Assembly (NCBI GenBank): GCA_023662865.1
Contig: JAMPIK010000005.1
Location: forward strand, 1-64,000
DNA: 64,000 nt
Direction: 5' to 3'
DNA from: Prevotella sp.
GTDB taxonomy: Bacteria; Bacteroidota; Bacteroidia; Bacteroidales; Muribaculaceae
Shown in pieces: positions 1 through 64,000 of this stretch. The notes below the pieces were generated by a model, which ran no database searches, had not been told where the DNA came from, and was given only the letters and a program-made list of their open reading frames with translations. Every line of letters begins with the position of its first letter. The stretch's first letter is position 1. A program made the position numbers and the translations under genes.

Positions 1-54
1 CCAACGACCCCGAGATTACAAATCACGTGCTCTGGCCAACTGAGCTAAAGAGGC
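1..54 (-). tRNA. tRNA-Thr (anticodon TGT), 3' part cut by window edge
   Basis: On the minus strand the sequence starts GCCTCTTTAGCTCAGTTGG, a typical tRNA 5' end with acceptor strand and D-arm. An anticodon stem-loop with loop TTTGTAA follows, which reads anticodon TGT (threonine). The T-arm and 3' acceptor strand lie beyond base 1. A promoter sits upstream at 98-128. Confidence 0.9.
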
Positions 55-97
55 ATTATGTTGATTACAAGTCTTGGCTTAGACCCGAAATCGGTTG

Positions 98-128
98 CAA
101 AGTTAGATATAATTTTTGAACCGACAAA
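98..128 (-). promoter_or_regulatory. Bacteroidota-type promoter of tRNA-Thr
   Basis: The minus strand reads TTTG (128-125), a 19-bp spacer and TAACTTTG (105-98). This matches the -33/-7 pattern of the Bacteroidota primary sigma factor, 44 bp before the tRNA. Confidence 0.75.
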
Positions 129-188
129 AAAAATCAACAAATTTTTTCCAAGATTAATATTTTTTACTTTATCAACAGGGTGTTAAAC

Positions 189-2033
189 CTATTCTACAGT
201 TACGGATTTTGCGAGGTTACGGGGCATATCCACATCTTTCCTCTTGTTGATGGCTATGTAATAACTGAGCAATTGCAAAGGAATAGAGGTGATGAGCGGA
301 GTGATACATTCGGGCACCTCGGGCACTTCAAGCACATGGTCTGCCAAGTCGCGTATCACGGTGTCGCCTTTGGTTACAATGGCTATTATGGAACCGCCGC
401 GGCTTTTAACCTGCTGCACATTGCTTACAATCTTGCCATACAGATGATCGTTGGGAGCGATAATCACTGTTGGCATTTCGCTGTCTATAAGCGCAATGGG
501 GCCGTGCTTCATCTCTGCCGCCGGATACCCCTCGGCATGAATATAGCTGATTTCTTTCAGCTTAAGCGCACCTTCAAGGGCTACCGGATAGGAATAGCCG
601 CGACCGAGATACAGGAAGTTTCGCGCGTACGTATATATAAGGGAGAGCTGCTTGATTTGGTCATTGAGTTCGAGTGTCTCTTTTACCAATTCGGGTATGC
701 GTTTCAAACTGCTGCACACTTTGGAAATTTCTTCCGATGACATTGTGCCGCGCAATTGCGCCACGGCCAAGGCAAGCATTGTGAATACCGCAACCTGACC
801 GGTAAAAGCTTTTGTGGAGGCCACACCAATCTCCGGACCCACGTGTATGTATGTACCGGACTGGGTTTCACGCGGAATTGAAGCTCCCACTACATTGCTG
901 ATACCATAGACAAACGCTCCCTTTTCGCGTGCAATCTTTATGGCGGCGAGTGTGTCGGCAGTCTCACCGCTCTGACTCACTGCAATCACAATGTCACGGT
1001 CGGTAATCACCGGGTGTGAATATCTGAATTCGCTGGCGTATTCCACCTCAACGGGGATTCGGCACATATCCTGAATGAGTTGCTTGCCGAGCAGACCGGC
1101 ATGCCATGAGGTGCCGCAAGCAACAATAATAATACGATTGCAGTTCAGGAATTTTTCTTTATGGTCAAACACGCCGTTGAGCACGATGCGCATGCCGTTT
1201 TCAACCACACGTCCGCGCAGGCAGTCGGTCAGGGTGTTTGGCTGCTCGAAAATTTCTTTGAGCATGAAATGGTCATACCCCCCTTTTTCAAGTTGGGCTA
1301 TGGAGAGTTCAAGCTTCTTAACATCAATTTTAGCTTCCTGATTGTCAAGATTTATAATGCGCAAGGGAGCATTTCTTGAAATTACGGCTATCTCATCGTC
1401 TTGCACATACACCACCTTATTGGTGTATTCGATAAATGGGGTGCCGTCAGAGCCGAGGAAAGTCTCGTTGTCGCCGATACCAACCACCAACGGGCTGCTC
1501 TTTCTGGCTGCGATGATTGTATCCGGGTTATCGCGCTCCACAATGGCTACTGCATATGCGCCCACTACTTGTTTGAGAGCCTCACGCACCGCTTCCACCA
1601 GTGTGCAGTTGTTGGAAGTACGCACATACTCAATGAGTTGGACGAGTACCTCGGTATCTGTTTGAGTTTGAAATTTACAGCCGTGCTGTTGCAGAGCCTC
1701 GCGAAGTATCTGATAGTTCTCAATCGTGCCGTTGTGCACCAACGCAAGCTTGCCGTCTTCGCTGTAATGGGGGTGCGCATTGCAGTCGGAGGGTTCGCCG
1801 TGAGTAGCCCAACGAGTATGCGCAATGCCGGCCTTTGCTTCGAGAGGTTTGTCTTTACAATAAGCCTCGAGATTGCTTACCTTTCCAAGTGTCTTATATA
1901 CATTTAGCTTACCGGAGGGTGTAACAAGGGCCAGACCTGCACTGTCATAGCCGCGATATTCCAGTCGTTTAAGCCCGTTTATCAGAATTTCATAAACATT
2001 GCCATCACCAAGATAGCCTACTATTCCACACAT
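189..2033 (-). CDS. glmS: Glutamine--fructose-6-phosphate aminotransferase (isomerizing)
   Basis: GlmS makes glucosamine-6-phosphate from fructose-6-phosphate and glutamine, the first step toward UDP-GlcNAc for peptidoglycan and outer-membrane glycans; it is cytosolic. The 614-aa protein starts MCGIVGYLG, so Cys2 becomes the N-terminal nucleophile of the class II glutaminase domain (about 1-220). Two SIS isomerase domains follow (about 290-430 and 460-600). The C-terminus has the conserved DVDMPRNLAKSVTVE tail. Length is normal for the family. A TAATTTTG box at 2158-2151 lies upstream. No clear terminator separates it from tRNA-Thr. No glmS ribozyme was seen in the leader. Confidence 0.97.
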   Translation of the reverse strand: MCGIVGYLGDGNVYEILINGLKRLEYRGYDSAGLALVTPSGKLNVYKTLGKVSNLEAYCKDKPLEAKAGIAHTRWATHGEPSDCNAHPHYSEDGKLALVHNGTIENYQILREALQQHGCKFQTQTDTEVLVQLIEYVRTSNNCTLVEAVREALKQVVGAYAVAIVERDNPDTIIAARKSSPLVVGIGDNETFLGSDGTPFIEYTNKVVYVQDDEIAVISRNAPLRIINLDNQEAKIDVKKLELSIAQLEKGGYDHFMLKEIFEQPNTLTDCLRGRVVENGMRIVLNGVFDHKEKFLNCNRIIIVACGTSWHAGLLGKQLIQDMCRIPVEVEYASEFRYSHPVITDRDIVIAVSQSGETADTLAAIKIAREKGAFVYGISNVVGASIPRETQSGTYIHVGPEIGVASTKAFTGQVAVFTMLALAVAQLRGTMSSEEISKVCSSLKRIPELVKETLELNDQIKQLSLIYTYARNFLYLGRGYSYPVALEGALKLKEISYIHAEGYPAAEMKHGPIALIDSEMPTVIIAPNDHLYGKIVSNVQQVKSRGGSIIAIVTKGDTVIRDLADHVLEVPEVPECITPLITSIPLQLLSYYIAINKRKDVDMPRNLAKSVTVE

Positions 2034-2150
2034 AAGTGTCTGTTTTATTTACCGGTAGCAGCTAAAACCAAGCCGCTACAATAGTCGATTATAAATGATA
2101 AATAGAGTAAAAGTTGACCTTGCACAGGTTGTGTGCGAGATTGTAGGGTA

Positions 2151-2158
2151 CAAAATTA
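2151..2158 (-). promoter_or_regulatory. -7 box of the glmS promoter
   Basis: The minus strand has TAATTTTG 118 bp before the glmS ATG. No clean TTTG was seen at the right distance upstream, so only the -7 element is called. Confidence 0.5.
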
Positions 2159-2250
2159 CAAAAAAAATATGAGATAATCATTGTTCTTGTCATCCAATTA
2201 GCAAAAACGAGTGTTTTTTGCCATTTTTTAACATCTAATACGATGTCGCA

Positions 2251-2282
2251 TTTGGAAGTATCGTGATTTTTTGATAATTTTG
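2251..2282 (+). promoter_or_regulatory. Promoter of the 2299 lipoprotein gene
   Basis: TTTG at 2251-2254, a 20-bp spacer and TAATTTTG at 2275-2282 form a full Bacteroidota promoter. It ends 16 bp before the ATG at 2299. Confidence 0.8.
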
Positions 2283-2298
2283 CACAATAATATAGCCA

Positions 2299-2733
2299 AT
2301 GAAAAAGCCATCATTATATATATCAGCACTGGCAGCCCTCTGGTTGCTGACAGCTTGCGGCGATACTCAGATTGAGCATTGCACCAATGAATATGACCCG
2401 GTAGAGAAGGGTAATGTCGATTCGCTGAATGCAGAAAAGGGAGAGGTAGTATCCGAAATTCCGGAGGCCGGAGAGGCAGAGAAGGTGCTTGACGAAGCGA
2501 AAAAAGAACAGGGTCTGCCTCAAGACTCTCTCAATATCGAACTTTCAACAGCCGAATATGACGAGAACGGAGAATTGATTGCCCCGGAGCAGGGAGCGGA
2601 AATCTCCCTCAGTGAGCAGGCCGAGCTTGAAGTAATCGGAGAAGTGAAAGATAAAAATCGCCGCACTTCCGAGGAAGCTAAACGCGAACAAGCCGAACGT
2701 GAACGCAAGGCTCTTGAAGAAATGGGAGAATAA
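2299..2733 (+). CDS. Small acidic lipoprotein of unknown function
   Basis: The 144-aa protein has a lipoprotein signal peptide with lipobox LTAC (lipidated Cys20). A strongly acidic, Glu-rich body follows, with a charged helical C-terminus (about 115-144, rich in Glu, Arg and Lys) that could form a coiled coil. No known domain was recognised. It has its own promoter directly upstream and faces the penicillin-binding protein gene across a shared terminator. Cell-envelope location is inferred from the lipobox; the function is unknown. Confidence 0.75.
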   Translation: MKKPSLYISALAALWLLTACGDTQIEHCTNEYDPVEKGNVDSLNAEKGEVVSEIPEAGEAEKVLDEAKKEQGLPQDSLNIELSTAEYDENGELIAPEQGAEISLSEQAELEVIGEVKDKNRRTSEEAKREQAERERKALEEMGE

Positions 2734-2745
2734 TCCACATTCCCT

Positions 2746-2766
2746 ACACTGCGTTTCGCGCAGTGT
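2746..2766. other. Small hairpin downstream of the lipoprotein gene
   Basis: ACACTGCG (2746-2753) and CGCAGTGT (2759-2766) pair perfectly around the loop TTTCG. There is no T-run, so it may be a 3'-end stabiliser rather than a terminator. Confidence 0.5.
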
Positions 2767-2785
2767 CAATCACTCGAAATAAAAA

Positions 2786-2828
2786 TACTCGCCGACATTC
2801 AATCAAACTGTCGGCGAGTACTTTTTTT
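2786..2828. terminator. Bidirectional terminator between converging genes
   Basis: TACTCGCCGACA (2786-2797) pairs with TGTCGGCGAGTA (2809-2820), a 12-bp stem. A T-run follows on the plus strand (2822-2828) and the A-rich left flank gives a U-rich tail on the minus strand. It can end both the 2299 lipoprotein transcript and the penicillin-binding protein transcript. Confidence 0.85.
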
Positions 2829-2856
2829 GTCAATTTTCATTTCAGAGAATAATCGA

Positions 2857-5334
2857 TTACTCAAGAGCCGTGACAATCACCTCTTCTGCCGGGACATCTG
2901 TGGAGGGTGCATCTGCTACAGCCGAGGCGCGATGAGCACGCGGTGCTACATAATCGCAAGGACGATAATCCGTCGGGAAGCTGAACTTCTCGTCTTGGTT
3001 ATAGGGCAGCTCCTTGTCGGCATACAACTTCTGCATATAAATGCCATATATGGGAAGTGCGGCTTTGGCTCCCTGTCCATAAGCCATATTGTCGAAATGT
3101 ATGTAGCGTTCTTCACCGCCAATCCATACTCCGGTGACGAGGTTAGGCACAAATCCGACAAACCACATATCGGCATTATAGTTGGTAGTACCGGTTTTGC
3201 CGGCCATTTGCGCTGTCAGCCCCATTGCTCTCAGAGAGCGCGCCGTGCCATGGTCTACAACGCTCATCATCATATCAAGCATATTGCAGACGGCAGACTG
3301 AGCCATTACTTCGGTGCGGTGGGGTACGGCGTTGAATATTACATTCCCTTTCTGGTCTTCAATTCGGGACACGAGTATCGGGGTAGTGCGAATACCGTTG
3401 TTGGCAAATGCGGTATATGCACCCACAAGCTCCATAACGCTCACATCGTTGGGGCCCAGACATAGAGGCATGGTGGCGTCCAGGTGTCCGGTAATGCCGA
3501 ACAAGCGCATTTTGTTAGCCAAATTCTGCGGAAGCAAGTCGGCAATAAGGCGAGCTGAAATCCAGTTGTTTGAATTAGTCAAGGCCCATTTGAGAGTTAC
3601 CATTTGTCCGGCACGACCGCCCGTAGAGCTTCTCGGACTCCACCCGCCGTAAGTAGGTCGAGAATTCAACATTGTGCTGCATGGGGTATAGTCTTGCTCC
3701 ATAGCGAGCGCGTACAGGAAGGGTTTCACCGTAGAACCAATCTGACGGCGGCCGAGGCCTGCCATGTCATATTGGAAGAAGTTGAAGTCCGGTCCGCCTA
3801 TATATGCCTTCACATATCCGTTCTGCGGATCCATACTTACCATACCCATTCTCAAAATGGATTTCATGTAGAGCATGGAGTCGAGAGGAGACATTGTCAC
3901 CTCTTTCGAGCCGCTCTTCAGCTTACCGTGTTCTTTCACATAAGCAAACACTTTCATCTTGCGCGGAGTGGAGAATGCCTTGTCTATTTCAGCCTCAGAC
4001 TTGCCGGCAGACTTCATTATGCGGTAACGCTCAGTCTGCTTCTTGCCCTGATCAATCAGCTTGGCACGCCCGGAGGCCGAGAGTTCGGCGGTGTTCTTTG
4101 TGTAAGGGTTACTCCCCTTTTCGCGAACGAAAGCCGGCTGAAGTACGCCGCCGAGATGCTCATACATAGCCTCCTCGGCATATTTCTGCATACGCATATC
4201 TATGGTGGTATAGATACGCAGGCCATCGTTGTCAAGGTCGTAATATTCGCCATCGGGCTTGGGATTTTTCAAAATCCAACCATACAGCGGATCTTCGCTC
4301 CAGTTGACAGAGTCTGTGTTATACTTGCTCATGGCAAGTTTATAGGCATTCTCCGTCTTATAGTCGCCGCGCACCGGGCGCACCGGCTTTTGTGCCGTCA
4401 TCAGTCGGCGTACCTGCTCGCGAAGATAAGAGTCAGTACCCTCGGTACGAGTCACTTTATGATAATCCAAACCGAGCGGCAACTGCGAAATGGAATCAAG
4501 CTCGAATTGTGTAAGCAATCCGGCCTTTTCCATTTGAGCAAGCACGGTATTACGTCTGCCCAAGGTGCGCTCCGGTTGCGTCAGAGGGTTGTAATAGCTC
4601 GGATTTTTCAGCATGCCTATCAGCATGGCACTTTCCTGAATGTTAAGCTGATTGGGAAGTTTGTTGAAATATACCGCGGCGGCCGTTTTGATGCCTATGG
4701 CATTATTGAGAAAGTCAAAACGGTTCAGGTACATTTTGATGAGTTCCTCTTTTGTGTAAACTCTTTCGAGCTTAATGGCAATCATCCACTCAATCGGCTT
4801 CTGAAGCATACGCTTCCAGCCTCGAAGTGCCTTCTTTGTGTACAGTATTTTGGCGAGCTGCTGGGTAATGGTTGAGGCACCGCCGGAACTTTTGTCACCC
4901 ATGAGCAACGTTTTGACACCGGTACGCCCCAGAGCGCGGAAGTCAATACCGCTGTGGCGCATAAAGCGTGAGTCTTCAGTAGCCAACAATGCATCTATTA
5001 CGTATGGAGAAATTTCCTTGAATTCAACATTCTCCCTATTGGCACTCACCTCGTAGAAGCGACCTATTTCCGTCTGGCCGTCACAGGCATACAAAACCGA
5101 TGCAAAGTTATCGTGCGGATCCTCCAATTCATCAATGGGAGGCATATATCCGATTATACCATTGTAAATCAGCAACAAAAACAAAAAGCCGATAAAACCG
5201 ACTGAAAGGAACGAAATCCATAACCACTTTACAATACGGCGCGTCCGCAGGCTCTTCTTTTCTTCGCGCGTAAGAGGCCGTTTCCCTTTTTTGTTATTTG
5301 GCTGATATTTGGGGGGGAAATTTTTCAAGTTCAT
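2857..5334 (-). CDS. Class A penicillin-binding protein (PBP1A family)
   Basis: This bifunctional enzyme polymerises and cross-links peptidoglycan on the outer face of the inner membrane. The 825-aa protein has a basic N-terminus and one transmembrane helix at about 35-58. The GT51 glycosyltransferase domain follows, with catalytic Glu120 in ATEDSRF and a GGASTITQQLAK motif. The C-terminal transpeptidase domain has Ser534 in GSTVKPF, an SNN triad and Lys713 in KTGTT. Length and motif order fit PBP1A. The far C-terminus (about 790-825) is a low-complexity Ala/Pro/Glu tail. A TAATTTTG box lies at 5390-5383. Confidence 0.95.
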   Translation of the reverse strand: MNLKNFPPKYQPNNKKGKRPLTREEKKSLRTRRIVKWLWISFLSVGFIGFLFLLLIYNGIIGYMPPIDELEDPHDNFASVLYACDGQTEIGRFYEVSANRENVEFKEISPYVIDALLATEDSRFMRHSGIDFRALGRTGVKTLLMGDKSSGGASTITQQLAKILYTKKALRGWKRMLQKPIEWMIAIKLERVYTKEELIKMYLNRFDFLNNAIGIKTAAAVYFNKLPNQLNIQESAMLIGMLKNPSYYNPLTQPERTLGRRNTVLAQMEKAGLLTQFELDSISQLPLGLDYHKVTRTEGTDSYLREQVRRLMTAQKPVRPVRGDYKTENAYKLAMSKYNTDSVNWSEDPLYGWILKNPKPDGEYYDLDNDGLRIYTTIDMRMQKYAEEAMYEHLGGVLQPAFVREKGSNPYTKNTAELSASGRAKLIDQGKKQTERYRIMKSAGKSEAEIDKAFSTPRKMKVFAYVKEHGKLKSGSKEVTMSPLDSMLYMKSILRMGMVSMDPQNGYVKAYIGGPDFNFFQYDMAGLGRRQIGSTVKPFLYALAMEQDYTPCSTMLNSRPTYGGWSPRSSTGGRAGQMVTLKWALTNSNNWISARLIADLLPQNLANKMRLFGITGHLDATMPLCLGPNDVSVMELVGAYTAFANNGIRTTPILVSRIEDQKGNVIFNAVPHRTEVMAQSAVCNMLDMMMSVVDHGTARSLRAMGLTAQMAGKTGTTNYNADMWFVGFVPNLVTGVWIGGEERYIHFDNMAYGQGAKAALPIYGIYMQKLYADKELPYNQDEKFSFPTDYRPCDYVAPRAHRASAVADAPSTDVPAEEVIVTALE

Positions 5335-5382
5335 TGTCAGATGTTTCTAAACCGCAAATTTACGCAAAAAATTTTGATACTG

Positions 5383-5390
5383 CAAAATTA
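5383..5390 (-). promoter_or_regulatory. -7 box upstream of the class A PBP
   Basis: The minus strand has TAATTTTG 49 bp before the PBP ATG. No convincing -33 TTTG accompanies it. Confidence 0.45.
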
Positions 5391-5445
5391 GAACGTATCT
5401 CCATAAAAAACGAGGTTTTGGAATTGAGAACTCATATTTTTTTCG

Positions 5446-5453
5446 TACTTTTG
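5446..5453 (+). promoter_or_regulatory. -7 box upstream of the C1 peptidase
   Basis: TACTTTTG fits TAnnTTTG and lies 21 bp before the ATG at 5475. A partial -33 (ATTG, 5423-5426) is 19 bp upstream. Confidence 0.55.
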
Positions 5454-5474
5454 CGCATAATTAACTTAATAATC

Positions 5475-6881
5475 ATGAAGACATTTAATAAATTGGCGGT
5501 AGCCACACTTATGTGTGTACCCGCATACCTTATTTCAGGTGCTGAAAATAAGGAAAATAAGGGGTTGTCGCCGCAAATGTTGGAGACGTTCCGCACTATG
5601 TACAACAAAGATGCGGGCAACAAGGCCATCCGCAACGCCATTGCGGCCAATTCAATAGATGTGCTGGCCGTGAATGCCGAGAACCGCAATAACTTTGACG
5701 ACAAATTCTCGCATCGCGTGGAGAGCAAGGGTATCACCAATCAGAAACAATCCGGGCGTTGCTGGCTCTTTACCGGCCTGAATGTGTTGCGCTCGCAGAT
5801 GATGGCTCAACACGACTTGCCCGAGCTGAAGCTTTCGCAGGCTTACAATTTCTTTTACGACCAACTGGAAAAGTCGAACCTGTTCCTTCAAGGCATGATT
5901 GACAATGCCTCCAAACCGTTGGACGACAAAATGGTGCAGTGGCTGCTGAAAAATCCGCTGAGCGACGGCGGCCAGTTTACCGGTGTGGCCGATAATGTTA
6001 CAAAGTACGGCGTTGTGCCCACGGAGGTAATGGCCGAGTCTTTCTCCGCTGAAAACACTGCACGTCTCAACAATCTGCTCTCGCTCAAGCTTCGCGAAGG
6101 CGGTATGGAACTCCGCAAACTTGCCGCCAAAGGCAACAAGAAGAAGCTGTATGAGCGCAAAGAGGATATGCTCAAGGAAATCTATCGTATGCTCGCCCTC
6201 TCAATCGGCGAACCTCCCGTAAAATTCACATGGACACGCCGCGACAAAGACGGCAAAGCTGTTGACACTCGCCAATATACGCCGCAGGAATTTTATCAGA
6301 CTTATGCCGGAAACGACCTTCAAAATGGGTACGTCATGCTGATGAACGACCCCTCTCGTCCCTTCTACGAAGTCTACGAAATTGATTATGACCGCCACTC
6401 ATACGATGGCAAGAACTGGACATATATCAATCTGCCGATTGAGGAAATCAAGAAGGTGGCCATTGAAAGTATCAAAGACAGCACAATGATGTATTTCTCA
6501 TGCGATGTAGGCAAATACCTTGACCGTGGTCGCGGCCTGCTGGACCCGAACAACTTTGATTATGAGTCGCTGATGGGCACAACTTTCGGCATGGATAAGG
6601 CTGACAGAATCAGAACTTATGCAAGCGCATCATCTCACGCCATGACACTGATGGCCGTAGATTTGGACGAGAACGGCAAACCCGTGAAATGGATGGTTGA
6701 GAACAGTTGGGGCGACGGCCCTAACAACGGCCACCTTATAATGACCGACAAATGGTTTGACGAATACATGTTCCGTCTCGTAGCCGACAAGAAATATGTA
6801 CCGCAAGCCACACTCGACCTGCTCAAACGCAAACCGATAATGCTCCCGGCTTGGGATCCCATGTTCCTCCCGGAGGAGTAA
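5475..6881 (+). CDS. Secreted C1-family cysteine aminopeptidase (bleomycin hydrolase/PepC type)
   Basis: This is a papain-fold aminopeptidase of the C1B group. From the ATG at 5475 the protein is 468 aa and starts with a hydrophobic signal peptide (about 1-22). A longer frame begins at 5298, but its start overlaps the PBP gene and lies upstream of the promoter, so it is rejected. The catalytic residues are visible: Cys96 in GRCWLF, His388 in SSHAM, and Asn410 in ENSWG. The signal peptide implies periplasmic peptide trimming rather than the cytosolic role of PepC. A strong terminator follows at 6901-6931. Confidence 0.92.
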   Translation: MKTFNKLAVATLMCVPAYLISGAENKENKGLSPQMLETFRTMYNKDAGNKAIRNAIAANSIDVLAVNAENRNNFDDKFSHRVESKGITNQKQSGRCWLFTGLNVLRSQMMAQHDLPELKLSQAYNFFYDQLEKSNLFLQGMIDNASKPLDDKMVQWLLKNPLSDGGQFTGVADNVTKYGVVPTEVMAESFSAENTARLNNLLSLKLREGGMELRKLAAKGNKKKLYERKEDMLKEIYRMLALSIGEPPVKFTWTRRDKDGKAVDTRQYTPQEFYQTYAGNDLQNGYVMLMNDPSRPFYEVYEIDYDRHSYDGKNWTYINLPIEEIKKVAIESIKDSTMMYFSCDVGKYLDRGRGLLDPNNFDYESLMGTTFGMDKADRIRTYASASSHAMTLMAVDLDENGKPVKWMVENSWGDGPNNGHLIMTDKWFDEYMFRLVADKKYVPQATLDLLKRKPIMLPAWDPMFLPEE

Positions 6882-6900
6882 CCGCAAATCAATCACAAAA

Positions 6901-6940
6901 AGAAACCGCCGTTACAGAAACAGCGGTTTCTTATTTTTAT
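6901..6940 (+). terminator. Terminator after the C1 peptidase gene
   Basis: AGAAACCGC (6901-6909) pairs with GCGGTTTCT (6923-6931), followed by the T-rich stretch TATTTTTAT. Confidence 0.85.
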
Positions 6941-6995
6941 GTATTATTGTTTGAGATTTATCTATGAAAAGTAGTAGATTGCCAATGATCCCTCG

Positions 6996-7331
6996 TCATA
7001 TAGACAAGAAATAGTTAAGTCTGTCCTTCTTGAATTTAAATGAGAAATCACTCTTCTTTTTACCCTCTAAATCATATAGATAATCTTCTCCGTTACCGGC
7101 AAGAATGCCTATTTGGGGATAATATTCAAATTTATTGAATTCAACGTGTTCCATTGATTTATCTTCACCCTTGTCATTAACTATACCAATTCCCCGGCCA
7201 ATAGCTAAATATTTGGATGAGCTGAGTTGGAAGCTACCGTCCCAGCTTTCGAGGCTTCTCGTATTGCCAGTTGTAATTAGGACAGCAACGCAGAAGCCCT
7301 CGCTGTATATGTAACCAACAATCAGACGCAC
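6996..7331 (-). CDS. Orphan reading frame, possibly a gene fragment
   Basis: A 111-aa frame opens at a GTG (7331) two codons after an in-frame TGA. There is no signal peptide and no recognisable start region. The second half reads like real protein, with mixed charged and aromatic residues and a Gly-rich turn followed by NDKGED that faintly recalls WG-type repeats. The flanks to about 7560 contain no other gene. It is either a small orphan or the tail of a decayed gene; I cannot tell which. Confidence 0.35.
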   Translation of the reverse strand: MRLIVGYIYSEGFCVAVLITTGNTRSLESWDGSFQLSSSKYLAIGRGIGIVNDKGEDKSMEHVEFNKFEYYPQIGILAGNGEDYLYDLEGKKKSDFSFKFKKDRLNYFLSI

Positions 7332-7589
7332 CTTTCACAAGGTGTGTCGCGAATGTATCAGATATATATCCACAAGCATCTACCGTTGCTCAATCCTTGA
7401 CTTAAAATTGAAATTTTGCGAGAATTCCGAAAGGTCAAGAATCAACGCGGATAAACGCTTTATATGTCAACAACATCCCGCCAAGCTATTCCCGACATGG
7501 GCTTCTGCATTGCGGTATGTGTCGCAAAGCTAAAGAATTATTTTTATATACGCAACTTTGCACTCAATTTCAGTGCGTTTTGCATAAAT
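7332..7589. other. Gene-poor stretch between the orphan frame and tsf
   Basis: I see no gene, clear promoter or repeat here. The short frames do not look like protein. It may be decayed sequence belonging with the fragment at 6996-7331. Confidence 0.4.
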
Positions 7590-7621
7590 AAAGCCCGATT
7601 CCTCATCAGGAACCGGGCTTT
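7590..7621 (-). terminator. Terminator of the rplM-rpsI-rpsB-tsf operon
   Basis: AAAGCCCG plus TTCC on the left pairs with GGAA plus CGGGCTTT on the right (7590-7602 with 7609-7621), with one mismatch. On the minus strand the stem is followed by the U-rich ATTTATG, 45 bp after the tsf stop. Confidence 0.8.
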
Positions 7622-7665
7622 ATATTTGAATTAATACGAAATCTCAGTTGAGAACTCCTTGGATA

Positions 7666-8658
7666 TTAGTCTTGGTTGAGGTTTACGCGCTTGAAAGTGA
7701 GAACTGTCAGACCGTCTTTTGTGTTCTGAAGGAACTGGCCTACAGTAATCTTCGGGTCGCGGTGGAACTCTTGCTCTACAAGTACGTTCTCTTTGTAGAA
7801 TTTGTTTACACGACCGTTGGCGATGTTCTGAATCATTGCTTCGGGCATTGAAGCGGCTTTCTTTTCAGCGGCCTCTTTCATGATAGCACGACCCTTTTCA
7901 GCTTCTTCGGCAGTAATCCAACCTTTTCCGATGTTTGACTCGATGTGGTCTTCGCTGTCGAAGTGGTTGGGGTTAAGACCGGCTTTCTTGAGGGCAGCCT
8001 CGGCAGCTTTGCGGATTTGCTCCTCTTTGGTCTTTTCAACAGCCACTTTGTATTCCTCATCGATAACAGCCTGATCCACTTGCTCGCGAGTAGCGGCAAC
8101 GGGGTTCATAGCTGCAACCTGAAGGGCAACTTCGCGACCAACAGCCTCGTCAATACCGGCTTCTGAAAGACCAACGATTGTTGAGAGCTTGTGGTTGAAG
8201 TGGTCGTAAGCGGCAACTGTGGGAGCTTCAACATATTCGTAAGCACCGAGTTCCATTTTTTCGCCGGTTTTGCCGATTTCGTCTGTGATGAGGTCTTGGA
8301 TTGTGCGACCATCAACGGTGATGTTCTTAACTTCGTCAAGGCTCTTTGCTGATGCAAGCAGAGCAGCCTCAAGAATTTGCTTTGTGAGTGCGCGGAAAGA
8401 CTCGTTATTTGCAACGAAGTCTGTTTCACATTTTAGGGCAACGACAGCAGCAAAGCCTTCTTTTGCACCGGCGAGTACGCAACCTTCGGCTGCGTCGCGG
8501 TCTTCACGCTTGGCGGCTACTGCCTGACCTTTTTTACGGATAATTTCGATGGCTGCCTGGATATCGCCTTCTGTTTCAGCGAGGGCGTTTTTGCAGTCCA
8601 TCATACCTGCGCCGGTCATTTTGCGCAGTTTTTTGATATCTTCTATAGATACTGCCAT
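7666..8658 (-). CDS. tsf: Elongation factor Ts
   Basis: EF-Ts exchanges GDP for GTP on EF-Tu. The 330-aa protein begins with the UBA-like domain (about 1-40) containing KLRKMTGAGMMDCKNAL. The TDFVA signature (CETDFVANNESF) follows, then the two core subdomains. It is longer than the ~280 aa E. coli protein, as is usual for Bacteroidales. It follows rpsB by 22 bp in the same operon and is the last gene before the terminator. Confidence 0.97.
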   Translation of the reverse strand: MAVSIEDIKKLRKMTGAGMMDCKNALAETEGDIQAAIEIIRKKGQAVAAKREDRDAAEGCVLAGAKEGFAAVVALKCETDFVANNESFRALTKQILEAALLASAKSLDEVKNITVDGRTIQDLITDEIGKTGEKMELGAYEYVEAPTVAAYDHFNHKLSTIVGLSEAGIDEAVGREVALQVAAMNPVAATREQVDQAVIDEEYKVAVEKTKEEQIRKAAEAALKKAGLNPNHFDSEDHIESNIGKGWITAEEAEKGRAIMKEAAEKKAASMPEAMIQNIANGRVNKFYKENVLVEQEFHRDPKITVGQFLQNTKDGLTVLTFKRVNLNQD

Positions 8659-8680
8659 TTTGTTTCTTCTTTAAAGTTTA

Positions 8681-9502
8681 TTATTCTGCTGCGGGAGCGG
8701 ATGCTTCGGCGGGCTTTTCAGCTGCCGGTTTTTCGGCACGACGCACACGACGACGTTTGCCGGGAGCGGGAGCTGCCTCTTCCTCTTTGTCTTCGGGTGT
8801 GTCGAGTTTCTCAACCTTGCGTTCCTCAAGACCTTCGGCCATAGCGGCTGTTACGGTGTCAAGAATAAGCTCAATGCTCTTTGATGCGTCATCGTTTGCC
8901 GGGATAACGTAGTCTACATTGTCGGGGTTTGAGTTGGTGTCGACAATTGCGAATACGGGGATACCGAGGCGGTTAGCTTCAGCTACAGCGATATGTTCTT
9001 TCATCACGTCAACTACAAAGAGTGCGCTGGGGAGGCGTACAAGACCGGCGATTGAGCCGAGAGTCTTTTCAAGCTTTGCACGCTGACGGGTGATTTGGAG
9101 TTTCTCACGCTTTGAGAGATTGTCGAAAGTACCGTCGGAAGCCATTTTGTCAATGGTATCCATCTTCTTCACAGCTTTGCGGATTGTGGGGAAGTTGGTG
9201 AGCATACCGCCGGGCCAACGTTCAATAACGTAGGGCATATCTATAGCGGCAGCCTTCTCGGCGATAGCTTCTTTGGCCTGCTTCTTGGTAGCTACGAAAA
9301 GAACCTTCTTGCCGCTCTTTGCGATTTGCTTGAGGGCAGCAGCAGCTTCGTCAATTTTAGCGGCTGTTTTGTAAAGATCAATGATGTGGATGCCGTTGCG
9401 CTCCATGAAGATGTAAGGAGCCATTGCGGGATTCCATTTGCGTTTAAGGTGACCGAAGTGGCATCCGGCCTCAAGAAGTTGGTCAAATGTGGGTGTTGCC
9501 AT
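8681..9502 (-). CDS. rpsB: 30S ribosomal protein S2
   Basis: S2 binds late in 30S assembly and helps dock S1. The 273-aa protein starts MATPTFDQLLEAGCHFGHL, with the conserved HFGH and later PDAIFVVD-like (SALFVVD) and IPVFAIVDTN motifs. The last ~45 residues are a low-complexity extension rich in Ala, Pro, Glu and Arg, which is unlikely to be folded. The 245-bp leader between rpsI and rpsB has a hairpin and an imperfect tandem repeat, and I find no promoter of its own. Confidence 0.97.
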   Translation of the reverse strand: MATPTFDQLLEAGCHFGHLKRKWNPAMAPYIFMERNGIHIIDLYKTAAKIDEAAAALKQIAKSGKKVLFVATKKQAKEAIAEKAAAIDMPYVIERWPGGMLTNFPTIRKAVKKMDTIDKMASDGTFDNLSKREKLQITRQRAKLEKTLGSIAGLVRLPSALFVVDVMKEHIAVAEANRLGIPVFAIVDTNSNPDNVDYVIPANDDASKSIELILDTVTAAMAEGLEERKVEKLDTPEDKEEEAAPAPGKRRRVRRAEKPAAEKPAEASAPAAE

Positions 9503-9627
9503 TTGTTTTGAAAAATTTGTTTACGTTCTTTTTTAAAAACAATCTTGCAGATTTCATTATGGCGATGCCAATGAAACCTTACGGGTAGGGAACGTGTCCA
9601 TCCCGCAGATTTAGATACTAAACTCTT

Positions 9628-9660
9628 TTGAGGCAAGAGAGGATTGAGGCCAAGAGAGGA
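9628..9660. repeat. Imperfect tandem repeat in the rpsB leader
   Basis: Two 16-17 bp copies of TTGAGGC(C)AAGAGAGGA lie head to tail at 9628-9643 and 9644-9660. They are in the untranslated region between rpsI and rpsB and could be a duplicated protein-binding site, though this is untested. Confidence 0.5.
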
Positions 9661-9673
9661 ATATATTTGAATT

Positions 9674-9703
9674 GGCAGGGTGTCCCAAGAAGGACACTCT
9701 GCC
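9674..9703. terminator. Hairpin between rpsI and rpsB (partial terminator or processing site)
   Basis: GGCAGGGTGTCC (9674-9685) pairs with GGACACTCTGCC (9692-9703) with one G-T pair. On the minus strand it follows rpsI by 44 bp and is trailed by an AU-rich but not U-only stretch. Because no promoter is seen between it and rpsB, leaky termination or RNA processing is more likely than a full stop. Confidence 0.55.
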
Positions 9704-9747
9704 GTATATTTTAATAAGTTCAAGCTGCTTTCAAGCTCGTAGTGATA

Positions 9748-10134
9748 TTAACGCTTGGAGAACTGGAAGCGTTTGCGGGCTTTGGGCTGACCGGGTTTCT
9801 TGCGCTCTACGGCACGCGGGTCGCGAGTCATGAAGCCTTCTGCACGGAGAGCCGGCTTGTCTTCTGGGTTAATCTTAACCAAAGCGCGAGCAATGGCAAG
9901 ACGCAGAGCTTCTGCCTGACCTTTGTAGCCACCGCCACGCAGAGTCACCTTGATGTCATACTTTTCAGTAGCTTCAAGAGTAAGCAGAGGCTGCTTAACG
10001 ATATATTGCAGGATTGAAGAGGGGAAGTACACCTCAAGGGGGCGGTGGTTGATTGTGATAACACCGGAACCCTCTGACACATAAACGCGGGCTACAGCGG
10101 CCTTACGACGGCCAATTGCATTGATTTGTTCCAT
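9748..10134 (-). CDS. rpsI: 30S ribosomal protein S9
   Basis: S9 is a 30S head protein whose basic C-terminal tail reaches the P-site tRNA. The 128-aa product has the family signatures GRRKAAVARV near the N-terminus and GGGYKGQAEALRLAIARAL in the middle. It ends with the basic tail FQFSKR. It lies 8 bp after rplM, the standard rplM-rpsI pair. Confidence 0.97.
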   Translation of the reverse strand: MEQINAIGRRKAAVARVYVSEGSGVITINHRPLEVYFPSSILQYIVKQPLLTLEATEKYDIKVTLRGGGYKGQAEALRLAIARALVKINPEDKPALRAEGFMTRDPRAVERKKPGQPKARKRFQFSKR

Positions 10135-10142
10135 CTCTCTTC

Positions 10143-10619
10143 TTATTTCACTTTGTTAATGTCGATTACAGTAGGATTCGCACTCTCGTGGGGGTGTTCG
10201 GCACCGTTGTACACATAGAGGTTGTCAAGCTGACGCGCACCGAGCTTGTTTTTGGGAAGCATACCCTTTACCACCTTGTCGAAGAGGGGGTGACGACCGT
10301 TGGCACGCACTTTGAAGCTCTTCTTCATGAGTGTTTCGGGAGTAAACTCGCGCTGACCGCCGGGATAGCCGGTGTAACGGAGATATACACGATCAGTAAA
10401 TTTGGCACCGGTCATTTTCACCTTGTCTGCGTTGATTACGATTACATTGTCACCGCAGTCCATATTGGGAGTGTAGCCGGGTTTGTTTTTGCCGCGAAGT
10501 ATCAGGGCGATTTTCGCGCACAGACGACCGAGCACCTGGTCGGTAGCGTCTACCACCACCCACTTCTTGTCAATGGTAGCGGGAGTAGCGGAGAGAGTCT
10601 TATAGCTTAAAGAATCCAC
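10143..10619 (-). CDS. rplM: 50S ribosomal protein L13
   Basis: L13 is an early 50S assembly protein. The 158-aa product has WVVDATDQVLGRL-like N-terminal sequence (WVVVDATDQVLGRLCAKIA) and the GDNVIVINADKV motif. It also carries the YTGYPGG and KGMLPKN signatures. It is the first gene of the rplM-rpsI-rpsB-tsf operon, with a full promoter about 110 bp upstream. Confidence 0.97.
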   Translation of the reverse strand: MDSLSYKTLSATPATIDKKWVVVDATDQVLGRLCAKIALILRGKNKPGYTPNMDCGDNVIVINADKVKMTGAKFTDRVYLRYTGYPGGQREFTPETLMKKSFKVRANGRHPLFDKVVKGMLPKNKLGARQLDNLYVYNGAEHPHESANPTVIDINKVK

Positions 10620-10729
10620 TTTAATTATTGATTGTTAAAAAGTTATACACCAAGACGAGGAGCTTGTCCAAGGTCGGCCAAAACCTGTAAGGACATTTCC
10701 CGCCTGTTGATTTGGATATAATCGGCGTG

Positions 10730-10760
10730 CAAAATTAGTATTTTTTTTTGACATGACAAA
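10730..10760 (-). promoter_or_regulatory. Promoter of the rplM ribosomal operon
   Basis: The minus strand reads TTTG (10760-10757), a 19-bp A-rich spacer and TAATTTTG (10737-10730). This is a near-ideal Bacteroidota promoter, leaving a leader of roughly 105 nt before rplM. Confidence 0.85.
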
Positions 10761-11100
10761 ATATTCCGAAAAATTCGCATAATTTTATACGGAATTCGTC
10801 AACGGCACAACGGGTGTGAAAATATTTATCACACCCGGAATATTGCCGATAGTATTTTTCATTATATTTTTGCAATGCAAAACAAATCGTCAATATGTAT
10901 TCAGACGTCGATTTGTTGTGAATGATACATCTCCCCGGCAATTCAGCCTGAAGCTGAAAGAGATGGAACGGCGGTCATTCACCATGTCCGTGCAGCTCGC
11001 GGACATAGCCATTTAGAGTTGTCTCGTATCCCGTTTGCGAGATTTTGATAACATCTGCCCTGAAGCAACACGTCTGCGGGTGGGTAATTAATACAAAATT
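10761..11100. other. Intergenic region between the ribosomal operon and the HTH cassette
   Basis: There is no convincing gene in these 340 bp. A 9-bp-stem hairpin lies at 10811-10837 (CGGGTGTGA / TCACACCCG) and a second inverted repeat at 10984-11006 (ATGTCCG / CGGACAT). TCTCG/CGAGA arms also occur at about 11022-11042. A plus-strand open frame (10816-11016) has a hydrophobic start but no family resemblance. The repeats just before the HTH gene are candidate operators. Confidence 0.45.
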
Positions 11101-11352
11101 ATGAGAGACGACTCCAACAAAACCGTGCATATAGGCAACCTCATTGAGAACGAAGTCCGCAGGCAACAAATGCCTGTGATCGATTTCGCACGCAAAATCA
11201 ACACTGACCGGCGCAATGTGTATGACATTTTCAGCAGAACCTCTATCGACACCAATCTGCTGCTCAAGATCTGTACGGTACTGAACCGCGATTTCTTCCG
11301 GGAATTTTCAAAATATCTGCATATAGTCCATGAAGAAGATGACAACAACTGA
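11101..11352 (+). CDS. Small HTH (XRE-like) transcriptional regulator
   Basis: The 83-aa protein is almost entirely a helix-turn-helix domain. A first helix (IGNLIENEVRRQQM) is followed by FARKINTDRRNVYDIFSR, the likely turn and recognition helix, and then a third helical part with LLLKICTVLNRDFF. Such single-domain regulators are common beside accessory genes in Bacteroidales. Its end overlaps the start of the next gene by 23 bp, so the two are very probably co-transcribed and the regulator may control the cassette. Inverted repeats upstream (10984-11006 and about 11022-11042) could be its operators. Confidence 0.75.
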   Translation: MRDDSNKTVHIGNLIENEVRRQQMPVIDFARKINTDRRNVYDIFSRTSIDTNLLLKICTVLNRDFFREFSKYLHIVHEEDDNN

Positions 11353-12106
11353 CAATACGGATTTACTGCAATCGCTCTACGAAGATGTGTCCCGGTTCGC
11401 AAAAAATTTTGACACTCCACTGATGAACGAAAGGGATTTGCAGGTACGTTTAGCCATGCACCTTAAAAGCTGCGAGAACAGATACGACGATGTCATGGTT
11501 GAATATGCCGTTCCTTTCAATGAATTATGTTTTGGCGACCGGACGAACTCCCCGGAAAATTTTCCTTGGAGGAATGACATTTATGTCGATATCGCAGTTC
11601 GGCAAAACGGACGTTATGCTTTGCTGGAACTCAAATATGCGACACGCAATCTGCCGAAAGGACTGTGGGATAATACCCGTTTCGGCAGCAAGATGAAATC
11701 GCAAGTCTGCATGCTCAAAAATCAAGGAGCTGTGGATATTGTCTCATATAATTATTGCAAGGACATACGAAGGATAGAGGCATTGACCGATATGTATCCC
11801 AATATAGTCGGGGGTATCGCGATGATAATCACCAACAATCATCTGTTTTGGGAAAGACCCAAATCCGATACGGTGGCACATTCAAGGTTTGCCTTATATG
11901 AAAATCAGGAAGTAAAAGATGTGCATTGGCAGAAAATCAGCAAGAAAATTATTGACAGCCACCGGCCTTTCTCATTAGACAATACATATAAATTCACATG
12001 GAAAGATACGTCATACGACAAAACAGACATATCCGGATCCAAGATGGCAACCGGCTCAAAATTCAGGTTCATGACAACTGTAATCTCAAAAGAAACAAGA
12101 AATTAA
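11330..12106 (+). CDS. Putative PD-(D/E)XK-type nuclease-fold protein
   Basis: No named family was recognised for this 258-aa protein. Residues 83-102 contain DIYVDIAV, a short turn, and then ALLELKYA. This gives Asp87 and Glu100-Leu-Lys102 on adjacent strands, the core pattern of PD-(D/E)XK nucleases, with Glu34 in an N-terminal helix as a possible extra ligand. No signal peptide or membrane helix is present, so it is cytosolic. It overlaps the HTH gene by 23 bp and precedes a secreted WG-repeat gene by 19 bp. Defence or DNA repair is possible; only the fold suggestion is supported. A second ATG lies at 11339. Confidence 0.6.
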   Translation: MKKMTTTDNTDLLQSLYEDVSRFAKNFDTPLMNERDLQVRLAMHLKSCENRYDDVMVEYAVPFNELCFGDRTNSPENFPWRNDIYVDIAVRQNGRYALLELKYATRNLPKGLWDNTRFGSKMKSQVCMLKNQGAVDIVSYNYCKDIRRIEALTDMYPNIVGGIAMIITNNHLFWERPKSDTVAHSRFALYENQEVKDVHWQKISKKIIDSHRPFSLDNTYKFTWKDTSYDKTDISGSKMATGSKFRFMTTVISKETRN

Positions 12107-12125
12107 CAACCAATACAACAAACAC

Positions 12126-13712
12126 ATGAAAAGACAACTTTTAATCTTACTCGCAGTGATGCTGTGCGCCGTCGCTTCATGGGCTGCCAAAACCAATCTC
12201 ACACCACATCAAGACCCAAAAACCAACTTGTGGGGATATGTAGACGAACAAGGCAAATGGAAAATCAAGCCGACATACACAGAGGCCGGACCGTTTGTTG
12301 AGCTCAAGGCTAACGGCAAGCAATACGCATGGGTAGACGGCGCAGACCACTACAGTATCCTGATAGACGCGAAAGGCAAGCAAATGATACCCGACAAGTT
12401 CCTGTATGTAAATTACCTGACACCCATAAATGATAATCTGATATTTACATCCATGAGAAATGACAATACCGGGTGGAAATATATCTTTATCACTACAAAA
12501 GGTATAACATTAGTGCCTTTTGTAGCGATCTCTCTAAATCATGCCTGGGCTGACGAGGGAAAATATCTATACATACTCATGCAGAATAAAACTGCGGCGT
12601 GCAGAGTCAAAATTTGTACCATAACGGGCGAAGTAAGCAGCTCTCCGATGAATTTCAAAATGATTTCCGAGATAGATCCCGGATGCTATCTGATTGAAAA
12701 GGATGGAAATTACTTTGTCTATGACGTGGTTTACGACAATATGAAACCCACAAAGAAGATTGGCAATATATTGACTGCTGATAGTGGGACAGAAACAGAA
12801 ATAGATTTCCACCCTTACAAAAATTTACTGTACTTTGACAAGGATTTAAAATATATCGGGTGCTATGTAGACTGCAACAGCTTATTTGACTTGGTACCGA
12901 GATATCAAGAAGGCAGTGAATGGAAACTTCGTAGACTGTATAAGCGGTTGAAAAAGGGAGAAAACAAGATTTATCCATTTGTCAATTTAGAAACCGGAGA
13001 AGTCGTGGGCCACTTTAAAACAGTCAATAGATATGCGGAAAGCCAATACTATGAAGTACAAGATTCCACAGGCTATTGGGGTTTCGTTGATCCGAATGGT
13101 AAAAAGATTCTACCTGCAAAATACAAAAAACTTACCGTTATAGCACATAATAGTACTCCAGAGTTTATTTTGGCAACTACCGATGACAACAATACAGATT
13201 TGATGAATTTAAAAGGTGAAAAAGTTCGCTCATATCCCATTGGTAAAGGGCATTTAAGATATACACGCGCCGGATACGGTGAATACGTCATCTCAGAAGG
13301 CTCAAAATATTATGCTCCCGACGGTAAAGAGATAAATGTGCGCGGATACAGTAGTTTTGAACCGAACTACGACAACAATGGCAAACATATCGGATGGTAC
13401 ACCTGGCGCAGGCGGAGCACAAGTAATGGTGATGCCCTGGACTATATATATTACGACAAGCAGTTCAATATAACCAAAGAGACCACCAACGGCCCGAAAG
13501 ACGTTGCGGCCGAGGTTTACAAGAAACGCGATTTCGTAGGGCGACCATTGGCATTACTTGAGAGAATGCAGGACAAGGGATATATAATCGGTGGAGATAT
13601 GCTGTATGGCGGTCGGCTCGGCACCATATTCACCATTGTACTGAAAGACAAGTCACGCTACAGAATTGAGATGGACAGAAACGGCTGTATCATAAAGGCT
13701 ACCAAATACTAA
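12126..13712 (+). CDS. Secreted WG-repeat protein
   Basis: The 528-aa protein has a signal peptide (about 1-20, ending SWAAK). WG/KWG-type repeats follow, for example LWGYVDEQGKWKIKPTY near residue 35 and YWGFVDPNGKKILPAKY near 320, with more diverged copies between. WG repeats are thought to form beta-propeller-like folds and bind partners; no enzyme motif is seen. It lies 19 bp after the PD-(D/E)XK-like gene and ends at a terminator, so it may share that transcript. Codon usage is more AT-rich than in the ribosomal operon. Confidence 0.75.
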   Translation: MKRQLLILLAVMLCAVASWAAKTNLTPHQDPKTNLWGYVDEQGKWKIKPTYTEAGPFVELKANGKQYAWVDGADHYSILIDAKGKQMIPDKFLYVNYLTPINDNLIFTSMRNDNTGWKYIFITTKGITLVPFVAISLNHAWADEGKYLYILMQNKTAACRVKICTITGEVSSSPMNFKMISEIDPGCYLIEKDGNYFVYDVVYDNMKPTKKIGNILTADSGTETEIDFHPYKNLLYFDKDLKYIGCYVDCNSLFDLVPRYQEGSEWKLRRLYKRLKKGENKIYPFVNLETGEVVGHFKTVNRYAESQYYEVQDSTGYWGFVDPNGKKILPAKYKKLTVIAHNSTPEFILATTDDNNTDLMNLKGEKVRSYPIGKGHLRYTRAGYGEYVISEGSKYYAPDGKEINVRGYSSFEPNYDNNGKHIGWYTWRRRSTSNGDALDYIYYDKQFNITKETTNGPKDVAAEVYKKRDFVGRPLALLERMQDKGYIIGGDMLYGGRLGTIFTIVLKDKSRYRIEMDRNGCIIKATKY

Positions 13713-13734
13713 GAATGCTATTTATTACTTAGGG

Positions 13735-13765
13735 AAGGTCTGCGGCATTTGTCGTAGACCTTTGC
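13735..13765 (+). terminator. Terminator after the WG-repeat gene
   Basis: AAGGTCT (13735-13741) pairs with AGACCTT (13756-13762) around a 14-nt loop containing a further CG/CG pair. It closes the HTH/PD-(D/E)XK/WG cassette, although the T-run is short. Confidence 0.6.
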
Positions 13766-13814
13766 TGTAAACATCGAAGTGTGCAGAAGTGTTATACCTA
13801 TAAACGGAAATATT

Positions 13815-14465
13815 ATGCAGAACTATATATCTATCGGTGTGTTTATTGACGGAGGGTATTACGCCAAGGTAAACCGGTCGCTTAAAAAGTTAGAGAACAG
13901 TATTATACGTGTTCGTTCTTTGTTTGATTTCATCACCGAACGGCTTGCCGCAGAGGAGCATATCAATCCTCGCGACTGCCAGATTACAGAGGCTCACTAC
14001 TTCCGCGGTCGCTTTCGCGTAAAGGAGGCTTACGACAAGCATTTGCTTTATAATGAAAGGAAATTTGAGGATACTTTAATTGAAAATGATGTGGTGTTCC
14101 ACTACAAGCACCTGAGAGAGGTGGAGCGCAACGGTCAGACGGAAGTAATTGAGAAAGGGGTTGACGTGTGGTTTGCCCTTGAGGCATTTGAATTGGCAAC
14201 TTTCCGCAAGTTTGATTATGTAATACTCATTACCGGCGATGCAGACCATGAGATGCTTGTGCGTAAACTGAAAGCACTTAAAATCAAAGTAGTACTTCTA
14301 ACATGGAACCTCACGGACTCCGAAGCGACCTCTCCCCTGCTCAAGGAAGAAGCCGGACATCATTGGGAGCTTAGCGAGTTGACTCATCGTATTCCGAACC
14401 TTAAAAAACACCTGTTGTACAAGCTTCGAGAACAGCCGGTGCCGGAACTCGGTGAAAGTTTTTAA
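13815..14465 (+). CDS. NYN-domain (LabA/DUF88-like) protein
   Basis: The 216-aa protein starts near IGVFIDGGYYAKVNRSLKK and later has YVILITGDADHEMLVRKLK and KVVLLTW. These are the conserved Asp-containing motifs of the NYN family, PIN-like folds often linked to RNA cleavage. I start at the ATG at 13815; a longer frame from 13779 would add 12 residues before the conserved first strand. The substrate is unknown. The gene stands alone between a terminator and the sufE promoter. Confidence 0.8.
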   Translation: MQNYISIGVFIDGGYYAKVNRSLKKLENSIIRVRSLFDFITERLAAEEHINPRDCQITEAHYFRGRFRVKEAYDKHLLYNERKFEDTLIENDVVFHYKHLREVERNGQTEVIEKGVDVWFALEAFELATFRKFDYVILITGDADHEMLVRKLKALKIKVVLLTWNLTDSEATSPLLKEEAGHHWELSELTHRIPNLKKHLLYKLREQPVPELGESF

Positions 14466-14498
14466 GCCGGAAATGTGAATTTTTCGGGAATTTTGTTG

Positions 14499-14506
14499 TA
14501 TCTTTG
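14499..14506 (+). promoter_or_regulatory. -7 box upstream of sufE
   Basis: TATCTTTG fits TAnnTTTG and lies 44 bp before the sufE ATG. Confidence 0.6.
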
Positions 14507-14550
14507 CCAAATAAACAATTACACCCTTATTTGTCAAAGGCTATAACAAT

Positions 14551-14979
14551 ATGAGTATCAACGAAGTACAAGACGAAATAATAGAGGAATTCGAGGGGCT
14601 GACCGATTGGATGGACCGTTATGCCTATATTATTGAATTAGGCTCACAGATGCCCTCAATGGAAGAAAAATACAAGACTCCCGCCAACCTTATTGAGGGG
14701 TGTCAGAGCCGTGTGTGGATTGAAGCTCAACTTGACGAGAGCGGACACATCAATTTTGAAGCAGACTCAGATGCAATGATTGTGAAAGGAATTGTGGCAT
14801 TGCTGATGCGAGTGCTTAATCACCGCACACCCAAAGAGATTTTGGATTGCGACCTGTATTTTATTGAAAAAATCGGATTGAAAGAGAACCTCTCCCCCAC
14901 CCGCTCCAACGGGCTTGTGGCCATGCTCAAGCAGATACGCCTGTATGCCGTGGCCTTTGATGCACTTGAAAAAAAATAA
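14551..14979 (+). CDS. sufE: SufE-type cysteine-desulfuration protein
   Basis: SufE accepts persulfide sulfur from the desulfurase SufS and passes it to the Suf Fe-S cluster scaffold. The 142-aa protein has the family signature GCQSRVW with acceptor Cys51, plus a C-terminal helical half. Length is typical. The remaining suf genes are not in this window. The transporter gene follows after 36 bp in the same orientation, so it may be co-transcribed without an obvious functional link. Confidence 0.93.
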   Translation: MSINEVQDEIIEEFEGLTDWMDRYAYIIELGSQMPSMEEKYKTPANLIEGCQSRVWIEAQLDESGHINFEADSDAMIVKGIVALLMRVLNHRTPKEILDCDLYFIEKIGLKENLSPTRSNGLVAMLKQIRLYAVAFDALEKK

Positions 14980-15015
14980 ACAAAATATTTATCTAATCTT
15001 AAATCCAACACCTTT

Positions 15016-16548
15016 ATGTTCAAGAATCAACCAAAGGGACTAATTCCCGCGGCTTTGAGCAATATGGGAGAGCGCTTCGGCTACTACATTATGAATGCCG
15101 TGCTGGTGCTGTTCTTGTGTTCAAAGTTCGGTTTGAGCGAGGAGACAAGCGGTATTATATACTCTGTCTTCTATGCCGGTATCTATGTGTTGTCTCTTGT
15201 CGGCGGTATTATTGCCGATAAGACACAGAATTACAAACGTACTATTATTCAAGGTCTTGTAGTCATGACACTGGGCTATGTTGTACTTGCAATTCCAATT
15301 CTCAGCACGCCCGACAACAAAACATGGCTTTTGACACTCACCTGCTTTGCATTATTCCTGATTGCGTTCGGTAACGGTCTGTTCAAAGGCAACTTGCAAG
15401 CAATAGTCGGACAGCTCTATGACAATCCCAAATATGCTTCACAGCGCGACTCCGGCTTCCAAATTTTCTATGTATTCATCAACATCGGTGGTGTACTTGC
15501 CCCCTTTATCGCCCCCATGCTTCGCTCCTGGTGGCTTGACACAAACGGCCTTGTATACAATGGTGATTTCCCGGCAATGTGCCACGCGTTCTTGAGCAAT
15601 GCCGATTCCATGAGCAACGAAACCATCAACAACTTCTATGCCATCATTACCGGCATGGGTGGTTCCATAGCCGACAAAGTTGAGATTCAAGCCTTCTGCA
15701 CTCGCTATCTTGAGGTATTCAACACCGGTGTACACTACTCATTTATCGCCTCTGTTGCAGCAATGATGATTTCTCTCTGCATCTTTGCCGTAACGAAGAA
15801 AGGCCTGCCCAATCCCTCTGCAAAAGCAAAAGCGGAAACTGCAAATTACACACCGGCAGAGAAAGCTGCAATGGCCAAGGAAATCAAGCAACGTATGTAC
15901 GCTTTGTTTGCAGTGCTTGGTATTGCAATCTTCTTCTGGTTCTCATTCCACCAGAATGGTACTTCCATGTCTCTTTTCGCACGCGACTTTATGGACACTT
16001 CCTCCATACCGCCTGAAATTTGGCAAGCAATGAACCCCTGCTTCGTAATCTTGCTTACTCCCCTCATAATGGCAATATTCAGTGCACTCTCACGCCGCGG
16101 TAAAGAAATTTCCACACCACGCAAGATTGCAATTGGTATGGGTCTTGCAAGTATTGCCTACATCTTTATGATGATATTCTCATTGGTAATTAATTATCCC
16201 TCCGCAACAGACTTCAAGGGCCTCGCAGCAGCTGTAAAAGCGACAATGATGGCCGGTCCGTGGGTACTTATATTGTACTACTTCTTCATGACCGTTGCAG
16301 AGTTGTTCATTTCTCCGCTGGGACTTTCCTTCGTTTCAAAAGTAGCACCCAAACACATGCAAGGTTTATGTCAGGGCTTGTGGCTTGGAGCGACAGCCGT
16401 CGGCAACCTTATGCTGTGGGTAGGCCCTCTGATTTACAATGCAGCCCCGATATGGATTGCATGGGCAGTCTTCGCAGCTGTCTGCATCATATCAATGGGT
16501 GTAATGTTCGCTATGGTTAAATGGCTTGAACGTGTCACCAACAGCTAA
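15016..16548 (+). CDS. POT/PTR-family peptide:H+ symporter (MFS)
   Basis: The 510-aa protein has about 12-14 hydrophobic segments and the POT-type start LSNMGERFGYYIM. It should import di- and tripeptides or a related solute across the inner membrane with protons. In the classical E1xxE2R proton-coupling motif the first Glu is Asn16 here, while Glu19 and Arg20 remain. I recall the same change in other Bacteroidales homologues. It may therefore be a lineage variant with altered coupling or substrate. A hydrophilic insert lies at about 190-225. A structured repeat begins 16 bp after its stop. Confidence 0.88.
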   Translation: MFKNQPKGLIPAALSNMGERFGYYIMNAVLVLFLCSKFGLSEETSGIIYSVFYAGIYVLSLVGGIIADKTQNYKRTIIQGLVVMTLGYVVLAIPILSTPDNKTWLLTLTCFALFLIAFGNGLFKGNLQAIVGQLYDNPKYASQRDSGFQIFYVFINIGGVLAPFIAPMLRSWWLDTNGLVYNGDFPAMCHAFLSNADSMSNETINNFYAIITGMGGSIADKVEIQAFCTRYLEVFNTGVHYSFIASVAAMMISLCIFAVTKKGLPNPSAKAKAETANYTPAEKAAMAKEIKQRMYALFAVLGIAIFFWFSFHQNGTSMSLFARDFMDTSSIPPEIWQAMNPCFVILLTPLIMAIFSALSRRGKEISTPRKIAIGMGLASIAYIFMMIFSLVINYPSATDFKGLAAAVKATMMAGPWVLILYYFFMTVAELFISPLGLSFVSKVAPKHMQGLCQGLWLGATAVGNLMLWVGPLIYNAAPIWIAWAVFAAVCIISMGVMFAMVKWLERVTNS

Positions 16549-16563
16549 TACATAACAAGACAC

Positions 16564-16675
16564 TAAGCGCATCGCGCTTACATAATGTTAACCCCACGAA
16601 ATGCGAGTGCCTGAACGGCACGAGTCTTCGTGGGGTTTTGCGTACTCACTTACACCAATCGCAGCGCGGTTGCAC
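16564..16675 (+). repeat. Structured dispersed element, copy 1
   Basis: Three consecutive hairpins lie here. The first is TAAGCGC-ATC-GCGCTTA (16564-16580). The second is a long one with outer arms CCCCACGA (16592-16599) and TCGTGGGG (16628-16635) and inner arms GTGCC (16607-16611) and GGCAC (16617-16621). The third is CAATCGC-AGC-GCGGTTG (16656-16672). The same arrangement occurs on the minus strand at 54227-54119 with compensatory stem changes. Hairpin 2 is followed by TTTT and could double as the terminator of the transporter gene. Confidence 0.8.
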
Positions 16676-16718
16676 GCACGGGGATTGCGTGAGGGGAGGG
16701 TATGTCGGAGTTTTTTTG

Positions 16719-16726
16719 TAATTTTG
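16719..16726 (+). promoter_or_regulatory. -7 box directly before the rRNA methyltransferase gene
   Basis: TAATTTTG ends 6 bp before the ATG at 16733. The expected transcription start falls at or beside the ATG, suggesting a leaderless mRNA. Confidence 0.6.
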
Positions 16727-16732
16727 CCGATT

Positions 16733-18109
16733 ATGGATGCTTCTTTACCTTTGGAATTTATTGATGAACTGACGCGAACGTTGGGCGCAGAACAGGCGTT
16801 GGCGTTGGCTAAGGCTCTTGATACGGAGCCTGTTGTCGGTGTGCGTCTTAACCCTATGAAGTCCGGCGTTGCGCCTACTGACGCTCAGCGCGTGCCTTGG
16901 TGCGAACAGGGGTATATTTTGTCGGAGAGACCGCGTTTTACGCTCATGCCCTCTTGGCACGGCGGTTGCTTTTATGTGCAGGAACCGGCTTCCATGATTA
17001 TCTCCGAGGTGATAAAGCACGTTGCCCGGCTGATAGGTCTGGAAGATGTTAAATATCTTGATTTGTGTGCCGCTCCGGGAGGCAAAACTACCGCGGCTCT
17101 TTCGGCATTGCCGAACAGTGCATTTGTTGTTGCCAATGAGTTTGTACCGGCTCGCGCCAACATACTTGCCGAAAATCTTACTAAATGGGGGTATCCGAAC
17201 ATTGCGGTAAGCTGTGGGGATACCGCGGCTTACCGCAAGCTGAAACACGCCTTTGACATTGTGGCGGTAGATGCTCCCTGTTCCGGAGAAGGAATGATGC
17301 GCAAAGATGAACAGGCACGCAGCCAGTGGTCTCCGGCCTTGGTAAAACAGTGCGCCGCTCTTCAACGCGAAATTCTTGACAATGCGTGGGAAGCACTGCG
17401 CCCCGGGGGGTATCTGATTTACAGCACTTGCACGTTCAACAGAGATGAGAACGAGGATATGCTTCGGTATGCAATCAACGAGTATGGAGGAGAAAGCGTA
17501 GACCTCGGCTTAAACGACGAGTTTAACATTCCGGGCAGTATTGAGGCAAATCTGTATGCACTGCGATTTATGCCTCATCTCACCAACGGCGAAGGCTTGT
17601 TTCTCGGCGTTCTCCGCAAGCCGGATGACAAAGGGGCCACACGTCAAAGTAAATCAAAGGGGAAAGTTACACGCAAGGCTGAAAACAAATTGCCCGTTGA
17701 TGCAAGGTCATTGTTGAGCAATCCCGATGATTTCAATTTCGCACAGACAGCTTCGGGAATTTGGCGCGCCTTGCCAAAGAGTCATGCCTCGTTTATCAAT
17801 AAACTTTCGCAAGCTGCCCGGTTGCTGATAGCCGGAGTTACTCTTGGCGAAGTGAAAGGAAAAAATTTCGTGCCGGGCACATCGCTTGCTCTAAGCACGG
17901 CACTTTTGCCCGAAGCATTTCCGCGAGTTGAGGTAGATGAACAAACAGCTCTGAGCTATCTGCGGCGTGAGGCATTGTCACTGCCGACAGACTCACCCAA
18001 AGGATATGTCGTTATATGCTCGGGAGGAGATTGCCTCGGCTTTGCCAAGAATTTGGGTAACCGTGCCAACAATCTTTACCCGGCGCATTGGCGCATCCGA
18101 AATATATAA
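16733..18109 (+). CDS. RsmF/RsmB/NOP2-type rRNA (cytosine-C5) methyltransferase
   Basis: This enzyme transfers methyl from SAM to a cytosine in rRNA (or tRNA). From the ATG at 16733 it is 458 aa; the longer frame from 16601 runs through the structured repeat and is rejected. Motif I is DLCAAPGGKT, motif IV is DAPCSGEGMMRKD and motif VI is YSTCTFNRDENED, so both catalytic cysteines of the m5C family are present. The last ~150 residues resemble the C-terminal RNA-binding domain of RsmF, preceded by a basic linker. The exact target base cannot be told from the sequence. Confidence 0.92.
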   Translation: MDASLPLEFIDELTRTLGAEQALALAKALDTEPVVGVRLNPMKSGVAPTDAQRVPWCEQGYILSERPRFTLMPSWHGGCFYVQEPASMIISEVIKHVARLIGLEDVKYLDLCAAPGGKTTAALSALPNSAFVVANEFVPARANILAENLTKWGYPNIAVSCGDTAAYRKLKHAFDIVAVDAPCSGEGMMRKDEQARSQWSPALVKQCAALQREILDNAWEALRPGGYLIYSTCTFNRDENEDMLRYAINEYGGESVDLGLNDEFNIPGSIEANLYALRFMPHLTNGEGLFLGVLRKPDDKGATRQSKSKGKVTRKAENKLPVDARSLLSNPDDFNFAQTASGIWRALPKSHASFINKLSQAARLLIAGVTLGEVKGKNFVPGTSLALSTALLPEAFPRVEVDEQTALSYLRREALSLPTDSPKGYVVICSGGDCLGFAKNLGNRANNLYPAHWRIRNI

Positions 18110-18110
18110 T

Positions 18111-19607
18111 TCAGAAAGGCATTACGTATAGATACTGTCTGCCGGTGGCCGGGGTGCGGAACGTGTCGGCTTCCGCTTCAATAATTCCGGAGGGTGTATT
18201 CCATTGGAAGTAGTCGAGGTTTTCCGGCACAGTGTCTGCTACCGGAATGTACAGAAATCCGGCTTTTTCATACAAGGGGTTGTCGCCCGGTACTTTGCTG
18301 CCGGGGCGAATATCCACTTCTCTCAGTTCTTCGGGGAAGAAAATTGTTTGGCGTACTACCCCGTGGCGATATTGACATATTCGCATCTGCTCCAGACTGC
18401 GGCGGAAGAATTTGCGCGCCGGGTGACCGTATCGCCACAGCAACAGATGCGGTTCCGGGGCTTTGGTGTCACAAAATATTGCCGTTTGTTCGCTTTGTGC
18501 ATATTGCTCAATGGCGCGGTTATACACTTTCAGAAAATCTCGCGTTTCGAAAATAATGAGACTCAGATTGCAGACTATAATAAATAGAGGTAAAAATGCG
18601 GCCGGCCAAAGGCGATTTATCCATATGGAAGGTATGAGTCTGTTGAGCACAATAATCCACGCCGGCAAAGTGAGCCATACGCCAACCAGTCCGGCACGAG
18701 TAATCCACCCGGACACCATACATAAAATCACCGAAGCCATCGAAGCTCCGACTCCCATACAAGCAATTGCCGTTTGCTGCGGAATTCCTTTATAACCGTA
18801 TTTGCGCACATCATGTACAAACAGACACAACACTACCGGAATAACCGACAGGCTCAACAGATATGGAGGGTCAAGCATTATGGCGGCATTTGCACGCACC
18901 ACATCATTCATTCTCGCTGTAAAACCCGGGGTAAGCACATAGAGAACTACTCCGGGAATCAGGAGCAAACAAGCGAGCCAAGCGGCAGAGCCGATGTATC
19001 TGCGAGCAAGCATATATGCCGGCAGGGCACACAGCAGAGTGAGTGCACACCCCTCGTGCCAAAAGCCGGAGAGCAAAGCGAGGGAGAAAAGCGCAAACCG
19101 TCCGGTGCGCGAAAGTTGCGGCAACCTTACGAAAAGGGTGCATATGCCCAGGGCGAGCAACAATGTTGGCAGATAGTTGAGCGCGAAGTCGTGGCTGAAC
19201 GGGAAATATAGCCATTGCAAAGTGAAGGTAAGGCAAAAGCTGAGGAAAGCCACATCAAGAGGACGCCTCATATTACTCCCGGAAAGGCGCATCATCAGCA
19301 ATATACAACCTCTGAAACAGGCGGCCAATATCACGGCCATTATCGGCCGGGGTATCCAAGCCGATTCAATGAGGTACGTCACATTTGCAAGGCGAATGTT
19401 ATCCATTTGGAAACGCACCTGCATTTCGGCGAGGATTGCACTCCATTTGCCGGAGGTGTGAGCCAACGCATTCTGCAAACCTGCATCATACCACAAATCA
19501 TCGGCATTTGCCGGGACTATCCACCACATAATGCCCAACAGCACCGCCGGGGCGAGCAGCAAAAGCCACGAGGCTATACATTTAAGTTTCTCAACTCGGT
19601 GAGCCAT
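18111..19607 (-). CDS. Polytopic membrane protein (DUF6056 / GT-C-like)
   Basis: The 498-aa protein has about 10-11 hydrophobic helices, followed by a C-terminal soluble part (about 390-498). Early in the protein, after the first helix, it reads ANADDLWYD. An acidic pair in the first external loop is a hallmark of GT-C-fold glycosyltransferases that use polyprenyl-phosphate sugars, and DUF6056 members have a similar ADD motif. Assignment to that group is a tentative recognition. It is the last gene of a nine-gene minus-strand run, one base after the PAP2 gene, which fits a lipid-linked sugar role. Confidence 0.6.
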   Translation of the reverse strand: MAHRVEKLKCIASWLLLLAPAVLLGIMWWIVPANADDLWYDAGLQNALAHTSGKWSAILAEMQVRFQMDNIRLANVTYLIESAWIPRPIMAVILAACFRGCILLMMRLSGSNMRRPLDVAFLSFCLTFTLQWLYFPFSHDFALNYLPTLLLALGICTLFVRLPQLSRTGRFALFSLALLSGFWHEGCALTLLCALPAYMLARRYIGSAAWLACLLLIPGVVLYVLTPGFTARMNDVVRANAAIMLDPPYLLSLSVIPVVLCLFVHDVRKYGYKGIPQQTAIACMGVGASMASVILCMVSGWITRAGLVGVWLTLPAWIIVLNRLIPSIWINRLWPAAFLPLFIIVCNLSLIIFETRDFLKVYNRAIEQYAQSEQTAIFCDTKAPEPHLLLWRYGHPARKFFRRSLEQMRICQYRHGVVRQTIFFPEELREVDIRPGSKVPGDNPLYEKAGFLYIPVADTVPENLDYFQWNTPSGIIEAEADTFRTPATGRQYLYVMPF

Positions 19608-19608
19608 T

Positions 19609-20205
19609 TCAGAATTTAATGCTGCCGCCCACTCCTATATTAATAAATGTGTTTGAGCCGTCGGGAGTCGGCGATTCAATCACAGCCGGACCCAATGTAA
19701 GTTCATGCTCCTTGGCAAGAGGGGTAGTACACAGCAAACCGACAGCAGCACCGATACCGGCTCCGGCAAGCACGTCCCAAAAATCATGTTTCTTGGCATA
19801 GGTTCTGCCCCATGCCACATATCCGGCCACCGCATACATCGGCACACCGAACTTCCACCCATATCTGCGCATTACAAACGAGGCATCGGCAAAAGCAAGC
19901 GATGTGTGACCCGAAGGGAAGGAATGGTTGTCGCTACTGTCCGGGCGTTTCTTCTTGACAAGGTATTTCAAGCCGTAAGTCACGGCAAACGTTCCGGCAC
20001 ACTCACCGGCACCGAGGGCAATTCCTTTCCAGTCTTGTTTGGCTATGGCAATAGCCAGAGTGGCTACCGGCATTGCAATCACGGCAATGTCTGTCGAGGT
20101 GCGTACCCCCTTGCGCGACCCGGTTATTTCCATAGGAGTCTCTTCCTGACAGAGTCCGGGAAAAGCTACTGCAAACAACAGTATCACCAACAAAATTTTC
20201 TTCAT
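19609..20205 (-). CDS. PAP2-family membrane phosphatase
   Basis: The 198-aa protein has a signal sequence and the three PAP2 motifs: KYLVKKKRP, PSGHTS and GRTYAKKHDFWD. These hold the catalytic His residues and Arg. PAP2 enzymes in bacteria dephosphorylate undecaprenyl-pyrophosphate, phosphatidate or related lipids on the periplasmic face. The first 4 bases overlap the end of the dgkA-like gene (translational coupling), pairing a lipid kinase with a lipid phosphatase. The exact substrate is not visible in the sequence. Confidence 0.88.
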   Translation of the reverse strand: MKKILLVILLFAVAFPGLCQEETPMEITGSRKGVRTSTDIAVIAMPVATLAIAIAKQDWKGIALGAGECAGTFAVTYGLKYLVKKKRPDSSDNHSFPSGHTSLAFADASFVMRRYGWKFGVPMYAVAGYVAWGRTYAKKHDFWDVLAGAGIGAAVGLLCTTPLAKEHELTLGPAVIESPTPDGSNTFINIGVGGSIKF

Positions 20206-20579
20206 AGCAAATTAAGAATTTTCGGAACGAATATAATAAGCCCGGCAGCGACCACCGCTGCCACAAACAGCAATACGGCACCGGCGGCTATATCTTTGGC
20301 TCTTTTTATCAAAGGGTCATTTTCAGTGCAAATCTTGTCGGCAAGAGCCTCAATGGCAGAATTAAATCCTTCTGCCATCAGCACCCCGCCGATACACAAA
20401 CTCACTGCCACCCATTCCCAACTGTCAAGGCCGAGTAGCACACCGGCCGCAATCACAGCCACAGCCACACATATATGGATACGGGCATTATGTTCTCCCC
20501 ACAGGAGAGCCTTTATCCCGTCCCATGCGTATTTGAAACTGCGGCCGCGAGCACGCCAAGAGAAGGGGGTGTTGTTCAT
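20202..20579 (-). CDS. dgkA: Diacylglycerol/undecaprenol kinase family protein
   Basis: This small integral membrane kinase phosphorylates diacylglycerol or undecaprenol. The 125-aa protein has three transmembrane helices and the DgkA signature EGFNSAIEALADKI. The basic N-terminal amphipathic segment FSWRARGRSFKYAWDGI is also typical. Gram-positive relatives are undecaprenol kinases, and a Bacteroidota homologue could be either. Its ATG shares a base with the stop of the upstream PCMD lipoprotein gene, and its own end overlaps the PAP2 gene. Confidence 0.9.
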   Translation of the reverse strand: MNNTPFSWRARGRSFKYAWDGIKALLWGEHNARIHICVAVAVIAAGVLLGLDSWEWVAVSLCIGGVLMAEGFNSAIEALADKICTENDPLIKRAKDIAAGAVLLFVAAVVAAGLIIFVPKILNLL

Positions 20580-22153
20580 CAGTAATCGTAGTCAAGAGAG
20601 AAGTCGTCAATCCAAAGCGTAGCTCCGGCACCGCCGGTGAAGTAATCGCCGTACTTGGAAGCGGCACTCACAACGAGCAGGTACTTGGGTTTGCGGTTGG
20701 TAGCTTTGTATTTAAGTTCAATCTCAAATTCTTCCCAGCCGTTTGTTGCCGCACCGCTTGCTATTTCGCCGTATGCTATCACGCATGGGTCATTCACATC
20801 AAATAGATGACGGTTTTTGGGATTGGTGCGTATCCGGTATGGCTCATCAGAGTCAATGAGCGCCACCCAGATATTGCAGGAGTCCGGCTCGCCGAGCATA
20901 TACTGCAATTCGTTGCTGGCATAATTGACTGGAGCGGAAATGTATTTACGATATCCGCGCAGCTTGGTGGGGCATACACTCCACGAGCGACCGAAATCAA
21001 GGATGCCGTTTGTACCGTCCACTTTTGCAAATTTACCGGCAAACAGGGAGCCGGCGGCGAGTTTACCGATACCGGCAATACCTACGAAACGTGTTGCCAA
21101 TTGTGCACTTTGGCCACGACCGGTAGGAGTGTCATCGGAAGGAGTTACATTGCTTTGTCCGAGCGTGGAGGCACCGGTGTTGCCGGTGTCCCAGAAGGAA
21201 ACACCGTCTTCGGGCCACGGACACCATACCTTCTTGTTGAGCCACCACTGGTCGAACGAAGCATCGGGCAGCGGCTGTGCCACTCCGGTGGTGACAGTCA
21301 TTTCATTGCCGTAATTTTCATCGGAATAAGCGCGGACATCGTAAGAGGTAAGGGGCAAAACATGAGGTATGCAAGCATAGAAAGTTCCGCCCTCGCGTGT
21401 GATATACTGTTCCGGCACTTTCTGCCATGTATCGGTACCGGATTGTCGGTATTCAAATCCGTTGTCGGCATCTTCGGGGGCATTACCGTATACCCACAAC
21501 ACATTCACCCATGCATCGGCCTGTGTTGTGGTGACAAGTGCCTTGGTTTTATCCACATACAGAGTCCAAGTCTCTTTTGTATCAAAATATTCAACTTCGA
21601 TTTTCACCGGCTTTGAACAGTCGATAATGTCACCGGCCTTCAAATCGGGAGTCATGGTTGACATCTGTGCCGGGCCGAGCTTTATTGAACTGATTTTTAT
21701 TTCCTGCAAGTTAACATTCTCCGGCACATAAAGCACGATGCGTTTGCCGGGAACGTCAATAGCGGTCTCGCCAATCTGTCCGGCTACGGTGAGATAACGC
21801 TCAATGGTCTGTTCGGCAGTGATTGTCCATGTGTAGTTCTGATACAGAGACAAGGTGAGCTGCAGCGGTTCGGTAAGGTCGTAAGTGCCTTCAAGCAAGT
21901 TTTTGGAGCACTCGGCGTCCTCGGTGTAAGTAAAGTCAGTAAATTTGACCTCACGCGGATTTACCTGCTCATCTAAATATACGGTTGCGGTAAGTTCCTT
22001 CTCATTGATTGAGCTGTTGGCACTTTGACCCTCAACCGCAAGAGTCAGGATGTTCTGCTGAATGCGCGGATAAGGTAAATCGTTTTTGATGCAGCCGCAC
22101 GTCAACAGAAGTAATGCGGGTGCTGTATATTTAAATTTATTCAGAATTTTCAT
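20579..22153 (-). CDS. PCMD-domain surface lipoprotein
   Basis: The 524-aa protein has a lipoprotein signal (Cys21 in TCGC, followed by IKND). Residues about 35-210 form two related beta-sandwich repeats resembling DUF5018-type modules, and an FN3-like stretch follows. The C-terminal ~235 residues are a PCMD (putative carbohydrate metabolism) domain: WWLNKKVWCPWP, FWDTGN, KLAAGSLFAGKF, LRGYRKY and a final LWIDDFSLDYDY. The same domain ends the lipoproteins at 24005 and 27493. It lies 2 bp after an outer-membrane barrel gene, so it probably acts at the surface. The ligand is unknown. Confidence 0.8.
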   Translation of the reverse strand: MKILNKFKYTAPALLLLTCGCIKNDLPYPRIQQNILTLAVEGQSANSSINEKELTATVYLDEQVNPREVKFTDFTYTEDAECSKNLLEGTYDLTEPLQLTLSLYQNYTWTITAEQTIERYLTVAGQIGETAIDVPGKRIVLYVPENVNLQEIKISSIKLGPAQMSTMTPDLKAGDIIDCSKPVKIEVEYFDTKETWTLYVDKTKALVTTTQADAWVNVLWVYGNAPEDADNGFEYRQSGTDTWQKVPEQYITREGGTFYACIPHVLPLTSYDVRAYSDENYGNEMTVTTGVAQPLPDASFDQWWLNKKVWCPWPEDGVSFWDTGNTGASTLGQSNVTPSDDTPTGRGQSAQLATRFVGIAGIGKLAAGSLFAGKFAKVDGTNGILDFGRSWSVCPTKLRGYRKYISAPVNYASNELQYMLGEPDSCNIWVALIDSDEPYRIRTNPKNRHLFDVNDPCVIAYGEIASGAATNGWEEFEIELKYKATNRKPKYLLVVSAASKYGDYFTGGAGATLWIDDFSLDYDY

Positions 22154-22155
22154 GA

Positions 22156-23133
22156 TTATATGTGGATGCCCAAACCGAAATTGATGTTGAAAATATTGAA
22201 GCGGAAATTAGCTCCGGAAGTAAATCGCGAGCCGGTTTCATCGGGTGTTTCTTCGCGGTCGGCGGGGTTAAGCATGGTGGTGCGCTGTTTCTCATTGCGC
22301 AGGTGGAAGCCGAAGACACCGAAACTGATGTTGAACGACACATTGTCCATAATAAATACACACAAACCGGGGGAGAAAGTGAGCTTTGCGGTCATGTACG
22401 TGGAATGTGTGGCTCGCGGCTTGGAGTCGTATGAGCGAACAAAGTCGGCATTGCCCGAACCGAAAGAAAGCTCCATTTCGTTGAAGACACCGAATCTTCC
22501 GGCGCGTGAGAGTCCATAGAACTGACGGAGAAACAGAGCGGCGGAGTATGTCTCATTGTTGTAGTTTACATCTTCAAGCGAGAAATCGAGGTCATCATCT
22601 ATGTTTACATCAAGACTGTGAATTCCGGCCTTAGCATTAGTATAGCCGAAACGCAAACCCACACTCATGTTGTTGCGGATAAAGTAACTGATATACGGGT
22701 TTACGGAATAGGCGGTGATGTCAAGGTCCAAATCGCTCACCATGTCAAGGAGTTTGAGGTCTTCGCTTGAGAGCTTGCCATAGCTCGCCGTGATGCCGGC
22801 TTGCCATTTCCCTTTGGGTATGAACAGATAGTTATACAGACCGCGGTCAAAGCGACCGTAGTTGCGGTCTTTGAGTACTTGCGATATGGTATCGTTGCCT
22901 ACTCGCACAAGGTCGTTCTCCGGCTCGGGAATTTTTTCGGTGATTTGTGAATAACCGTCCAATACGTCTTTCACATCGTTTACCAATGTGTCGGGTATCC
23001 ATACATATTTTCCGGGAACAGTATGCCGGGTTGCGTCTACATACAGAGTGTCAAGCAGCAAGGGCGTTTTAGCCGAAAGGGCGTTTCCAAAAGCCCAGAC
23101 TGCGAATAGCATGAATATGAATATCTTTCTCAT
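22156..23133 (-). CDS. Outer-membrane beta-barrel protein (paralogue of the next gene)
   Basis: The 325-aa protein has a signal peptide. From about residue 128 it has alternating amphipathic strands and it ends in a hydrophobic/aromatic strand (NFGLGIHI), as in outer-membrane barrels. FIPKGKWQAGITASYG and ISYFIRNNMSVGLRFGYTNA align with FIPKGQWAAGVSVNYS and VCYFVKNDMGLGGRFAYSRA in the neighbour at 23140, so the two are tandem paralogues. It has an extra ~60-residue N-terminal region. No enzyme motif is seen. It is 6 bp downstream of its paralogue. Confidence 0.75.
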   Translation of the reverse strand: MRKIFIFMLFAVWAFGNALSAKTPLLLDTLYVDATRHTVPGKYVWIPDTLVNDVKDVLDGYSQITEKIPEPENDLVRVGNDTISQVLKDRNYGRFDRGLYNYLFIPKGKWQAGITASYGKLSSEDLKLLDMVSDLDLDITAYSVNPYISYFIRNNMSVGLRFGYTNAKAGIHSLDVNIDDDLDFSLEDVNYNNETYSAALFLRQFYGLSRAGRFGVFNEMELSFGSGNADFVRSYDSKPRATHSTYMTAKLTFSPGLCVFIMDNVSFNISFGVFGFHLRNEKQRTTMLNPADREETPDETGSRFTSGANFRFNIFNINFGLGIHI

Positions 23134-23139
23134 GAGCTT

Positions 23140-23946
23140 TTAGAGATAAAAGGTTGTACCGAAGGTGATTGAAAACAGGTTGACGCGGAAGTTGGCGGAC
23201 TCGGTTTTATAATGGCTCTCATACACGCGGTCGGTGATTTGACGTGAGGAGGTTACACCAAAACCAAGCACACCCACATTTACTTCAAGAGCGGCATAGT
23301 TGTTGAGGAACATTATCAGCCCCGGGGCGAAACCTATATTGAAATGAAAATCGCGAGTGTACGCGCCTGTGAGGTCTTCATCTTTTCCCTGCATTATCTT
23401 GCTTTGACCGCCGCCTATTTCAAGCTGCAACTCGTTGAAGAAGCCGAAGCGTTTGCTTGTACCCAACGAGAAATAGTTGCGCATTATGCCGGTGAAAGTA
23501 TATGTATGACTGAGCCGATACAGATTTTCAATGTTATATTCTGTTTCGGAGTCTATTACAATGTCGCCCTGTTCAAGCTTTGTCAAGGCGCGAGAATAAG
23601 CGAATCTGCCGCCCAAGCCCATATCGTTTTTCACAAAATAGCACACCACCGGGCTTACCTTAAACGAATAGGTGTCGCCGTTGAGGTTCTCCACAATAAG
23701 GAACTGATATTTGCTTTGGTTTGTCTGCGAATAGTTTACAGAAACGCCGGCAGCCCATTGCCCCTTGGGGATGAACACGGTTGACTCGATTTTTCGCTTG
23801 AACTCGGGTATGTCACGCTGCCGGGACACAAGGGTGGGAGGCACATTGTCGGCCGAAGTAACCGTGTCGGAATACTCGGTTGCAGCGGCATTGCCGACAC
23901 CGACTGTGAATAAGCAGCACACTAATAATTTCAAAAACTTTTTCAT
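23140..23946 (-). CDS. Outer-membrane beta-barrel protein (paralogue of 22156)
   Basis: The 268-aa protein has a signal peptide (about 1-22), a FIPKGQWAAGVSVNYS segment starting the barrel, repeated amphipathic strands and the terminal strand FSITFGTTFYL. It is related to the next gene along most of its length. A hairpin in the 58-bp gap upstream (23965-23994) separates it from the lipoprotein gene at 24005. A pore or an anchor for the neighbouring lipoproteins is possible, but this is inference from position. Confidence 0.75.
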   Translation of the reverse strand: MKKFLKLLVCCLFTVGVGNAAATEYSDTVTSADNVPPTLVSRQRDIPEFKRKIESTVFIPKGQWAAGVSVNYSQTNQSKYQFLIVENLNGDTYSFKVSPVVCYFVKNDMGLGGRFAYSRALTKLEQGDIVIDSETEYNIENLYRLSHTYTFTGIMRNYFSLGTSKRFGFFNELQLEIGGGQSKIMQGKDEDLTGAYTRDFHFNIGFAPGLIMFLNNYAALEVNVGVLGFGVTSSRQITDRVYESHYKTESANFRVNLFSITFGTTFYL

Positions 23947-23964
23947 ATTAAATAATATGTTTGT

Positions 23965-23994
23965 ACCCGGTAAGGGGGTCAGTCCTTACCGGGT
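23965..23994 (-). other. Intercistronic hairpin in the surface-lipoprotein operon
   Basis: ACCCGGTAAGG (23965-23975) pairs perfectly with CCTTACCGGGT (23984-23994) around an 8-nt loop, between the stop of the 24005 gene and the start of the 23946 gene. No strong U-tract follows on the minus strand. It could be an attenuator, an RNase barrier or an mRNA stabiliser. Confidence 0.65.
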
Positions 23995-24004
23995 TATCGT
24001 TGTG

Positions 24005-26185
24005 TCAATACACAAGTTCAAGGTCATCAAGATACAGCACAGATGTGCTTGAGCCGGTGAAATAGTCGCCGTATTGACTTGCTGAGGCGGTAAGCACTAT
24101 ATGGCTTGCTCTCTGAAGCAGAGCCGCATCTTTGTATTCAAGAGTGATTTCAAACTCTCTCATTTCGCTTGAAGAGCCGTATTCACCGGTGAAAATCACC
24201 TGACCGTAAGCCAACACGTAAGAGGCATTGGGATCAAAAAGAGTGCGGTTTGACGCTTTTGTACGTATCTCCACAGCTTTGGTAGTGAGTGCAACATACA
24301 CTGTACCGCGGTCCTGACTGCCTTTCACCACATCGGGATGCAAATCATCATCGGAACTATAATCCACCGTGCCGGGCTTGTAATAAGCCCAACCGCGGAG
24401 CTTCACCGGGCGCGAGCCGTTGAACGGACGGCCAAACGATAGGATACCGTCTGTGCCGTCAGTACCTAAATATTCGCCGGCGAAAATGTTCCCGGCGGCA
24501 AGCTTGCCAAAACCTAACATTGACACAAATTTGCTCTCCAATTTTGCCGATGCGCTTCCGCTGTGGAACAAATCAGTTGCCTTTGTGGTAACATTTGTTT
24601 TAAGCGTCTGTGAACCGTGGTTACCGCTATCCCAGAAAGATGCTGTGCCGTCAGCACTTGCCATGGCGGAATTGTCGGAGGCGGTACTCCATACTTCAAA
24701 CGAAGAGTTGGGAATAGCGAACGCGGACTCGGTGGTGAAATAGAGGGAGCTTTCGTTGATGTAACCGTCGGAGAATCCTTGATACTCGTAGCGAGTGCCG
24801 GGCTTAAGGCCGGTAAGTGTAACGGTGATACGGTCGCCGGCCGCACGCTTGCGAATATTTTTTGCTGTCGGATAGGCTTCTGTCCATTCTTCCGTGCCGA
24901 TTTCGCGGTATCGGATACCCGGATTGGTGGCATCATCGCGTACCACATTTGCGTGCAACACGGCTCGGGTAGCATATATTTCCTGCCAAGTGCTTTCCGA
25001 AAGGACAACACCGGCCTCGCTAACATTGAGTGTGAACGTGCGCTCGCGCTTCTTGCCGTATGAGTCTACGGCTGTCACCTTAATCGGATATATGCCGCCG
25101 GGCAGTTTGTTAAGCATATCGGCTTCAAAGAACAAGCGTGCCGTATGTATGCCCTCGGCATCGGTGTTGAAGTCGCAGCTCAAACCGGCGGCTCGCCATG
25201 CGTCTACCTGCTCATTGTCGGCGGTCACGAAGTCCATATCCGCACCGGGAAGTCCGAACTTGGCAAAATCAGGGGTATGAACTGCCAATGTGCGATATTC
25301 GCCCAATGCGCGGATATACAAGCTCCTGCGCTCAGATATGCCGGGTTGGCTCAAAATCGGCTCAGCGAGATTGAAGCCTACACCGGCTATTACCGGAGCA
25401 CCGGTAATCTCCACGCTGTCGTTGATTACCAACTCATAGTCATCTATCGACACTTTGATGAATGCACCTCCATACGGGTCGGCTTGATACGGTGTAAAAT
25501 CAATATTGATTACATACTCGTGTGCACGCTCCACATTCCAGATTGTGCCGGTCTTCTCAAACGGAGTGCCGTCGTTGAGTTCACCCTTCACGGTATATGT
25601 GAGGTTCGGCTCAAAGGAATGTGTCTGCTCATCGTAAGGCATCATGAAGTAGGCGTGTGCGTCTTTATTCTCGTCGGTAAAATCGAGGGTGGCGTAAGAG
25701 TGGCCTACCGTCACGGTGTAGTCCTTCACATGGTCATAAAAGTCCTGCGAGGGAGCTATTGACGACACCACATTGGCAATCTTGCAATTCAGCACCACGT
25801 TGGTTGTTTCGCCGGTTTTGATGTCGAAAGGCTGATAACCCTTGTAGAATTTCTTGTCGAATGAAGCAATGACACTGTCGCCGGTCCATGCTTCGGCTAC
25901 ATAACTGCCGGTTTTCAAGGCAAGAGAGCCGGGCAGTTCGTCCGTGCCTTGGTACTTGTAAAGCAAACCGTGCTTGCCGGAGATGTAAATGGTGGCCTTT
26001 TCGGCAAGAGACCGGTCAGTGACATCATCACCGCTGCGAGTTATGGTGTGGTTAAGCACCATCTTCATGCTCAGGCGTCCTTCGCCGTCACCGAAAGCGT
26101 CATCGTTCGCACACGATGTGAGCAATGCTCCCCCGGCGAATATGCCGGCCGCCAAATATATAAGATTCTTTTTCATGGGGAGCAT
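24005..26185 (-). CDS. DUF4493 + PCMD surface lipoprotein
   Basis: The 726-aa protein has a lipoprotein signal (Cys25 in LLTSC, then ANDDAFGDGEG, an acidic stretch that fits surface export in Bacteroidota). Residues about 30-255 form a DUF4493-like domain, including a GSYVAEAWTGDS segment and conserved strands. Ig/FN3-like modules follow (about 270-480; GLKPGTRYEYQGFSDG). The last ~235 residues are a PCMD domain (NSSFEVWST, FWDSGNHGS, LRGWAYYKPG, VLYLDDLELVY). An alternative ATG lies at 26176. It follows the 26187 gene with a 1-bp gap. Confidence 0.8.
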   Translation of the reverse strand: MLPMKKNLIYLAAGIFAGGALLTSCANDDAFGDGEGRLSMKMVLNHTITRSGDDVTDRSLAEKATIYISGKHGLLYKYQGTDELPGSLALKTGSYVAEAWTGDSVIASFDKKFYKGYQPFDIKTGETTNVVLNCKIANVVSSIAPSQDFYDHVKDYTVTVGHSYATLDFTDENKDAHAYFMMPYDEQTHSFEPNLTYTVKGELNDGTPFEKTGTIWNVERAHEYVINIDFTPYQADPYGGAFIKVSIDDYELVINDSVEITGAPVIAGVGFNLAEPILSQPGISERRSLYIRALGEYRTLAVHTPDFAKFGLPGADMDFVTADNEQVDAWRAAGLSCDFNTDAEGIHTARLFFEADMLNKLPGGIYPIKVTAVDSYGKKRERTFTLNVSEAGVVLSESTWQEIYATRAVLHANVVRDDATNPGIRYREIGTEEWTEAYPTAKNIRKRAAGDRITVTLTGLKPGTRYEYQGFSDGYINESSLYFTTESAFAIPNSSFEVWSTASDNSAMASADGTASFWDSGNHGSQTLKTNVTTKATDLFHSGSASAKLESKFVSMLGFGKLAAGNIFAGEYLGTDGTDGILSFGRPFNGSRPVKLRGWAYYKPGTVDYSSDDDLHPDVVKGSQDRGTVYVALTTKAVEIRTKASNRTLFDPNASYVLAYGQVIFTGEYGSSSEMREFEITLEYKDAALLQRASHIVLTASASQYGDYFTGSSTSVLYLDDLELVY

Positions 26186-26186
26186 A

Positions 26187-27521
26187 TTATTTGGTTACGA
26201 AATAAAGAGTGCGAACAGTAGTGCCGTTGGCATCGGACACGGTGACGATAAACTTATGGTCGCCGGCACCGTAGATACCCAACAGCGGCACAAAATCGGA
26301 AATGTCGTATTCAACCTCGGTTCTGCCGCCGATTTCCGTGGCGAAACCGAAATTATTTTCCAGAGTTTGTTTCAGAACGCCGGGGTTTACGAAATCAAGA
26401 TGAGTTGCCAATCCCACTTCGGGCAAGAGCGGACTCAGCTTGTCGGAGTCAATATCAATAGTAAAAGCCGTGAAACCGCCTTCGGCCTCGCTCTTCACCT
26501 TGATAATGATATCTTTCATACCGTCTACCACGGTAATCGGGGTGTCAAACTCAGCCGGTTCGCCCAAGATTGAGGCGGTGATTTGCGGGGCTTTCTTTTC
26601 TACCGGTGGCGTGGGGGGATTGGGGTCATCGCCTTCACCGGGACGATTGCCTTGTGTGGGGCGGTCGGTGTCAGCAAGAATATCATCGTCAATGTCGATG
26701 TTTACATTCATATCCACAACCTCAACCGAGGCCTCAACCGTGATTGAGGGACTGATTGTGCCAGCCATATCCGGCTCCTGACCATCGGGAGTTTTGATTG
26801 AATATGTAATAATGTAATGATTGCCGGGAGCTACATCGGTGTATGTGCGGAGGTTTTCCTCATAGTTCTCATCGACAGTGCCGGTGAAAGTAGCAACGAG
26901 AGTTGCTGAACCTTCTCCTTCCACATAACGGAAGTTGCCGCTGCGAGTTTCATATTTCGCATATTCGAGGCGTCCGCCCATGCCGGTCTGCACCGTAACC
27001 TTGCAGTCGTCTTCCATATAAGGGAGCAGCCCGGCATCATATATCACCGTCACCTTGACATTGGCTATACGGCAAACCACTTCTTCCACGAATGTCACCT
27101 CATCCTCCTTTACAGAGAAAGACTGTGTGCCCTCATAGTAAGGAGACTCCCATGCAGCATCGGGGTTGGAGGGGGATTTCACAGTGACTTTATAATCGCC
27201 CACGGGGAGAGTGAGAATTTCGGGCATTTCGGCATAAGTGCCGGCATATTCTGCAATGCCGTTGGTGGAGGTTACGGTGACAAGGAACTCGCCCACATTT
27301 ACCTGCGCGGTGCGCACCTCGTTGACATCGTTGTTTACCTCAACCACCATTTTACGGAAATTCACCTGCCCGGTGGCGCCGTTCGATTTGTCATAATCAA
27401 ACGGGTCTTCTTTGTCGCAGCCCGGCAACAACAAGCACAGACAGGCCAAAGCTGAAAATATCTTTATTATCTTGTTCAGAACTTTATCCGAATTAATATG
27501 TAAATTCAATATTGTCCACAT
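26187..27521 (-). CDS. DUF4493 lipoprotein without a PCMD domain
   Basis: The 444-aa protein has a lipoprotein signal (Cys35 in LLPGC, then DKEDPFDYDK). A DUF4493-like domain (about 45-285) has LPVGDYKVTVKSPS and AAWESPYYEGTQSF segments, comparable to the neighbours. A Pro/Asp-rich linker (about 290-310) and a C-terminal Ig-like domain follow. The ATG used here overlaps the upstream gene by 29 bp and adds ~14 residues before the signal peptide. A later non-ATG start is possible, so the N-terminus is uncertain. Confidence 0.75.
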   Translation of the reverse strand: MWTILNLHINSDKVLNKIIKIFSALACLCLLLPGCDKEDPFDYDKSNGATGQVNFRKMVVEVNNDVNEVRTAQVNVGEFLVTVTSTNGIAEYAGTYAEMPEILTLPVGDYKVTVKSPSNPDAAWESPYYEGTQSFSVKEDEVTFVEEVVCRIANVKVTVIYDAGLLPYMEDDCKVTVQTGMGGRLEYAKYETRSGNFRYVEGEGSATLVATFTGTVDENYEENLRTYTDVAPGNHYIITYSIKTPDGQEPDMAGTISPSITVEASVEVVDMNVNIDIDDDILADTDRPTQGNRPGEGDDPNPPTPPVEKKAPQITASILGEPAEFDTPITVVDGMKDIIIKVKSEAEGGFTAFTIDIDSDKLSPLLPEVGLATHLDFVNPGVLKQTLENNFGFATEIGGRTEVEYDISDFVPLLGIYGAGDHKFIVTVSDANGTTVRTLYFVTK

Positions 27522-29937
27522 TTAGTACATTGCCGGTATAACGACTATCTGAATAACCTTGAAAAGTTCCTATACTTCCCTGTACTTTAACTGTCGTAGG
27601 ATTATCTGCGGTAGAAGAAACGAATACCACATAGGCATGAGTAGCTTTCAATTTCTTGTTAGTGTAATTTATTTTTACAGTAGCCTGTGTGAAAGCAGTC
27701 TTGTCCTGATTGGAGACAATCTCGCCTCGTCCGAGTTCCGTTACTTTACCATTGTTGCGATTTTCCACCACGACATACGCTTTGAAACTTTCTGAATTGA
27801 CACTCTTGAATTTATACATAAATTTAAGACCGGCCGGACGAGAAGCAAATGGTCTGCCATATGAGAATGTCTCGGTATCGGTACTATGTATGTACGTATG
27901 AGTACCCATAAACAAATATCCGGCAGAAGTGTATTTGGGATTATCGTCTACCCATGAATTCAATTGATTGCGAGACCATCCCACTGTGCATATTTCGGCA
28001 CATTTGGTGCCGTTTATACCGGCTGCGTCATAGGTACCGGAATAACAATTGTACCAGCATGAAGTTGCGCCGAAATCTTTACAAGTAGTCAGATTGTTTC
28101 TTGTAGCCCAATATTCATTGTCGGCTAATCCGGGCCAATACTTATAAATCGTATTTCCTACCCATGCGGATTTTTTTGACCAACCGGAATCTTTACCCCA
28201 AGAATCCATATTGCCGTTTTGGGGCTGAAGAGCTGTTTCGGTGCTGACGCTCAGGGTGTTCAGAGAGTTGGCGAGCTCGCCGTTGTCCGTGCCTTTTATG
28301 TAATATTTTGTTCCGGGAGTCAAACCGTTAACAGTCACTGTGCCATCGACATTTGCAGTGGCGTTCACTCTTGAATAAGTGTTTCCGTCGGTGCTCACAA
28401 AGAATGAAAGCTCCGAGAGCGGTGTGTTGACATTCTTGCGAATTGACACATCGGCGTGTGTAGCCCATACGTCAGCCTCGTTTGCGGAAACGGCTACACC
28501 GACTTTGTGCAATGTGGCAGAACCCACCACATTGCCGCTAATTGTGAGGCGCACGGGATAATCCTGCGCTTCGTCCGGTACATTGAAGCTGAGAGCATAA
28601 TTACCCTCACCCTTGTCTGTCAGCTTGAACGGCACGCTTGACCAAACACCCTCATTCTCTACCTGCACGCCTACCTTGCAATTTGCAAAATTAGCGGCAT
28701 CGCTGTTCACATTCATCACTGTTTGGGTGTCATCGATAAAGATATCCGGCACTGAAATAATGTGAGTGTTCACAGTGCGTGTGTTTATCATAAGTGTCAC
28801 CGGGTCATTCACTTTGCTGTATTTGTCTTTGGTCACAACCGTGAACGTGTGAGAGCCGGTTCCGGAGATATGTTCCGTCACATTAGAGAAGTCAATAACC
28901 GCAAATTTGTCGGTTTTCTTGAAACCGACAAGCTGCAAACCGAATGACTCAAGCAATGCACGTTGTGCCTCGGTCATGCTCATCAATTCAATTTCCGAGG
29001 GGAAGCCCTTGGATTGCAGATACGGACTTTGGCAGGTGAGTGTCACCTTGCTTATACCGGCCGGTGCATTCACGGTCATTTGGGTTGTGTTCATCGGGGC
29101 ATATTCATCGGCGGCAACCGGCGAGTTGTGTACAAATCCGGAAGGGGTGACTACCGGTGCCGGGGTGAGCATGGCCTGATCGGAAACATCGATTGTTACA
29201 TCTTCGGTCACAATGCTGTCATCAAATTTCACGACTATTTCTCCCTGACCGGTCTGACCGTTGTTCACATCGAGTGTGATGTGATAGTGGTGACGCGCAT
29301 CAGCCTCGAAATCAGCGGCCTCAATGCTTGCCGACAGTCCGTTCTGCTTTGTTACGGAAACGGTTACGGTTGTCTTGCCGGTACGCATATATGCCGGGCG
29401 CGTTTCATCGCTCATAAAAGATATATAGTCGCCGCCCTCCACATGTGTTTGGGTACTGTATTCAGCGAAGAATGATTTGAAAGCATCAGTATAGTCAATG
29501 CTTACCATGCAGTTGGCTAAGGTGGCGGTAACGGACGCCTCGGAGACTTTGCCGTCTTCAACGGCAACATCACTTACACCGTAATAATATGGCTTTTCAA
29601 ACCCCTCAAATTCGGGTGAACCGTAAAACACCTCAAGAGAATAAGCACCTTGGGGGAACTCCTTATCCTTCGGGAATTCTTCAATCGAACCCCAGGATTC
29701 GGCATAAGACCCGTCGGCTTTTGCCAGACGGATATTCAGCTCCGAAGCCTGTGGCACTACCGATGCCTGCGAGGCGCGCGTTGCCGGCACCACATCGGTT
29801 ACATTACCGTCAATCCCCACCTGCAATACGATTTTTCCTTTGCCGGCGGCAATATCATCCGCTGTATCGGAGGCGCAACCGGGCAACAAAAGAGCCGCCG
29901 CCGAGCCGACAAGGCAAAGCATTTTTTTAATTCGCAT
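27493..29937 (-). CDS. DUF4493 + PCMD-like surface lipoprotein, first gene of the operon
   Basis: The 814-aa protein has a lipoprotein signal (Cys21 in LLPGC, then ASDTADD). A DUF4493-like domain follows (about 30-250; PQGAYSLEVFYGSPEFEGF). Several Ig/FN3-like modules come next (about 265-555; GLTPGTKYYIKGTDNG). The C-terminal half-domain (about 560-814; NGNMDSWG, FSYGRPFASRPAGLKFMYKF, LNVDNIEFTY) has the PCMD layout. Its promoter is at 30001-30032, divergent from the epimerase/dehydratase gene. The function is unknown; surface adhesion or glycan binding is a guess from domain type. Confidence 0.8.
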   Translation of the reverse strand: MRIKKMLCLVGSAAALLLPGCASDTADDIAAGKGKIVLQVGIDGNVTDVVPATRASQASVVPQASELNIRLAKADGSYAESWGSIEEFPKDKEFPQGAYSLEVFYGSPEFEGFEKPYYYGVSDVAVEDGKVSEASVTATLANCMVSIDYTDAFKSFFAEYSTQTHVEGGDYISFMSDETRPAYMRTGKTTVTVSVTKQNGLSASIEAADFEADARHHYHITLDVNNGQTGQGEIVVKFDDSIVTEDVTIDVSDQAMLTPAPVVTPSGFVHNSPVAADEYAPMNTTQMTVNAPAGISKVTLTCQSPYLQSKGFPSEIELMSMTEAQRALLESFGLQLVGFKKTDKFAVIDFSNVTEHISGTGSHTFTVVTKDKYSKVNDPVTLMINTRTVNTHIISVPDIFIDDTQTVMNVNSDAANFANCKVGVQVENEGVWSSVPFKLTDKGEGNYALSFNVPDEAQDYPVRLTISGNVVGSATLHKVGVAVSANEADVWATHADVSIRKNVNTPLSELSFFVSTDGNTYSRVNATANVDGTVTVNGLTPGTKYYIKGTDNGELANSLNTLSVSTETALQPQNGNMDSWGKDSGWSKKSAWVGNTIYKYWPGLADNEYWATRNNLTTCKDFGATSCWYNCYSGTYDAAGINGTKCAEICTVGWSRNQLNSWVDDNPKYTSAGYLFMGTHTYIHSTDTETFSYGRPFASRPAGLKFMYKFKSVNSESFKAYVVVENRNNGKVTELGRGEIVSNQDKTAFTQATVKINYTNKKLKATHAYVVFVSSTADNPTTVKVQGSIGTFQGYSDSRYTGNVLNVDNIEFTY

Positions 29938-30000
29938 AATTGGTTATTTTAGTTAGTTGTCTATCATATCGTTACGAGAATACTCCTCGCAACTAATCCG

Positions 30001-30032
30001 CAAAATTAAGTTTTTTTTAATTTCCGTGCAAA
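30001..30032 (-). promoter_or_regulatory. Promoter of the DUF4493/PCMD operon
   Basis: The minus strand reads TTTG (30032-30029), a 20-bp spacer and TAATTTTG (30008-30001). It lies back to back with the plus-strand -7 box at 30042-30049. Confidence 0.8.
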
Positions 30033-30041
30033 TTTTTTTTG

Positions 30042-30049
30042 TAACTTTG
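30042..30049 (+). promoter_or_regulatory. -7 box upstream of the nucleotide-sugar dehydratase gene
   Basis: TAACTTTG fits TAnnTTTG and is 74 bp before the ATG at 30124. A clean -33 TTTG is not seen; the region overlaps the divergent promoter. Confidence 0.6.
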
Positions 30050-30123
30050 CACTCTCATGGAGGTATTTACTCTGCGCGAAACACTTCCCTCTTTTCTTTC
30101 AAACATACATTTTCATTTACATA

Positions 30124-32142
30124 ATGAAACATCTCTTACTTCATAAATTATCCAATAATCGTCTGTTCAAAGCCTTGCAAGACGCTCCGGCTCCGCGTTG
30201 GATTATTTTCGCTCTCGACATGCTGATTGTTGCAATGGTAGCTCTTATGCTGATTTTGTTTCAGCCCGTAGAGTATTATCATTCCACACAGTTGTACGCC
30301 TACATTTTGTGTCTGGGCATGTACGGCATAATGAACCTGTGTACCGGCACATATAAATGTATCGTGCGCCTAAGTATGCCTTACGACCTGTTCAAAGTGT
30401 TTTGGTGTGTACTGCTCGCCTCTGCCGGTATATGCGCCGTGAGCGGCGTGTATGCTCTTTCGCATGAACCTCACAGACCTCTCATAGGTATGTTCCCGGT
30501 GTTGCTGATCGGCACTATGGTGATGAGCCTCATGGTTTCGCTGCGAATTATAATAAAATATCTTTTTGCGCATATCAACGATTATACCCAAAAGCGTGAA
30601 AACGTGATAGTGCTCGGCACCTCCATTAATTCTCTGGCTATGGCCATTACTCTCAAGAATGAAGTAAACGGCCTCTTCATGCCGGTAGCCCTGATGGATA
30701 TTGATGGGCATCACAAGGTGAAAAAGATACAGGATTTCCCGGTAGAAAAATTTTCAGCGGAAAAGCTTGAAGAAATCTTCAAGCGCCGCAATGCCGAAAC
30801 ATTGGTATTCTTGCAGACACAAACGCAGCTCATACGCTCCAGCCTTGCCGAGGCTTTCATGAATGCTCACATTAACCTCAAGGTACTCAATCAGATTGAC
30901 GAATTTGATGTCACCGGCAAAGATGCATCGCCCAATATTTCAGCCCATGTCAATGCTTTCAAGATTGAAGACCTTCTGGGCAGACAAGTAATACAGACCG
31001 ACAGCCGCCGTGTGCAACAAGCGCTTAACGGCAGCACGGTGCTGATTACCGGAGCGGCCGGCTCCATAGGCAGCGAGATTGTGCGGCAGGTAGCATCTTT
31101 CGGCGCAGACTGCATCGTTTTGCTCGACCAGGCCGAAACGCCGATGCACGATATGCAATTGGAAATGGAAGCGTCATACCCCGACACCCGCATCGCCCTG
31201 TTTGTAGCTGATGTGCAAAACCGCAAACGCCTTGCTCGCGCTTTCGCCCAATACAAACCGCAATACGTTTTCCATGCGGCTGCATATAAGCATGTACCCA
31301 TGATGGAGAGAAACCCGACCGAGGCCATTCTCACAAATGTAATGGGCACGAAAAACCTTGCCGACCTCTCATTGCAGTTCGGAGTGAAGAAATTCGTAAT
31401 GGTTTCCACTGACAAGGCTGTCAACCCCACCAATATAATGGGAGCGTCAAAACGTATTGCCGAGATATATGTGCAGAGCCTGTTCTATCATGCTGACTGT
31501 AACGGCGATGGGGGTGACTCCACCCGGTTTATCACCACTCGCTTCGGCAATGTGCTCGGCTCTAACGGTTCGGTAATTCCGCTGTTCCGCCGCCAGATTG
31601 AGGCAGGAGGACCGGTGACCGTAACTCACAAGGATATTATCCGCTACTTCATGACAATCAAAGAGGCTTGTTCGCTCGTTTTGGAGGCCGGATGTATGGG
31701 ACACGGCGGCGAGATTTTCCTATTTGACATGGGCGAGCCGGTACGCATATACGACCTTGCACGACGCATGATTCTGCTGGCCGGATTCAAACCGGACGTG
31801 GACATCAACATTATAGAAACCGGTCTGCGCCCGGGCGAGAAACTCTATGAGGAGCTGCTCAACGACAAAGAGAAAACGCTCCCCACGGACAATGAAAAAA
31901 TCATGGTGGCAAAGGTGCGCAAATATGATTTCCAGTCAATCCTCCCCCACATTGAGGCTCTTATCAAATTGGCTACCGAAGGCAACACTCACGACATGGT
32001 TATGACAATGAAGGGTCTTGTGCCGGAATACATCTCCCGAAATTCCGAATTCGAAAGCATCGACAAGGAGCTGAACCATACCGAGCCTTCCAAAGCCCCC
32101 TACGATGAGACCGTTCACCCCCCCAAATCTGCAAACGTATGA
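30124..32142 (+). CDS. Membrane-anchored nucleotide-sugar epimerase/dehydratase (CapD/PglF-like)
   Basis: This enzyme class converts UDP-GlcNAc-type sugars (4,6-dehydratase or epimerase) for polysaccharide or O-glycan synthesis. The 672-aa protein has about four transmembrane helices (about 24-150) and a first Rossmann-like domain (about 160-290). The catalytic extended-SDR domain begins with TGAAGSIGSEIV (309-320), and the STDKAVNPTNIMGASKR motif follows. The ~40-residue tail is charged and low in complexity. It overlaps the next gene by 4 bp. No other polysaccharide genes adjoin it, so it looks like a stand-alone copy serving general glycosylation. Confidence 0.88.
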   Translation: MKHLLLHKLSNNRLFKALQDAPAPRWIIFALDMLIVAMVALMLILFQPVEYYHSTQLYAYILCLGMYGIMNLCTGTYKCIVRLSMPYDLFKVFWCVLLASAGICAVSGVYALSHEPHRPLIGMFPVLLIGTMVMSLMVSLRIIIKYLFAHINDYTQKRENVIVLGTSINSLAMAITLKNEVNGLFMPVALMDIDGHHKVKKIQDFPVEKFSAEKLEEIFKRRNAETLVFLQTQTQLIRSSLAEAFMNAHINLKVLNQIDEFDVTGKDASPNISAHVNAFKIEDLLGRQVIQTDSRRVQQALNGSTVLITGAAGSIGSEIVRQVASFGADCIVLLDQAETPMHDMQLEMEASYPDTRIALFVADVQNRKRLARAFAQYKPQYVFHAAAYKHVPMMERNPTEAILTNVMGTKNLADLSLQFGVKKFVMVSTDKAVNPTNIMGASKRIAEIYVQSLFYHADCNGDGGDSTRFITTRFGNVLGSNGSVIPLFRRQIEAGGPVTVTHKDIIRYFMTIKEACSLVLEAGCMGHGGEIFLFDMGEPVRIYDLARRMILLAGFKPDVDINIIETGLRPGEKLYEELLNDKEKTLPTDNEKIMVAKVRKYDFQSILPHIEALIKLATEGNTHDMVMTMKGLVPEYISRNSEFESIDKELNHTEPSKAPYDETVHPPKSANV

Positions 32143-32816
32143 ATATCAAGTATTTAGCTACAATTATACTATTTTCAATATCCGCTTTATCAGCCCACGC
32201 ATGGGATTTAAAAGATCTTCTCGGCAAAGCCTCCGAGGCTATGAGCCAATCACAAACTTCAAACACGCCCTCGTTGGATGACATAGCCGGATTGTTTACA
32301 AAATCCAATCTTGAAGTGAAGGATTTGGCCGGCACATGGACAGTAGTCGCTTCAGCCGTCTCTTTCCAAGGTGACAACTTTCTGCAACAGGCCGGAGGTG
32401 CCGCTGCCGCAACAATTGTGGAAAACAAACTTGACCCCTACTATAAAAAGTACGGTCTCTTGGGAGCAACCCTCACGATTGACAAAGACGGCAAGTTCAC
32501 CTTGCAAATGAAGAAGCTGAAACTCACCGGCACTGTCACTGTCCAAAAGGAGGAAAAAGACAAACCTGCACAAGGAGGCAATTTCTTCTTCAACTTTGAC
32601 ACATTCGGCTCAAACTCGTTGGGCAGTGTGAACACATACGTGACCAAAAGTGCCAAAGGTTTGGAAGTGATGTTTGATGCAACCAAGCTCCGCGCAATCC
32701 TAAACTCCATAGCCTCCTTCTCAAAGATGCAATTGGCAAAGACTGCCACCGACCTGCTCAATTCATACGATGGTATTTGCATAGGCTTTGAATTGACCCC
32801 GGCCGGCGCGAAATAA
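32139..32816 (+). CDS. DUF4923-family secreted protein
   Basis: The 225-aa protein has a signal peptide (about 1-22, ALSAHAWD). Its body matches my recollection of DUF4923, with LAGTWTVVASAVSFQGDN near residue 65 and TLTIDKDGKFTLQMKKLKLTG in the middle. The lipocalin-like alternation of strands suggests a small beta-barrel or ligand-binding fold. The start overlaps the upstream gene by 4 bp. The function is unknown. Confidence 0.75.
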   Translation: MNIKYLATIILFSISALSAHAWDLKDLLGKASEAMSQSQTSNTPSLDDIAGLFTKSNLEVKDLAGTWTVVASAVSFQGDNFLQQAGGAAAATIVENKLDPYYKKYGLLGATLTIDKDGKFTLQMKKLKLTGTVTVQKEEKDKPAQGGNFFFNFDTFGSNSLGSVNTYVTKSAKGLEVMFDATKLRAILNSIASFSKMQLAKTATDLLNSYDGICIGFELTPAGAK

Positions 32817-32887
32817 CGACCTGCCGCAAGAACAGTTTGCCCTCCTCGTGCGTTGTATTTTATGATGCAAGTATTGACAATTTACAG

Positions 32888-34954
32888 ATGAAAAAGCAAT
32901 TATCAATTCTTAGAGGAGACCGCTGGCTCGCCCCCTTTGCAGATGCCATCACCGGACGGCATGACGATGTGCGCCGCAAACTCGACGAACTGACGGCTCA
33001 CACCGGCGGTTCTCTGTCCGACTTTGCAAATGCTCATAAATATTTCGGACTTCACCGCCGTGAAGACGGCTCCATGGTGTTCCGCGAGTTTGCACCTCAT
33101 GCCTCATCGATATACCTGATTGGCACTTTCAACAATTGGCAACCCTCCGAGCAATGGAGACTGACAGCCGATGGTAACGACGTTTGGGAAGTGGCTCTTC
33201 CCAAAGATGCAATAAAAGACGGCGACTTGTACAAAATGCTCGTGAAATGGCCCGGCGGCGAGGGTGAGCGCATCCCGGCTTACGCCACACGCGCAGTACA
33301 AGACTCCGACACCGGCATTTTCTCCGCGCAGGTATATGAACCCGAAAAGCCATATAAATTCAAAGCAAAAAACTTCAAGCCGGACACCAGGCCGCTGCTC
33401 ATATACGAATGTCACATAGGCATGAGCGGAGAGAAAGAGGGTGTGTCCACCTACGATGAATTCCGCACACAAGTGCTGCCGCGCATTGCAAAAGACGGCT
33501 ACAACGCCATTCAGATTATGGCTATTCAGGAGCACCCCTACTACGGCTCGTTCGGCTATCATGTATCCTCATTCTACGCCGCCTCCTCGCGCTTCGGCAC
33601 CCCCGATGAACTCAAACATCTAATTGACGAAGCTCACTCTATGGGCATTGCCGTGATTATGGACATAGTGCACTCCCATGCGGTGAAGAACGAGACCGAA
33701 GGGTTGGCACGCATCGACGGCAGCCGCGACACATATTTTTATCCCGGCGCTCGCGGTGAACACCCGGCGTGGGACTCCCTTTGCTTCGACTATGGCAAAG
33801 ACTCCGTGCTTCACTTCTTGTTGAGCAATTGCAAATTTTGGCTTGAAGAATATCGTTTCGACGGCTTCCGCTTCGATGGTGTTACCTCCATGCTCTATTT
33901 TAACCATGGCCTTGGCAAAGCTTTCGGCTCGTATGCAGACTATTATGATGGAGGGCAAGATACAAACGCAATCACATACCTCACTCTTGCAAACATTCTC
34001 ATACATGAGGTAAATCCTCGCGCTATTACCATTGCCGAAGAAATGAGCGGCATGCCGGGGCTTGCCGTTAAATATGAAGACGGTGGCATCGGCTTCGACT
34101 ATCGTATGGCAATGGGTATCCCGGACTATTGGATTAAATCCATAAAGGAAAAGAAAGATGAAGACTGGAAGCCCGGCTCGATATTCTGGGAACTGACAAA
34201 CCGCCGTGCCGACGAAAAGACAATCTCTTATTGCGAAAGCCACGATCAGGCACTCGTTGGCGACAAGACTATCATATTCCGTCTTATCGACAAGGAGATG
34301 TATTGGCACATGATGGTCGACGATGACAACTTCACCGTAGAGCGCGGCATGGCTCTTCACAAAATGATTCGCCTTGTAACGCTTGCCACAATCAACGGCG
34401 GCTACCTCAACTTCATGGGCAACGAATGGGGGCACCCGGAGTGGATTGACTTCCCGCGCGAAGGCAACGGTTGGAGCTACAAATACGCTCGCCGCCAATG
34501 GAGTCTCGTAGACCGCGAAGACCTCAAATATAAGTATCTGAACAGTTTCGACAACTCCATGATTGAAACTGTGTCGAAAGTATATGATTTCCAAGCCAAG
34601 CCCATAGATAAACTTTGGGAAAAAGAAGATGACCAAATCCTCGCATTCATGCGCGGAGACTTGATTTTTGTATTCAACTTCTCCCCCACTCAATCTTTCG
34701 ACGGTTACGGCTTCCTTGCCCCCGAAGGCGAATACGAAGTGGTTCTCGACTCCGACTCAAAGCAGTTCGGCGGTTTCGGAAATATTGATGATTCCGTTCA
34801 TCACTTCACCCAACCCGACCCCCTGTACAAACACGCCGGAAAAGGTTGGCTGAAAATGTATCTACCCTCACGCACCGCACAAGTGCTCCGCAAAGTAAAA
34901 TCGCACCCGGGTGCAACCTCCACTCCTGAAAAATTAAAGAAAACTAAAAAATAA
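32888..34954 (+). CDS. glgB: 1,4-alpha-glucan branching enzyme (GH13)
   Basis: GlgB makes alpha-1,6 branches in glycogen. From the ATG at 32888 the protein is 688 aa; the longer frame from 32837 adds an unlikely N-terminus. It has an N-terminal CBM48 domain (HRREDGSMVFREFAPHA) and the GH13 barrel motifs DIVHSHA, DGFRFDGVTSML (nucleophile Asp), ITIAEEMSG (acid/base Glu) and YCESHDQA. A C-terminal beta domain and a Lys-rich tail follow. It resembles the eukaryote-like GlgB common in Bacteroidales. gpmI follows 9 bp later, and a pullulanase lies at the right edge of the window. Confidence 0.94.
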   Translation: MKKQLSILRGDRWLAPFADAITGRHDDVRRKLDELTAHTGGSLSDFANAHKYFGLHRREDGSMVFREFAPHASSIYLIGTFNNWQPSEQWRLTADGNDVWEVALPKDAIKDGDLYKMLVKWPGGEGERIPAYATRAVQDSDTGIFSAQVYEPEKPYKFKAKNFKPDTRPLLIYECHIGMSGEKEGVSTYDEFRTQVLPRIAKDGYNAIQIMAIQEHPYYGSFGYHVSSFYAASSRFGTPDELKHLIDEAHSMGIAVIMDIVHSHAVKNETEGLARIDGSRDTYFYPGARGEHPAWDSLCFDYGKDSVLHFLLSNCKFWLEEYRFDGFRFDGVTSMLYFNHGLGKAFGSYADYYDGGQDTNAITYLTLANILIHEVNPRAITIAEEMSGMPGLAVKYEDGGIGFDYRMAMGIPDYWIKSIKEKKDEDWKPGSIFWELTNRRADEKTISYCESHDQALVGDKTIIFRLIDKEMYWHMMVDDDNFTVERGMALHKMIRLVTLATINGGYLNFMGNEWGHPEWIDFPREGNGWSYKYARRQWSLVDREDLKYKYLNSFDNSMIETVSKVYDFQAKPIDKLWEKEDDQILAFMRGDLIFVFNFSPTQSFDGYGFLAPEGEYEVVLDSDSKQFGGFGNIDDSVHHFTQPDPLYKHAGKGWLKMYLPSRTAQVLRKVKSHPGATSTPEKLKKTKK

Positions 34955-34963
34955 AATACAATC

Positions 34964-36472
34964 ATGTCACATAAAGCAATACTCATAATCCTTGACGGTT
35001 GGGGTATCGGCGACCATAAAAAGGACGATGCCATATACAACACCCCCACACCCTTCATTGACTCGATGATGCAGAAATATCCCAATTCCCGACTGCAAGC
35101 AAGCGGCGAAGACGTAGGTCTGCCAGCCGGGCAGATGGGCAACTCCGAAGTAGGGCACCTCAATATCGGTGCCGGGCGCATTGTGTTCCAGGACCTTGTA
35201 AAAATCAACCGCGCCATTGCCGACAAGTCAATACTCAAAAACAAAGAGATTATTTCCGCGTTTTCTTACGCTCGCGACAACGACAAGGCACTACACCTCA
35301 TGGGGCTTACCTCCAACGGCGGTGTCCACTCAAGCCTTGACCACCTCTTCGCTCTCCTTGACATTGCCAAGGAATACGGCCTGAAAAAGGTATATGTACA
35401 CTGCTTCATGGACGGTCGAGATACCGACCCCAAGAGCGGCGCCGGATTTATTGCCGAGGTGCAGGAACATTGCGAAAAAACTACCGGCGTAATAGCCTCT
35501 ATTATCGGCCGTTATTATGCAATGGATCGCGACAAACGTTGGGAGCGCGTAAAAAAAGCATACAACCTGCTCGTTAACGGCGAAGGCAAGAAAGCCACCG
35601 ACCTCGTCAAAGCCATGGAAGAAAGCTACGCCGAGGGTGTGACTGATGAATTTATCAAGCCGATTGTAAATGCCGACGTCGACGGCACCATCAAGGAAGA
35701 CGATGCGGTAATCTTCTTCAACTATCGCAACGACCGTGCCAAAGAGCTTACAGTAGTCCTCACCCAGCACAGCGAAGACGGCATGAACCCTATTCCCGGT
35801 CTGCAATACTATTGTATGACGCCGTATGATGCCTCGTTTAAGGGCGTACATATCCTCTTCGACAAAGAAGATGTGAACAACACTTTGGCCGAATACCTCT
35901 CGAAGAACGGCAAGCACCAGCTGCACATAGCCGAAACCGAAAAGTATGCACACGTCACCTTCTTCCTCAACGGAGGCCGCGAAGCTCCTTTTGAGGGTGA
36001 AGACCGTATACTTGTGGCCTCCCCGAAGGTTGCGACTTACGACCTGCAGCCCGAAATGAGCGCATACGAAGTTAAGGACAAACTCGTTGCCGCCATTGAC
36101 TCAGAGAAATACGACTTCATAGTAGTCAACTTTGCAAACGGCGACATGGTAGGCCACACAGGTGTGTACGAGGCAATACAGAAAGCTGTAAAAGCCGTTG
36201 ACTCTTGCGTTAAAGATGTAGTGACTGCAGCTGTGGCTCACGGCTATGAAGGTATCCTTATCGCCGACCACGGCAACGCTGACCATGCAATCAATACCGA
36301 CGGCACCCCCAACACCGCTCACTCCCTCAACCCCGTGCCGTTCATCTACATTACCGACCAAAAGGGCAAACACGTAGAGAACGGCCGTCTGGCCGATGTA
36401 GCTCCCTCCATTCTGAAAATCATGGGTCTGCCCCACCCCCCCGAAATGACCGGCCACTGCCTCATCGACTAA
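34964..36472 (+). CDS. gpmI: 2,3-bisphosphoglycerate-independent phosphoglycerate mutase
   Basis: GpmI interconverts 3- and 2-phosphoglycerate using two metal ions. The 502-aa protein starts with the metal motif [12 protein letters not shown], has the nucleophile Ser in [15 protein letters not shown] and later metal motifs [12 protein letters not shown] and [11 protein letters not shown]. Length is normal. It lies 9 bp after glgB in the same orientation, linking glycogen and glycolysis genes. A strong terminator follows. Confidence 0.97.
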
Positions 36473-36506
36473 AAGAATATAGGCAGGATCCATACAATAA
36501 ACCGAT

Positions 36507-36540
36507 AGGGGACGAGGAAGACCTTGTCCCCTGTGTTTTA
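36507..36540 (+). terminator. Terminator after gpmI
   Basis: AGGGGACGAGG (36507-36517) pairs with CCTTGTCCCCT (36522-36532) around AAGA, with one G-T pair, followed by GTGTTTTA. It lies between converging genes and may also act on the minus strand. Confidence 0.75.
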
Positions 36541-36555
36541 TGATATCTCACGTAA

Positions 36556-37326
36556 TTACAAACCGCCGGACACACCGAGACCGAACAAGGCGAAGTCGTA
36601 TTTCACCGGGTCGGCGGCATCGTATTGACGTAGAGTTTGGGTAAGCAGTTCAGCGGCACGACGGTCGTTGCTGTGCCGCTCAAGCAGCCCCAAAGCCCTT
36701 GACGTGTTGGCTACATGTACGTCCAACGGAATATAAAGTTGCGAAGGTCGCAATGTCTTCCATAGGCCGATATCTACTATACCGTCGTTGCGTACAAGCC
36801 AACGCAATGCCATGTTTATGCGTTTCAGAGCAGTCTTGTCCATGCGTGTCGGGATACATTCCCGGCAATCCCCCCCGGCATTCTCATCAGCAAGAAGACG
36901 CCGCAGAGCTTCCCCGAATATCCACGGCGCACTGTCACTTGCCGGCGGCACAACGGCGGCGCAAAAATTCTCCATTGAACCGTATTCGGAATATATGCGC
37001 CGAAAACCGCGCATCAAATATTTCAAATGCCCGGCAAACATGGTGCGATGTATGTTCTGCCGGTCCGGTAAATTTTCCCATTCACCACTCTTCAAATAAG
37101 CCAAAGGCTCATTGCGCATCTCGGCAAGCAGCCGCTCACAGTCGCGCAAAATCATCGGTCTGCGCCCCCACGCGATAATCGCACAAAGAAAGGCTGTAAT
37201 CTCCACATCTTCGTGTCGCTCAAAGCGGCGCGGAAACAGCACCGGATCATCGTTTACAAATTCCGGCACATTAATTCGCCCTACCGCTTCATCAAGTTTT
37301 GCCTTTATCGGCTCTGACTTTTCCAT
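36556..37326 (-). CDS. TIGR02757/DUF2400-family protein
   Basis: The 256-aa protein matches the TIGR02757 family as I know it: ...FVNDDPVLFPRRFERHEDVEITAFLCAIIAWGRR... near the N-terminus. The C-terminal PSQLYIPLDVHVANTSRALG is also characteristic and looks like a helix-hairpin-helix/GPD-type DNA glycosylase fold. No catalytic function is established to my knowledge. A TATATTTG promoter box ends only 4 bp before the ATG, so the mRNA may be leaderless. Confidence 0.82.
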   Translation of the reverse strand: MEKSEPIKAKLDEAVGRINVPEFVNDDPVLFPRRFERHEDVEITAFLCAIIAWGRRPMILRDCERLLAEMRNEPLAYLKSGEWENLPDRQNIHRTMFAGHLKYLMRGFRRIYSEYGSMENFCAAVVPPASDSAPWIFGEALRRLLADENAGGDCRECIPTRMDKTALKRINMALRWLVRNDGIVDIGLWKTLRPSQLYIPLDVHVANTSRALGLLERHSNDRRAAELLTQTLRQYDAADPVKYDFALFGLGVSGGL

Positions 37327-37330
37327 GCTG

Positions 37331-37338
37331 CAAATATA
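37331..37338 (-). promoter_or_regulatory. -7 box almost touching the TIGR02757 start codon
   Basis: The minus strand has TATATTTG ending 4 bp before the ATG (37326). The usual start site 5-7 bp downstream would fall on the start codon. Confidence 0.55.
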
Positions 37339-37468
37339 GTGAAAGAATGTTAATTTAAAAAATCCCCGGGTTTCTATGTTTTATTACAATAAACTAATAT
37401 ACAATATATTACCAACACAAACACAGATATAAAAATTATTTTTTATTTCAAAACCGCTATTTTTTTAT

Positions 37469-37476
37469 TATCTTTG
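37469..37476 (+). promoter_or_regulatory. -7 box upstream of parC
   Basis: TATCTTTG lies 22 bp before the parC ATG, with a weak T-rich -33 region about 20 bp further upstream. Confidence 0.6.
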
Positions 37477-37498
37477 TACTTGATTTTAGCACTCTACG

Positions 37499-40144
37499 AT
37501 GGACGAATTACTCAACGATAACAACGAACTTCAACAACCCGAGAAGAAGAATTACACAGTGCCGGGACAAGACAGAAACTCGCAGCTCTCGAATATGTAT
37601 CAGCAGTGGTTTCTTGAATACGCCTCCTATGTGATACTGGAACGCGCGGTGCCACATATCGAAGACGGTCTCAAGCCGGTGCAGCGCCGCATTTTGCACT
37701 CCATGTATACTCTCGATGACGGTCGCTTCAACAAAGTGGCAAACGTCGTGGGTAACACGATGCAATATCACCCCCACGGCGATGCATCAATTGCCGATGC
37801 GCTGGTACAGCTCGGACAGAAGGATTTACTCGTTGACACGCAAGGAAACTGGGGTAATATCCTCACCGGCGACGGGGCGGCGGCCTCTCGTTACATTGAG
37901 GCACGCCTGTCGGAGTTCGCTTTGGAAACAATTTACAGTCCGAAAGTCACTGAATGGACACCCTCATACGATGGTCGCAAGAAGGAGCCGATAACACTTC
38001 CGGCAAAGTTTCCGCTCCTGCTTGCTCAAGGTGTGGAGGGTATAGCAGTGGGACTGTCGTCTAAAATCCTGCCGCACAATTTTGTGGAAATATGCGATGC
38101 CGCTGTGAGCTGCCTCAAGGGGGAGGAGTTCAAGCTGTATCCCGATTTCCAAACCGGAGGGTTTATCGATGTGAGCCGTTACAATGACGGGGAGAGAGGA
38201 GGAGCCGTCAAAGTTCGCGCCAAAATCGATAAAATAGACAACAAAACACTGGCTATAACCGAAGTGCCGTTCGGCAAAACGACCACAAGTGTTATCAATT
38301 CGGTAATCAACGCGCAGCAAAAAGGAAAAATCAAGGTAAAAAGTGTAGTTGACCATACCTCGGCAACTGCCAACATAATCGTGCATCTGCAGCCGGGCAC
38401 TTCTTCCGACAAGGCCATTGACGCGCTTTATGCGTTCACCGATTGTGAGGTGTCGATTTCGCCCAACTGCTGCGTGATTAACGAGGAGAAGCCGCACTTC
38501 CTGACCGTCAGCGATGTGTTGAAATACAGTGTGAACCACACGCGCCGAATACTTCTTGAAGAGTTGAACATCGAGCTGGGCGAAACCCGGGAGGAGCAGA
38601 TGTTCGCCTCGCTGGAGAAGATATTCATTGAAGAACGCATCTATAAGGACAAGCCTTTGGAGCAAGCTCCCGACATGGATGCTGCCGTAGCTCATATCTT
38701 TAAGCGCATTGAGCCGTGGGCCGACAAGTTCTTCCGCCCCGTTACGCGCGAAGACGTGATGCGTCTGTGGGAAATACGCATGGGGCGTATTCTCAAATTC
38801 AATGCCGATAAGGCTAACGACAAAATTGCCGCACTCGATGCGAAAATAGCACAGCTGCTTCACGACATCGAGCATATCGTTGAGTACACAATCAATTGGT
38901 TCTCACACCTGAAAGAGAAGTACGGACACAAGTATCCGCGACGCACCGTAATCCGAGGTTTCGATGCTATCGCCGCCGCCAAAGTGGCCGAAGCAAACAA
39001 ACGCCTGTACATTGACCGAGAGGGAGGCTTTGCCGGAACGGGACTCAAAGATTCGGAATTTGTGGCAATGTGTTCGGATATTGATGATATCATAATCTTC
39101 TACAAAGACGGCAAGTACAAGATTGTACGTGTGTCCGACAAGTTCTATGTAGGCAAGAATGTATTGTATATCAACGTGTTCAAGCGCGGCGACAAACGCA
39201 CCATATACAATATGATTTACCGCAACGGCAAGGGCGGACCCTACTACATGAAACGCTTTGCCGTGCCGAGCCTCACTCGCGACAAGGAATATGACGCCAC
39301 CAAGTCGCTCCCCGGCTCGAAAGTGGTTTGGTTCACTGCCAACCCCAACGGTGAGGCGGAAGTGCTGCGCATCACTCTCAAAGCAAAGCTGCGCCTGAAA
39401 GTGTTGCAATTCGACATCAACTTTGCCGACCTCGCAATCAAGGGAAAAGAGGCTCTCGGCAACCTCGTCACCAAGAACGACATCGCGCGTATCTCGCTCA
39501 AAGAGAAAGGAGGAAGTACTTTGGGAGGCAGAGCCGTGTGGTGGGATCCGGACGTCTTGCGCCTCAACTACGATGGTCGAGGAGAGCCGCTGGGTGAATT
39601 CCAAAGCGATGACCTTGTACTTGTCGTGATGAACAACGGCGAGTTCTTCACCACCTCGTTTGCCGACACAAACCATTATGATGAAGGGATACTGCGCATC
39701 CTCAAGTTTAACCCGGACACTGTATGGACCGCGGTGCTCAACGATGCCTCGCAAGGCTACCCGTATATCAAACGCTTCACTTTCGAGCCTTCAGCTAAGT
39801 CGCAACGCTTTGTAGGAGAAGATGAAAAGTCTTCTCTCATAATGCTCACCGACACTCCTTATCCACGCCTGAAAGTGGAGTTTGGAGGTGCCGACAGTGT
39901 GCGCGAACCCATGGTGATAGAAGCCGATGAGTTTATCGGAGTGAAGAGTTTCAAAGCAAAAGGCAAACGACTCACCACCTTTGAACTGGCCGGGGTTGAG
40001 GAACTCGAGCCGACAAAGCAGCCAGAACCCGAACCGGAAGAAAATACAGAAGAAGAACCCTCCAATGACGAAGAAGTTATAAGCCAAGTAGACGTACGCG
40101 ACGAGCTCACCGGCCAACACCAACTCTTCACCGACGAACCCTGA
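37499..40144 (+). CDS. parC: DNA topoisomerase IV subunit A (GyrA/ParC family)
   Basis: This subunit cuts and rejoins DNA to decatenate chromosomes, in complex with ParE. The 881-aa protein has the winged-helix breakage domain with catalytic Tyr132 in ASRYIEARL, and RRILHSMY and YHPHGDASIADALV motifs upstream. A coiled-coil tower is at about 350-480, and a C-terminal domain of beta-propeller type lacks a clear GyrA box. That lack favours ParC over GyrA. The tail is acidic (Glu/Pro-rich, about 835-865). The partner parE is not in the window. It ends 10 bp before the DUF3316 gene. Confidence 0.9.
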   Translation: MDELLNDNNELQQPEKKNYTVPGQDRNSQLSNMYQQWFLEYASYVILERAVPHIEDGLKPVQRRILHSMYTLDDGRFNKVANVVGNTMQYHPHGDASIADALVQLGQKDLLVDTQGNWGNILTGDGAAASRYIEARLSEFALETIYSPKVTEWTPSYDGRKKEPITLPAKFPLLLAQGVEGIAVGLSSKILPHNFVEICDAAVSCLKGEEFKLYPDFQTGGFIDVSRYNDGERGGAVKVRAKIDKIDNKTLAITEVPFGKTTTSVINSVINAQQKGKIKVKSVVDHTSATANIIVHLQPGTSSDKAIDALYAFTDCEVSISPNCCVINEEKPHFLTVSDVLKYSVNHTRRILLEELNIELGETREEQMFASLEKIFIEERIYKDKPLEQAPDMDAAVAHIFKRIEPWADKFFRPVTREDVMRLWEIRMGRILKFNADKANDKIAALDAKIAQLLHDIEHIVEYTINWFSHLKEKYGHKYPRRTVIRGFDAIAAAKVAEANKRLYIDREGGFAGTGLKDSEFVAMCSDIDDIIIFYKDGKYKIVRVSDKFYVGKNVLYINVFKRGDKRTIYNMIYRNGKGGPYYMKRFAVPSLTRDKEYDATKSLPGSKVVWFTANPNGEAEVLRITLKAKLRLKVLQFDINFADLAIKGKEALGNLVTKNDIARISLKEKGGSTLGGRAVWWDPDVLRLNYDGRGEPLGEFQSDDLVLVVMNNGEFFTTSFADTNHYDEGILRILKFNPDTVWTAVLNDASQGYPYIKRFTFEPSAKSQRFVGEDEKSSLIMLTDTPYPRLKVEFGGADSVREPMVIEADEFIGVKSFKAKGKRLTTFELAGVEELEPTKQPEPEPEENTEEEPSNDEEVISQVDVRDELTGQHQLFTDEP

Positions 40145-40154
40145 TACTCATGAT

Positions 40155-40979
40155 ATGAGACAGATAGTTTTGACATTGTTGCTTTTGACAGTAGCTCATA
40201 TGTGGGGTACAGCTGAAACAACGGTTGATACTGTGGCTTTTAAGCCGAACCGGGTGTTGAGTACCGCTTATTCTGTGGAAGTTGGAGGCGAGCGGGCTTT
40301 CAACACTTACCTCAGTCCGTTAAGGCAAACGGGATGGACTGTGGGGATTGGCGGCGAATGGTCTCGGCCTATGGGTAGTTCGGCTTGTTGGGGGCAAGAT
40401 ATTGGTGTACGCGCTCGCATCGGGTTGCTTGAAAACCCGGCTCGAAATGCAACTATGAACGATTTGCAGCTTTCCCTTTCGTGGCGTGCGCTGCGTTCGT
40501 TCTCCCCTCTGCCCGATTTGACTCTCGGCCTTGGCGCTGGCGCATTGCTCGATGCCGGTATGCTCTACTTGCCTCGCAATTCAAACAACCCGGTGGCCGC
40601 CCGTGCCTATTTGGGTGTCACTCTTGAAGGTAACGCGGCTTGGTCGTTCAGGCTTTGGGACAAACGATTCCGGCTGTTGGAGAGTGTGTCGCTCCCCTCC
40701 CTCGGCATTTTCTTCAGTCCGCATTACGGGCAAAGCTACTATGAGATTTACTTGGGAGACACCTCGGGGTTAGCGCATTGCGGCTGGTGGGGTAACCGCT
40801 TTGCAATCAACAATCTGTTTGCCCTTGAAGTGCCGACAGACCGAGTAAGACTGCGTCTTGGCTACCGACTGGAAGTCTTGAACAGCATTGCTTCGGATAT
40901 AGATTCGCGTATTACAACTCACAGTTTCGTGCTGGGCATCAGCACCGACTGGCTAAACGTAACTCGCCGCCATGAATAA
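40155..40979 (+). CDS. DUF3316-like envelope protein
   Basis: The 274-aa protein has a signal peptide (about 1-20) and many amphipathic beta strands, ending THSFVLGISTDWLN. It resembles DUF3316 members of Bacteroidales, probably a small outer-membrane barrel. The C-terminus overlaps the S41 peptidase gene by 8 bp, so the two are probably translated together. Confidence 0.65.
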   Translation: MRQIVLTLLLLTVAHMWGTAETTVDTVAFKPNRVLSTAYSVEVGGERAFNTYLSPLRQTGWTVGIGGEWSRPMGSSACWGQDIGVRARIGLLENPARNATMNDLQLSLSWRALRSFSPLPDLTLGLGAGALLDAGMLYLPRNSNNPVAARAYLGVTLEGNAAWSFRLWDKRFRLLESVSLPSLGIFFSPHYGQSYYEIYLGDTSGLAHCGWWGNRFAINNLFALEVPTDRVRLRLGYRLEVLNSIASDIDSRITTHSFVLGISTDWLNVTRRHE

Positions 40980-42003
40980 GGCTATTCAATATATTTGCAT
41001 CTTGCTTATTTCAAGCATCTTCCCGGCTTGCGCCTCGCTCGAAGATTACGACAACAGTGCCGCTGACAACTTCGAGTGTCTGTGGCGCACCATTGATGAG
41101 CATTATTGTTTCTTTGAGGAAAAGGGAATTGATTGGAATGAGGTGCACGACCGATACTATCCGCAAGCTGCGCAATGCGAAACAGCCGGTGAACTCTTCG
41201 ACGTTTGCTCCGCAATGCTTGATGAGCTCAAAGACGGCCATGTAAACTTGATTTCAACTTCACGCACATCATATTACAAAAAGTGGTGGACTGACTATCC
41301 GCAAGACTTTAACCTGCGTACAATTCAGCAGTACTACCTAAATTTTGATTACCGGCAGACGAGCGGCATCACATATCAAAAAATAGCGGGAGGCAAAATC
41401 GGATATATCTATTATTCCTCTTTCAGCTATCGTCCCGGCGAAGGTACTCTTGATGGTATCTTCTCATATTTTAACGATTGCGAATCGCTGATTATTGACA
41501 TACGCAACAATGGGGGCGGACTGCTCACCGCCGTTGATACATGGGTGGGGCGTTTCATATCCCGGGAAATTGTCGGCGGATATATCCGCCACAAAACCGG
41601 ACCGGGACACAATGACTTTTCCGAGCCATATCCGGTGAAATACAAACCGGCTGAGGCCGGGCGTGTGATGTGGACAAAACCGATTGTCGTGCTCACAAAC
41701 CGAGCTTGCTTTTCATCGGCAAACGATTTTGTGAGCGTGATAAAACAGTTGCCGCAAGTCACGGTTGTCGGTGCCCGAACCGGCGGTGGCGGCGGTATGC
41801 CTTTCTCATCGGAAACACCGTGCGGCTGGAGCGTGCGCTTCAGCGCATGCCCTGTAACCGATGCGCAAGGCAATGAGATTGAATCAGGCATTGACCCATC
41901 ACCCGGACACGAAGTCCATGCCCCCGACTCCCAACTGGCTCAGGGCACAGACGCCATTCTTGACCATGCCGTATTATTCCTCCTGGGGAATATGAAACAA
42001 TGA
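40972..42003 (+). CDS. S41-family peptidase lipoprotein
   Basis: The 343-aa protein has a lipoprotein signal (lipobox PAC, Cys19, then ASLEDYDNS). An N-terminal helical domain with WRTIDEHYCFFEEKGIDW follows, and then the S41 (tail-specific/tricorn-like) fold. SLIIDIRNNGGG is the oxyanion strand, and the nucleophile is Ser248 or Ser249 in CFSSAND. No PDZ domain is obvious. It probably trims periplasmic or surface proteins. The 3' end overlaps the convergent rsmD gene by 30 bp. Confidence 0.85.
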   Translation: MNKAIQYICILLISSIFPACASLEDYDNSAADNFECLWRTIDEHYCFFEEKGIDWNEVHDRYYPQAAQCETAGELFDVCSAMLDELKDGHVNLISTSRTSYYKKWWTDYPQDFNLRTIQQYYLNFDYRQTSGITYQKIAGGKIGYIYYSSFSYRPGEGTLDGIFSYFNDCESLIIDIRNNGGGLLTAVDTWVGRFISREIVGGYIRHKTGPGHNDFSEPYPVKYKPAEAGRVMWTKPIVVLTNRACFSSANDFVSVIKQLPQVTVVGARTGGGGGMPFSSETPCGWSVRFSACPVTDAQGNEIESGIDPSPGHEVHAPDSQLAQGTDAILDHAVLFLLGNMKQ

Positions 42004-42519
42004 GAAATTGACCGAGCCATAAGTGCGATGTTGCTCAAAATGAGGCAACGCACTGAAATCGTGATTCTTGTTGTGCTCAACAATCACCCAAGTGCCGGGT
42101 TTGAGCATTTGGGAATTTAAAATCAATTCGGGAATCTCAGCAAAACGCGGATGGTCATACGGCGGGTCGGCAAAAATAAAATCAAATTGAGCGGAGCAAG
42201 TCTCCACATATTTGAATACATCGCCTTTCACCACAGTAAGAGCCGCTGCATTCAGCTTCTCTTTTACAGAACGTATGAAATTGGCCTGAGTAGCAGCCAT
42301 CTCCACCGCCACTACCCTATCGCAGCCCCGGCTTAGAAATTCCAAAGCGATTGCACCGGTGCCGCTGAACAGGTCAAGAGCCGACTTGCCGTCAAAGTCC
42401 TCAAGATTTTCAAGCACATTGAAAATATTCTCGCGAGCGAAGTCGGTAGTGGGGCGTGCGGTTATATTGCGTGGCACATCGAAACGGCGACGGCCATATT
42501 TTCCTCGGATTATTCTCAT
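41974..42519 (-). CDS. rsmD: 16S rRNA (guanine-N2) methyltransferase RsmD
   Basis: RsmD methylates G966 of 16S rRNA (E. coli numbering). The 181-aa protein has MRIIRGKYGRR at its start, the SAM motif LDLFSGTGAIALEFLSRG and the catalytic FADPPYDHP. Its start meets the stop of the DUF3822 gene at base 42519, a conserved pairing in Bacteroidales as I recall. The 3' end overlaps the S41 peptidase gene on the other strand. Confidence 0.95.
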   Translation of the reverse strand: MRIIRGKYGRRRFDVPRNITARPTTDFARENIFNVLENLEDFDGKSALDLFSGTGAIALEFLSRGCDRVVAVEMAATQANFIRSVKEKLNAAALTVVKGDVFKYVETCSAQFDFIFADPPYDHPRFAEIPELILNSQMLKPGTWVIVEHNKNHDFSALPHFEQHRTYGSVNFSLFHIPQEE

Positions 42520-43337
42520 TACTTGATAATATTTAAGGCTGTGGAAATGTTTATTCCGTTGTTAATTGCGTTGGCTACAGCGGTTGAATTTACCGTGAGG
42601 CTGACGTAGTTTATGTGTTTGCGCAGCGGTGAGAGTACTTGTCGGCGCAAATCTTCTTTGCCGCTTATTCGCAGTTCACCTTGTTTGGGATTGAAGCTGA
42701 GGGCTTTCCAAAAGAAGAGTATGTAGTAGACGGTGTCCGCACCCTGAGAACAGTACCAAAAGCCGGAATGAACGAGTCTGCCGTTGCGGAAAGCGGCAAT
42801 GTCCACGACGTTGTCCGAAAGGTGTACCCACATTTTTTCGCCTCCTTCGGCGGCAGCCTTTTCCCCGCACCAAGTTGTCAGGGGAGTGCAGACATGGTGC
42901 ACATCTTCGGTGAGAAATGTGCGGCTCAGGAAGTCTTTCAGTCCTCGCGGGGTAGAGAAGATAAAAGCCTCCTCATCGCCGGTTGCATCAAACCACACAT
43001 CCTTTTGCTCCGAGGCATCGACCACGTCAAGTGCAGTCCGGATATTTTCCGGGTCTTCCGGTGAGAAGAGTTTTCGGGGGACAATCAGCGAGGCTTTCGG
43101 ACGGATAAGAATCGAGGTGTCGTAGTCATCGGGGAGGAGCGAGTCATCGTAGACTGCATTCTCTACATTTTTGAGTACGTCGGCATCGGCACACTCCCAG
43201 ACGCGCGAAATGTATGGCACAAATTCGCGGGTCTTGCGGTTGAAAAAAGCGGCATTAAAACCGTTCATACCTACGGTGAGGGCAAGCCTCCAGATGTCAT
43301 GGTCAGAAAAATCCAGCATATTAGATATCGCTATCAT
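42519..43337 (-). CDS. DUF3822-family protein
   Basis: The 272-aa protein matches DUF3822, an actin/ASKHA-like fold family usually found beside rsmD in Bacteroidales. Visible features are an N-terminal LALTVGMNGFNAAFFN and a C-terminal helix-strand region ending in ISTALNIIK. The start could be the ATG at 43337 or the one at 43319; the latter avoids a 17-bp overlap with the upstream gene. Its function is unknown. Confidence 0.8.
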   Translation of the reverse strand: MIAISNMLDFSDHDIWRLALTVGMNGFNAAFFNRKTREFVPYISRVWECADADVLKNVENAVYDDSLLPDDYDTSILIRPKASLIVPRKLFSPEDPENIRTALDVVDASEQKDVWFDATGDEEAFIFSTPRGLKDFLSRTFLTEDVHHVCTPLTTWCGEKAAAEGGEKMWVHLSDNVVDIAAFRNGRLVHSGFWYCSQGADTVYYILFFWKALSFNPKQGELRISGKEDLRRQVLSPLRKHINYVSLTVNSTAVANAINNGINISTALNIIK

Positions 43338-43791
43338 TTTGAAGCCAATTTTTAGGCCATGGGTATTGATAGTTATCCCATAGTTGTTTTATGTACTTTT
43401 TTACCGAACCTCTTTTTGCGAAATTTAAATTTTGCAGATTCCTACATGTATCTCCACTTGCTATTGCTTTTTCTCTTCGAGAGAGGATAGTCATTGCAAA
43501 TTCAGCATAATGAGATTTTACTCCAACGTATAAATTATTAAAGCACCTATCTGCAAGATAATGATATGAATGATTGATAAAATCAAGTTCATCTTTGGCT
43601 ATATAATTTTTGGATGATATCTTAATTGCTTTCTTACAATATTTGGAAAATTCTTTTTCCTTTTTATTGTTATATTTTGATTCACTCAAATCAAGACCAA
43701 TTTGATTTAAAATTCGTTTTTTTGTATCAGCTTTTCCAAATATGAGTAAGCAAATTGCGACTACTGCAATTGTTATAATAAAATCTAACAT
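43321..43791 (-). CDS. AT-rich membrane-anchored orphan
   Basis: The 156-aa protein starts with a single hydrophobic helix (about 3-18, LDFIITIAVVAICLLIFG), followed by a Lys-rich cytoplasmic-type domain. No family was recognised. The gene is clearly more AT-rich than its neighbours and sits where DUF3822 would otherwise border the helicase, suggesting transfer. Its end overlaps the longer DUF3822 reading by 17 bp. Confidence 0.6.
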   Translation of the reverse strand: MLDFIITIAVVAICLLIFGKADTKKRILNQIGLDLSESKYNNKKEKEFSKYCKKAIKISSKNYIAKDELDFINHSYHYLADRCFNNLYVGVKSHYAEFAMTILSRREKAIASGDTCRNLQNLNFAKRGSVKKYIKQLWDNYQYPWPKNWLQNDSDI

Positions 43792-43931
43792 AATTCATAT
43801 CGATTAATAAATTAACATTTTTTCAATATATTAAAGTTGAACCATATATGTCATGTTTAATAATAAGGTAGCAGTTAATATTAGACAGCTACATTTTTGA
43901 ATTGCAAAATTAATCAAAAATATCAAATACG

Positions 43932-43962
43932 CCATAAAATTTGGAGTCCATAAAATTTGGAG
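43932..43962 (+). repeat. Tandem 15-bp repeat over the promoter of the DUF4160/DUF2442 pair
   Basis: CCATAAAATTTGGAG occurs twice, at 43932-43946 and 43948-43962, with a 16-bp period. The second copy contains the -33 TTTG (43956-43959). The spacing and position suit an operator for the HTH-bearing partner protein. Confidence 0.65.
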
Positions 43963-43987
43963 GTGATAGAATTATTACCTATATTTG
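43956..43987 (+). promoter_or_regulatory. Promoter of the DUF4160/DUF2442 pair
   Basis: TTTG (43956-43959), a 20-bp spacer and TATATTTG (43980-43987) form a complete promoter 26 bp before the ATG at 44014. Confidence 0.8.
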
Positions 43988-44013
43988 CAGTGGAAAATCA
44001 AACCACAACAAAA

Positions 44014-44244
44014 ATGCCCACTATATTTAAACTTTTTGGATTTACTTTCTTATTTTATGCTAACGATCATGAACCGATTCATGTGCACGTGGTAAAGGGA
44101 AAACAAAAGGCGAAGTTCAGAATTTTCTCGGTTTAACTGGTTGAGAATCAAGGTCTCAAGGAATCAGAACTGAAAATGGTCGAGGCAATTATTGAGGAGA
44201 TAATTGCAGAACATTGGAACAAATTCTTTAACCAATACAAATAA
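44014..44244 (+). pseudogene. DUF4160 gene interrupted by one in-frame stop
   Basis: Translation from 44014 gives the DUF4160 start MPTIFKLFGFTFLFYANDHE, followed by PIHVHVVKGKQKAKFRIFSV and then TAA at 44134-44136. The same frame continues with no further stop through LVENQGLKESELKM, then VEAIIEEIIAEHWNKFFNQYK, which is the family's usual C-terminal helix, to the natural stop at 44242. A single base change would restore a full 76-residue protein. DUF4160 genes are small and commonly sit directly before DUF2442 genes, as here. Its short length hides it from simple ORF finding. Confidence 0.8.
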
Positions 44245-44249
44245 GAGTC

Positions 44250-44663
44250 ATGAATAGAGATGATATTGAAAAAGTATGGTTGACGGATACTGCCGTATGG
44301 ATTCGCACCAAATCGGGTAACGAGGCTTGCGAGGAGTTTGAACTTTTGCCTCGGTTGAAATATGCCACAAAGGAACAGAGAGAGGCATATAAACTTAACC
44401 ACTTCGGTATTCGTTGGGATGAGGTTGATGAGGATTTGAGTTACGAAGGCTTCTTTTATGAAAAGCCGACAAGCCGACTTTACCGTATATTTATGGGTCA
44501 TCCTGAGCTTAACGCCTCTGCGATAGCCCGGCGTTTGGGCATGGCTCAAAGTCTGTTGGCTCAATACATATCAGGCACCAAGAAACCATCAAAGGAGCGA
44601 GAGGAATCCATTCTCAAGGAAATCCACGCGCTGGGTGCTGAACTACAGGCAATACCTTTGTGA
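44250..44663 (+). CDS. DUF2442 protein with C-terminal HTH domain
   Basis: The 137-aa protein has an N-terminal DUF2442 domain (about 1-72), with LLPRLKYATKEQREAY and FGIRWDEVDEDLSYEGF. A C-terminal HTH domain follows (about 80-130; ASAIARRLGMAQSLLAQYISG). DUF2442 is the frequent partner of DUF4160 and the pair has a toxin-antitoxin-like layout. The HTH part could repress the shared promoter through the tandem repeat at 43932-43962. It starts 5 bp after the DUF4160 stop. The antitoxin role is inference. Confidence 0.8.
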   Translation: MNRDDIEKVWLTDTAVWIRTKSGNEACEEFELLPRLKYATKEQREAYKLNHFGIRWDEVDEDLSYEGFFYEKPTSRLYRIFMGHPELNASAIARRLGMAQSLLAQYISGTKKPSKEREESILKEIHALGAELQAIPL

Positions 44664-44688
44664 GACGTTTAAACGTAATTTTTGTGGT

Positions 44689-46098
44689 ATGATTGAGGCG
44701 GGGTGGTTATATGACCGGGCTTTGGAGTGCTTTCCGTATGAGCCGCAGGGGGGGCAGGATGAGTTGCTTTGGCGGCTCTGCGAGTTTGTGTGTACCCGAG
44801 AGGAGCGTGAGGCGTTTGTGGTGCGCGGCTATGCGGGTACCGGCAAGACTTCCGTAATGGCCGCACTTACCGGTGCGTTAACGCATACGAAGCTTAAAAC
44901 CGTGCTGCTGGCCCCTACGGGGCGCGCAGCCAAGGTGCTGTCTCATTACGCGGGCAGACCGGCTTCCACCATTCACAAGCGGTTGTACCGGGGTGATGCG
45001 CTTGATCCTTACAGTACGGGCTTTTTCCTTGCGGAGAACAAGGATCGTGACACGCTATTTATTGTGGATGAGGCATCGATGATAGCTTCCAAGGGAAGCA
45101 AGTTGTTGCAACATCTTATTACGCATGTGTATTCATCGCCGGGGTGTTCGCTTATTTTTGTGGGCGATACGGCGCAGCTTCCTCCCGTGGGGGAGTCGTT
45201 GAGCCTTGCCATGAGTGTGCCGGTGCTTGAGGCTATGGGACTGTGTGTGTGCCAGTTTGAATTGGAGAAGCCTCTGCGTCAGGCATCTGAGTCGGGGATA
45301 TTGTACAATGCCACGCGACTTCGGCGGCGTATGCTCAAGACACCTTTGCCGGAGGCGAGGTTGTGGCCGGGAAGATTTGCTGATGTTCAGGTGTGCATGA
45401 GTGATGTGCTTGCGGAGCAGATTGCTGATTCGTATCGGTTTGCCGGGCAGGATGAGACGTTGGTGGTGACACGCGCCAATTGGCGGGCTGCTTCGTTCAA
45501 CCGCGCCATCCGCGCCACGGTGCTTTATGCCGAGGAGCGCATCCAGAGGGGAGAGCGGCTTGTGGTTGCCAAGAACAATTATTTTTGGTCTGCCAAGATA
45601 AAGGAATTGCCTTTCATAGCCAATGGTGAGGGTGCTGTGATACAGCGTATTTTGGGCGAGGAGAGCCGTTACGGACATGACTGGGCCGATGTGGAATTGT
45701 TTTTGCCGGACACCGGAGTTGAGTTGGAGTGCAAGCTGCTGCTGACGTGCCTTGACAATGAGGCACCGTCGTTGCCGGAGGAGGATTATGCGTTGCTGTA
45801 TCAAGCGGTTTCGGCGGATCTATCGCGACAAGGGCTTGTCGGCACGGAGCATTACCGTGCGTTGCGCACCAATCCGTATTTGAACGCAATACAGGCGAAA
45901 TACGGCTATTGCCTGACGTGCCACAAAGCGCAGGGCGGCCAGTGGGACCATGTGTATATCGACCTTGCCGGCATACCGCGGGAGGGGTTGTATGACCTTG
46001 ACTTCCACCGTTGGCTATACACTGCCGTGACCCGCGCCGTAGACAAGCTGTTCATAATCAACCCGTCTATTCCTTTAAATAAGGAGCCGGTTGAATAA
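44689..46098 (+). CDS. RecD/PIF1-like superfamily 1 DNA helicase
   Basis: From the ATG at 44689 the protein is 469 aa; a longer frame from 44635 overlaps the DUF2442 gene. Walker A is GYAGTGKTS, Walker B is FIVDEASM, and further motifs are FVGDTAQLPPVG, CQFELEKPLRQ and the C-terminal TCHKAQGGQWDHVYID / YTAVTRA. This is a 5'-3' helicase of the RecD2 type without the long N-terminal region. A small RecD-like ATPase next to DUF3822 and rsmD is, as I recall, a normal Bacteroidales arrangement, so this gene is probably native and the genes between are inserted. Confidence 0.88.
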   Translation: MIEAGWLYDRALECFPYEPQGGQDELLWRLCEFVCTREEREAFVVRGYAGTGKTSVMAALTGALTHTKLKTVLLAPTGRAAKVLSHYAGRPASTIHKRLYRGDALDPYSTGFFLAENKDRDTLFIVDEASMIASKGSKLLQHLITHVYSSPGCSLIFVGDTAQLPPVGESLSLAMSVPVLEAMGLCVCQFELEKPLRQASESGILYNATRLRRRMLKTPLPEARLWPGRFADVQVCMSDVLAEQIADSYRFAGQDETLVVTRANWRAASFNRAIRATVLYAEERIQRGERLVVAKNNYFWSAKIKELPFIANGEGAVIQRILGEESRYGHDWADVELFLPDTGVELECKLLLTCLDNEAPSLPEEDYALLYQAVSADLSRQGLVGTEHYRALRTNPYLNAIQAKYGYCLTCHKAQGGQWDHVYIDLAGIPREGLYDLDFHRWLYTAVTRAVDKLFIINPSIPLNKEPVE

Positions 46099-46317
46099 TC
46101 GACCAACGGTGAGCGTGAACTAAATATTGTGGTGGAAACCAAGTCGGCGGATAATGAGTATGATTTGCGTGGTGATGAAAAAATAAAGATGTCATGTGCC
46201 GAGCGTTTCTTCGTCCAACTTAAGATAGATGGCTACACGGTGCATTTCAAGAAGCAATTAAATCACAGAGCTATCAAGAGTATCATTAATGATATTTTGG
46301 CAGACGATAAAGGGTGA
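46099..46317 (+). pseudogene. C-terminal remnant of a type III restriction endonuclease (Res) subunit
   Basis: In the same frame as the helicase, directly after its TAA, an open stretch of 72 codons reads ELNIVVETKSADNEYDLRGD, then EKIKMSCAERFF and VQLKIDGYTVHFKKQLN. This is the typical end of type III Res subunits: a conserved IVETK, then LRG.EK.KI.CA..FF. The rest of res and the mod methyltransferase gene are missing. A GTG at 46129 could start a short product, but a remnant is far more likely. Confidence 0.65.
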
Positions 46318-46340
46318 GGATTGAGTGGTAATCCGCCGGG

Positions 46341-47006
46341 TTACCACCGGATTGGGGGTTGACCTTGGGCGAGGAGGTAGGCGTTGGCTTGGGTGAAGTG
46401 GCGGTTGCCGAAGAAACCACGGTAGGCACTCAGGGGTGAGGGGTGAGGGGATGTGAGGACGAGGTGGCGATTGCGGTCGATGAATGAGCCTTTGCGTATG
46501 GCATCGCTTCCCCAAAGCATGAAGACGAGGTGTTCGCGGTTTTCGGCGAGTTCGTGTACTACCCGGTCTGTGAACTTCTCCCAGCCTATGCCGCTGTGGG
46601 ATTTGGGTGTGTGAGCGCGTACGGTGAGTGATGAGTTGAGCAGTAGTACTCCCTGCCGCGCCCATCGTGTGAGGTCTCCGTCGGGGGGCATTGGCGCGCC
46701 GGTGTCTGCGCTTACTTCTTTGAATATGTTTACCAATGAGGGCGGCATCGGTATACCGGGGTCTACCGAGAAGCAGAGTCCGTTTGCCTGTCCCGGGCCG
46801 TGGTATGGATCCTGACCGATGATTACTACTTTGGTGTTATCGAAAGTAGAGGCATCAAAGGCTGCAAAAATTTTGCTGCCGGGAGGGTATACCGGGCCGG
46901 CGGCATATTCGGCACGTACACGCTCGGTCAAGGTTCGAAAATAGTCCTTTTCAAATTCATCGGCGAGTTGGCGTTTCCAACTCGGTTCTATGCGTACGTT
47001 CATCAC
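46341..47006 (-). CDS. ung: Uracil-DNA glycosylase (family 1)
   Basis: Ung removes uracil from DNA. The 221-aa protein has the catalytic water-activating motif GQDPYHGPGQANGLCFSV and the HPSPLSAYRGF motif. Length is standard. A second ATG lies one codon later. Tail-to-tail with the type III restriction remnant, it marks the right edge of the accessory stretch. Confidence 0.97.
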   Translation of the reverse strand: MMNVRIEPSWKRQLADEFEKDYFRTLTERVRAEYAAGPVYPPGSKIFAAFDASTFDNTKVVIIGQDPYHGPGQANGLCFSVDPGIPMPPSLVNIFKEVSADTGAPMPPDGDLTRWARQGVLLLNSSLTVRAHTPKSHSGIGWEKFTDRVVHELAENREHLVFMLWGSDAIRKGSFIDRNRHLVLTSPHPSPLSAYRGFFGNRHFTQANAYLLAQGQPPIRW

Positions 47007-47035
47007 AAAAAATTCGTCAAATCAAAAAAAAGTTG

Positions 47036-47043
47036 TAACTTTG
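47036..47043 (+). promoter_or_regulatory. -7 box of the tRNA-Arg promoter
   Basis: TAACTTTG lies 20 bp before the tRNA 5' end; the -33 region is A-rich and weak. Confidence 0.6.
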
Positions 47044-47063
47044 CACTGTGGAAAGCCGGAAAT

Positions 47064-47135
47064 GCGCCCATAGTTCAATGGATAGAATAAAGGATTCCGG
47101 TTCCTTCGATTGGGGTTCGACTCCCCATGGGCGTA
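47064..47135 (+). tRNA. tRNA-Arg (anticodon CCG)
   Basis: Acceptor arms GCGCCCA (47064-47070) and TGGGCGT (47128-47134) pair with one G-U at the end. The anticodon stem is AAGGA/TCCTT with loop TTCCGGT, giving CCG. The T-arm reads TGGGGTTCGACTCCCCA. CCA is not encoded. Confidence 0.93.
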
Positions 47136-47140
47136 CAGTT

Positions 47141-47169
47141 ATACCTCCGAGAATATCGGGGGTATTTTT
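47141..47169 (+). terminator. Terminator after tRNA-Arg
   Basis: ATACCTCCGA (47141-47150) pairs with TCGGGGGTAT (47156-47165) and runs into TTTTT. It abuts the stop of menA on the other strand. Confidence 0.8.
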
Positions 47170-48061
47170 ATGCAGATACAGAGAAGATCAGAGCTGCGGA
47201 GGTGAGCAGGGAGTACATTAGCAGGTTCATGGCGGTTAGGCCGAGCAGCGGATTGAGTTTTGCGCCTCGCAGATGCCGCAGTTGAAGCCATATTGCGCGA
47301 TGGATTGCCAGATACAAAATTATTAAAATCCATGAATACAGGATTGTAGCTTTCCACACCGGCCACATTATGGCAACTGCTGCAAGTCCGAAGATAAGAT
47401 AGACGATGCTCATCACATTTCTGCCGAAAAGTACAACCGTGGTGTGTTTGCCGCCGTCTTTGTCGTCTTCCATATCGCGATAGTTGTTGACTATAAGCAC
47501 ATTCGCCGCGAGCAGACCTATACTCACGCCGGTGGGAAGAGCTATGGGCAAGGCAGTCCATGCCGCCCCGGCACATAGGTAGGAAGTCAGCAAAACCGGA
47601 ACGAGGCCGAAGAATATTATCACCGCGAGGTCACCAAGTCCGTGGTGGCTCAACGGCCACGGGCCGGTGCTGTAAGCCAAAGCAAACAGGCCGATTAAAA
47701 TGCCCGGGGCGATGAGCCACCATTGGCCGCTGATGAGCAACATGCCCAATCCGAGCAGAGCGCAAATACCCAACGCGCCGAGAGTTGCAGCGAGCATTGC
47801 GCGAGGTGAGATATCGCCTTCGGTAACACCTCGGCGAAAACCCTCGCGACCTTTCTTGTCGAGTCCGGCTTTGTAGTCAAAATATTCGTTTGCGAAATTG
47901 GAAGCTATTTGCGCCAATACGGCAAACATCAGGCACAGTAATGCCTGACTCCAAAGTATTTGCCCATAGTGAGCCGCGCAGGCTGCACCTATTATCACAC
48001 CGGCAACGCTTACCGGCAAGGTGCGCGGTCTTGTAGCTTCAATCCATGCTTTTAGGTTCAT
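47168..48061 (-). CDS. menA: 1,4-dihydroxy-2-naphthoate polyprenyltransferase
   Basis: MenA attaches the prenyl tail to DHNA in menaquinone synthesis, in the inner membrane. The 297-aa protein has about eight transmembrane helices. The UbiA-family Asp motifs are NFANEYFDYKAGLD and NNYRDMEDDKDGGKHT. It starts by overlapping tadA by 4 bp in a four- or five-gene minus-strand run. No other men genes are in the window. Confidence 0.93.
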   Translation of the reverse strand: MNLKAWIEATRPRTLPVSVAGVIIGAACAAHYGQILWSQALLCLMFAVLAQIASNFANEYFDYKAGLDKKGREGFRRGVTEGDISPRAMLAATLGALGICALLGLGMLLISGQWWLIAPGILIGLFALAYSTGPWPLSHHGLGDLAVIIFFGLVPVLLTSYLCAGAAWTALPIALPTGVSIGLLAANVLIVNNYRDMEDDKDGGKHTTVVLFGRNVMSIVYLIFGLAAVAIMWPVWKATILYSWILIILYLAIHRAIWLQLRHLRGAKLNPLLGLTAMNLLMYSLLTSAALIFSVSA

Positions 48062-48531
48062 CTTTTTTGTCTGAAAAAGTTTTGCATAAGTTCTCGTGCG
48101 TAATCTTCAAGCACCCCGGGGGTTACGGTTGCTTTGGGGTGAAGCGGACTTTTGGCACCGACAGAGGGGGTGAGAGTGGAGTAGCCTCGCTTCGGGTCTG
48201 CAGCACCGTAGACAATGCGGCTGATTTGCGCCCAGCCTATTGCACCGGCACACATGGGACAAGGCTCCACGGTGACGTAAAGCGTGCAGCCTTGCAGGTA
48301 TTTGCCTCCCAGAGTCATGGCTGCTGATGTGATAGCCTGCATCTCGGCATGAGCCGTGACATCTTGCAGCTTTTCGGTGAGGTTGTGGGCGCGAGCTATG
48401 AGCTGACCGTCCTGTACAATTACCGCGCCAACGGGTATTTCGCCGATCTCAGACGCTTCTTGCGCTTCCTGCAAGGCTATGCGCATGAAGCGTTCGTCCG
48501 TTTGTTCTTGTGTTTCAAAAAGCATTGTCAA
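48058..48531 (-). CDS. tadA: tRNA-adenosine (A34) deaminase-like protein
   Basis: The 157-aa protein is a zinc-dependent deaminase with HAEMQAI (proton-shuttle Glu) and PCPMCAGAI zinc motifs. These are characteristic of TadA, which makes inosine at position 34 of tRNA-Arg(ACG). A guanine deaminase is less likely. It overlaps ispH by 17 bp and menA by 4 bp. Confidence 0.88.
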   Translation of the reverse strand: MTMLFETQEQTDERFMRIALQEAQEASEIGEIPVGAVIVQDGQLIARAHNLTEKLQDVTAHAEMQAITSAAMTLGGKYLQGCTLYVTVEPCPMCAGAIGWAQISRIVYGAADPKRGYSTLTPSVGAKSPLHPKATVTPGVLEDYARELMQNFFRQKR

Positions 48532-49384
48532 TATGATTTCTTACGGCCTCCATTAGCCAGCGAGGGGTGGAAGTGGCACCGCAGATGCCTATTGAGGTGG
48601 CTTTGGAGAGCATTTCGGGTTTGATTTCGGAAGGCTCGGTTATGAAATATGTGCGAGGGTTGACTCGTTTACATTCCTCGAAAAGAGCTTTGCCGTTGCT
48701 GCTTTTGCGTCCGCTCACAAAGATGATTACTTCATGATTGGCAGCGAACTCGCGAATCTTGGGAATACGCCCGGCCACCCGGCGGCAGATGGTGTCGAAG
48801 TAGTGAAATTCGCCTTCTGTTTTTCGATTTTTTATTTCGTCGATTATTTCTTGAAAACCGTTGAGCGACTTGGTGGTTTGCGAATAGAGCAGCACATCGC
48901 GGTTAAGGTCAAGGGCGGCGAGATCATCTTTGGTTTGAATTACCACGGCATTGCCGTCTGTCTGCCCTACAAGGCCGTTCACCTCGGCATGACCCGGTTT
49001 TCCGTAAATCAAAATAAGGGGAGGATTTTCGGAATTGCGAGCTGTCTCCCACGCTGATTTTATGCGTTTTTGCAGCTGCAAAACCACCGGGCAAGTAGCA
49101 TCTATTATTTCGATACCGCGCTCTTTGGCCAAGAGATATGTGGAGGGAGGTTCGCCGTGAGCACGCAGCAGCACTTTCACATCTTTGAGAGACAACAGGT
49201 CATCGTGCGTAATGGTATGCAACCCTTTGGTACGCAGACGCTCCACTTCGTTTGAATTGTGTACAATATCACCCAGACAGTAGAGCGATCCACCCGACAG
49301 GAGCTGTTCCTCCGCCTTACGGATAGCCGTGACGACACCGAAGCAAAAGCCGGAGTCGGAGTCTATTTCAATTGTGGGTTTCAT
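48515..49384 (-). CDS. ispH: 4-hydroxy-3-methylbut-2-enyl diphosphate reductase
   Basis: IspH makes IPP and DMAPP in the last step of the MEP pathway, using a Fe-S cluster. The 289-aa protein has the three cluster cysteines in GFCFGV (Cys14), DATCPVV and GICGATSTP. Length is usual. It overlaps cmk by 4 bp and tadA by 17 bp, so the run is tightly coupled. Its product feeds menaquinone and undecaprenol, whose genes are also in this window. Confidence 0.96.
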   Translation of the reverse strand: MKPTIEIDSDSGFCFGVVTAIRKAEEQLLSGGSLYCLGDIVHNSNEVERLRTKGLHTITHDDLLSLKDVKVLLRAHGEPPSTYLLAKERGIEIIDATCPVVLQLQKRIKSAWETARNSENPPLILIYGKPGHAEVNGLVGQTDGNAVVIQTKDDLAALDLNRDVLLYSQTTKSLNGFQEIIDEIKNRKTEGEFHYFDTICRRVAGRIPKIREFAANHEVIIFVSGRKSSNGKALFEECKRVNPRTYFITEPSEIKPEMLSKATSIGICGATSTPRWLMEAVRNHIDNAF

Positions 49385-50058
49385 TCAGCCTTGGTGTTGA
49401 ACAAATCGAGCATCCAGTGTTGCTGCTGCTCGAGAGTCATATTGTCATTGCACAGCACGGCTGCATCGTCGGCCTTGCGCAAGGGACTTTCCTGGCGAGT
49501 ACTGTCAATCCGGTCGCGCTCCTTCACATTTGCGAGTACCTCTTCATAGTCTGCCGGCAGCCCCTTGGCTTGCAGCTCGAGAAAACGGCGATGCGCACGC
49601 ACCTCGGCAGAAGCATCTACGAACACCTTCATTTCGGCATCGGGGAATACGGTTGTGCCAATATCTCGACCATCCATCACTATGCCTTTCTCTGCGCCGA
49701 ACTGCTGCATACGTACTGTGAGATAACGTCTTACCGCCGGGATTGCGGCAACCGGGCTGACGTGTGAGGCCACCTCTATTGAACGAATTTGCGACTCGAC
49801 ATCTTCGCCGTTAAGCAAAGTCCGGTTAGTGTTTGCCGCAAAATCTATTAATATATTCGGCAATTCAGCTTCAAGAGCGGCAACATTTACGCTTCCGTCG
49901 GAGGCAATCATGCCATGGCGCATGGCGTAAAGAGTTACGGCGCGGTACATTGCCCCGCTGTCAATATACTTATATCCGACCGCCGCTGCGAGCTTCTTGG
50001 CCATGGTGCTTTTGCCGGAAGAGGAGAAACCGTCTATTGCAACTATAATTTTTTTCAT
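49381..50058 (-). CDS. cmk: Cytidylate kinase
   Basis: Cmk phosphorylates CMP and dCMP. The ATG at 50058 gives 225 aa starting KKIIVAIDGFSSSGKSTMA, with the P-loop at about 10-18 and YIDSGAMYRAVTLYA after it. A longer frame from 50097 would overlap porQ and is rejected. It lies 13 bp after porQ. Confidence 0.95.
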   Translation of the reverse strand: MKKIIVAIDGFSSSGKSTMAKKLAAAVGYKYIDSGAMYRAVTLYAMRHGMIASDGSVNVAALEAELPNILIDFAANTNRTLLNGEDVESQIRSIEVASHVSPVAAIPAVRRYLTVRMQQFGAEKGIVMDGRDIGTTVFPDAEMKVFVDASAEVRAHRRFLELQAKGLPADYEEVLANVKERDRIDSTRQESPLRKADDAAVLCNDNMTLEQQQHWMLDLFNTKAE

Positions 50059-50071
50059 CGTTTCAGTATGT

Positions 50072-51091
50072 TTATAAGCGAAGGAGTTCCTGAACATTCA
50101 TGCCGAGATTGAGCATTATGGAGGAACCGCCGCGGTGTGGCTGCGCATAGCTCACATCTACCTTGAAGTCTTTGACTCTCAGGCCGAAACCGGCGGAAAA
50201 TCCGCTTAGAAAGTTTCGCTTGTATGTACTCATATCGGTACGCATCTTATGATTATAACCCAGCGCGATGTAGAACTTTTCGGAGGGTGAATATTGCAAT
50301 CCGAAAGTGAGGTGCCGCAGCAGATTGTCGGCGAAAGAGTCTTTTATTTCCGTTTCGCCGAGGCCATCGGTATCATGCTTGTAATAGGGCATTTTCCATT
50401 TGGTGAGGTCGTGAGCCGAAGCTGCTATTTGGAACGGCGACTCGCCGATGCGCTGCATCCAGCCGAGCTGAATGTCGAAAGGCACTCGCACATAGTCGCG
50501 GTCAAAACGCTTAATCTGCCCACCCATGTTTTTCAACACGGCGGAGAGCGACATATCCCTCTCCGGATCATAATAATTGATACCCACATCGGCTGCGAGC
50601 GCCAGAGCTGAATAATGCTCATAGCTTGACACTACCATTTTGATATTCAGGCCGCCGCGCAACCGGTCAGTAATGTCGTAGGCGTATATACCGTTGAGCA
50701 TAATGTCGTGCATGGCAAAGTCTCCGGTAATCGTGCCGTCGGGCAAGGTGCCGACCACATTGCCATAGCCGAGGTACTGAATACCACAGGCCCAAGCACT
50801 GTGAGCACCGTAACCCATACCGAAATGCACACCGACGAAATTGCTGTCGCCCAGATAGTGCATATAGTTGACAGAGGCCTGAGTCTCCACCTCGTTACCC
50901 AACAAACCCGGGTTGGCTCCGGCGAGAGTGATGTCCGGGTCAATCACGGCAATACCGGCACCGTAACCGCCCAACGCGAAAGCATGGGAGGAATAAGGCA
51001 CTTCCAAACAACTGTATGTGGATTGTTGAGCCGCAGCCTTGCCGCAAATAAGCACGGCAACAAGCATCAACATTGAAATTGCAATTCTCAT
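50072..51091 (-). CDS. porQ: Type IX secretion system protein PorQ
   Basis: PorQ is an outer-membrane barrel linked to the T9SS attachment complex. The 339-aa protein has a signal peptide (about 1-21) and then the FadL/PorV-like start VPYSSHAFALGGYGAGIAV, DPDITLAGANPGLLG. Many amphipathic strands follow. The order porQ-cmk-ispH matches what I recall from Porphyromonas gingivalis, which supports the call. Probable T9SS cargo in this window is the 53134 protein and the CotH-type protein at 59680. Confidence 0.88.
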   Translation of the reverse strand: MRIAISMLMLVAVLICGKAAAQQSTYSCLEVPYSSHAFALGGYGAGIAVIDPDITLAGANPGLLGNEVETQASVNYMHYLGDSNFVGVHFGMGYGAHSAWACGIQYLGYGNVVGTLPDGTITGDFAMHDIMLNGIYAYDITDRLRGGLNIKMVVSSYEHYSALALAADVGINYYDPERDMSLSAVLKNMGGQIKRFDRDYVRVPFDIQLGWMQRIGESPFQIAASAHDLTKWKMPYYKHDTDGLGETEIKDSFADNLLRHLTFGLQYSPSEKFYIALGYNHKMRTDMSTYKRNFLSGFSAGFGLRVKDFKVDVSYAQPHRGGSSIMLNLGMNVQELLRL

Positions 51092-51185
51092 ATACAGAAA
51101 TAACGCCGAAAGAGGCGTAAAATTGTGGTATCGGGCTTCTGAAATGTAAAAAATTCGGGGTAAAAGTTTAAGGAAAGTTAATTTG

Positions 51186-51217
51186 TTTGCACAATCGCGA
51201 TAAGGGCATTATCTTTG
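51186..51217 (+). promoter_or_regulatory. Promoter of the TonB-domain gene
   Basis: TTTG (51186-51189), a 20-bp spacer and TATCTTTG (51210-51217) form a full promoter 41 bp before the ATG at 51259. Confidence 0.8.
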
Positions 51218-51258
51218 CAGCGTGAAAACAGAGAGCGAGTCTCTCTTCAAAGAACTAT

Positions 51259-51735
51259 ATGTCATCACTAATACTTAGGATATTCCACATACGCTCGATT
51301 ATGCGACTGACAGCATTGCTGTCAATCGGTGTTTTGGCATTTACACCGCAGCTCGGAGCGCAGACCTGCCGAATGAGAGTAGCCGTGACGGCCGACAAGG
51401 GGCAGGTTGTGTATCGCGAAGTATATGAATACGATTATGTGTGGGAGAAGCCGTCTTTCCCCGGGGGCGATGACAAACTTATGCGCTTCATCAACAAGAA
51501 TCGCAAATACCCCAAAGCAGCCTATAAAGCCGGTATTCAGGGTCGGGTAGTATGCTCGTTCATAGTAAACACGAATGGGGAAGTGAGCGACATACAGGTA
51601 TTCAAAGGAGTTGAGAGTACACTCAACGAAGAGGCCAAACGCATATTCTCGCTAATGCCCAAATGGAATCCAGGTCGCATCAACGGTATGCCGGTGCCGG
51701 TACGCGTAATCCGCGCCGTACCTTTCCGCCGCTGA
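51259..51735 (+). CDS. Periplasmic protein with TonB C-terminal domain
   Basis: The 158-aa protein has a signal sequence and then a TonB_C domain (about 65-158): PSFPGGDDKLMRFINKNRKYP, GRVVCSFIVNTNGEVSDIQV, and WNPGRINGMPVPV. There is no Pro-rich spacer, so it is not a classical energy transducer. A second ATG at 51301 would give a cleaner signal peptide. Stand-alone TonB_C proteins are numerous in Bacteroidota and their roles are often unknown. Confidence 0.85.
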   Translation: MSSLILRIFHIRSIMRLTALLSIGVLAFTPQLGAQTCRMRVAVTADKGQVVYREVYEYDYVWEKPSFPGGDDKLMRFINKNRKYPKAAYKAGIQGRVVCSFIVNTNGEVSDIQVFKGVESTLNEEAKRIFSLMPKWNPGRINGMPVPVRVIRAVPFRR

Positions 51736-51837
51736 CCAATATGTTAAAGTATGTTAAAATGGCATTGTTTATTTGTTTTTTTGTTCAAGGAATTTTTAAT
51801 TTTGCTAAACTAAATTCACTACCAACCAATTAAAGCC

Positions 51838-53118
51838 ATGAAAAATTTTTTAATTTTGGTATTGTCAGCCACAATACTTAGCGCATGTTCCAACATAGAG
51901 GAACTGAAGCCGCAAATAACTAACACAAGCCAGGAAACGATTACTTCAACCCACATCAGCAAGAGCGATGCTGTTGAAATTGCAAAAAATTTATTGCATC
52001 AGACCAGTGTAGGAACTCGCTCAACTAAACTAAATGAGCCGACAGAGTTCAAATATGTAATGTCTCGAATGAAGACAAGAGCAAACGTCAATCTTAGTGA
52101 TACTTTAGCTTACATCATTAACTTTCCTGATGATGCCGGATATGTAATTGTAGCTTCTGATAATCGCATCAATCCTATTCTTGCATTTTCAGAAGTAGGC
52201 AACTTTGACCCTAGCAATGAACTTGTTCAACAATATTTCATTGACAAAATTGAACCATACATGATAGAGGCAGCCATGTCTGATGACGGATATACATACA
52301 ATACCGATAATTTTTATTGGGATTCGTGTGTAAGAATTGAAAATCAAGGTTCTTATGGACTGCATCAACTTGCACCTTATAATAAATATATAGCCGAGGA
52401 ACACCCGGGGTATCCGGCAGGGTGTGTCACGATTGCCGTGGCGAATATAATTTCACAAGCAAAAGCAGAATTAAATGATTACCATGGCATGACATTTTCT
52501 CCTCGTGCTGCAAGAAACGCAATGAAGAAAGAATGGGATGCAAAAAACGCATTGAGAAAGAAAATTGTACCTGCAGAAGGATATTACATACCTACTTATA
52601 CCTACGACGAGGCTCTTGAATATATCTGTAAGCTTATTTATTGGCTTAGTAAAGATTTAGAAATAGAATTCAAAGTGGATAAAAATGGAGGGAAGGGAGG
52701 CTATGGTGATTCCAATAAAGCAAAACCTATGTTTGAAAAATTAGGTTTATATGTACCTTTCGGATTGAGCGACTGTAATTTAAATGATATTGTGTATTAT
52801 CTCACTAACAACTATACGATTTACATGAGAGGAACCGATGTTACGTTTGATAATAATTGGGTAGGACATGCTTGGGTCTGCGATGGTTGCTATTTTTGTT
52901 ACGACCAATCCAATCTTGATGAAAACGGCAATTACAAGAAAAGAGATATATTTATACACTGTGATTGGGGTTGGAGTGAAAAAGATGTATCATATTTTAA
53001 TGGGGATTTGTTAATTAAATTTAATTTTGAACTTGAAATTGGCCATGCAAATTTCAAGATGATTAAATATTTCCCGGTTCAATGTGACAAAATTGCAGAT
53101 CCCTATAGTATATTATAA
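51838..53118 (+). CDS. C10-family (streptopain-like) cysteine peptidase lipoprotein
   Basis: The 426-aa protein has a lipoprotein signal (lipobox SAC, then SNIEE). An inhibitory prodomain of the Spi type follows (about 40-145; AYIINFPDDAGYVIVASDNR). The catalytic domain has Cys196 in AGCVTIAVANI and His344 in GHAWVCDGC. C10 enzymes such as SpeB and interpain are secreted as zymogens and degrade host or environmental proteins. The gene is AT-rich compared with neighbours. The next gene starts 15 bp downstream, so they are probably co-transcribed. Confidence 0.88.
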   Translation: MKNFLILVLSATILSACSNIEELKPQITNTSQETITSTHISKSDAVEIAKNLLHQTSVGTRSTKLNEPTEFKYVMSRMKTRANVNLSDTLAYIINFPDDAGYVIVASDNRINPILAFSEVGNFDPSNELVQQYFIDKIEPYMIEAAMSDDGYTYNTDNFYWDSCVRIENQGSYGLHQLAPYNKYIAEEHPGYPAGCVTIAVANIISQAKAELNDYHGMTFSPRAARNAMKKEWDAKNALRKKIVPAEGYYIPTYTYDEALEYICKLIYWLSKDLEIEFKVDKNGGKGGYGDSNKAKPMFEKLGLYVPFGLSDCNLNDIVYYLTNNYTIYMRGTDVTFDNNWVGHAWVCDGCYFCYDQSNLDENGNYKKRDIFIHCDWGWSEKDVSYFNGDLLIKFNFELEIGHANFKMIKYFPVQCDKIADPYSIL

Positions 53119-53133
53119 AATAGAATATAACAC

Positions 53134-53997
53134 ATGAAAAGAAATATCATATTAGTTTTAACCTTAATGGTCTGCTCCTTATCATCAGTGGCATTCAACA
53201 CAGAGGATGTGTATGTGCCGGGGACTTGTTGGAAGACACATTCGTTCGGATTGGTTGACACCGGAGAAGAAGTACTGCATACTTCATCCATATTCTATAA
53301 TTCATTGGGAGAGATAACCCATTATGCCGATAAAGATTGTATGCCGGTGTATGAATATTCCGATATCAAATCAAAAAGAACGATTGAAGGGTATGTATAT
53401 ACTGAGAATGACAAGGTTTTTTTCGCCCATACCACCGAGCCGGTTGTATGGAATCTGTTATACGATTTCAATCTTCAAGAGGGCGATAAATGTAGTATAG
53501 TCAACCCCTGGTTCACCGAAAATACGCATAGTAAGTTGAAAACATATATGTTTAAAGAGACTCTATATCCTGAAAAATATAATGACTTGCCTGTGATGAG
53601 TTTATATTATGTCAACAGCGATGGAGAAACAAATTCCTATGAAAGTGCTGCATGGATTAAGGGAATCGGAAGTACATGGGGGCTGCTTTGCCCGGATCAT
53701 GACATTGAAGGATGCGGCTTTTTGGTACAAAAGGTGTATAACGGTAACCGGGTATTTGTGGAATACCAAACCAGCGGAATTGAGACTGCGGAAATACAGA
53801 AACCGTCTGTTTTTGTGACCCAAGGTCGGATCAGTGTCCGCAATGTTTCCGAAACAGCCACAGTGCAAATCACTGATATCAACGGCATGAAGATAGCTTC
53901 CGATATGCATGGCGAATGTACTTTCACAGTACCGTCAGCCGGAGTTTACATTGTAAAAGCGGGAGACCATGTCTTTAAAGTACAGGTGAGCTTGTAA
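53134..53997 (+). CDS. Secreted protein with T9SS type A-like sorting domain
   Basis: The 287-aa protein has a signal peptide (about 1-21) and an N-terminal region with no recognised family. The C-terminal ~75 residues have the type A sorting-domain layout: QGRISVRNVSETATVQITD, INGMKIAS, SAGVYIVKAG, and the final strand FKVQVSL. It should be exported through the T9SS, consistent with porQ nearby. It lies 15 bp after the C10 peptidase gene and may be its partner or inhibitor; nothing in the sequence proves that. Confidence 0.75.
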   Translation: MKRNIILVLTLMVCSLSSVAFNTEDVYVPGTCWKTHSFGLVDTGEEVLHTSSIFYNSLGEITHYADKDCMPVYEYSDIKSKRTIEGYVYTENDKVFFAHTTEPVVWNLLYDFNLQEGDKCSIVNPWFTENTHSKLKTYMFKETLYPEKYNDLPVMSLYYVNSDGETNSYESAAWIKGIGSTWGLLCPDHDIEGCGFLVQKVYNGNRVFVEYQTSGIETAEIQKPSVFVTQGRISVRNVSETATVQITDINGMKIASDMHGECTFTVPSAGVYIVKAGDHVFKVQVSL

Positions 53998-54419
53998 TCC
54001 TTTTACCGACAACCTAATCTACAGTAAGAGTTCCGCATATCTATGTCGGGCTTGGTTACTGCCCCGGCCACACACGGCTACGATGCGTGTAACCTGGGTT
54101 AGTTATTGGGTAGTTTGGGTGCAACCGCGATGCGGTTGGGGTGGTGGTTTGGGTGTACCTCACGAAGACTCGCGCCTTTGGCACTCGCATATCGTGGGGT
54201 TAACTAAGTGGAAGCACTATGTGCTTCTCTGTATGCTGTAAGTCAGTAGCTTATACGATTGTCGGGGGAGGTATCATAATTCAATTTTAGAGAAATCGTG
54301 AATTATATTCTATTGAGATTCAGGAGTATAATTTCTTGATTTTATTGATTTTCTGAATTATGATAAACCTTCTTACTTTATGTCAGCGGGCTTCGCGCGC
54401 CTTTGACGATAAGGGACTC
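53998..54419. other. Gene-free stretch containing the second structured repeat
   Basis: No gene is visible in these 422 bp. It contains copy 2 of the structured element (54119-54227). The remaining sequence is AT-rich near 54270-54360 without clear signals. Confidence 0.6.
54119..54227 (-). repeat. Structured dispersed element, copy 2
   Basis: Read on the minus strand this matches copy 1 at 16564-16675. Hairpin 1 is GAAGCAC-ATA-GTGCTTC. Hairpin 2 has outer arms CCCCACGA/TCGTGAGG and inner arms GTGCC/GGCGC, and shares TGCGAGTGCC and CGAGTCTTCGTG with copy 1. Hairpin 3 is CAACCGC-ATC-GCGGTTG. Hairpin 1 differs from copy 1 by two paired changes, so the structure is kept while the sequence changes. 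It lies downstream of the minus-strand nagZ-like gene. Confidence 0.8.
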
Positions 54420-55559
54420 TCAGAGGTAGAGGTATTTGTAGAAGAGGATGCGGGCGGTGTGTTGTTGCAGTGTGGACCGGGGGAGTGTGCCGTTGGTGAG
54501 TGCTGTCAGTATTTGGGTGTGTGCCTGTTGAGTGTCAGAGGGAGCGAGGATAATGTCCACTCCGGCTAGCAGGGCGCGTACCGGCGCAGGTATGGAGTTG
54601 TCTTTAATGGATTTTACCGCTCCCATGTTTACGGCATCGGAGATAATCAGGCCATTGAAATTCAACTCCTTTCGCAGCAGTGTATTTATAATTTTGTCTG
54701 AGAAATCGGAGGGAAGGGAGTCTCCGCTAAGTGCCGGAACGGCCACGTGTGCCGCCATGATAGCGGGAAAGCCTCCGGCTATATATTCCTTGAACGGCAG
54801 CAAGTCAATGTTTTCTATTTCTTTTAGAGGGCGGTCTATTACGGGGAGCCACACATGGGGGTCGGTTCGGGTATATCCGTGCCCCGGGAAATGCTTCGCC
54901 ACGGGAAGCACACCGACATCAAACAGGCCGCGTGCATAAGCGGCACCGAGGTCGGCCACTCTTTGCGGGTCGCTCCCTAATGAGCGTTTGTACATATACC
55001 GGCCGGGACCAGGGACAACGTCAAGCACCGGACCGAATACCATATTGATACCCACTTGCTTACATTCCCGACCGACATTATTTCCATAGTCGTACATCTG
55101 GGTTTGTGTGGAGTCTTGCAGCTGATAATTCAATGGATAAACGGTTGCACCCTTGAGCCTCATTCCGAGGCCGTTCTCCGCATCAATGGCAAGGAAAAGC
55201 GGGAGCTTGCATAAGCGAAGGAGGGTGTCCGAAAGTGAGCGCATTGCCTGCGTATCCCCTTTGTGAAAAGCGATGCCTCCAACGTGCAGCTCATTTATAT
55301 AAAAAGAGAGTTGATGCATAGTTTGCTCATTATATTGAGCATAAGTGGCCGGCATAAGCACTTGCCCGGCAAGTTGCTCATCGGTCATTGCTGCGGCAAC
55401 GGAGTCAGCCCACAGCCATGCCGACTCCGTGAGGTCATCAGAAGGAGATGTATCAATATCGGATATTGCTGCCGACAGTGTGTCTGATACAGACTGTGAG
55501 TGAGTGCAAGAAACAAGTACTGCCAACAGCAGAAATATGTATGCAAGTTTGAAATTCAA
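54420..55559 (-). CDS. GH3 beta-N-acetylhexosaminidase-type lipoprotein (NagZ-like)
   Basis: GH3 NagZ enzymes remove GlcNAc from muropeptides or chitin fragments. The 379-aa protein has a lipoprotein signal (lipobox VSC) and the catalytic barrel. KHFPGHGYTRTDPHVWLP carries the His and Asp of the acid/base dyad, and LIISDAVNMGA carries the nucleophile Asp. There is no second GH3 domain, as in NagZ. Anchoring in the envelope suggests periplasmic wall recycling. It lies 5 bp after the ushA-like gene. Confidence 0.88.
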   Translation of the reverse strand: MNFKLAYIFLLLAVLVSCTHSQSVSDTLSAAISDIDTSPSDDLTESAWLWADSVAAAMTDEQLAGQVLMPATYAQYNEQTMHQLSFYINELHVGGIAFHKGDTQAMRSLSDTLLRLCKLPLFLAIDAENGLGMRLKGATVYPLNYQLQDSTQTQMYDYGNNVGRECKQVGINMVFGPVLDVVPGPGRYMYKRSLGSDPQRVADLGAAYARGLFDVGVLPVAKHFPGHGYTRTDPHVWLPVIDRPLKEIENIDLLPFKEYIAGGFPAIMAAHVAVPALSGDSLPSDFSDKIINTLLRKELNFNGLIISDAVNMGAVKSIKDNSIPAPVRALLAGVDIILAPSDTQQAHTQILTALTNGTLPRSTLQQHTARILFYKYLYL

Positions 55560-55564
55560 ATTCG

Positions 55565-57124
55565 TTATTCAAAATATTTTGCAGAGACAATGCGCGGCAC
55601 CGGGTCAGGGTTGAGCGGCATTCCGGCTTTGCCCTTATTTACAATATATTGCATTATGGGTGCACATAGTTCTTTGTGGTCGCGCCAAATGCTTTTTGCC
55701 TTTTTCATTTCAGAGAGATAATCACCGCCTCCGGCAAGATAGTCAAGAGTTGCCACATAATATGTGCGATCCGGGTTTACGAGCCGACCATTGACCAAGA
55801 TTGACACGACCTCTTTGCCGTCCTCCGACAGAGCGATTTCAGTACCGGCACTTACTGCCTGCCCCCTCTGCAAGGCTGCTTGGGCGAGAGCCGCAGAGAG
55901 CAGAGACCCGGGCATTTCCACTATTTCCACATAATTGACAAAGGGGAAAGTGGAAAGAATTTGCCCTTCGGTCACAGCTCCGGCATCCATGGGAAGACGT
56001 ATGCCGCCGCAGTTAATCAAAGACAAATCCACACCATGAGTCCACCCTAACGAGTCGGCTACCTGAAGAGAGTACTGATACACAATATCGGCGGTCATGT
56101 TGGAAATGAGTGTGGAGGAAGTGTATTGCTTTGTGTTCAGCATATTGACTGCCGAGATTGCAATCTGCCGGGCATTTATCGAGTCTACATCATGACGGAA
56201 CGGCTCAAGGAATTTCATGATTTTTTTGTCAAATTTCTTGGGATTTACTCCGACAACGGGTATCATTTTCGCCTCTTGAATTTTAGGCAGATTGCTCAGG
56301 TCAATTTTAATATAACCGAGATTTGCGCCGTAACGTCCGGTCTGCTCGATGAGCACCGGCTTGCCCTCGACATTCATGAACACGTTGGGGCGCTGCGGAC
56401 CGGAAGTCGGGCTGACAAGTTCGTGTGAGTGGCCGGAAATGATTATGTCAATTCCTTTTGAGGCTTTTGCGAGGTCCACATCGGTTGTTTTAGGAGTTTC
56501 CGAATCATCGGAATAACCGATATGTGTTACCGCAACAACGAGGTCACACCCTTTGGCGCGGAGTTCGGCAGCAGTTTTGTTGGCAGTCTCTATTATGTCA
56601 TTATAAATCAAGCCCCGGTAATTTTGCTCACCGATAATGCCGTTGGGGTCAAGGTTTAATCCCATGAAGCCTACTTTCTTGCCGCCGATTTTTTTGATTA
56701 TATAGGGGTCGAACACTCCGTTCAGCGGGGTGTTTGAGAAATCGTAGTTGGCGGAAAGCTTTACCGCTCCGGTGCGTTTGTAGTATTTTGCTATATCGTC
56801 AATACCATTGTCAAACTCATGATTGCCGAGGATTTGTATGTCGTAGCCCATCATGTCCATAAGCGGATATTCCACCTGTCCTTTGAAAATTTTGAAATAA
56901 AGGGAGCCTTGCACAATATCGCCGGCATCAATGAGCATTACATTCTTTTCGGCGCGGTGCACACTGTCGATAATGGCTTTGCGCTGAAGCACACCCCCTA
57001 CCCCGTTCTCCGCATCGATATGTGAATGGGTGTCGTTGGTATGTAAGATTACAAGGTTTTGCGCCCACAAGGGTAATGAGAGCAATAACGCAGTGAGCAA
57101 TAGAGCTGATTTGAGTTTTTTCAT
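55565..57124 (-). CDS. 5'-nucleotidase / UDP-sugar hydrolase (UshA-like)
   Basis: The 519-aa protein (ATG at 57124; a longer frame to 57175 lies before the signal peptide) has a signal sequence ending LWAQ. The N-terminal metallophosphoesterase domain has HTNDTHSHID, DAGDIVQGS, GNHEFDNG and GHSHE metal motifs. The C-terminal 5'-nucleotidase domain (about 345-500) has NCGGIRLPMDAG and the substrate-stacking region. In several Bacteroides these two domains are, as I recall, in separate adjacent genes, while here they are one polypeptide. It hydrolyses periplasmic nucleotides to nucleosides and phosphate. Confidence 0.9.
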   Translation of the reverse strand: MKKLKSALLLTALLLSLPLWAQNLVILHTNDTHSHIDAENGVGGVLQRKAIIDSVHRAEKNVMLIDAGDIVQGSLYFKIFKGQVEYPLMDMMGYDIQILGNHEFDNGIDDIAKYYKRTGAVKLSANYDFSNTPLNGVFDPYIIKKIGGKKVGFMGLNLDPNGIIGEQNYRGLIYNDIIETANKTAAELRAKGCDLVVAVTHIGYSDDSETPKTTDVDLAKASKGIDIIISGHSHELVSPTSGPQRPNVFMNVEGKPVLIEQTGRYGANLGYIKIDLSNLPKIQEAKMIPVVGVNPKKFDKKIMKFLEPFRHDVDSINARQIAISAVNMLNTKQYTSSTLISNMTADIVYQYSLQVADSLGWTHGVDLSLINCGGIRLPMDAGAVTEGQILSTFPFVNYVEIVEMPGSLLSAALAQAALQRGQAVSAGTEIALSEDGKEVVSILVNGRLVNPDRTYYVATLDYLAGGGDYLSEMKKAKSIWRDHKELCAPIMQYIVNKGKAGMPLNPDPVPRIVSAKYFE

Positions 57125-57191
57125 TGTATTGTCAATTTTGTGCAAAAATAATAAAAAATATCTATAATATGACACGCGAAAGGACTGAAAA

Positions 57192-57223
57192 TTTGCCTTG
57201 ACGCGAAATTATTATTAACTTTG
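57192..57223 (+). promoter_or_regulatory. Promoter of efp
   Basis: TTTG (57192-57195), a 20-bp spacer and TAACTTTG (57216-57223) form a full promoter with an ~75-nt leader before the efp ATG. Confidence 0.85.
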
Positions 57224-57303
57224 CAGCTGAAAAAGTGTGGAGTTGAATCCTTAAACCTCACGCTAATAGTCAAAAAATAAAAATATAACACACTATAATC
57301 AAG

Positions 57304-57870
57304 ATGATTAACGCTCAAGACATTAAGAACGGCACTTGCATCCGCATGGATGGCCGCCTGTATTTCGTAATAGAATTCCTCCATGTAAAACCCGGCAAAG
57401 GCAACACTTTCATGCGCACAAAGCTGAAAGATGTAGTTGACGGCCGTGTACTTGAACGCCGCTTCAACATCGGCGAAAAGCTTGAAGACGTGCGCGTGGA
57501 GCGTCGTCCGTACCAATTCCTTTACAGCGAGGGCGGTGATGACATCTTCATGAACCAAGAGACTTACGATCAAGTGCCTATCAACAAAGAGCTCGTAACC
57601 GGCGCAGCTTTCATGAAAGAGGGTGACGTGGTAGACGTTGTGTCAGACGCTTCAACCGACACTATTCTTTACGCTGAAATGCCCACCAAGACTGTGCTTA
57701 AAATCACTTACACCGAGCCGGGTCTGAAAGGAGACACAGCTACCAACACACTGAAACCCGCCACTGTTGAAACCGGCGCCACAGTACGTGTACCCTTGTT
57801 TATCAACGAAGGCGAGAGCATTGAGGTTGACACTCGCGACGGCTCATACGTAAGCCGTGTAAAAGCATAA
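57304..57870 (+). CDS. efp: Elongation factor P
   Basis: EF-P relieves ribosome stalling at proline runs. The 188-aa protein has three beta domains, with the loop HVKPGKGNTFMR placing Lys32 at the tip that is modified in many bacteria. The C-terminal signature is the family's usual end (INEGESIEVDTRDGSYVSR). It leads a plus-strand group with a glycosyltransferase and radC. The start is fixed by the promoter and the conserved MINAQDIKNG. Confidence 0.97.
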   Translation: MINAQDIKNGTCIRMDGRLYFVIEFLHVKPGKGNTFMRTKLKDVVDGRVLERRFNIGEKLEDVRVERRPYQFLYSEGGDDIFMNQETYDQVPINKELVTGAAFMKEGDVVDVVSDASTDTILYAEMPTKTVLKITYTEPGLKGDTATNTLKPATVETGATVRVPLFINEGESIEVDTRDGSYVSRVKA

Positions 57871-57893
57871 ATCAAGCTCTAATATTGAAGGTC

Positions 57894-58907
57894 ATGTCCG
57901 GCTTCGCAGACAATTTGAAGTTTTCAATCATTGTGCCCGTGTACAACCGGGAAGCCGAGGTGGCGGACTTGCTCGCATCTCTGCAAGAGCAAACCGATTC
58001 CGGTTTTGAAACAATTATTGTGGAAGACGGTTCCACAGAGCCGTGTCGGGATATATGCGAGGAATATGCCGAAAAAATTGACCTTAAATATTTCTATAAA
58101 GACAACGAAGGGCGATCGATAGCTCGCAACTACGGAATGGACAGAGCCGATGGAGACTATTTTGTCTTTGTCGACTCTGATTGCATTCTTCCGCCGGACT
58201 ATATAGAGAGCTTGCGCAAATGTCTGCACGAACACCCCATCAACTGCTTCGGCGGTCCGGATGCCGCGCACGCCTCATTCACCGACATACAAAAGGCCAT
58301 AAACTATTCAATGACTTCCCTGCTCACCACCGGCGGCATACGCGGCGGCAAGGTGCAAATGGAGAAGTTTGTGCCTCGCACATTCAATATGGGCTTTTCG
58401 CGTGCCGTGTATCAGAAAGTGGGCGGTTTCCGCGAGATGTTCAGCGAAGACATTGACATGAGTACTCGCATACGCCTCGCCGGCTTTTCAATCAGCTTGT
58501 TCAGGCCGGTTAAAGTGTTTCACAAACGGCGTGTCAACTTGCGCAAATTTTGGCGACAGGTGCACGTTTTCGGCATGAGCCGCATCACTTTGCAGCTGCT
58601 CTATCCCGGCTCGATGAAATTGGTGCACACTCTGCCGGCAGTATTCACCGTTGGTTCAGTGCTGCTCATACTGTTGAGCCTGTGGCATTGGTGGTTCATT
58701 CTGCCGCTCACATTGTATCTGCTTGCCGTGTGGATTACAGGCATTTTAAGCACCAAGAGCCTGAAAATAGGCACGATAGGGGTACTGACGAGCCTTATTC
58801 AGTTATACGGTTACGGCACCGGATTTATCCGGGCGTATGTTTGGAAAATACTGTTGCGCCACGGCCGCAACGAGGCGCAGGAAGTGGAAATGCGCAGAGG
58901 CAAATGA
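57894..58907 (+). CDS. Family 2 glycosyltransferase, membrane-anchored
   Basis: The 337-aa protein has the GT2 start FSIIVPVYNREAEV, the metal-binding DXD-type motif VFVDSDCILPPDY and an acceptor-site ED motif (FSEDIDMSTR). Two or three C-terminal transmembrane helices follow (about 245-300). The ATG at 57894 is preferred over the TTG at 57885. It probably builds an envelope glycan at the inner membrane. Its stop overlaps the radC start (ATGA). Confidence 0.87.
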   Translation: MSGFADNLKFSIIVPVYNREAEVADLLASLQEQTDSGFETIIVEDGSTEPCRDICEEYAEKIDLKYFYKDNEGRSIARNYGMDRADGDYFVFVDSDCILPPDYIESLRKCLHEHPINCFGGPDAAHASFTDIQKAINYSMTSLLTTGGIRGGKVQMEKFVPRTFNMGFSRAVYQKVGGFREMFSEDIDMSTRIRLAGFSISLFRPVKVFHKRRVNLRKFWRQVHVFGMSRITLQLLYPGSMKLVHTLPAVFTVGSVLLILLSLWHWWFILPLTLYLLAVWITGILSTKSLKIGTIGVLTSLIQLYGYGTGFIRAYVWKILLRHGRNEAQEVEMRRGK

Positions 58908-59650
58908 TAGTCAAGCCGCTTCAACAGACAGATGCCGACGGCAATTGCATAGCCGAGCCGCGCCCGGCTATGCCGCGAGTCGCTGATATGTGCGAGGACG
59001 ACAAGCCGCGCGAGAGAGCTCGGAAATACGGTTGCTCGGTGCTTAGTGTGCCCGACCTTTGGGCGCTGATACTGCGTACCGGCTCGGTGGGCTACCCCAT
59101 TACGGAAGTGTGTCGCGACATAATGAAAGCGAGCAACGGCAAACTCAAAATGCTTGAAAGGCGCACACGTCAGGAGCTTATGGAGGTCAAAGGATTAGGC
59201 ATGATGAAAGCAATCCAAGTTGAGGCCGTGATGGAGCTGATACGGAGATATAATGCCGAGACTCCGGCAGAGCTGCCCGAGGTGCGTTGTTCGCGAGATA
59301 TTTACAATGTGATAAGTCCGCGCATTGCGCATCTCGACCACGAGGAGGTGTGGGTGGTAATCATGGATCGGCGTCACCGGGTAGTCAAACTGCTGCAAGC
59401 CTCAAAAGGCGGGTGGGCATCAAGTCTGTTTGATATTAAGATTATAATCAAGGAAGCATTGTTGGAGAATGCAGCCGCAATTGCGCTTTGCCACAACCAC
59501 CCTTCCGGCAACATGAAACCCTCGCCGCAGGACGATGCCATCACTCGCAAATGTGCCGAAGCATGCAAAATAATGGAGATTGCCATGCTTGACCATATCA
59601 TTGTCTCACCCGATAACTACTATTCCTACAACGATTTAGGGCAACTCTAA
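58904..59650 (+). CDS. radC: RadC-family JAB/MPN metalloprotein
   Basis: The 248-aa protein has a helix-hairpin-helix region (about 70-105, ELMEVKGLGMMKAIQVEAVMEL) and a C-terminal JAB/MPN domain with CHNHPSGNMKPSPQDD, the zinc-ligand motif. Despite the name, a repair role for RadC is disputed. The true start is the ATG at 58904, which shares bases with the glycosyltransferase stop. A much longer frame from 58550 would overlap that gene and is rejected. Confidence 0.92.
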   Translation: MIVKPLQQTDADGNCIAEPRPAMPRVADMCEDDKPRERARKYGCSVLSVPDLWALILRTGSVGYPITEVCRDIMKASNGKLKMLERRTRQELMEVKGLGMMKAIQVEAVMELIRRYNAETPAELPEVRCSRDIYNVISPRIAHLDHEEVWVVIMDRRHRVVKLLQASKGGWASSLFDIKIIIKEALLENAAAIALCHNHPSGNMKPSPQDDAITRKCAEACKIMEIAMLDHIIVSPDNYYSYNDLGQL

Positions 59651-59679
59651 TCTAATTTAGAATTTACGATTTACAATTT

Positions 59680-62022
59680 ATGAATTTTAAACATTTAATT
59701 ATCGTGAGTATTGCCATACACTCGCCAATCAGTACCTTTGCTGAATTGCAGATAAATGAGGTGATGCAAAGCAATGTGCACGGTATAATGGACGACCTCA
59801 ACGATTTCCCTGACTCTTGGGTTGAACTTTACAATAACGGAGATGAGTCTGTCAACCTGAAAGACTACGGACTCTCCGTAAAAGACAAAGCATCAAAGGC
59901 ATATCAATTGCCGGATAAAGAACTTGCTCCCGGCGAGTATGTTGCAATATATTGCGACAAAGTCGGCTCTGATATTCATGCCGATTTCCGCGTGGACTCC
60001 GGCAAAGGAGATGTTTTCCTTTGGAAAGGCAAAGAGAAGATTGAAAGCGTAAGCTTGGCAAAGATGCCGGCGCCGGATATCTCATACGGCAGGCTCAACG
60101 AAAGCTCGGACGAATGGGGGTATCAAGCGGTTGCCACTCCCGGCGAGACCAACTGCGGAGTGCTTGTTGCCGATATTTTGCCCGAACCGCTGTTCAGCGA
60201 GCCAGGTGGAGTAAAAAGCGCAGCGCTTACCCTCTCGCTTACTATGCCGAAAGAAACTCCGAAGGATGTCGTAATCCGTTACACACTTGACGGTTCGCGC
60301 CCCACAGCCGAGTCCGAAATCTACACTGAGCCGATTGAAATTACGGAAACAGTAAATGTCCGTGCGGCTTTGTTCGCAGACGGATACATAACACCGCTCC
60401 CCACCACTCATTCTTACATCTTCCACCCCCGTGAGCAAACCCTGCCTATAGTGAGCCTCACCGGCGACCCGGCCTATTTCTATGGTGACAAAATCGGTAT
60501 ATTGACCGACGGCACTTACTCCGAAGTGCAGCCCAATTTCAGATATGAATGGCGCAGACCGGTGAATGTAGAGTACTTCGAACTCAACGGTACCACCCCG
60601 ATAAACCAAGTAATCGAGACACGCCTGAAAGGCCATTTTTCAAGGACATATCCACTGAAATCAATGGTACTGTACGCCAATAAGAGATTTGTCACCAAGC
60701 GTTTGGAATACGAGTTCTTTCACGAACAACGTCCGGGCGTTACCGATTTCAAGTCAGTGGAATTGCGCAATGCCGGACAGGATTTTGAACTCTCATATAT
60801 GCGCGATGCCGTGATTCAAACAGCAACTTCAGCAGGTACTGATTTAGGATATTCCGCATATACGCCCGTAATTTTTTATCTGAACGGTAAATATATGGGC
60901 ATTATGAACCTCCGCGAACGGTGTAATGATGATAATATATATACCAATTACAATGGCCTGGAAGATGTAGATGTTATTGAAAATTGGGAGGAAGTCAATA
61001 CCGGGACATCCAACGAATTTGACAAGTTTCAAGCATTCTACTCTACGCCGGGACACACATTCAATGAATACGAGGAATATATGCACACCTCGCAGTATGC
61101 CGATTTAATGGTAGCAAATACATTCTTCAACAATGTTGAAACGCCGAATTACAATATCGTGATGTGGAGACAAATCGGAGAGGGGTATAAATGGAACTGG
61201 ATTCTGAAAGATACGGATTGCAGCGCGGGCATTTGGGGAATGCCGGTTGACTTTAATTACTTGGAGTGGCAATATAATCCCGAATACAGCGAGCAATATA
61301 AAGATAACATCGGAACCGGCACTGACATTTTCAGAAATCTGATGGAAACACCTGAATTCCGCGAGACATTCATTGACCACCTTTGTTTGTCCATGGGCGA
61401 TTACCTGCACCCTGACGTGATTTGTACTATTGTAGACAAATACGCCGATGCAATTGATTCCGAAATGGTATATCATCGCGAGCTTTATCCTTCATATGAG
61501 AAATTCAGCACCAGCATAGAGCATTTAAAGTCGTGGATATCCCAACGTGTGCCGCTTATGTATGATATGACTACCGAGTTCTTCGGTCTTGCTGACCCGA
61601 CACCTTTGCAAATTTCAGCTCAGAACGAGGATATAACCTTAAGTGTCAACGGTTTGAAACTTGCTACCGGTCGGTTTGACGGTATGTGGCATCCTGGCAG
61701 GAAGCTGACGATTACCGCCGTACGACCGGACGGTATGGAGGCGGTAGGTGCATGGAGAGTCAACCTGAGCTTTGACGGTAAAGAAATGGAAATGGTTTAC
61801 CCCGGCAACACTCTTGACATGACATTCCCATATGCCAAGTCCATGACAATCGAGCCGGTTGTCGGTACAGTAGCCCTTGACGCAATTGCGACAGACGGCA
61901 TAGAGTGCACTACGGCAGAATGGTTTGACCTGCAAGGCCGCAGCCTCGGCACAACAAAACCCGCTTCCGGCATCTACCTGAAGAAGGTCGGCACACGAGT
62001 AACAAAGGCCTTAATCCGCTAA
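59680..62022 (+). CDS. Secreted lamin-tail + CotH-kinase-like protein with C-terminal sorting tail
   Basis: The 780-aa protein has a signal peptide (about 1-20). A lamin-tail domain follows (about 23-130; ELYNNGDESVNLKDYGLSV), then a chitobiase-type beta domain (about 185-250; IRYTLDGSRPTAESEIYTEP). A CotH-like domain comes next (about 260-620), with TRLKGHFSRTYPLKSMVLY and GIMNLRERCNDDNI. The WNWILKDTDCSAGIWG motif is the kinase-like catalytic region. The tail (EWFDLQGRSLG, SGIYLKKVG) resembles a T9SS type A signal. It is probably a surface protein that phosphorylates or binds other proteins or cell-wall material; the partner is unknown. Confidence 0.82.
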   Translation: MNFKHLIIVSIAIHSPISTFAELQINEVMQSNVHGIMDDLNDFPDSWVELYNNGDESVNLKDYGLSVKDKASKAYQLPDKELAPGEYVAIYCDKVGSDIHADFRVDSGKGDVFLWKGKEKIESVSLAKMPAPDISYGRLNESSDEWGYQAVATPGETNCGVLVADILPEPLFSEPGGVKSAALTLSLTMPKETPKDVVIRYTLDGSRPTAESEIYTEPIEITETVNVRAALFADGYITPLPTTHSYIFHPREQTLPIVSLTGDPAYFYGDKIGILTDGTYSEVQPNFRYEWRRPVNVEYFELNGTTPINQVIETRLKGHFSRTYPLKSMVLYANKRFVTKRLEYEFFHEQRPGVTDFKSVELRNAGQDFELSYMRDAVIQTATSAGTDLGYSAYTPVIFYLNGKYMGIMNLRERCNDDNIYTNYNGLEDVDVIENWEEVNTGTSNEFDKFQAFYSTPGHTFNEYEEYMHTSQYADLMVANTFFNNVETPNYNIVMWRQIGEGYKWNWILKDTDCSAGIWGMPVDFNYLEWQYNPEYSEQYKDNIGTGTDIFRNLMETPEFRETFIDHLCLSMGDYLHPDVICTIVDKYADAIDSEMVYHRELYPSYEKFSTSIEHLKSWISQRVPLMYDMTTEFFGLADPTPLQISAQNEDITLSVNGLKLATGRFDGMWHPGRKLTITAVRPDGMEAVGAWRVNLSFDGKEMEMVYPGNTLDMTFPYAKSMTIEPVVGTVALDAIATDGIECTTAEWFDLQGRSLGTTKPASGIYLKKVGTRVTKALIR

Positions 62023-62057
62023 TCTTCGCCATTAAAATTTAAATTTATTTGCGAATA

Positions 62058-62089
62058 TTTGGCAGTCTGCAGCGGATTTTGTAATTTTG
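62058..62089 (+). promoter_or_regulatory. Promoter of rpmH
   Basis: TTTG (62058-62061), a 20-bp spacer and TAATTTTG (62082-62089) form a full promoter with an ~105-nt leader before rpmH. Confidence 0.8.
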
Positions 62090-62201
62090 CAGTCCGAAAC
62101 ACCCGCTTCTCAGGGGGTAATTACGTATGTCACAACCGATAGACCCTTTTCGGAGTTGGCTTTTAGACTCTTTTTGAAAAAATAAATATCGATATTATAC
62201 A

Positions 62202-62357
62202 ATGAAAAGAACTTTTCAACCCTCCAACCGTCGCCGCGTAAACAAACACGGCTTCCGCGAAAGAATGGCCACCAAGGACGGCCGTAAAGTACTCTCACGC
62301 CGTCGTGCCAAAGGTCGTGCATCTCTAACAGTGAGCGACCACATCGCATCTAAGTAA
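62202..62357 (+). CDS. rpmH: 50S ribosomal protein L34
   Basis: The 51-aa basic protein starts [20 protein letters not shown] and continues [19 protein letters not shown], the universal L34 signature. Bacteroidota L34 proteins have a slightly longer C-terminus than E. coli, as seen here. It has its own promoter and a very strong terminator. The usual rnpA partner is not adjacent. Confidence 0.96.
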
Positions 62358-62381
62358 GCATTGTCCTCCCCAAGGGAGACT

Positions 62382-62429
62382 CACAAAGGAAACAGCCTTG
62401 CCGATATCGGCGAGGCTGTTTCCTTTGTG
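62382..62429 (+). terminator. Terminator after rpmH
   Basis: CACAAAGGAAACAGCCT (62382-62398) pairs perfectly with AGGCTGTTTCCTTTGTG (62413-62429), with a further inner GCCGATATCGGC. It lies 24 bp after the stop. The right arm contains TTTCCTTT, and the 17-bp stem is unusually long. Confidence 0.8.
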
Positions 62430-62464
62430 CCGGAGGATTGCTTTTCTATGGGGGCTTTGTTGGC

Positions 62465-62500
62465 TAAGTGACTGCTCAATTTAAATTGAGCAGTCACTTA
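62465..62500. repeat. Perfect 36-bp palindrome at the end of the Lys-rich membrane-protein gene
   Basis: The 18 bases 62465-62482 (starting TAAGTGACTGCTCAATTT) are exactly reverse-complementary to 62483-62500, with no loop. The stop codon of the minus-strand gene (62500-62498) is the first three bases on that strand. It may be a terminator or stabiliser, a protein-binding site, or a dimer-resolution-like site. Confidence 0.75.
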
Positions 62501-62851
62501 TAGGTCTTCTTTGGTTATTTCTCGTTGGAGGGAATTGTTGGCCGGTGGTTTTTGGGGGTTCTTTTGCTTGTTGTTTTTTTGCTGGTTCTTTTTGGGGTGG
62601 GCTTTGGGGGTGCTTGATTTCTTTTTTGATTTGGACTTTTGTTTTTTGGCAGACTCGGCTCGTTGGCGCATGGCAGCGGTGTCATCGGGGATTGGCAGGA
62701 TTGTCACCTTGACGGGTTCATCTCTCATCGGTTGCGTTCTTGCACTGCGCACTATTACGGCTGTCAAGCAACTTAGAATTAGTGCGGATATCACTAACCA
62801 GCCGAGGGTCTGGCGAGATGTAAGTTTTCTGTTGTCGCCTGACTTTGTCAT
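62498..62851 (-). CDS. Lys/Pro-rich single-span membrane protein
   Basis: The 117-aa protein has one transmembrane helix (about 17-37) after a short basic N-terminus. A linker and a ~60-residue tail rich in Lys, Asn, Gln and Pro follow (about 65-110). No family was recognised. The tail would face the periplasm if the basic N-terminus stays inside. It is 4 bp downstream of the pullulanase gene and probably in its operon. Its stop codon lies inside a perfect palindrome. Confidence 0.6.
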   Translation of the reverse strand: MTKSGDNRKLTSRQTLGWLVISALILSCLTAVIVRSARTQPMRDEPVKVTILPIPDDTAAMRQRAESAKKQKSKSKKKSSTPKAHPKKNQQKNNKQKNPQKPPANNSLQREITKEDL

Positions 62852-62855
62852 TAGT

Positions 62856-64000
62856 TTATTTTGCCAATATTAATGCGGAATAGGGAGCTACCTGCAAGTT
62901 GCCGCCTTTGATGATTCCCATGCCATCGGGGTTGATTTTGCCATCGCGAGCAATCACTGTCCATTTGTCTTTCGGAATGTTGACTGTTTGCGCTTTGTCA
63001 GCACCGTTGAAAACGACCTTGATTTCTTTCCAAACATCGCCATTGGCATTGTCTGTAAGTGAATAGCTGATGAGGTTAGGCTGCTTGGAAGAGTCTATAT
63101 TATCGAACTTCAGGTGTTTGGCTATCTGCTCGGCACTTGTCATGCGGAAAGCCTGGTTAGCCTTACGCAGCGCGATGAGTCCTTTGTAATATTCAAATTG
63201 ATCTTTGTTTTTGCTCTTCAAGCTCCAATCAATAGCGTTGATTGAATCCGGGCTTTTGTATGAATTATGTACCCCTTGTTTGTCTCGGAAAATTTCCTCA
63301 CCGGCAAACATGAAGGGAGTGCCTTGCGAAGTGAATACAATAGTCTGCGCGAGTTTTGCCACAGCCATACGTTCTTCGTCAGTGGCATCGGGCATGGACT
63401 TGCGCAACTTATCAGTGAGACACATATCATCATGGCAACTCACATAGTTGACAATCATCTCGGGCGAAGCGGCGTAAGCAAATTTTGAATTGTTGCCCTT
63501 GGAGTAATCCACCTGCGGGTGTGCCGTTGCGGCTACGATACCGATTTTAACAGTCTCCTCATTGCCCGGTTTGCCGGAAGCAAAGCCCCGGTCTTCGGCA
63601 TTTGAATAATGCCCTTTCACCGCATCGCGCAGGTCGTCGGAGAACACGGCGACATCCTGCATCTTGCTCACATTCTCTTTGAGTGCACGGCGCTCCACTG
63701 CGAGAGGGGAGTCGCCGGCGGTCCAGCCTTCGCCATACACAAAAATGTCCGGACGCAGCTCTTTAAGCTCTTTTGCCACGCGGCTCATTGTTTCGGTGTC
63801 ATGAATAGCCATGAGGTCAAAGCGGAAGCCGTCAATATGGTATTCATCAGCCCAATATTTTACAGAATTTACAATAAAGTTGGCCATTTGCTCTCGGTCG
63901 GAGGCTGTTTCATTACCGCATCCTGAGGCATCGCTCCACGAGCCGTCGTTGCGGTGGCGGTAATAGTATCCCGGGGCGGTGAGGTCAAAATTCGAGCCTT
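62856..64000 (-). CDS. pulA: Type I pullulanase (GH13), N-terminal part beyond the window
   Basis: The visible 381 codons are the end of a GH13 type I pullulanase, which cuts alpha-1,6 bonds in pullulan, starch or glycogen. The frame continues to the right edge; upstream of the internal ATG at 63887 it still reads YYYRHRNDGSWSDASGCGNE, so the gene is longer. Motifs are HIDGFRFDLM (nucleophile Asp), FVYGEGWT (acid/base Glu) and NYVSCHDD. A C-terminal beta domain ends SALILAK. No signal can be judged. It pairs functionally with glgB in alpha-glucan metabolism. Confidence 0.93.
   Translation of the reverse strand, partial: GSNFDLTAPGYYYRHRNDGSWSDASGCGNETASDREQMANFIVNSVKYWADEYHIDGFRFDLMAIHDTETMSRVAKELKELRPDIFVYGEGWTAGDSPLAVERRALKENVSKMQDVAVFSDDLRDAVKGHYSNAEDRGFASGKPGNEETVKIGIVAATAHPQVDYSKGNNSKFAYAASPEMIVNYVSCHDDMCLTDKLRKSMPDATDEERMAVAKLAQTIVFTSQGTPFMFAGEEIFRDKQGVHNSYKSPDSINAIDWSLKSKNKDQFEYYKGLIALRKANQAFRMTSAEQIAKHLKFDNIDSSKQPNLISYSLTDNANGDVWKEIKVVFNGADKAQTVNIPKDKWTVIARDGKINPDGMGIIKGGNLQVAPYSALILAK

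What the first reader, a model, noticed from the sequence alone, without database searches (positions are those of the whole stretch)
16564..16675. Dispersed three-hairpin element with compensatory changes (copy 1; copy 2 at 54119-54227)
Two ~110-bp copies 37 kb apart share the same order of three hairpins and conserved single-stranded blocks (TGCGAGTGCC, CGAGTCTTCGTG). Hairpin 1 is TAAGCGC/GCGCTTA here and GAAGCAC/GTGCTTC there, so two base pairs changed on both sides. Hairpin 3 has a U-G pair here and a C-G pair there, and the inner stem of hairpin 2 also swaps a normal pair for G-U in the other copy. Paired changes point to selection on an RNA or hairpin structure. Both copies lie downstream of a gene and in its orientation. 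This could be an undescribed 3'-UTR element, small RNA family or REP-like mobile repeat.
Basis: seen in the sequence. Interest (0 to 1): 0.72.

Follow-up and report, generated by a model that had tools for sequence, protein, structure and literature searches.

The report
Three-hairpin repeats of a single-strand transposase
Two look-alike 110-base DNA elements in this gut Bacteroidales genome belong to a family of scattered three-hairpin repeats that, in related bacteria, sit as mirror-image pairs around a gene for a single-strand DNA-cutting transposase whose DNA partner had been reported as missing, so they are probably the DNA that enzyme recognises and spreads.

Summary
Both 110-bp copies carry three hairpins in the same order, and the changes are compensatory. 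The genome holds 12-13 copies, with sharp borders at H1 and just after H3. Among 111 genomes searched in the genus, 14 carry the family. On 74 distinct copies the structure covaries strongly (score 0.334 against at most 0.029 for slid versions). No Rfam family matches.

It is most likely not an RNA gene or 3'-UTR element but the ssDNA substrate (REP/TIR type) of a Y1 HUH transposase. In ten relatives' loci, TnpA genes are bracketed, most on both sides, by inverted three-hairpin units (H1-H2-H3 > tnpA < H3'-H2'-H1'). One (G217) carries the window's own type. Across 80 Bacteroidota-dominated loci of this enzyme, 56 of 76 testable have inverted flanks (0 of 64 distal controls). Three-hairpin order occurs in 50% of flanks against 5% distal. 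Triloops are GNA rather than TNC, 172:27, which fixes the folded strand. The enzymes carry Y---Q--HH, the signature of TnpAY1 subclass 1.2, published as having no REP partner.

The window's genome keeps only a truncated enzyme, so its copies look like orphans. Mobilisation is inferred, not shown.

The parts
16564..16675 (+). Element copy 1, complete unit H1-H2-H3-GCAC
   Evidence: conservation in the genome starts at H1 and stops at GCAC
16564..16580 (+). Hairpin H1 (TAAGCGC-ATC-GCGCTTA), outer end of unit
   Evidence: covariation
16588..16635 (+). TTAA plus central hairpin H2 (CCCCACGAA..inner stem GTGCC/GGCAC flanked by CGAG/CGAG..TTCGTGGGG)
   Evidence: shared with the transposase-linked element of G217
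16656..16675 (+). Hairpin H3 (CAATCGC-AGC-GCGGTTG) and GCAC, the end of the unit
54119..54227 (-). Element copy 2, complete unit
54211..54227 (-). Hairpin H1 of copy 2 (GAAGCAC-ATA-GTGCTTC)
54158..54203 (-). TTAA plus central hairpin H2 of copy 2
54119..54138 (-). Hairpin H3 of copy 2 (CAACCGC-ATC-GCGGTTG) and GCAC
15016..16548 (+). Host gene before copy 1: POT-family peptide transporter
   Evidence: Pfam PTR2 2e-47; in G028 the same gene is followed by two tandem copies
16733..18109 (+). Host gene after copy 1: RsmB/F-type rRNA methyltransferase; in G087 the same gene pair is adjacent without the element

Best explanation
The two loci are copies of a three-hairpin REP/TIR-type mobile element, the DNA partner of a Y1 HUH (TnpAY1 subclass 1.2-like) transposase. 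Shown by sequence: the unit H1-H2-H3 has fixed order and sharp borders, its stems covary, it is dispersed and patchy, and in relatives the same kind of unit brackets a ~147-aa Y1 transposase gene in inverted orientation. Inferred: the enzyme binds the folded top strand when it is single-stranded (for example the lagging-strand template), reading the terminal GNA-loop hairpins H1 and H3, with H2 as a further recognition or spacing hairpin. It nicks near the unit ends with its tyrosine and copies or moves the unit elsewhere. In the window's genome the enzyme of this type survives only as a gene truncated before the catalytic tyrosine, so the copies here look like orphans of an element family active in relatives.
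For: Bracketing: G063:C57, G088:C15 and G125:C267 have inverted units on both sides of the tnpA gene; G217:C18, in another genus, has an intact tnpA between two units with the window's own H2 (AACCCCACGATACGCGA..GAGTCTTCGTGGGG). Across 80 loci from a genome-wide protein search, 56 of 76 testable have inverted flanks at score 20 or more, against 0 of 64 distal controls and 5 of 76 mismatched pairs. Triloop hairpins: 6.05 per kb near the gene against 0.53 per kb distal. Three-hairpin order: 76/152 flanks against 14/280 distal and 5/300 shuffled. Strand: GNA loops outnumber TNC 172 to 27 on the strand pointing at the gene. Covariation: 189 double-change cells, score 0.334 against 0.015-0.029 slid. 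Dimers and tandems as in REPINs/BIMEs. Enzyme: Y---Q--HH in 72 of 76, homologous to solved IS608-type TnpA.
Against: No intact enzyme of this type is found in the window's own genome and neither tnpA remnant is flanked by the element. No target-site duplication or nucleotide-exact empty site was shown; the G087 comparison is synteny only. The canonical GT[AG]G foot of REPs is not conserved on the folded strand. 20 of 76 loci lack clear inverted flanks. G000's H1/H3 loops mostly are not GNA. The G.T against A.C test of strand was inconclusive (33 to 19).
Confidence: 0.83

Rival explanations
1. The element is a 3'-UTR RNA element, terminator or mRNA-stabilising hairpin cluster; the H2 hairpin ends or protects transcripts, and spread is secondary.
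For: Copies are intergenic, several follow a same-strand gene closely; the structure is stable as RNA.
Against: Orientation to genes is mixed. A T-run after H2 is present only in copy 1 (TTTT) among the full copies. The same units bracket tnpA on both sides in inverted orientation. No Rfam match.
Confidence: 0.08
2. The units are terminal inverted repeats of an ordinary (MITE-like) transposon and the hairpins are incidental.
For: G063/G102 forms have near-perfect ~37-bp inverted ends around 260 bp.
Against: Single, direct and tandem units are as common as inverted pairs. Stems covary, and GNA loops are strand-specific, which dsDNA TIRs would not need. No target-site duplication was seen by eye at the two G063 pairs inspected.
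Confidence: 0.05
3. The hairpins around tnpA serve mainly to shield the transposase gene from outside transcription, and the dispersed copies are by-products of gene loss or recombination.
For: Units on both sides point their H3 towards the gene; transcription shielding is known from other insertion sequences (own knowledge).
Against: Dozens of solo copies per genome without any tnpA, with unit-length borders.
Confidence: 0.04

Closest known systems
REP / REPIN elements with their RAYT (TnpAREP), e.g. E. coli, Pseudomonas, Stenotrophomonas (PMC2817692, PMC3116915, PMC8266576)
   Same: Dispersed intergenic palindromes, single, direct, inverted and tandem, flanking a Y1 HUH transposase gene
   Different: Three hairpins in fixed order and ~110 bp rather than one 20-40 bp palindrome; no conserved GT[AG]G foot on the folded strand; enzyme motif Y---Q--HH rather than Y---NP
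TnpAY1 subclass 1.2 (Quentin et al. 2018, PMC6006769)
   Same: ~148 aa, Y---Q--HH, low copy number, Bacteroidetes
   Different: The paper lists no REP for it and generally no typical terminal IS200 structures; here most loci have flanking three-hairpin units
TIRtron / TIRYT (Di Nocera et al. 2013, PMC3733652)
   Same: Y1 transposase gene flanked by long inverted repeats that also occur as dispersed families; some contain self-complementary tracts
   Different: Those enzymes are mostly subclass 2.1 with a C-terminal HTH, and most of their TIRs share GGGGWSAS; neither holds here
IS200/IS605 (IS608, ISDra2)
   Same: Homologous TnpA; two subterminal hairpins in the same orientation, comparable to H1 and H3
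   Different: Middle hairpin H2; units bracketing tnpA are inverted copies, not left and right ends; most copies lack the gene

Membership tests
REP/REPIN with RAYT | Multi-copy palindromic units in intergenic DNA | tested here: met
REP/REPIN with RAYT | Units flank a Y1 tnpA gene (REPtron) | tested here: met
   in relatives; not in the window's own genome
REP/REPIN with RAYT | GT[AG]G tetranucleotide 5' at the foot of the hairpin | tested here: not met
   no conserved 5' tetranucleotide on the GNA strand; GTGG/GTGC occurs only on the opposite strand in some copies
REP/REPIN with RAYT | Cleavage of the folded ssDNA by the linked enzyme | not testable with these tools
   needs biochemistry
TnpAY1 subclass 1.2 (the linked enzyme) | Y---Q--HH motif | tested here: met
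   10 of 10 in A6, 72 of 76 in the wide set
TnpAY1 subclass 1.2 (the linked enzyme) | Length about 148 aa, Bacteroidetes/Cyanobacteria | tested here: met
   the subclass HMM itself was not available
TnpAY1 subclass 1.2 (the linked enzyme) | No associated REP or terminal structures (as published) | tested here: not met
   most loci have structured inverted flanks; contradicts the published description
TIRYT/TIRtron | tnpA flanked by long inverted repeats | tested here: met
TIRYT/TIRtron | GGGGWSAS motif in the TIR | tested here: not met
   the window-type TIR reads GGGGTTAA
TIRYT/TIRtron | C-terminal HTH domain in the enzyme (subclass 2.1) | tested here: not met
   proteins end ~30 aa after the Tyr motif; only Y1_Tnp found by Pfam in the G217 protein
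IS200/IS605 insertion sequence | Copies carry tnpA between distinct left and right ends | tested here: not met
   most copies have no gene; flanks of tnpA are inverted copies of one unit
Known RNA families (Rfam 15) | Match above gathering score | tested here: not met

The most novel reading that the evidence does not exclude
The three-hairpin unit is a self-contained single-strand transposable unit of an undescribed design: H1 and H3 act as left and right ends in the same orientation, H2 is a third obligate recognition hairpin, and one subclass 1.2 TnpA mobilises it in trans, making this a separate REP-like system across Bacteroidota.
Probability: 0.4. Interest if true: 0.75.

Novelty: new variant of a known kind. 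Interest (0 to 1): 0.6.

Why it matters
Subclass 1.2 Y1 enzymes are listed in the only classification found here as close to IS200 transposases but without IS structures or REPs, so their substrate was unknown. This work names a concrete candidate substrate with defined borders, folded strand and dozens of natural variants, which makes their activity directly testable in vitro. It also adds a three-hairpin architecture to the REP/TIR world and explains a class of structured intergenic repeats in gut Bacteroidales that could otherwise be mistaken for RNA families.

Tried and rejected
Rfam search with gathering and E-value thresholds gave nothing. Integron attC was considered and dropped: no GTTRRRY core at the palindrome ends. 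Own-genome Y1 genes were checked first and found unflanked, which nearly hid the link; the intact G028 enzyme is bracketed by a different repeat. A strand test by G.T against A.C pairs was inconclusive (33 against 19); the GNA/TNC loop test settled it. The AA-GC bulge of E. coli REPs, seen by eye in several H2 hairpins, holds only in one subclade (4-5 loci). The 2.2-kb inverted pair in G088 brackets only a glucuronate isomerase-like host gene. A universal guide tetranucleotide next to the hairpins was sought and not found.

Full report
Observation. Both copies are exactly where stated. They align over the whole unit, fold far better than shuffles (z -4.6 and -5.0), and differ by paired changes. 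In the same genome (2.03 Mb, 41 contigs, 99.8% complete) the consensus finds 12 copies and one more cut by a contig end.

Spread. A DNA search of 61 relatives found the element only in the own genome and G028, a same-genus species with 13 blast matches. A covariance model of H1-H2 then found it in 14 of 111 genomes searched in the genus (35 copies in G088, 21 each in G063 and G028) and 10 of 397 in the family at 1e-6. The patchiness speaks for mobile DNA. Contig lengths and database titles show G088 and G091 to be the Muribaculaceae MAGs HAN063 and HAN064, so the window is from that family.

Structure. On 74 distinct copies 95.4% of cells pair, 15 of 21 pairs have double changes, and the covariation score is 0.334 against 0.015-0.029 for slid partners and 0.091 for shuffles. 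The alignment was fitted to the model and so leans towards it, but the unfitted 17-copy alignment shows the same (0.125 against at most 0.032). Layouts seen: single units, tandem direct repeats (G028:C11), H1-H2-H1' inverted forms (G028), and long H1-H2-H3..H3'-H2'-H1' pairs (G063, G102, G091). These are the layouts of REPs, REPINs and BIMEs.

Link to a transposase. Searching relatives for Y1 transposases (PF01797) put tnpA genes inside inverted units: G063:C57, G088:C15 and G125:C267 on both sides; G091:C64 with units on both sides (the downstream one partly masked); G063:C56 and G102:C47 (the latter a pseudogene); and analogous units with other stems at G087:C1, C19, C36 and G015:C4. The closest to the window is G217:C18, from another genus: an intact 147-aa enzyme between two units whose H2 reads AACCCCACGATACGCGA..GAGTCTTCGTGGGG, as in the window. 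The enzymes match solved IS608-type TnpA structures and carry Y---Q--HH.

Generality. A genome-wide search with the enzyme alignment gave 80 loci, nearly all Bacteroidota, from Muribaculaceae to Chryseobacterium and Spirosoma. Of 76 testable, 56 have an inverted repeat across the gene at score 20 or more; 64 distal region pairs have none, and 5 of 76 mismatched pairs do. Perfect triloop hairpins are 11 times denser in the flanks than further out. Three-hairpin order occurs in 76 of 152 flanks, 14 of 280 distal windows and 5 of 300 shuffles. Loops are GNA against TNC 172 to 27 on the strand running towards the gene. GNA triloops are known as unusually stable DNA mini-hairpins (own knowledge), which fits a folded ssDNA substrate. 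The loci are not independent of one another (many Chryseobacterium), and they were ranked by likeness to the query.

Own genome. The enzyme profile matches one gene at C1:52450, over positions 1-112 only, stopping before the catalytic tyrosine, and it is not flanked by the element. A second, unrelated remnant lies on C17. The copies in the window are therefore orphans unless an intact gene is missing from the assembly; contigs C10 and C23 end 17 bases after H3 of a copy, where such a gene would be expected.

Insertion site. Copy 1 lies between a POT transporter and an RsmF-type methyltransferase. In G087 the same gene pair is separated by about 83 bp without the element; in G028 two tandem copies follow the same transporter gene. 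This is one shared site out of the 13 compared, and the empty-site evidence is synteny, not a nucleotide-exact junction.

Known or new. Quentin et al. 2018 (PMC6006769) define TnpAY1 subclass 1.2 by Y---Q--HH, ~148 aa, Bacteroidetes and Cyanobacteria, and list no REP for it. Di Nocera et al. 2013 describe inverted-repeat-flanked relatives, most of which Quentin et al. place in subclass 2.1. No paper in the library searched describes the present element; subscription papers are not covered, so priority is not certain. I call it a new variant of a known kind (REP/TIR with Y1 transposase), with the specific claim that it supplies the missing DNA partner of subclass 1.2.

Noticed in passing
L049:1000-2700 (G028:C20): An intact subclass 1.2-type tnpA sits in an array of a different repeat (GGCGCGCGTAGCCCGCC with CACACGGCGCAGCCGGGTGTG), so G028 has two element families, one with and one without its enzyme.
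   Followed up: partly
G000 contigs C10, C23, C32, C31, C41 (L014, L012, L018, L013, L016): Five contigs of the window's genome end in or near copies of the element, suggesting further, longer repeats not assembled.
   Followed up: no
L158, L175, L182, L193 upstream of tnpA: H2 there has an AA/GC internal mismatch in the same layout as the conserved bulge of E. coli REPs.
   Followed up: partly
L161, L170 (Spirosoma): tnpA flanks hold a very long near-perfect palindrome (ATCCA..AACGCCGAAGGTGTTGAC) rather than three short hairpins.
   Followed up: no
window 51838-53118: C10-family peptidase with a Spi inhibitor domain.
   Followed up: no
L028:1442-1489 (G000:C1): A palindrome with 27-nt arms (93% complementary) directly before the truncated tnpA of the window's genome, unlike the dispersed element.
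   Followed up: no
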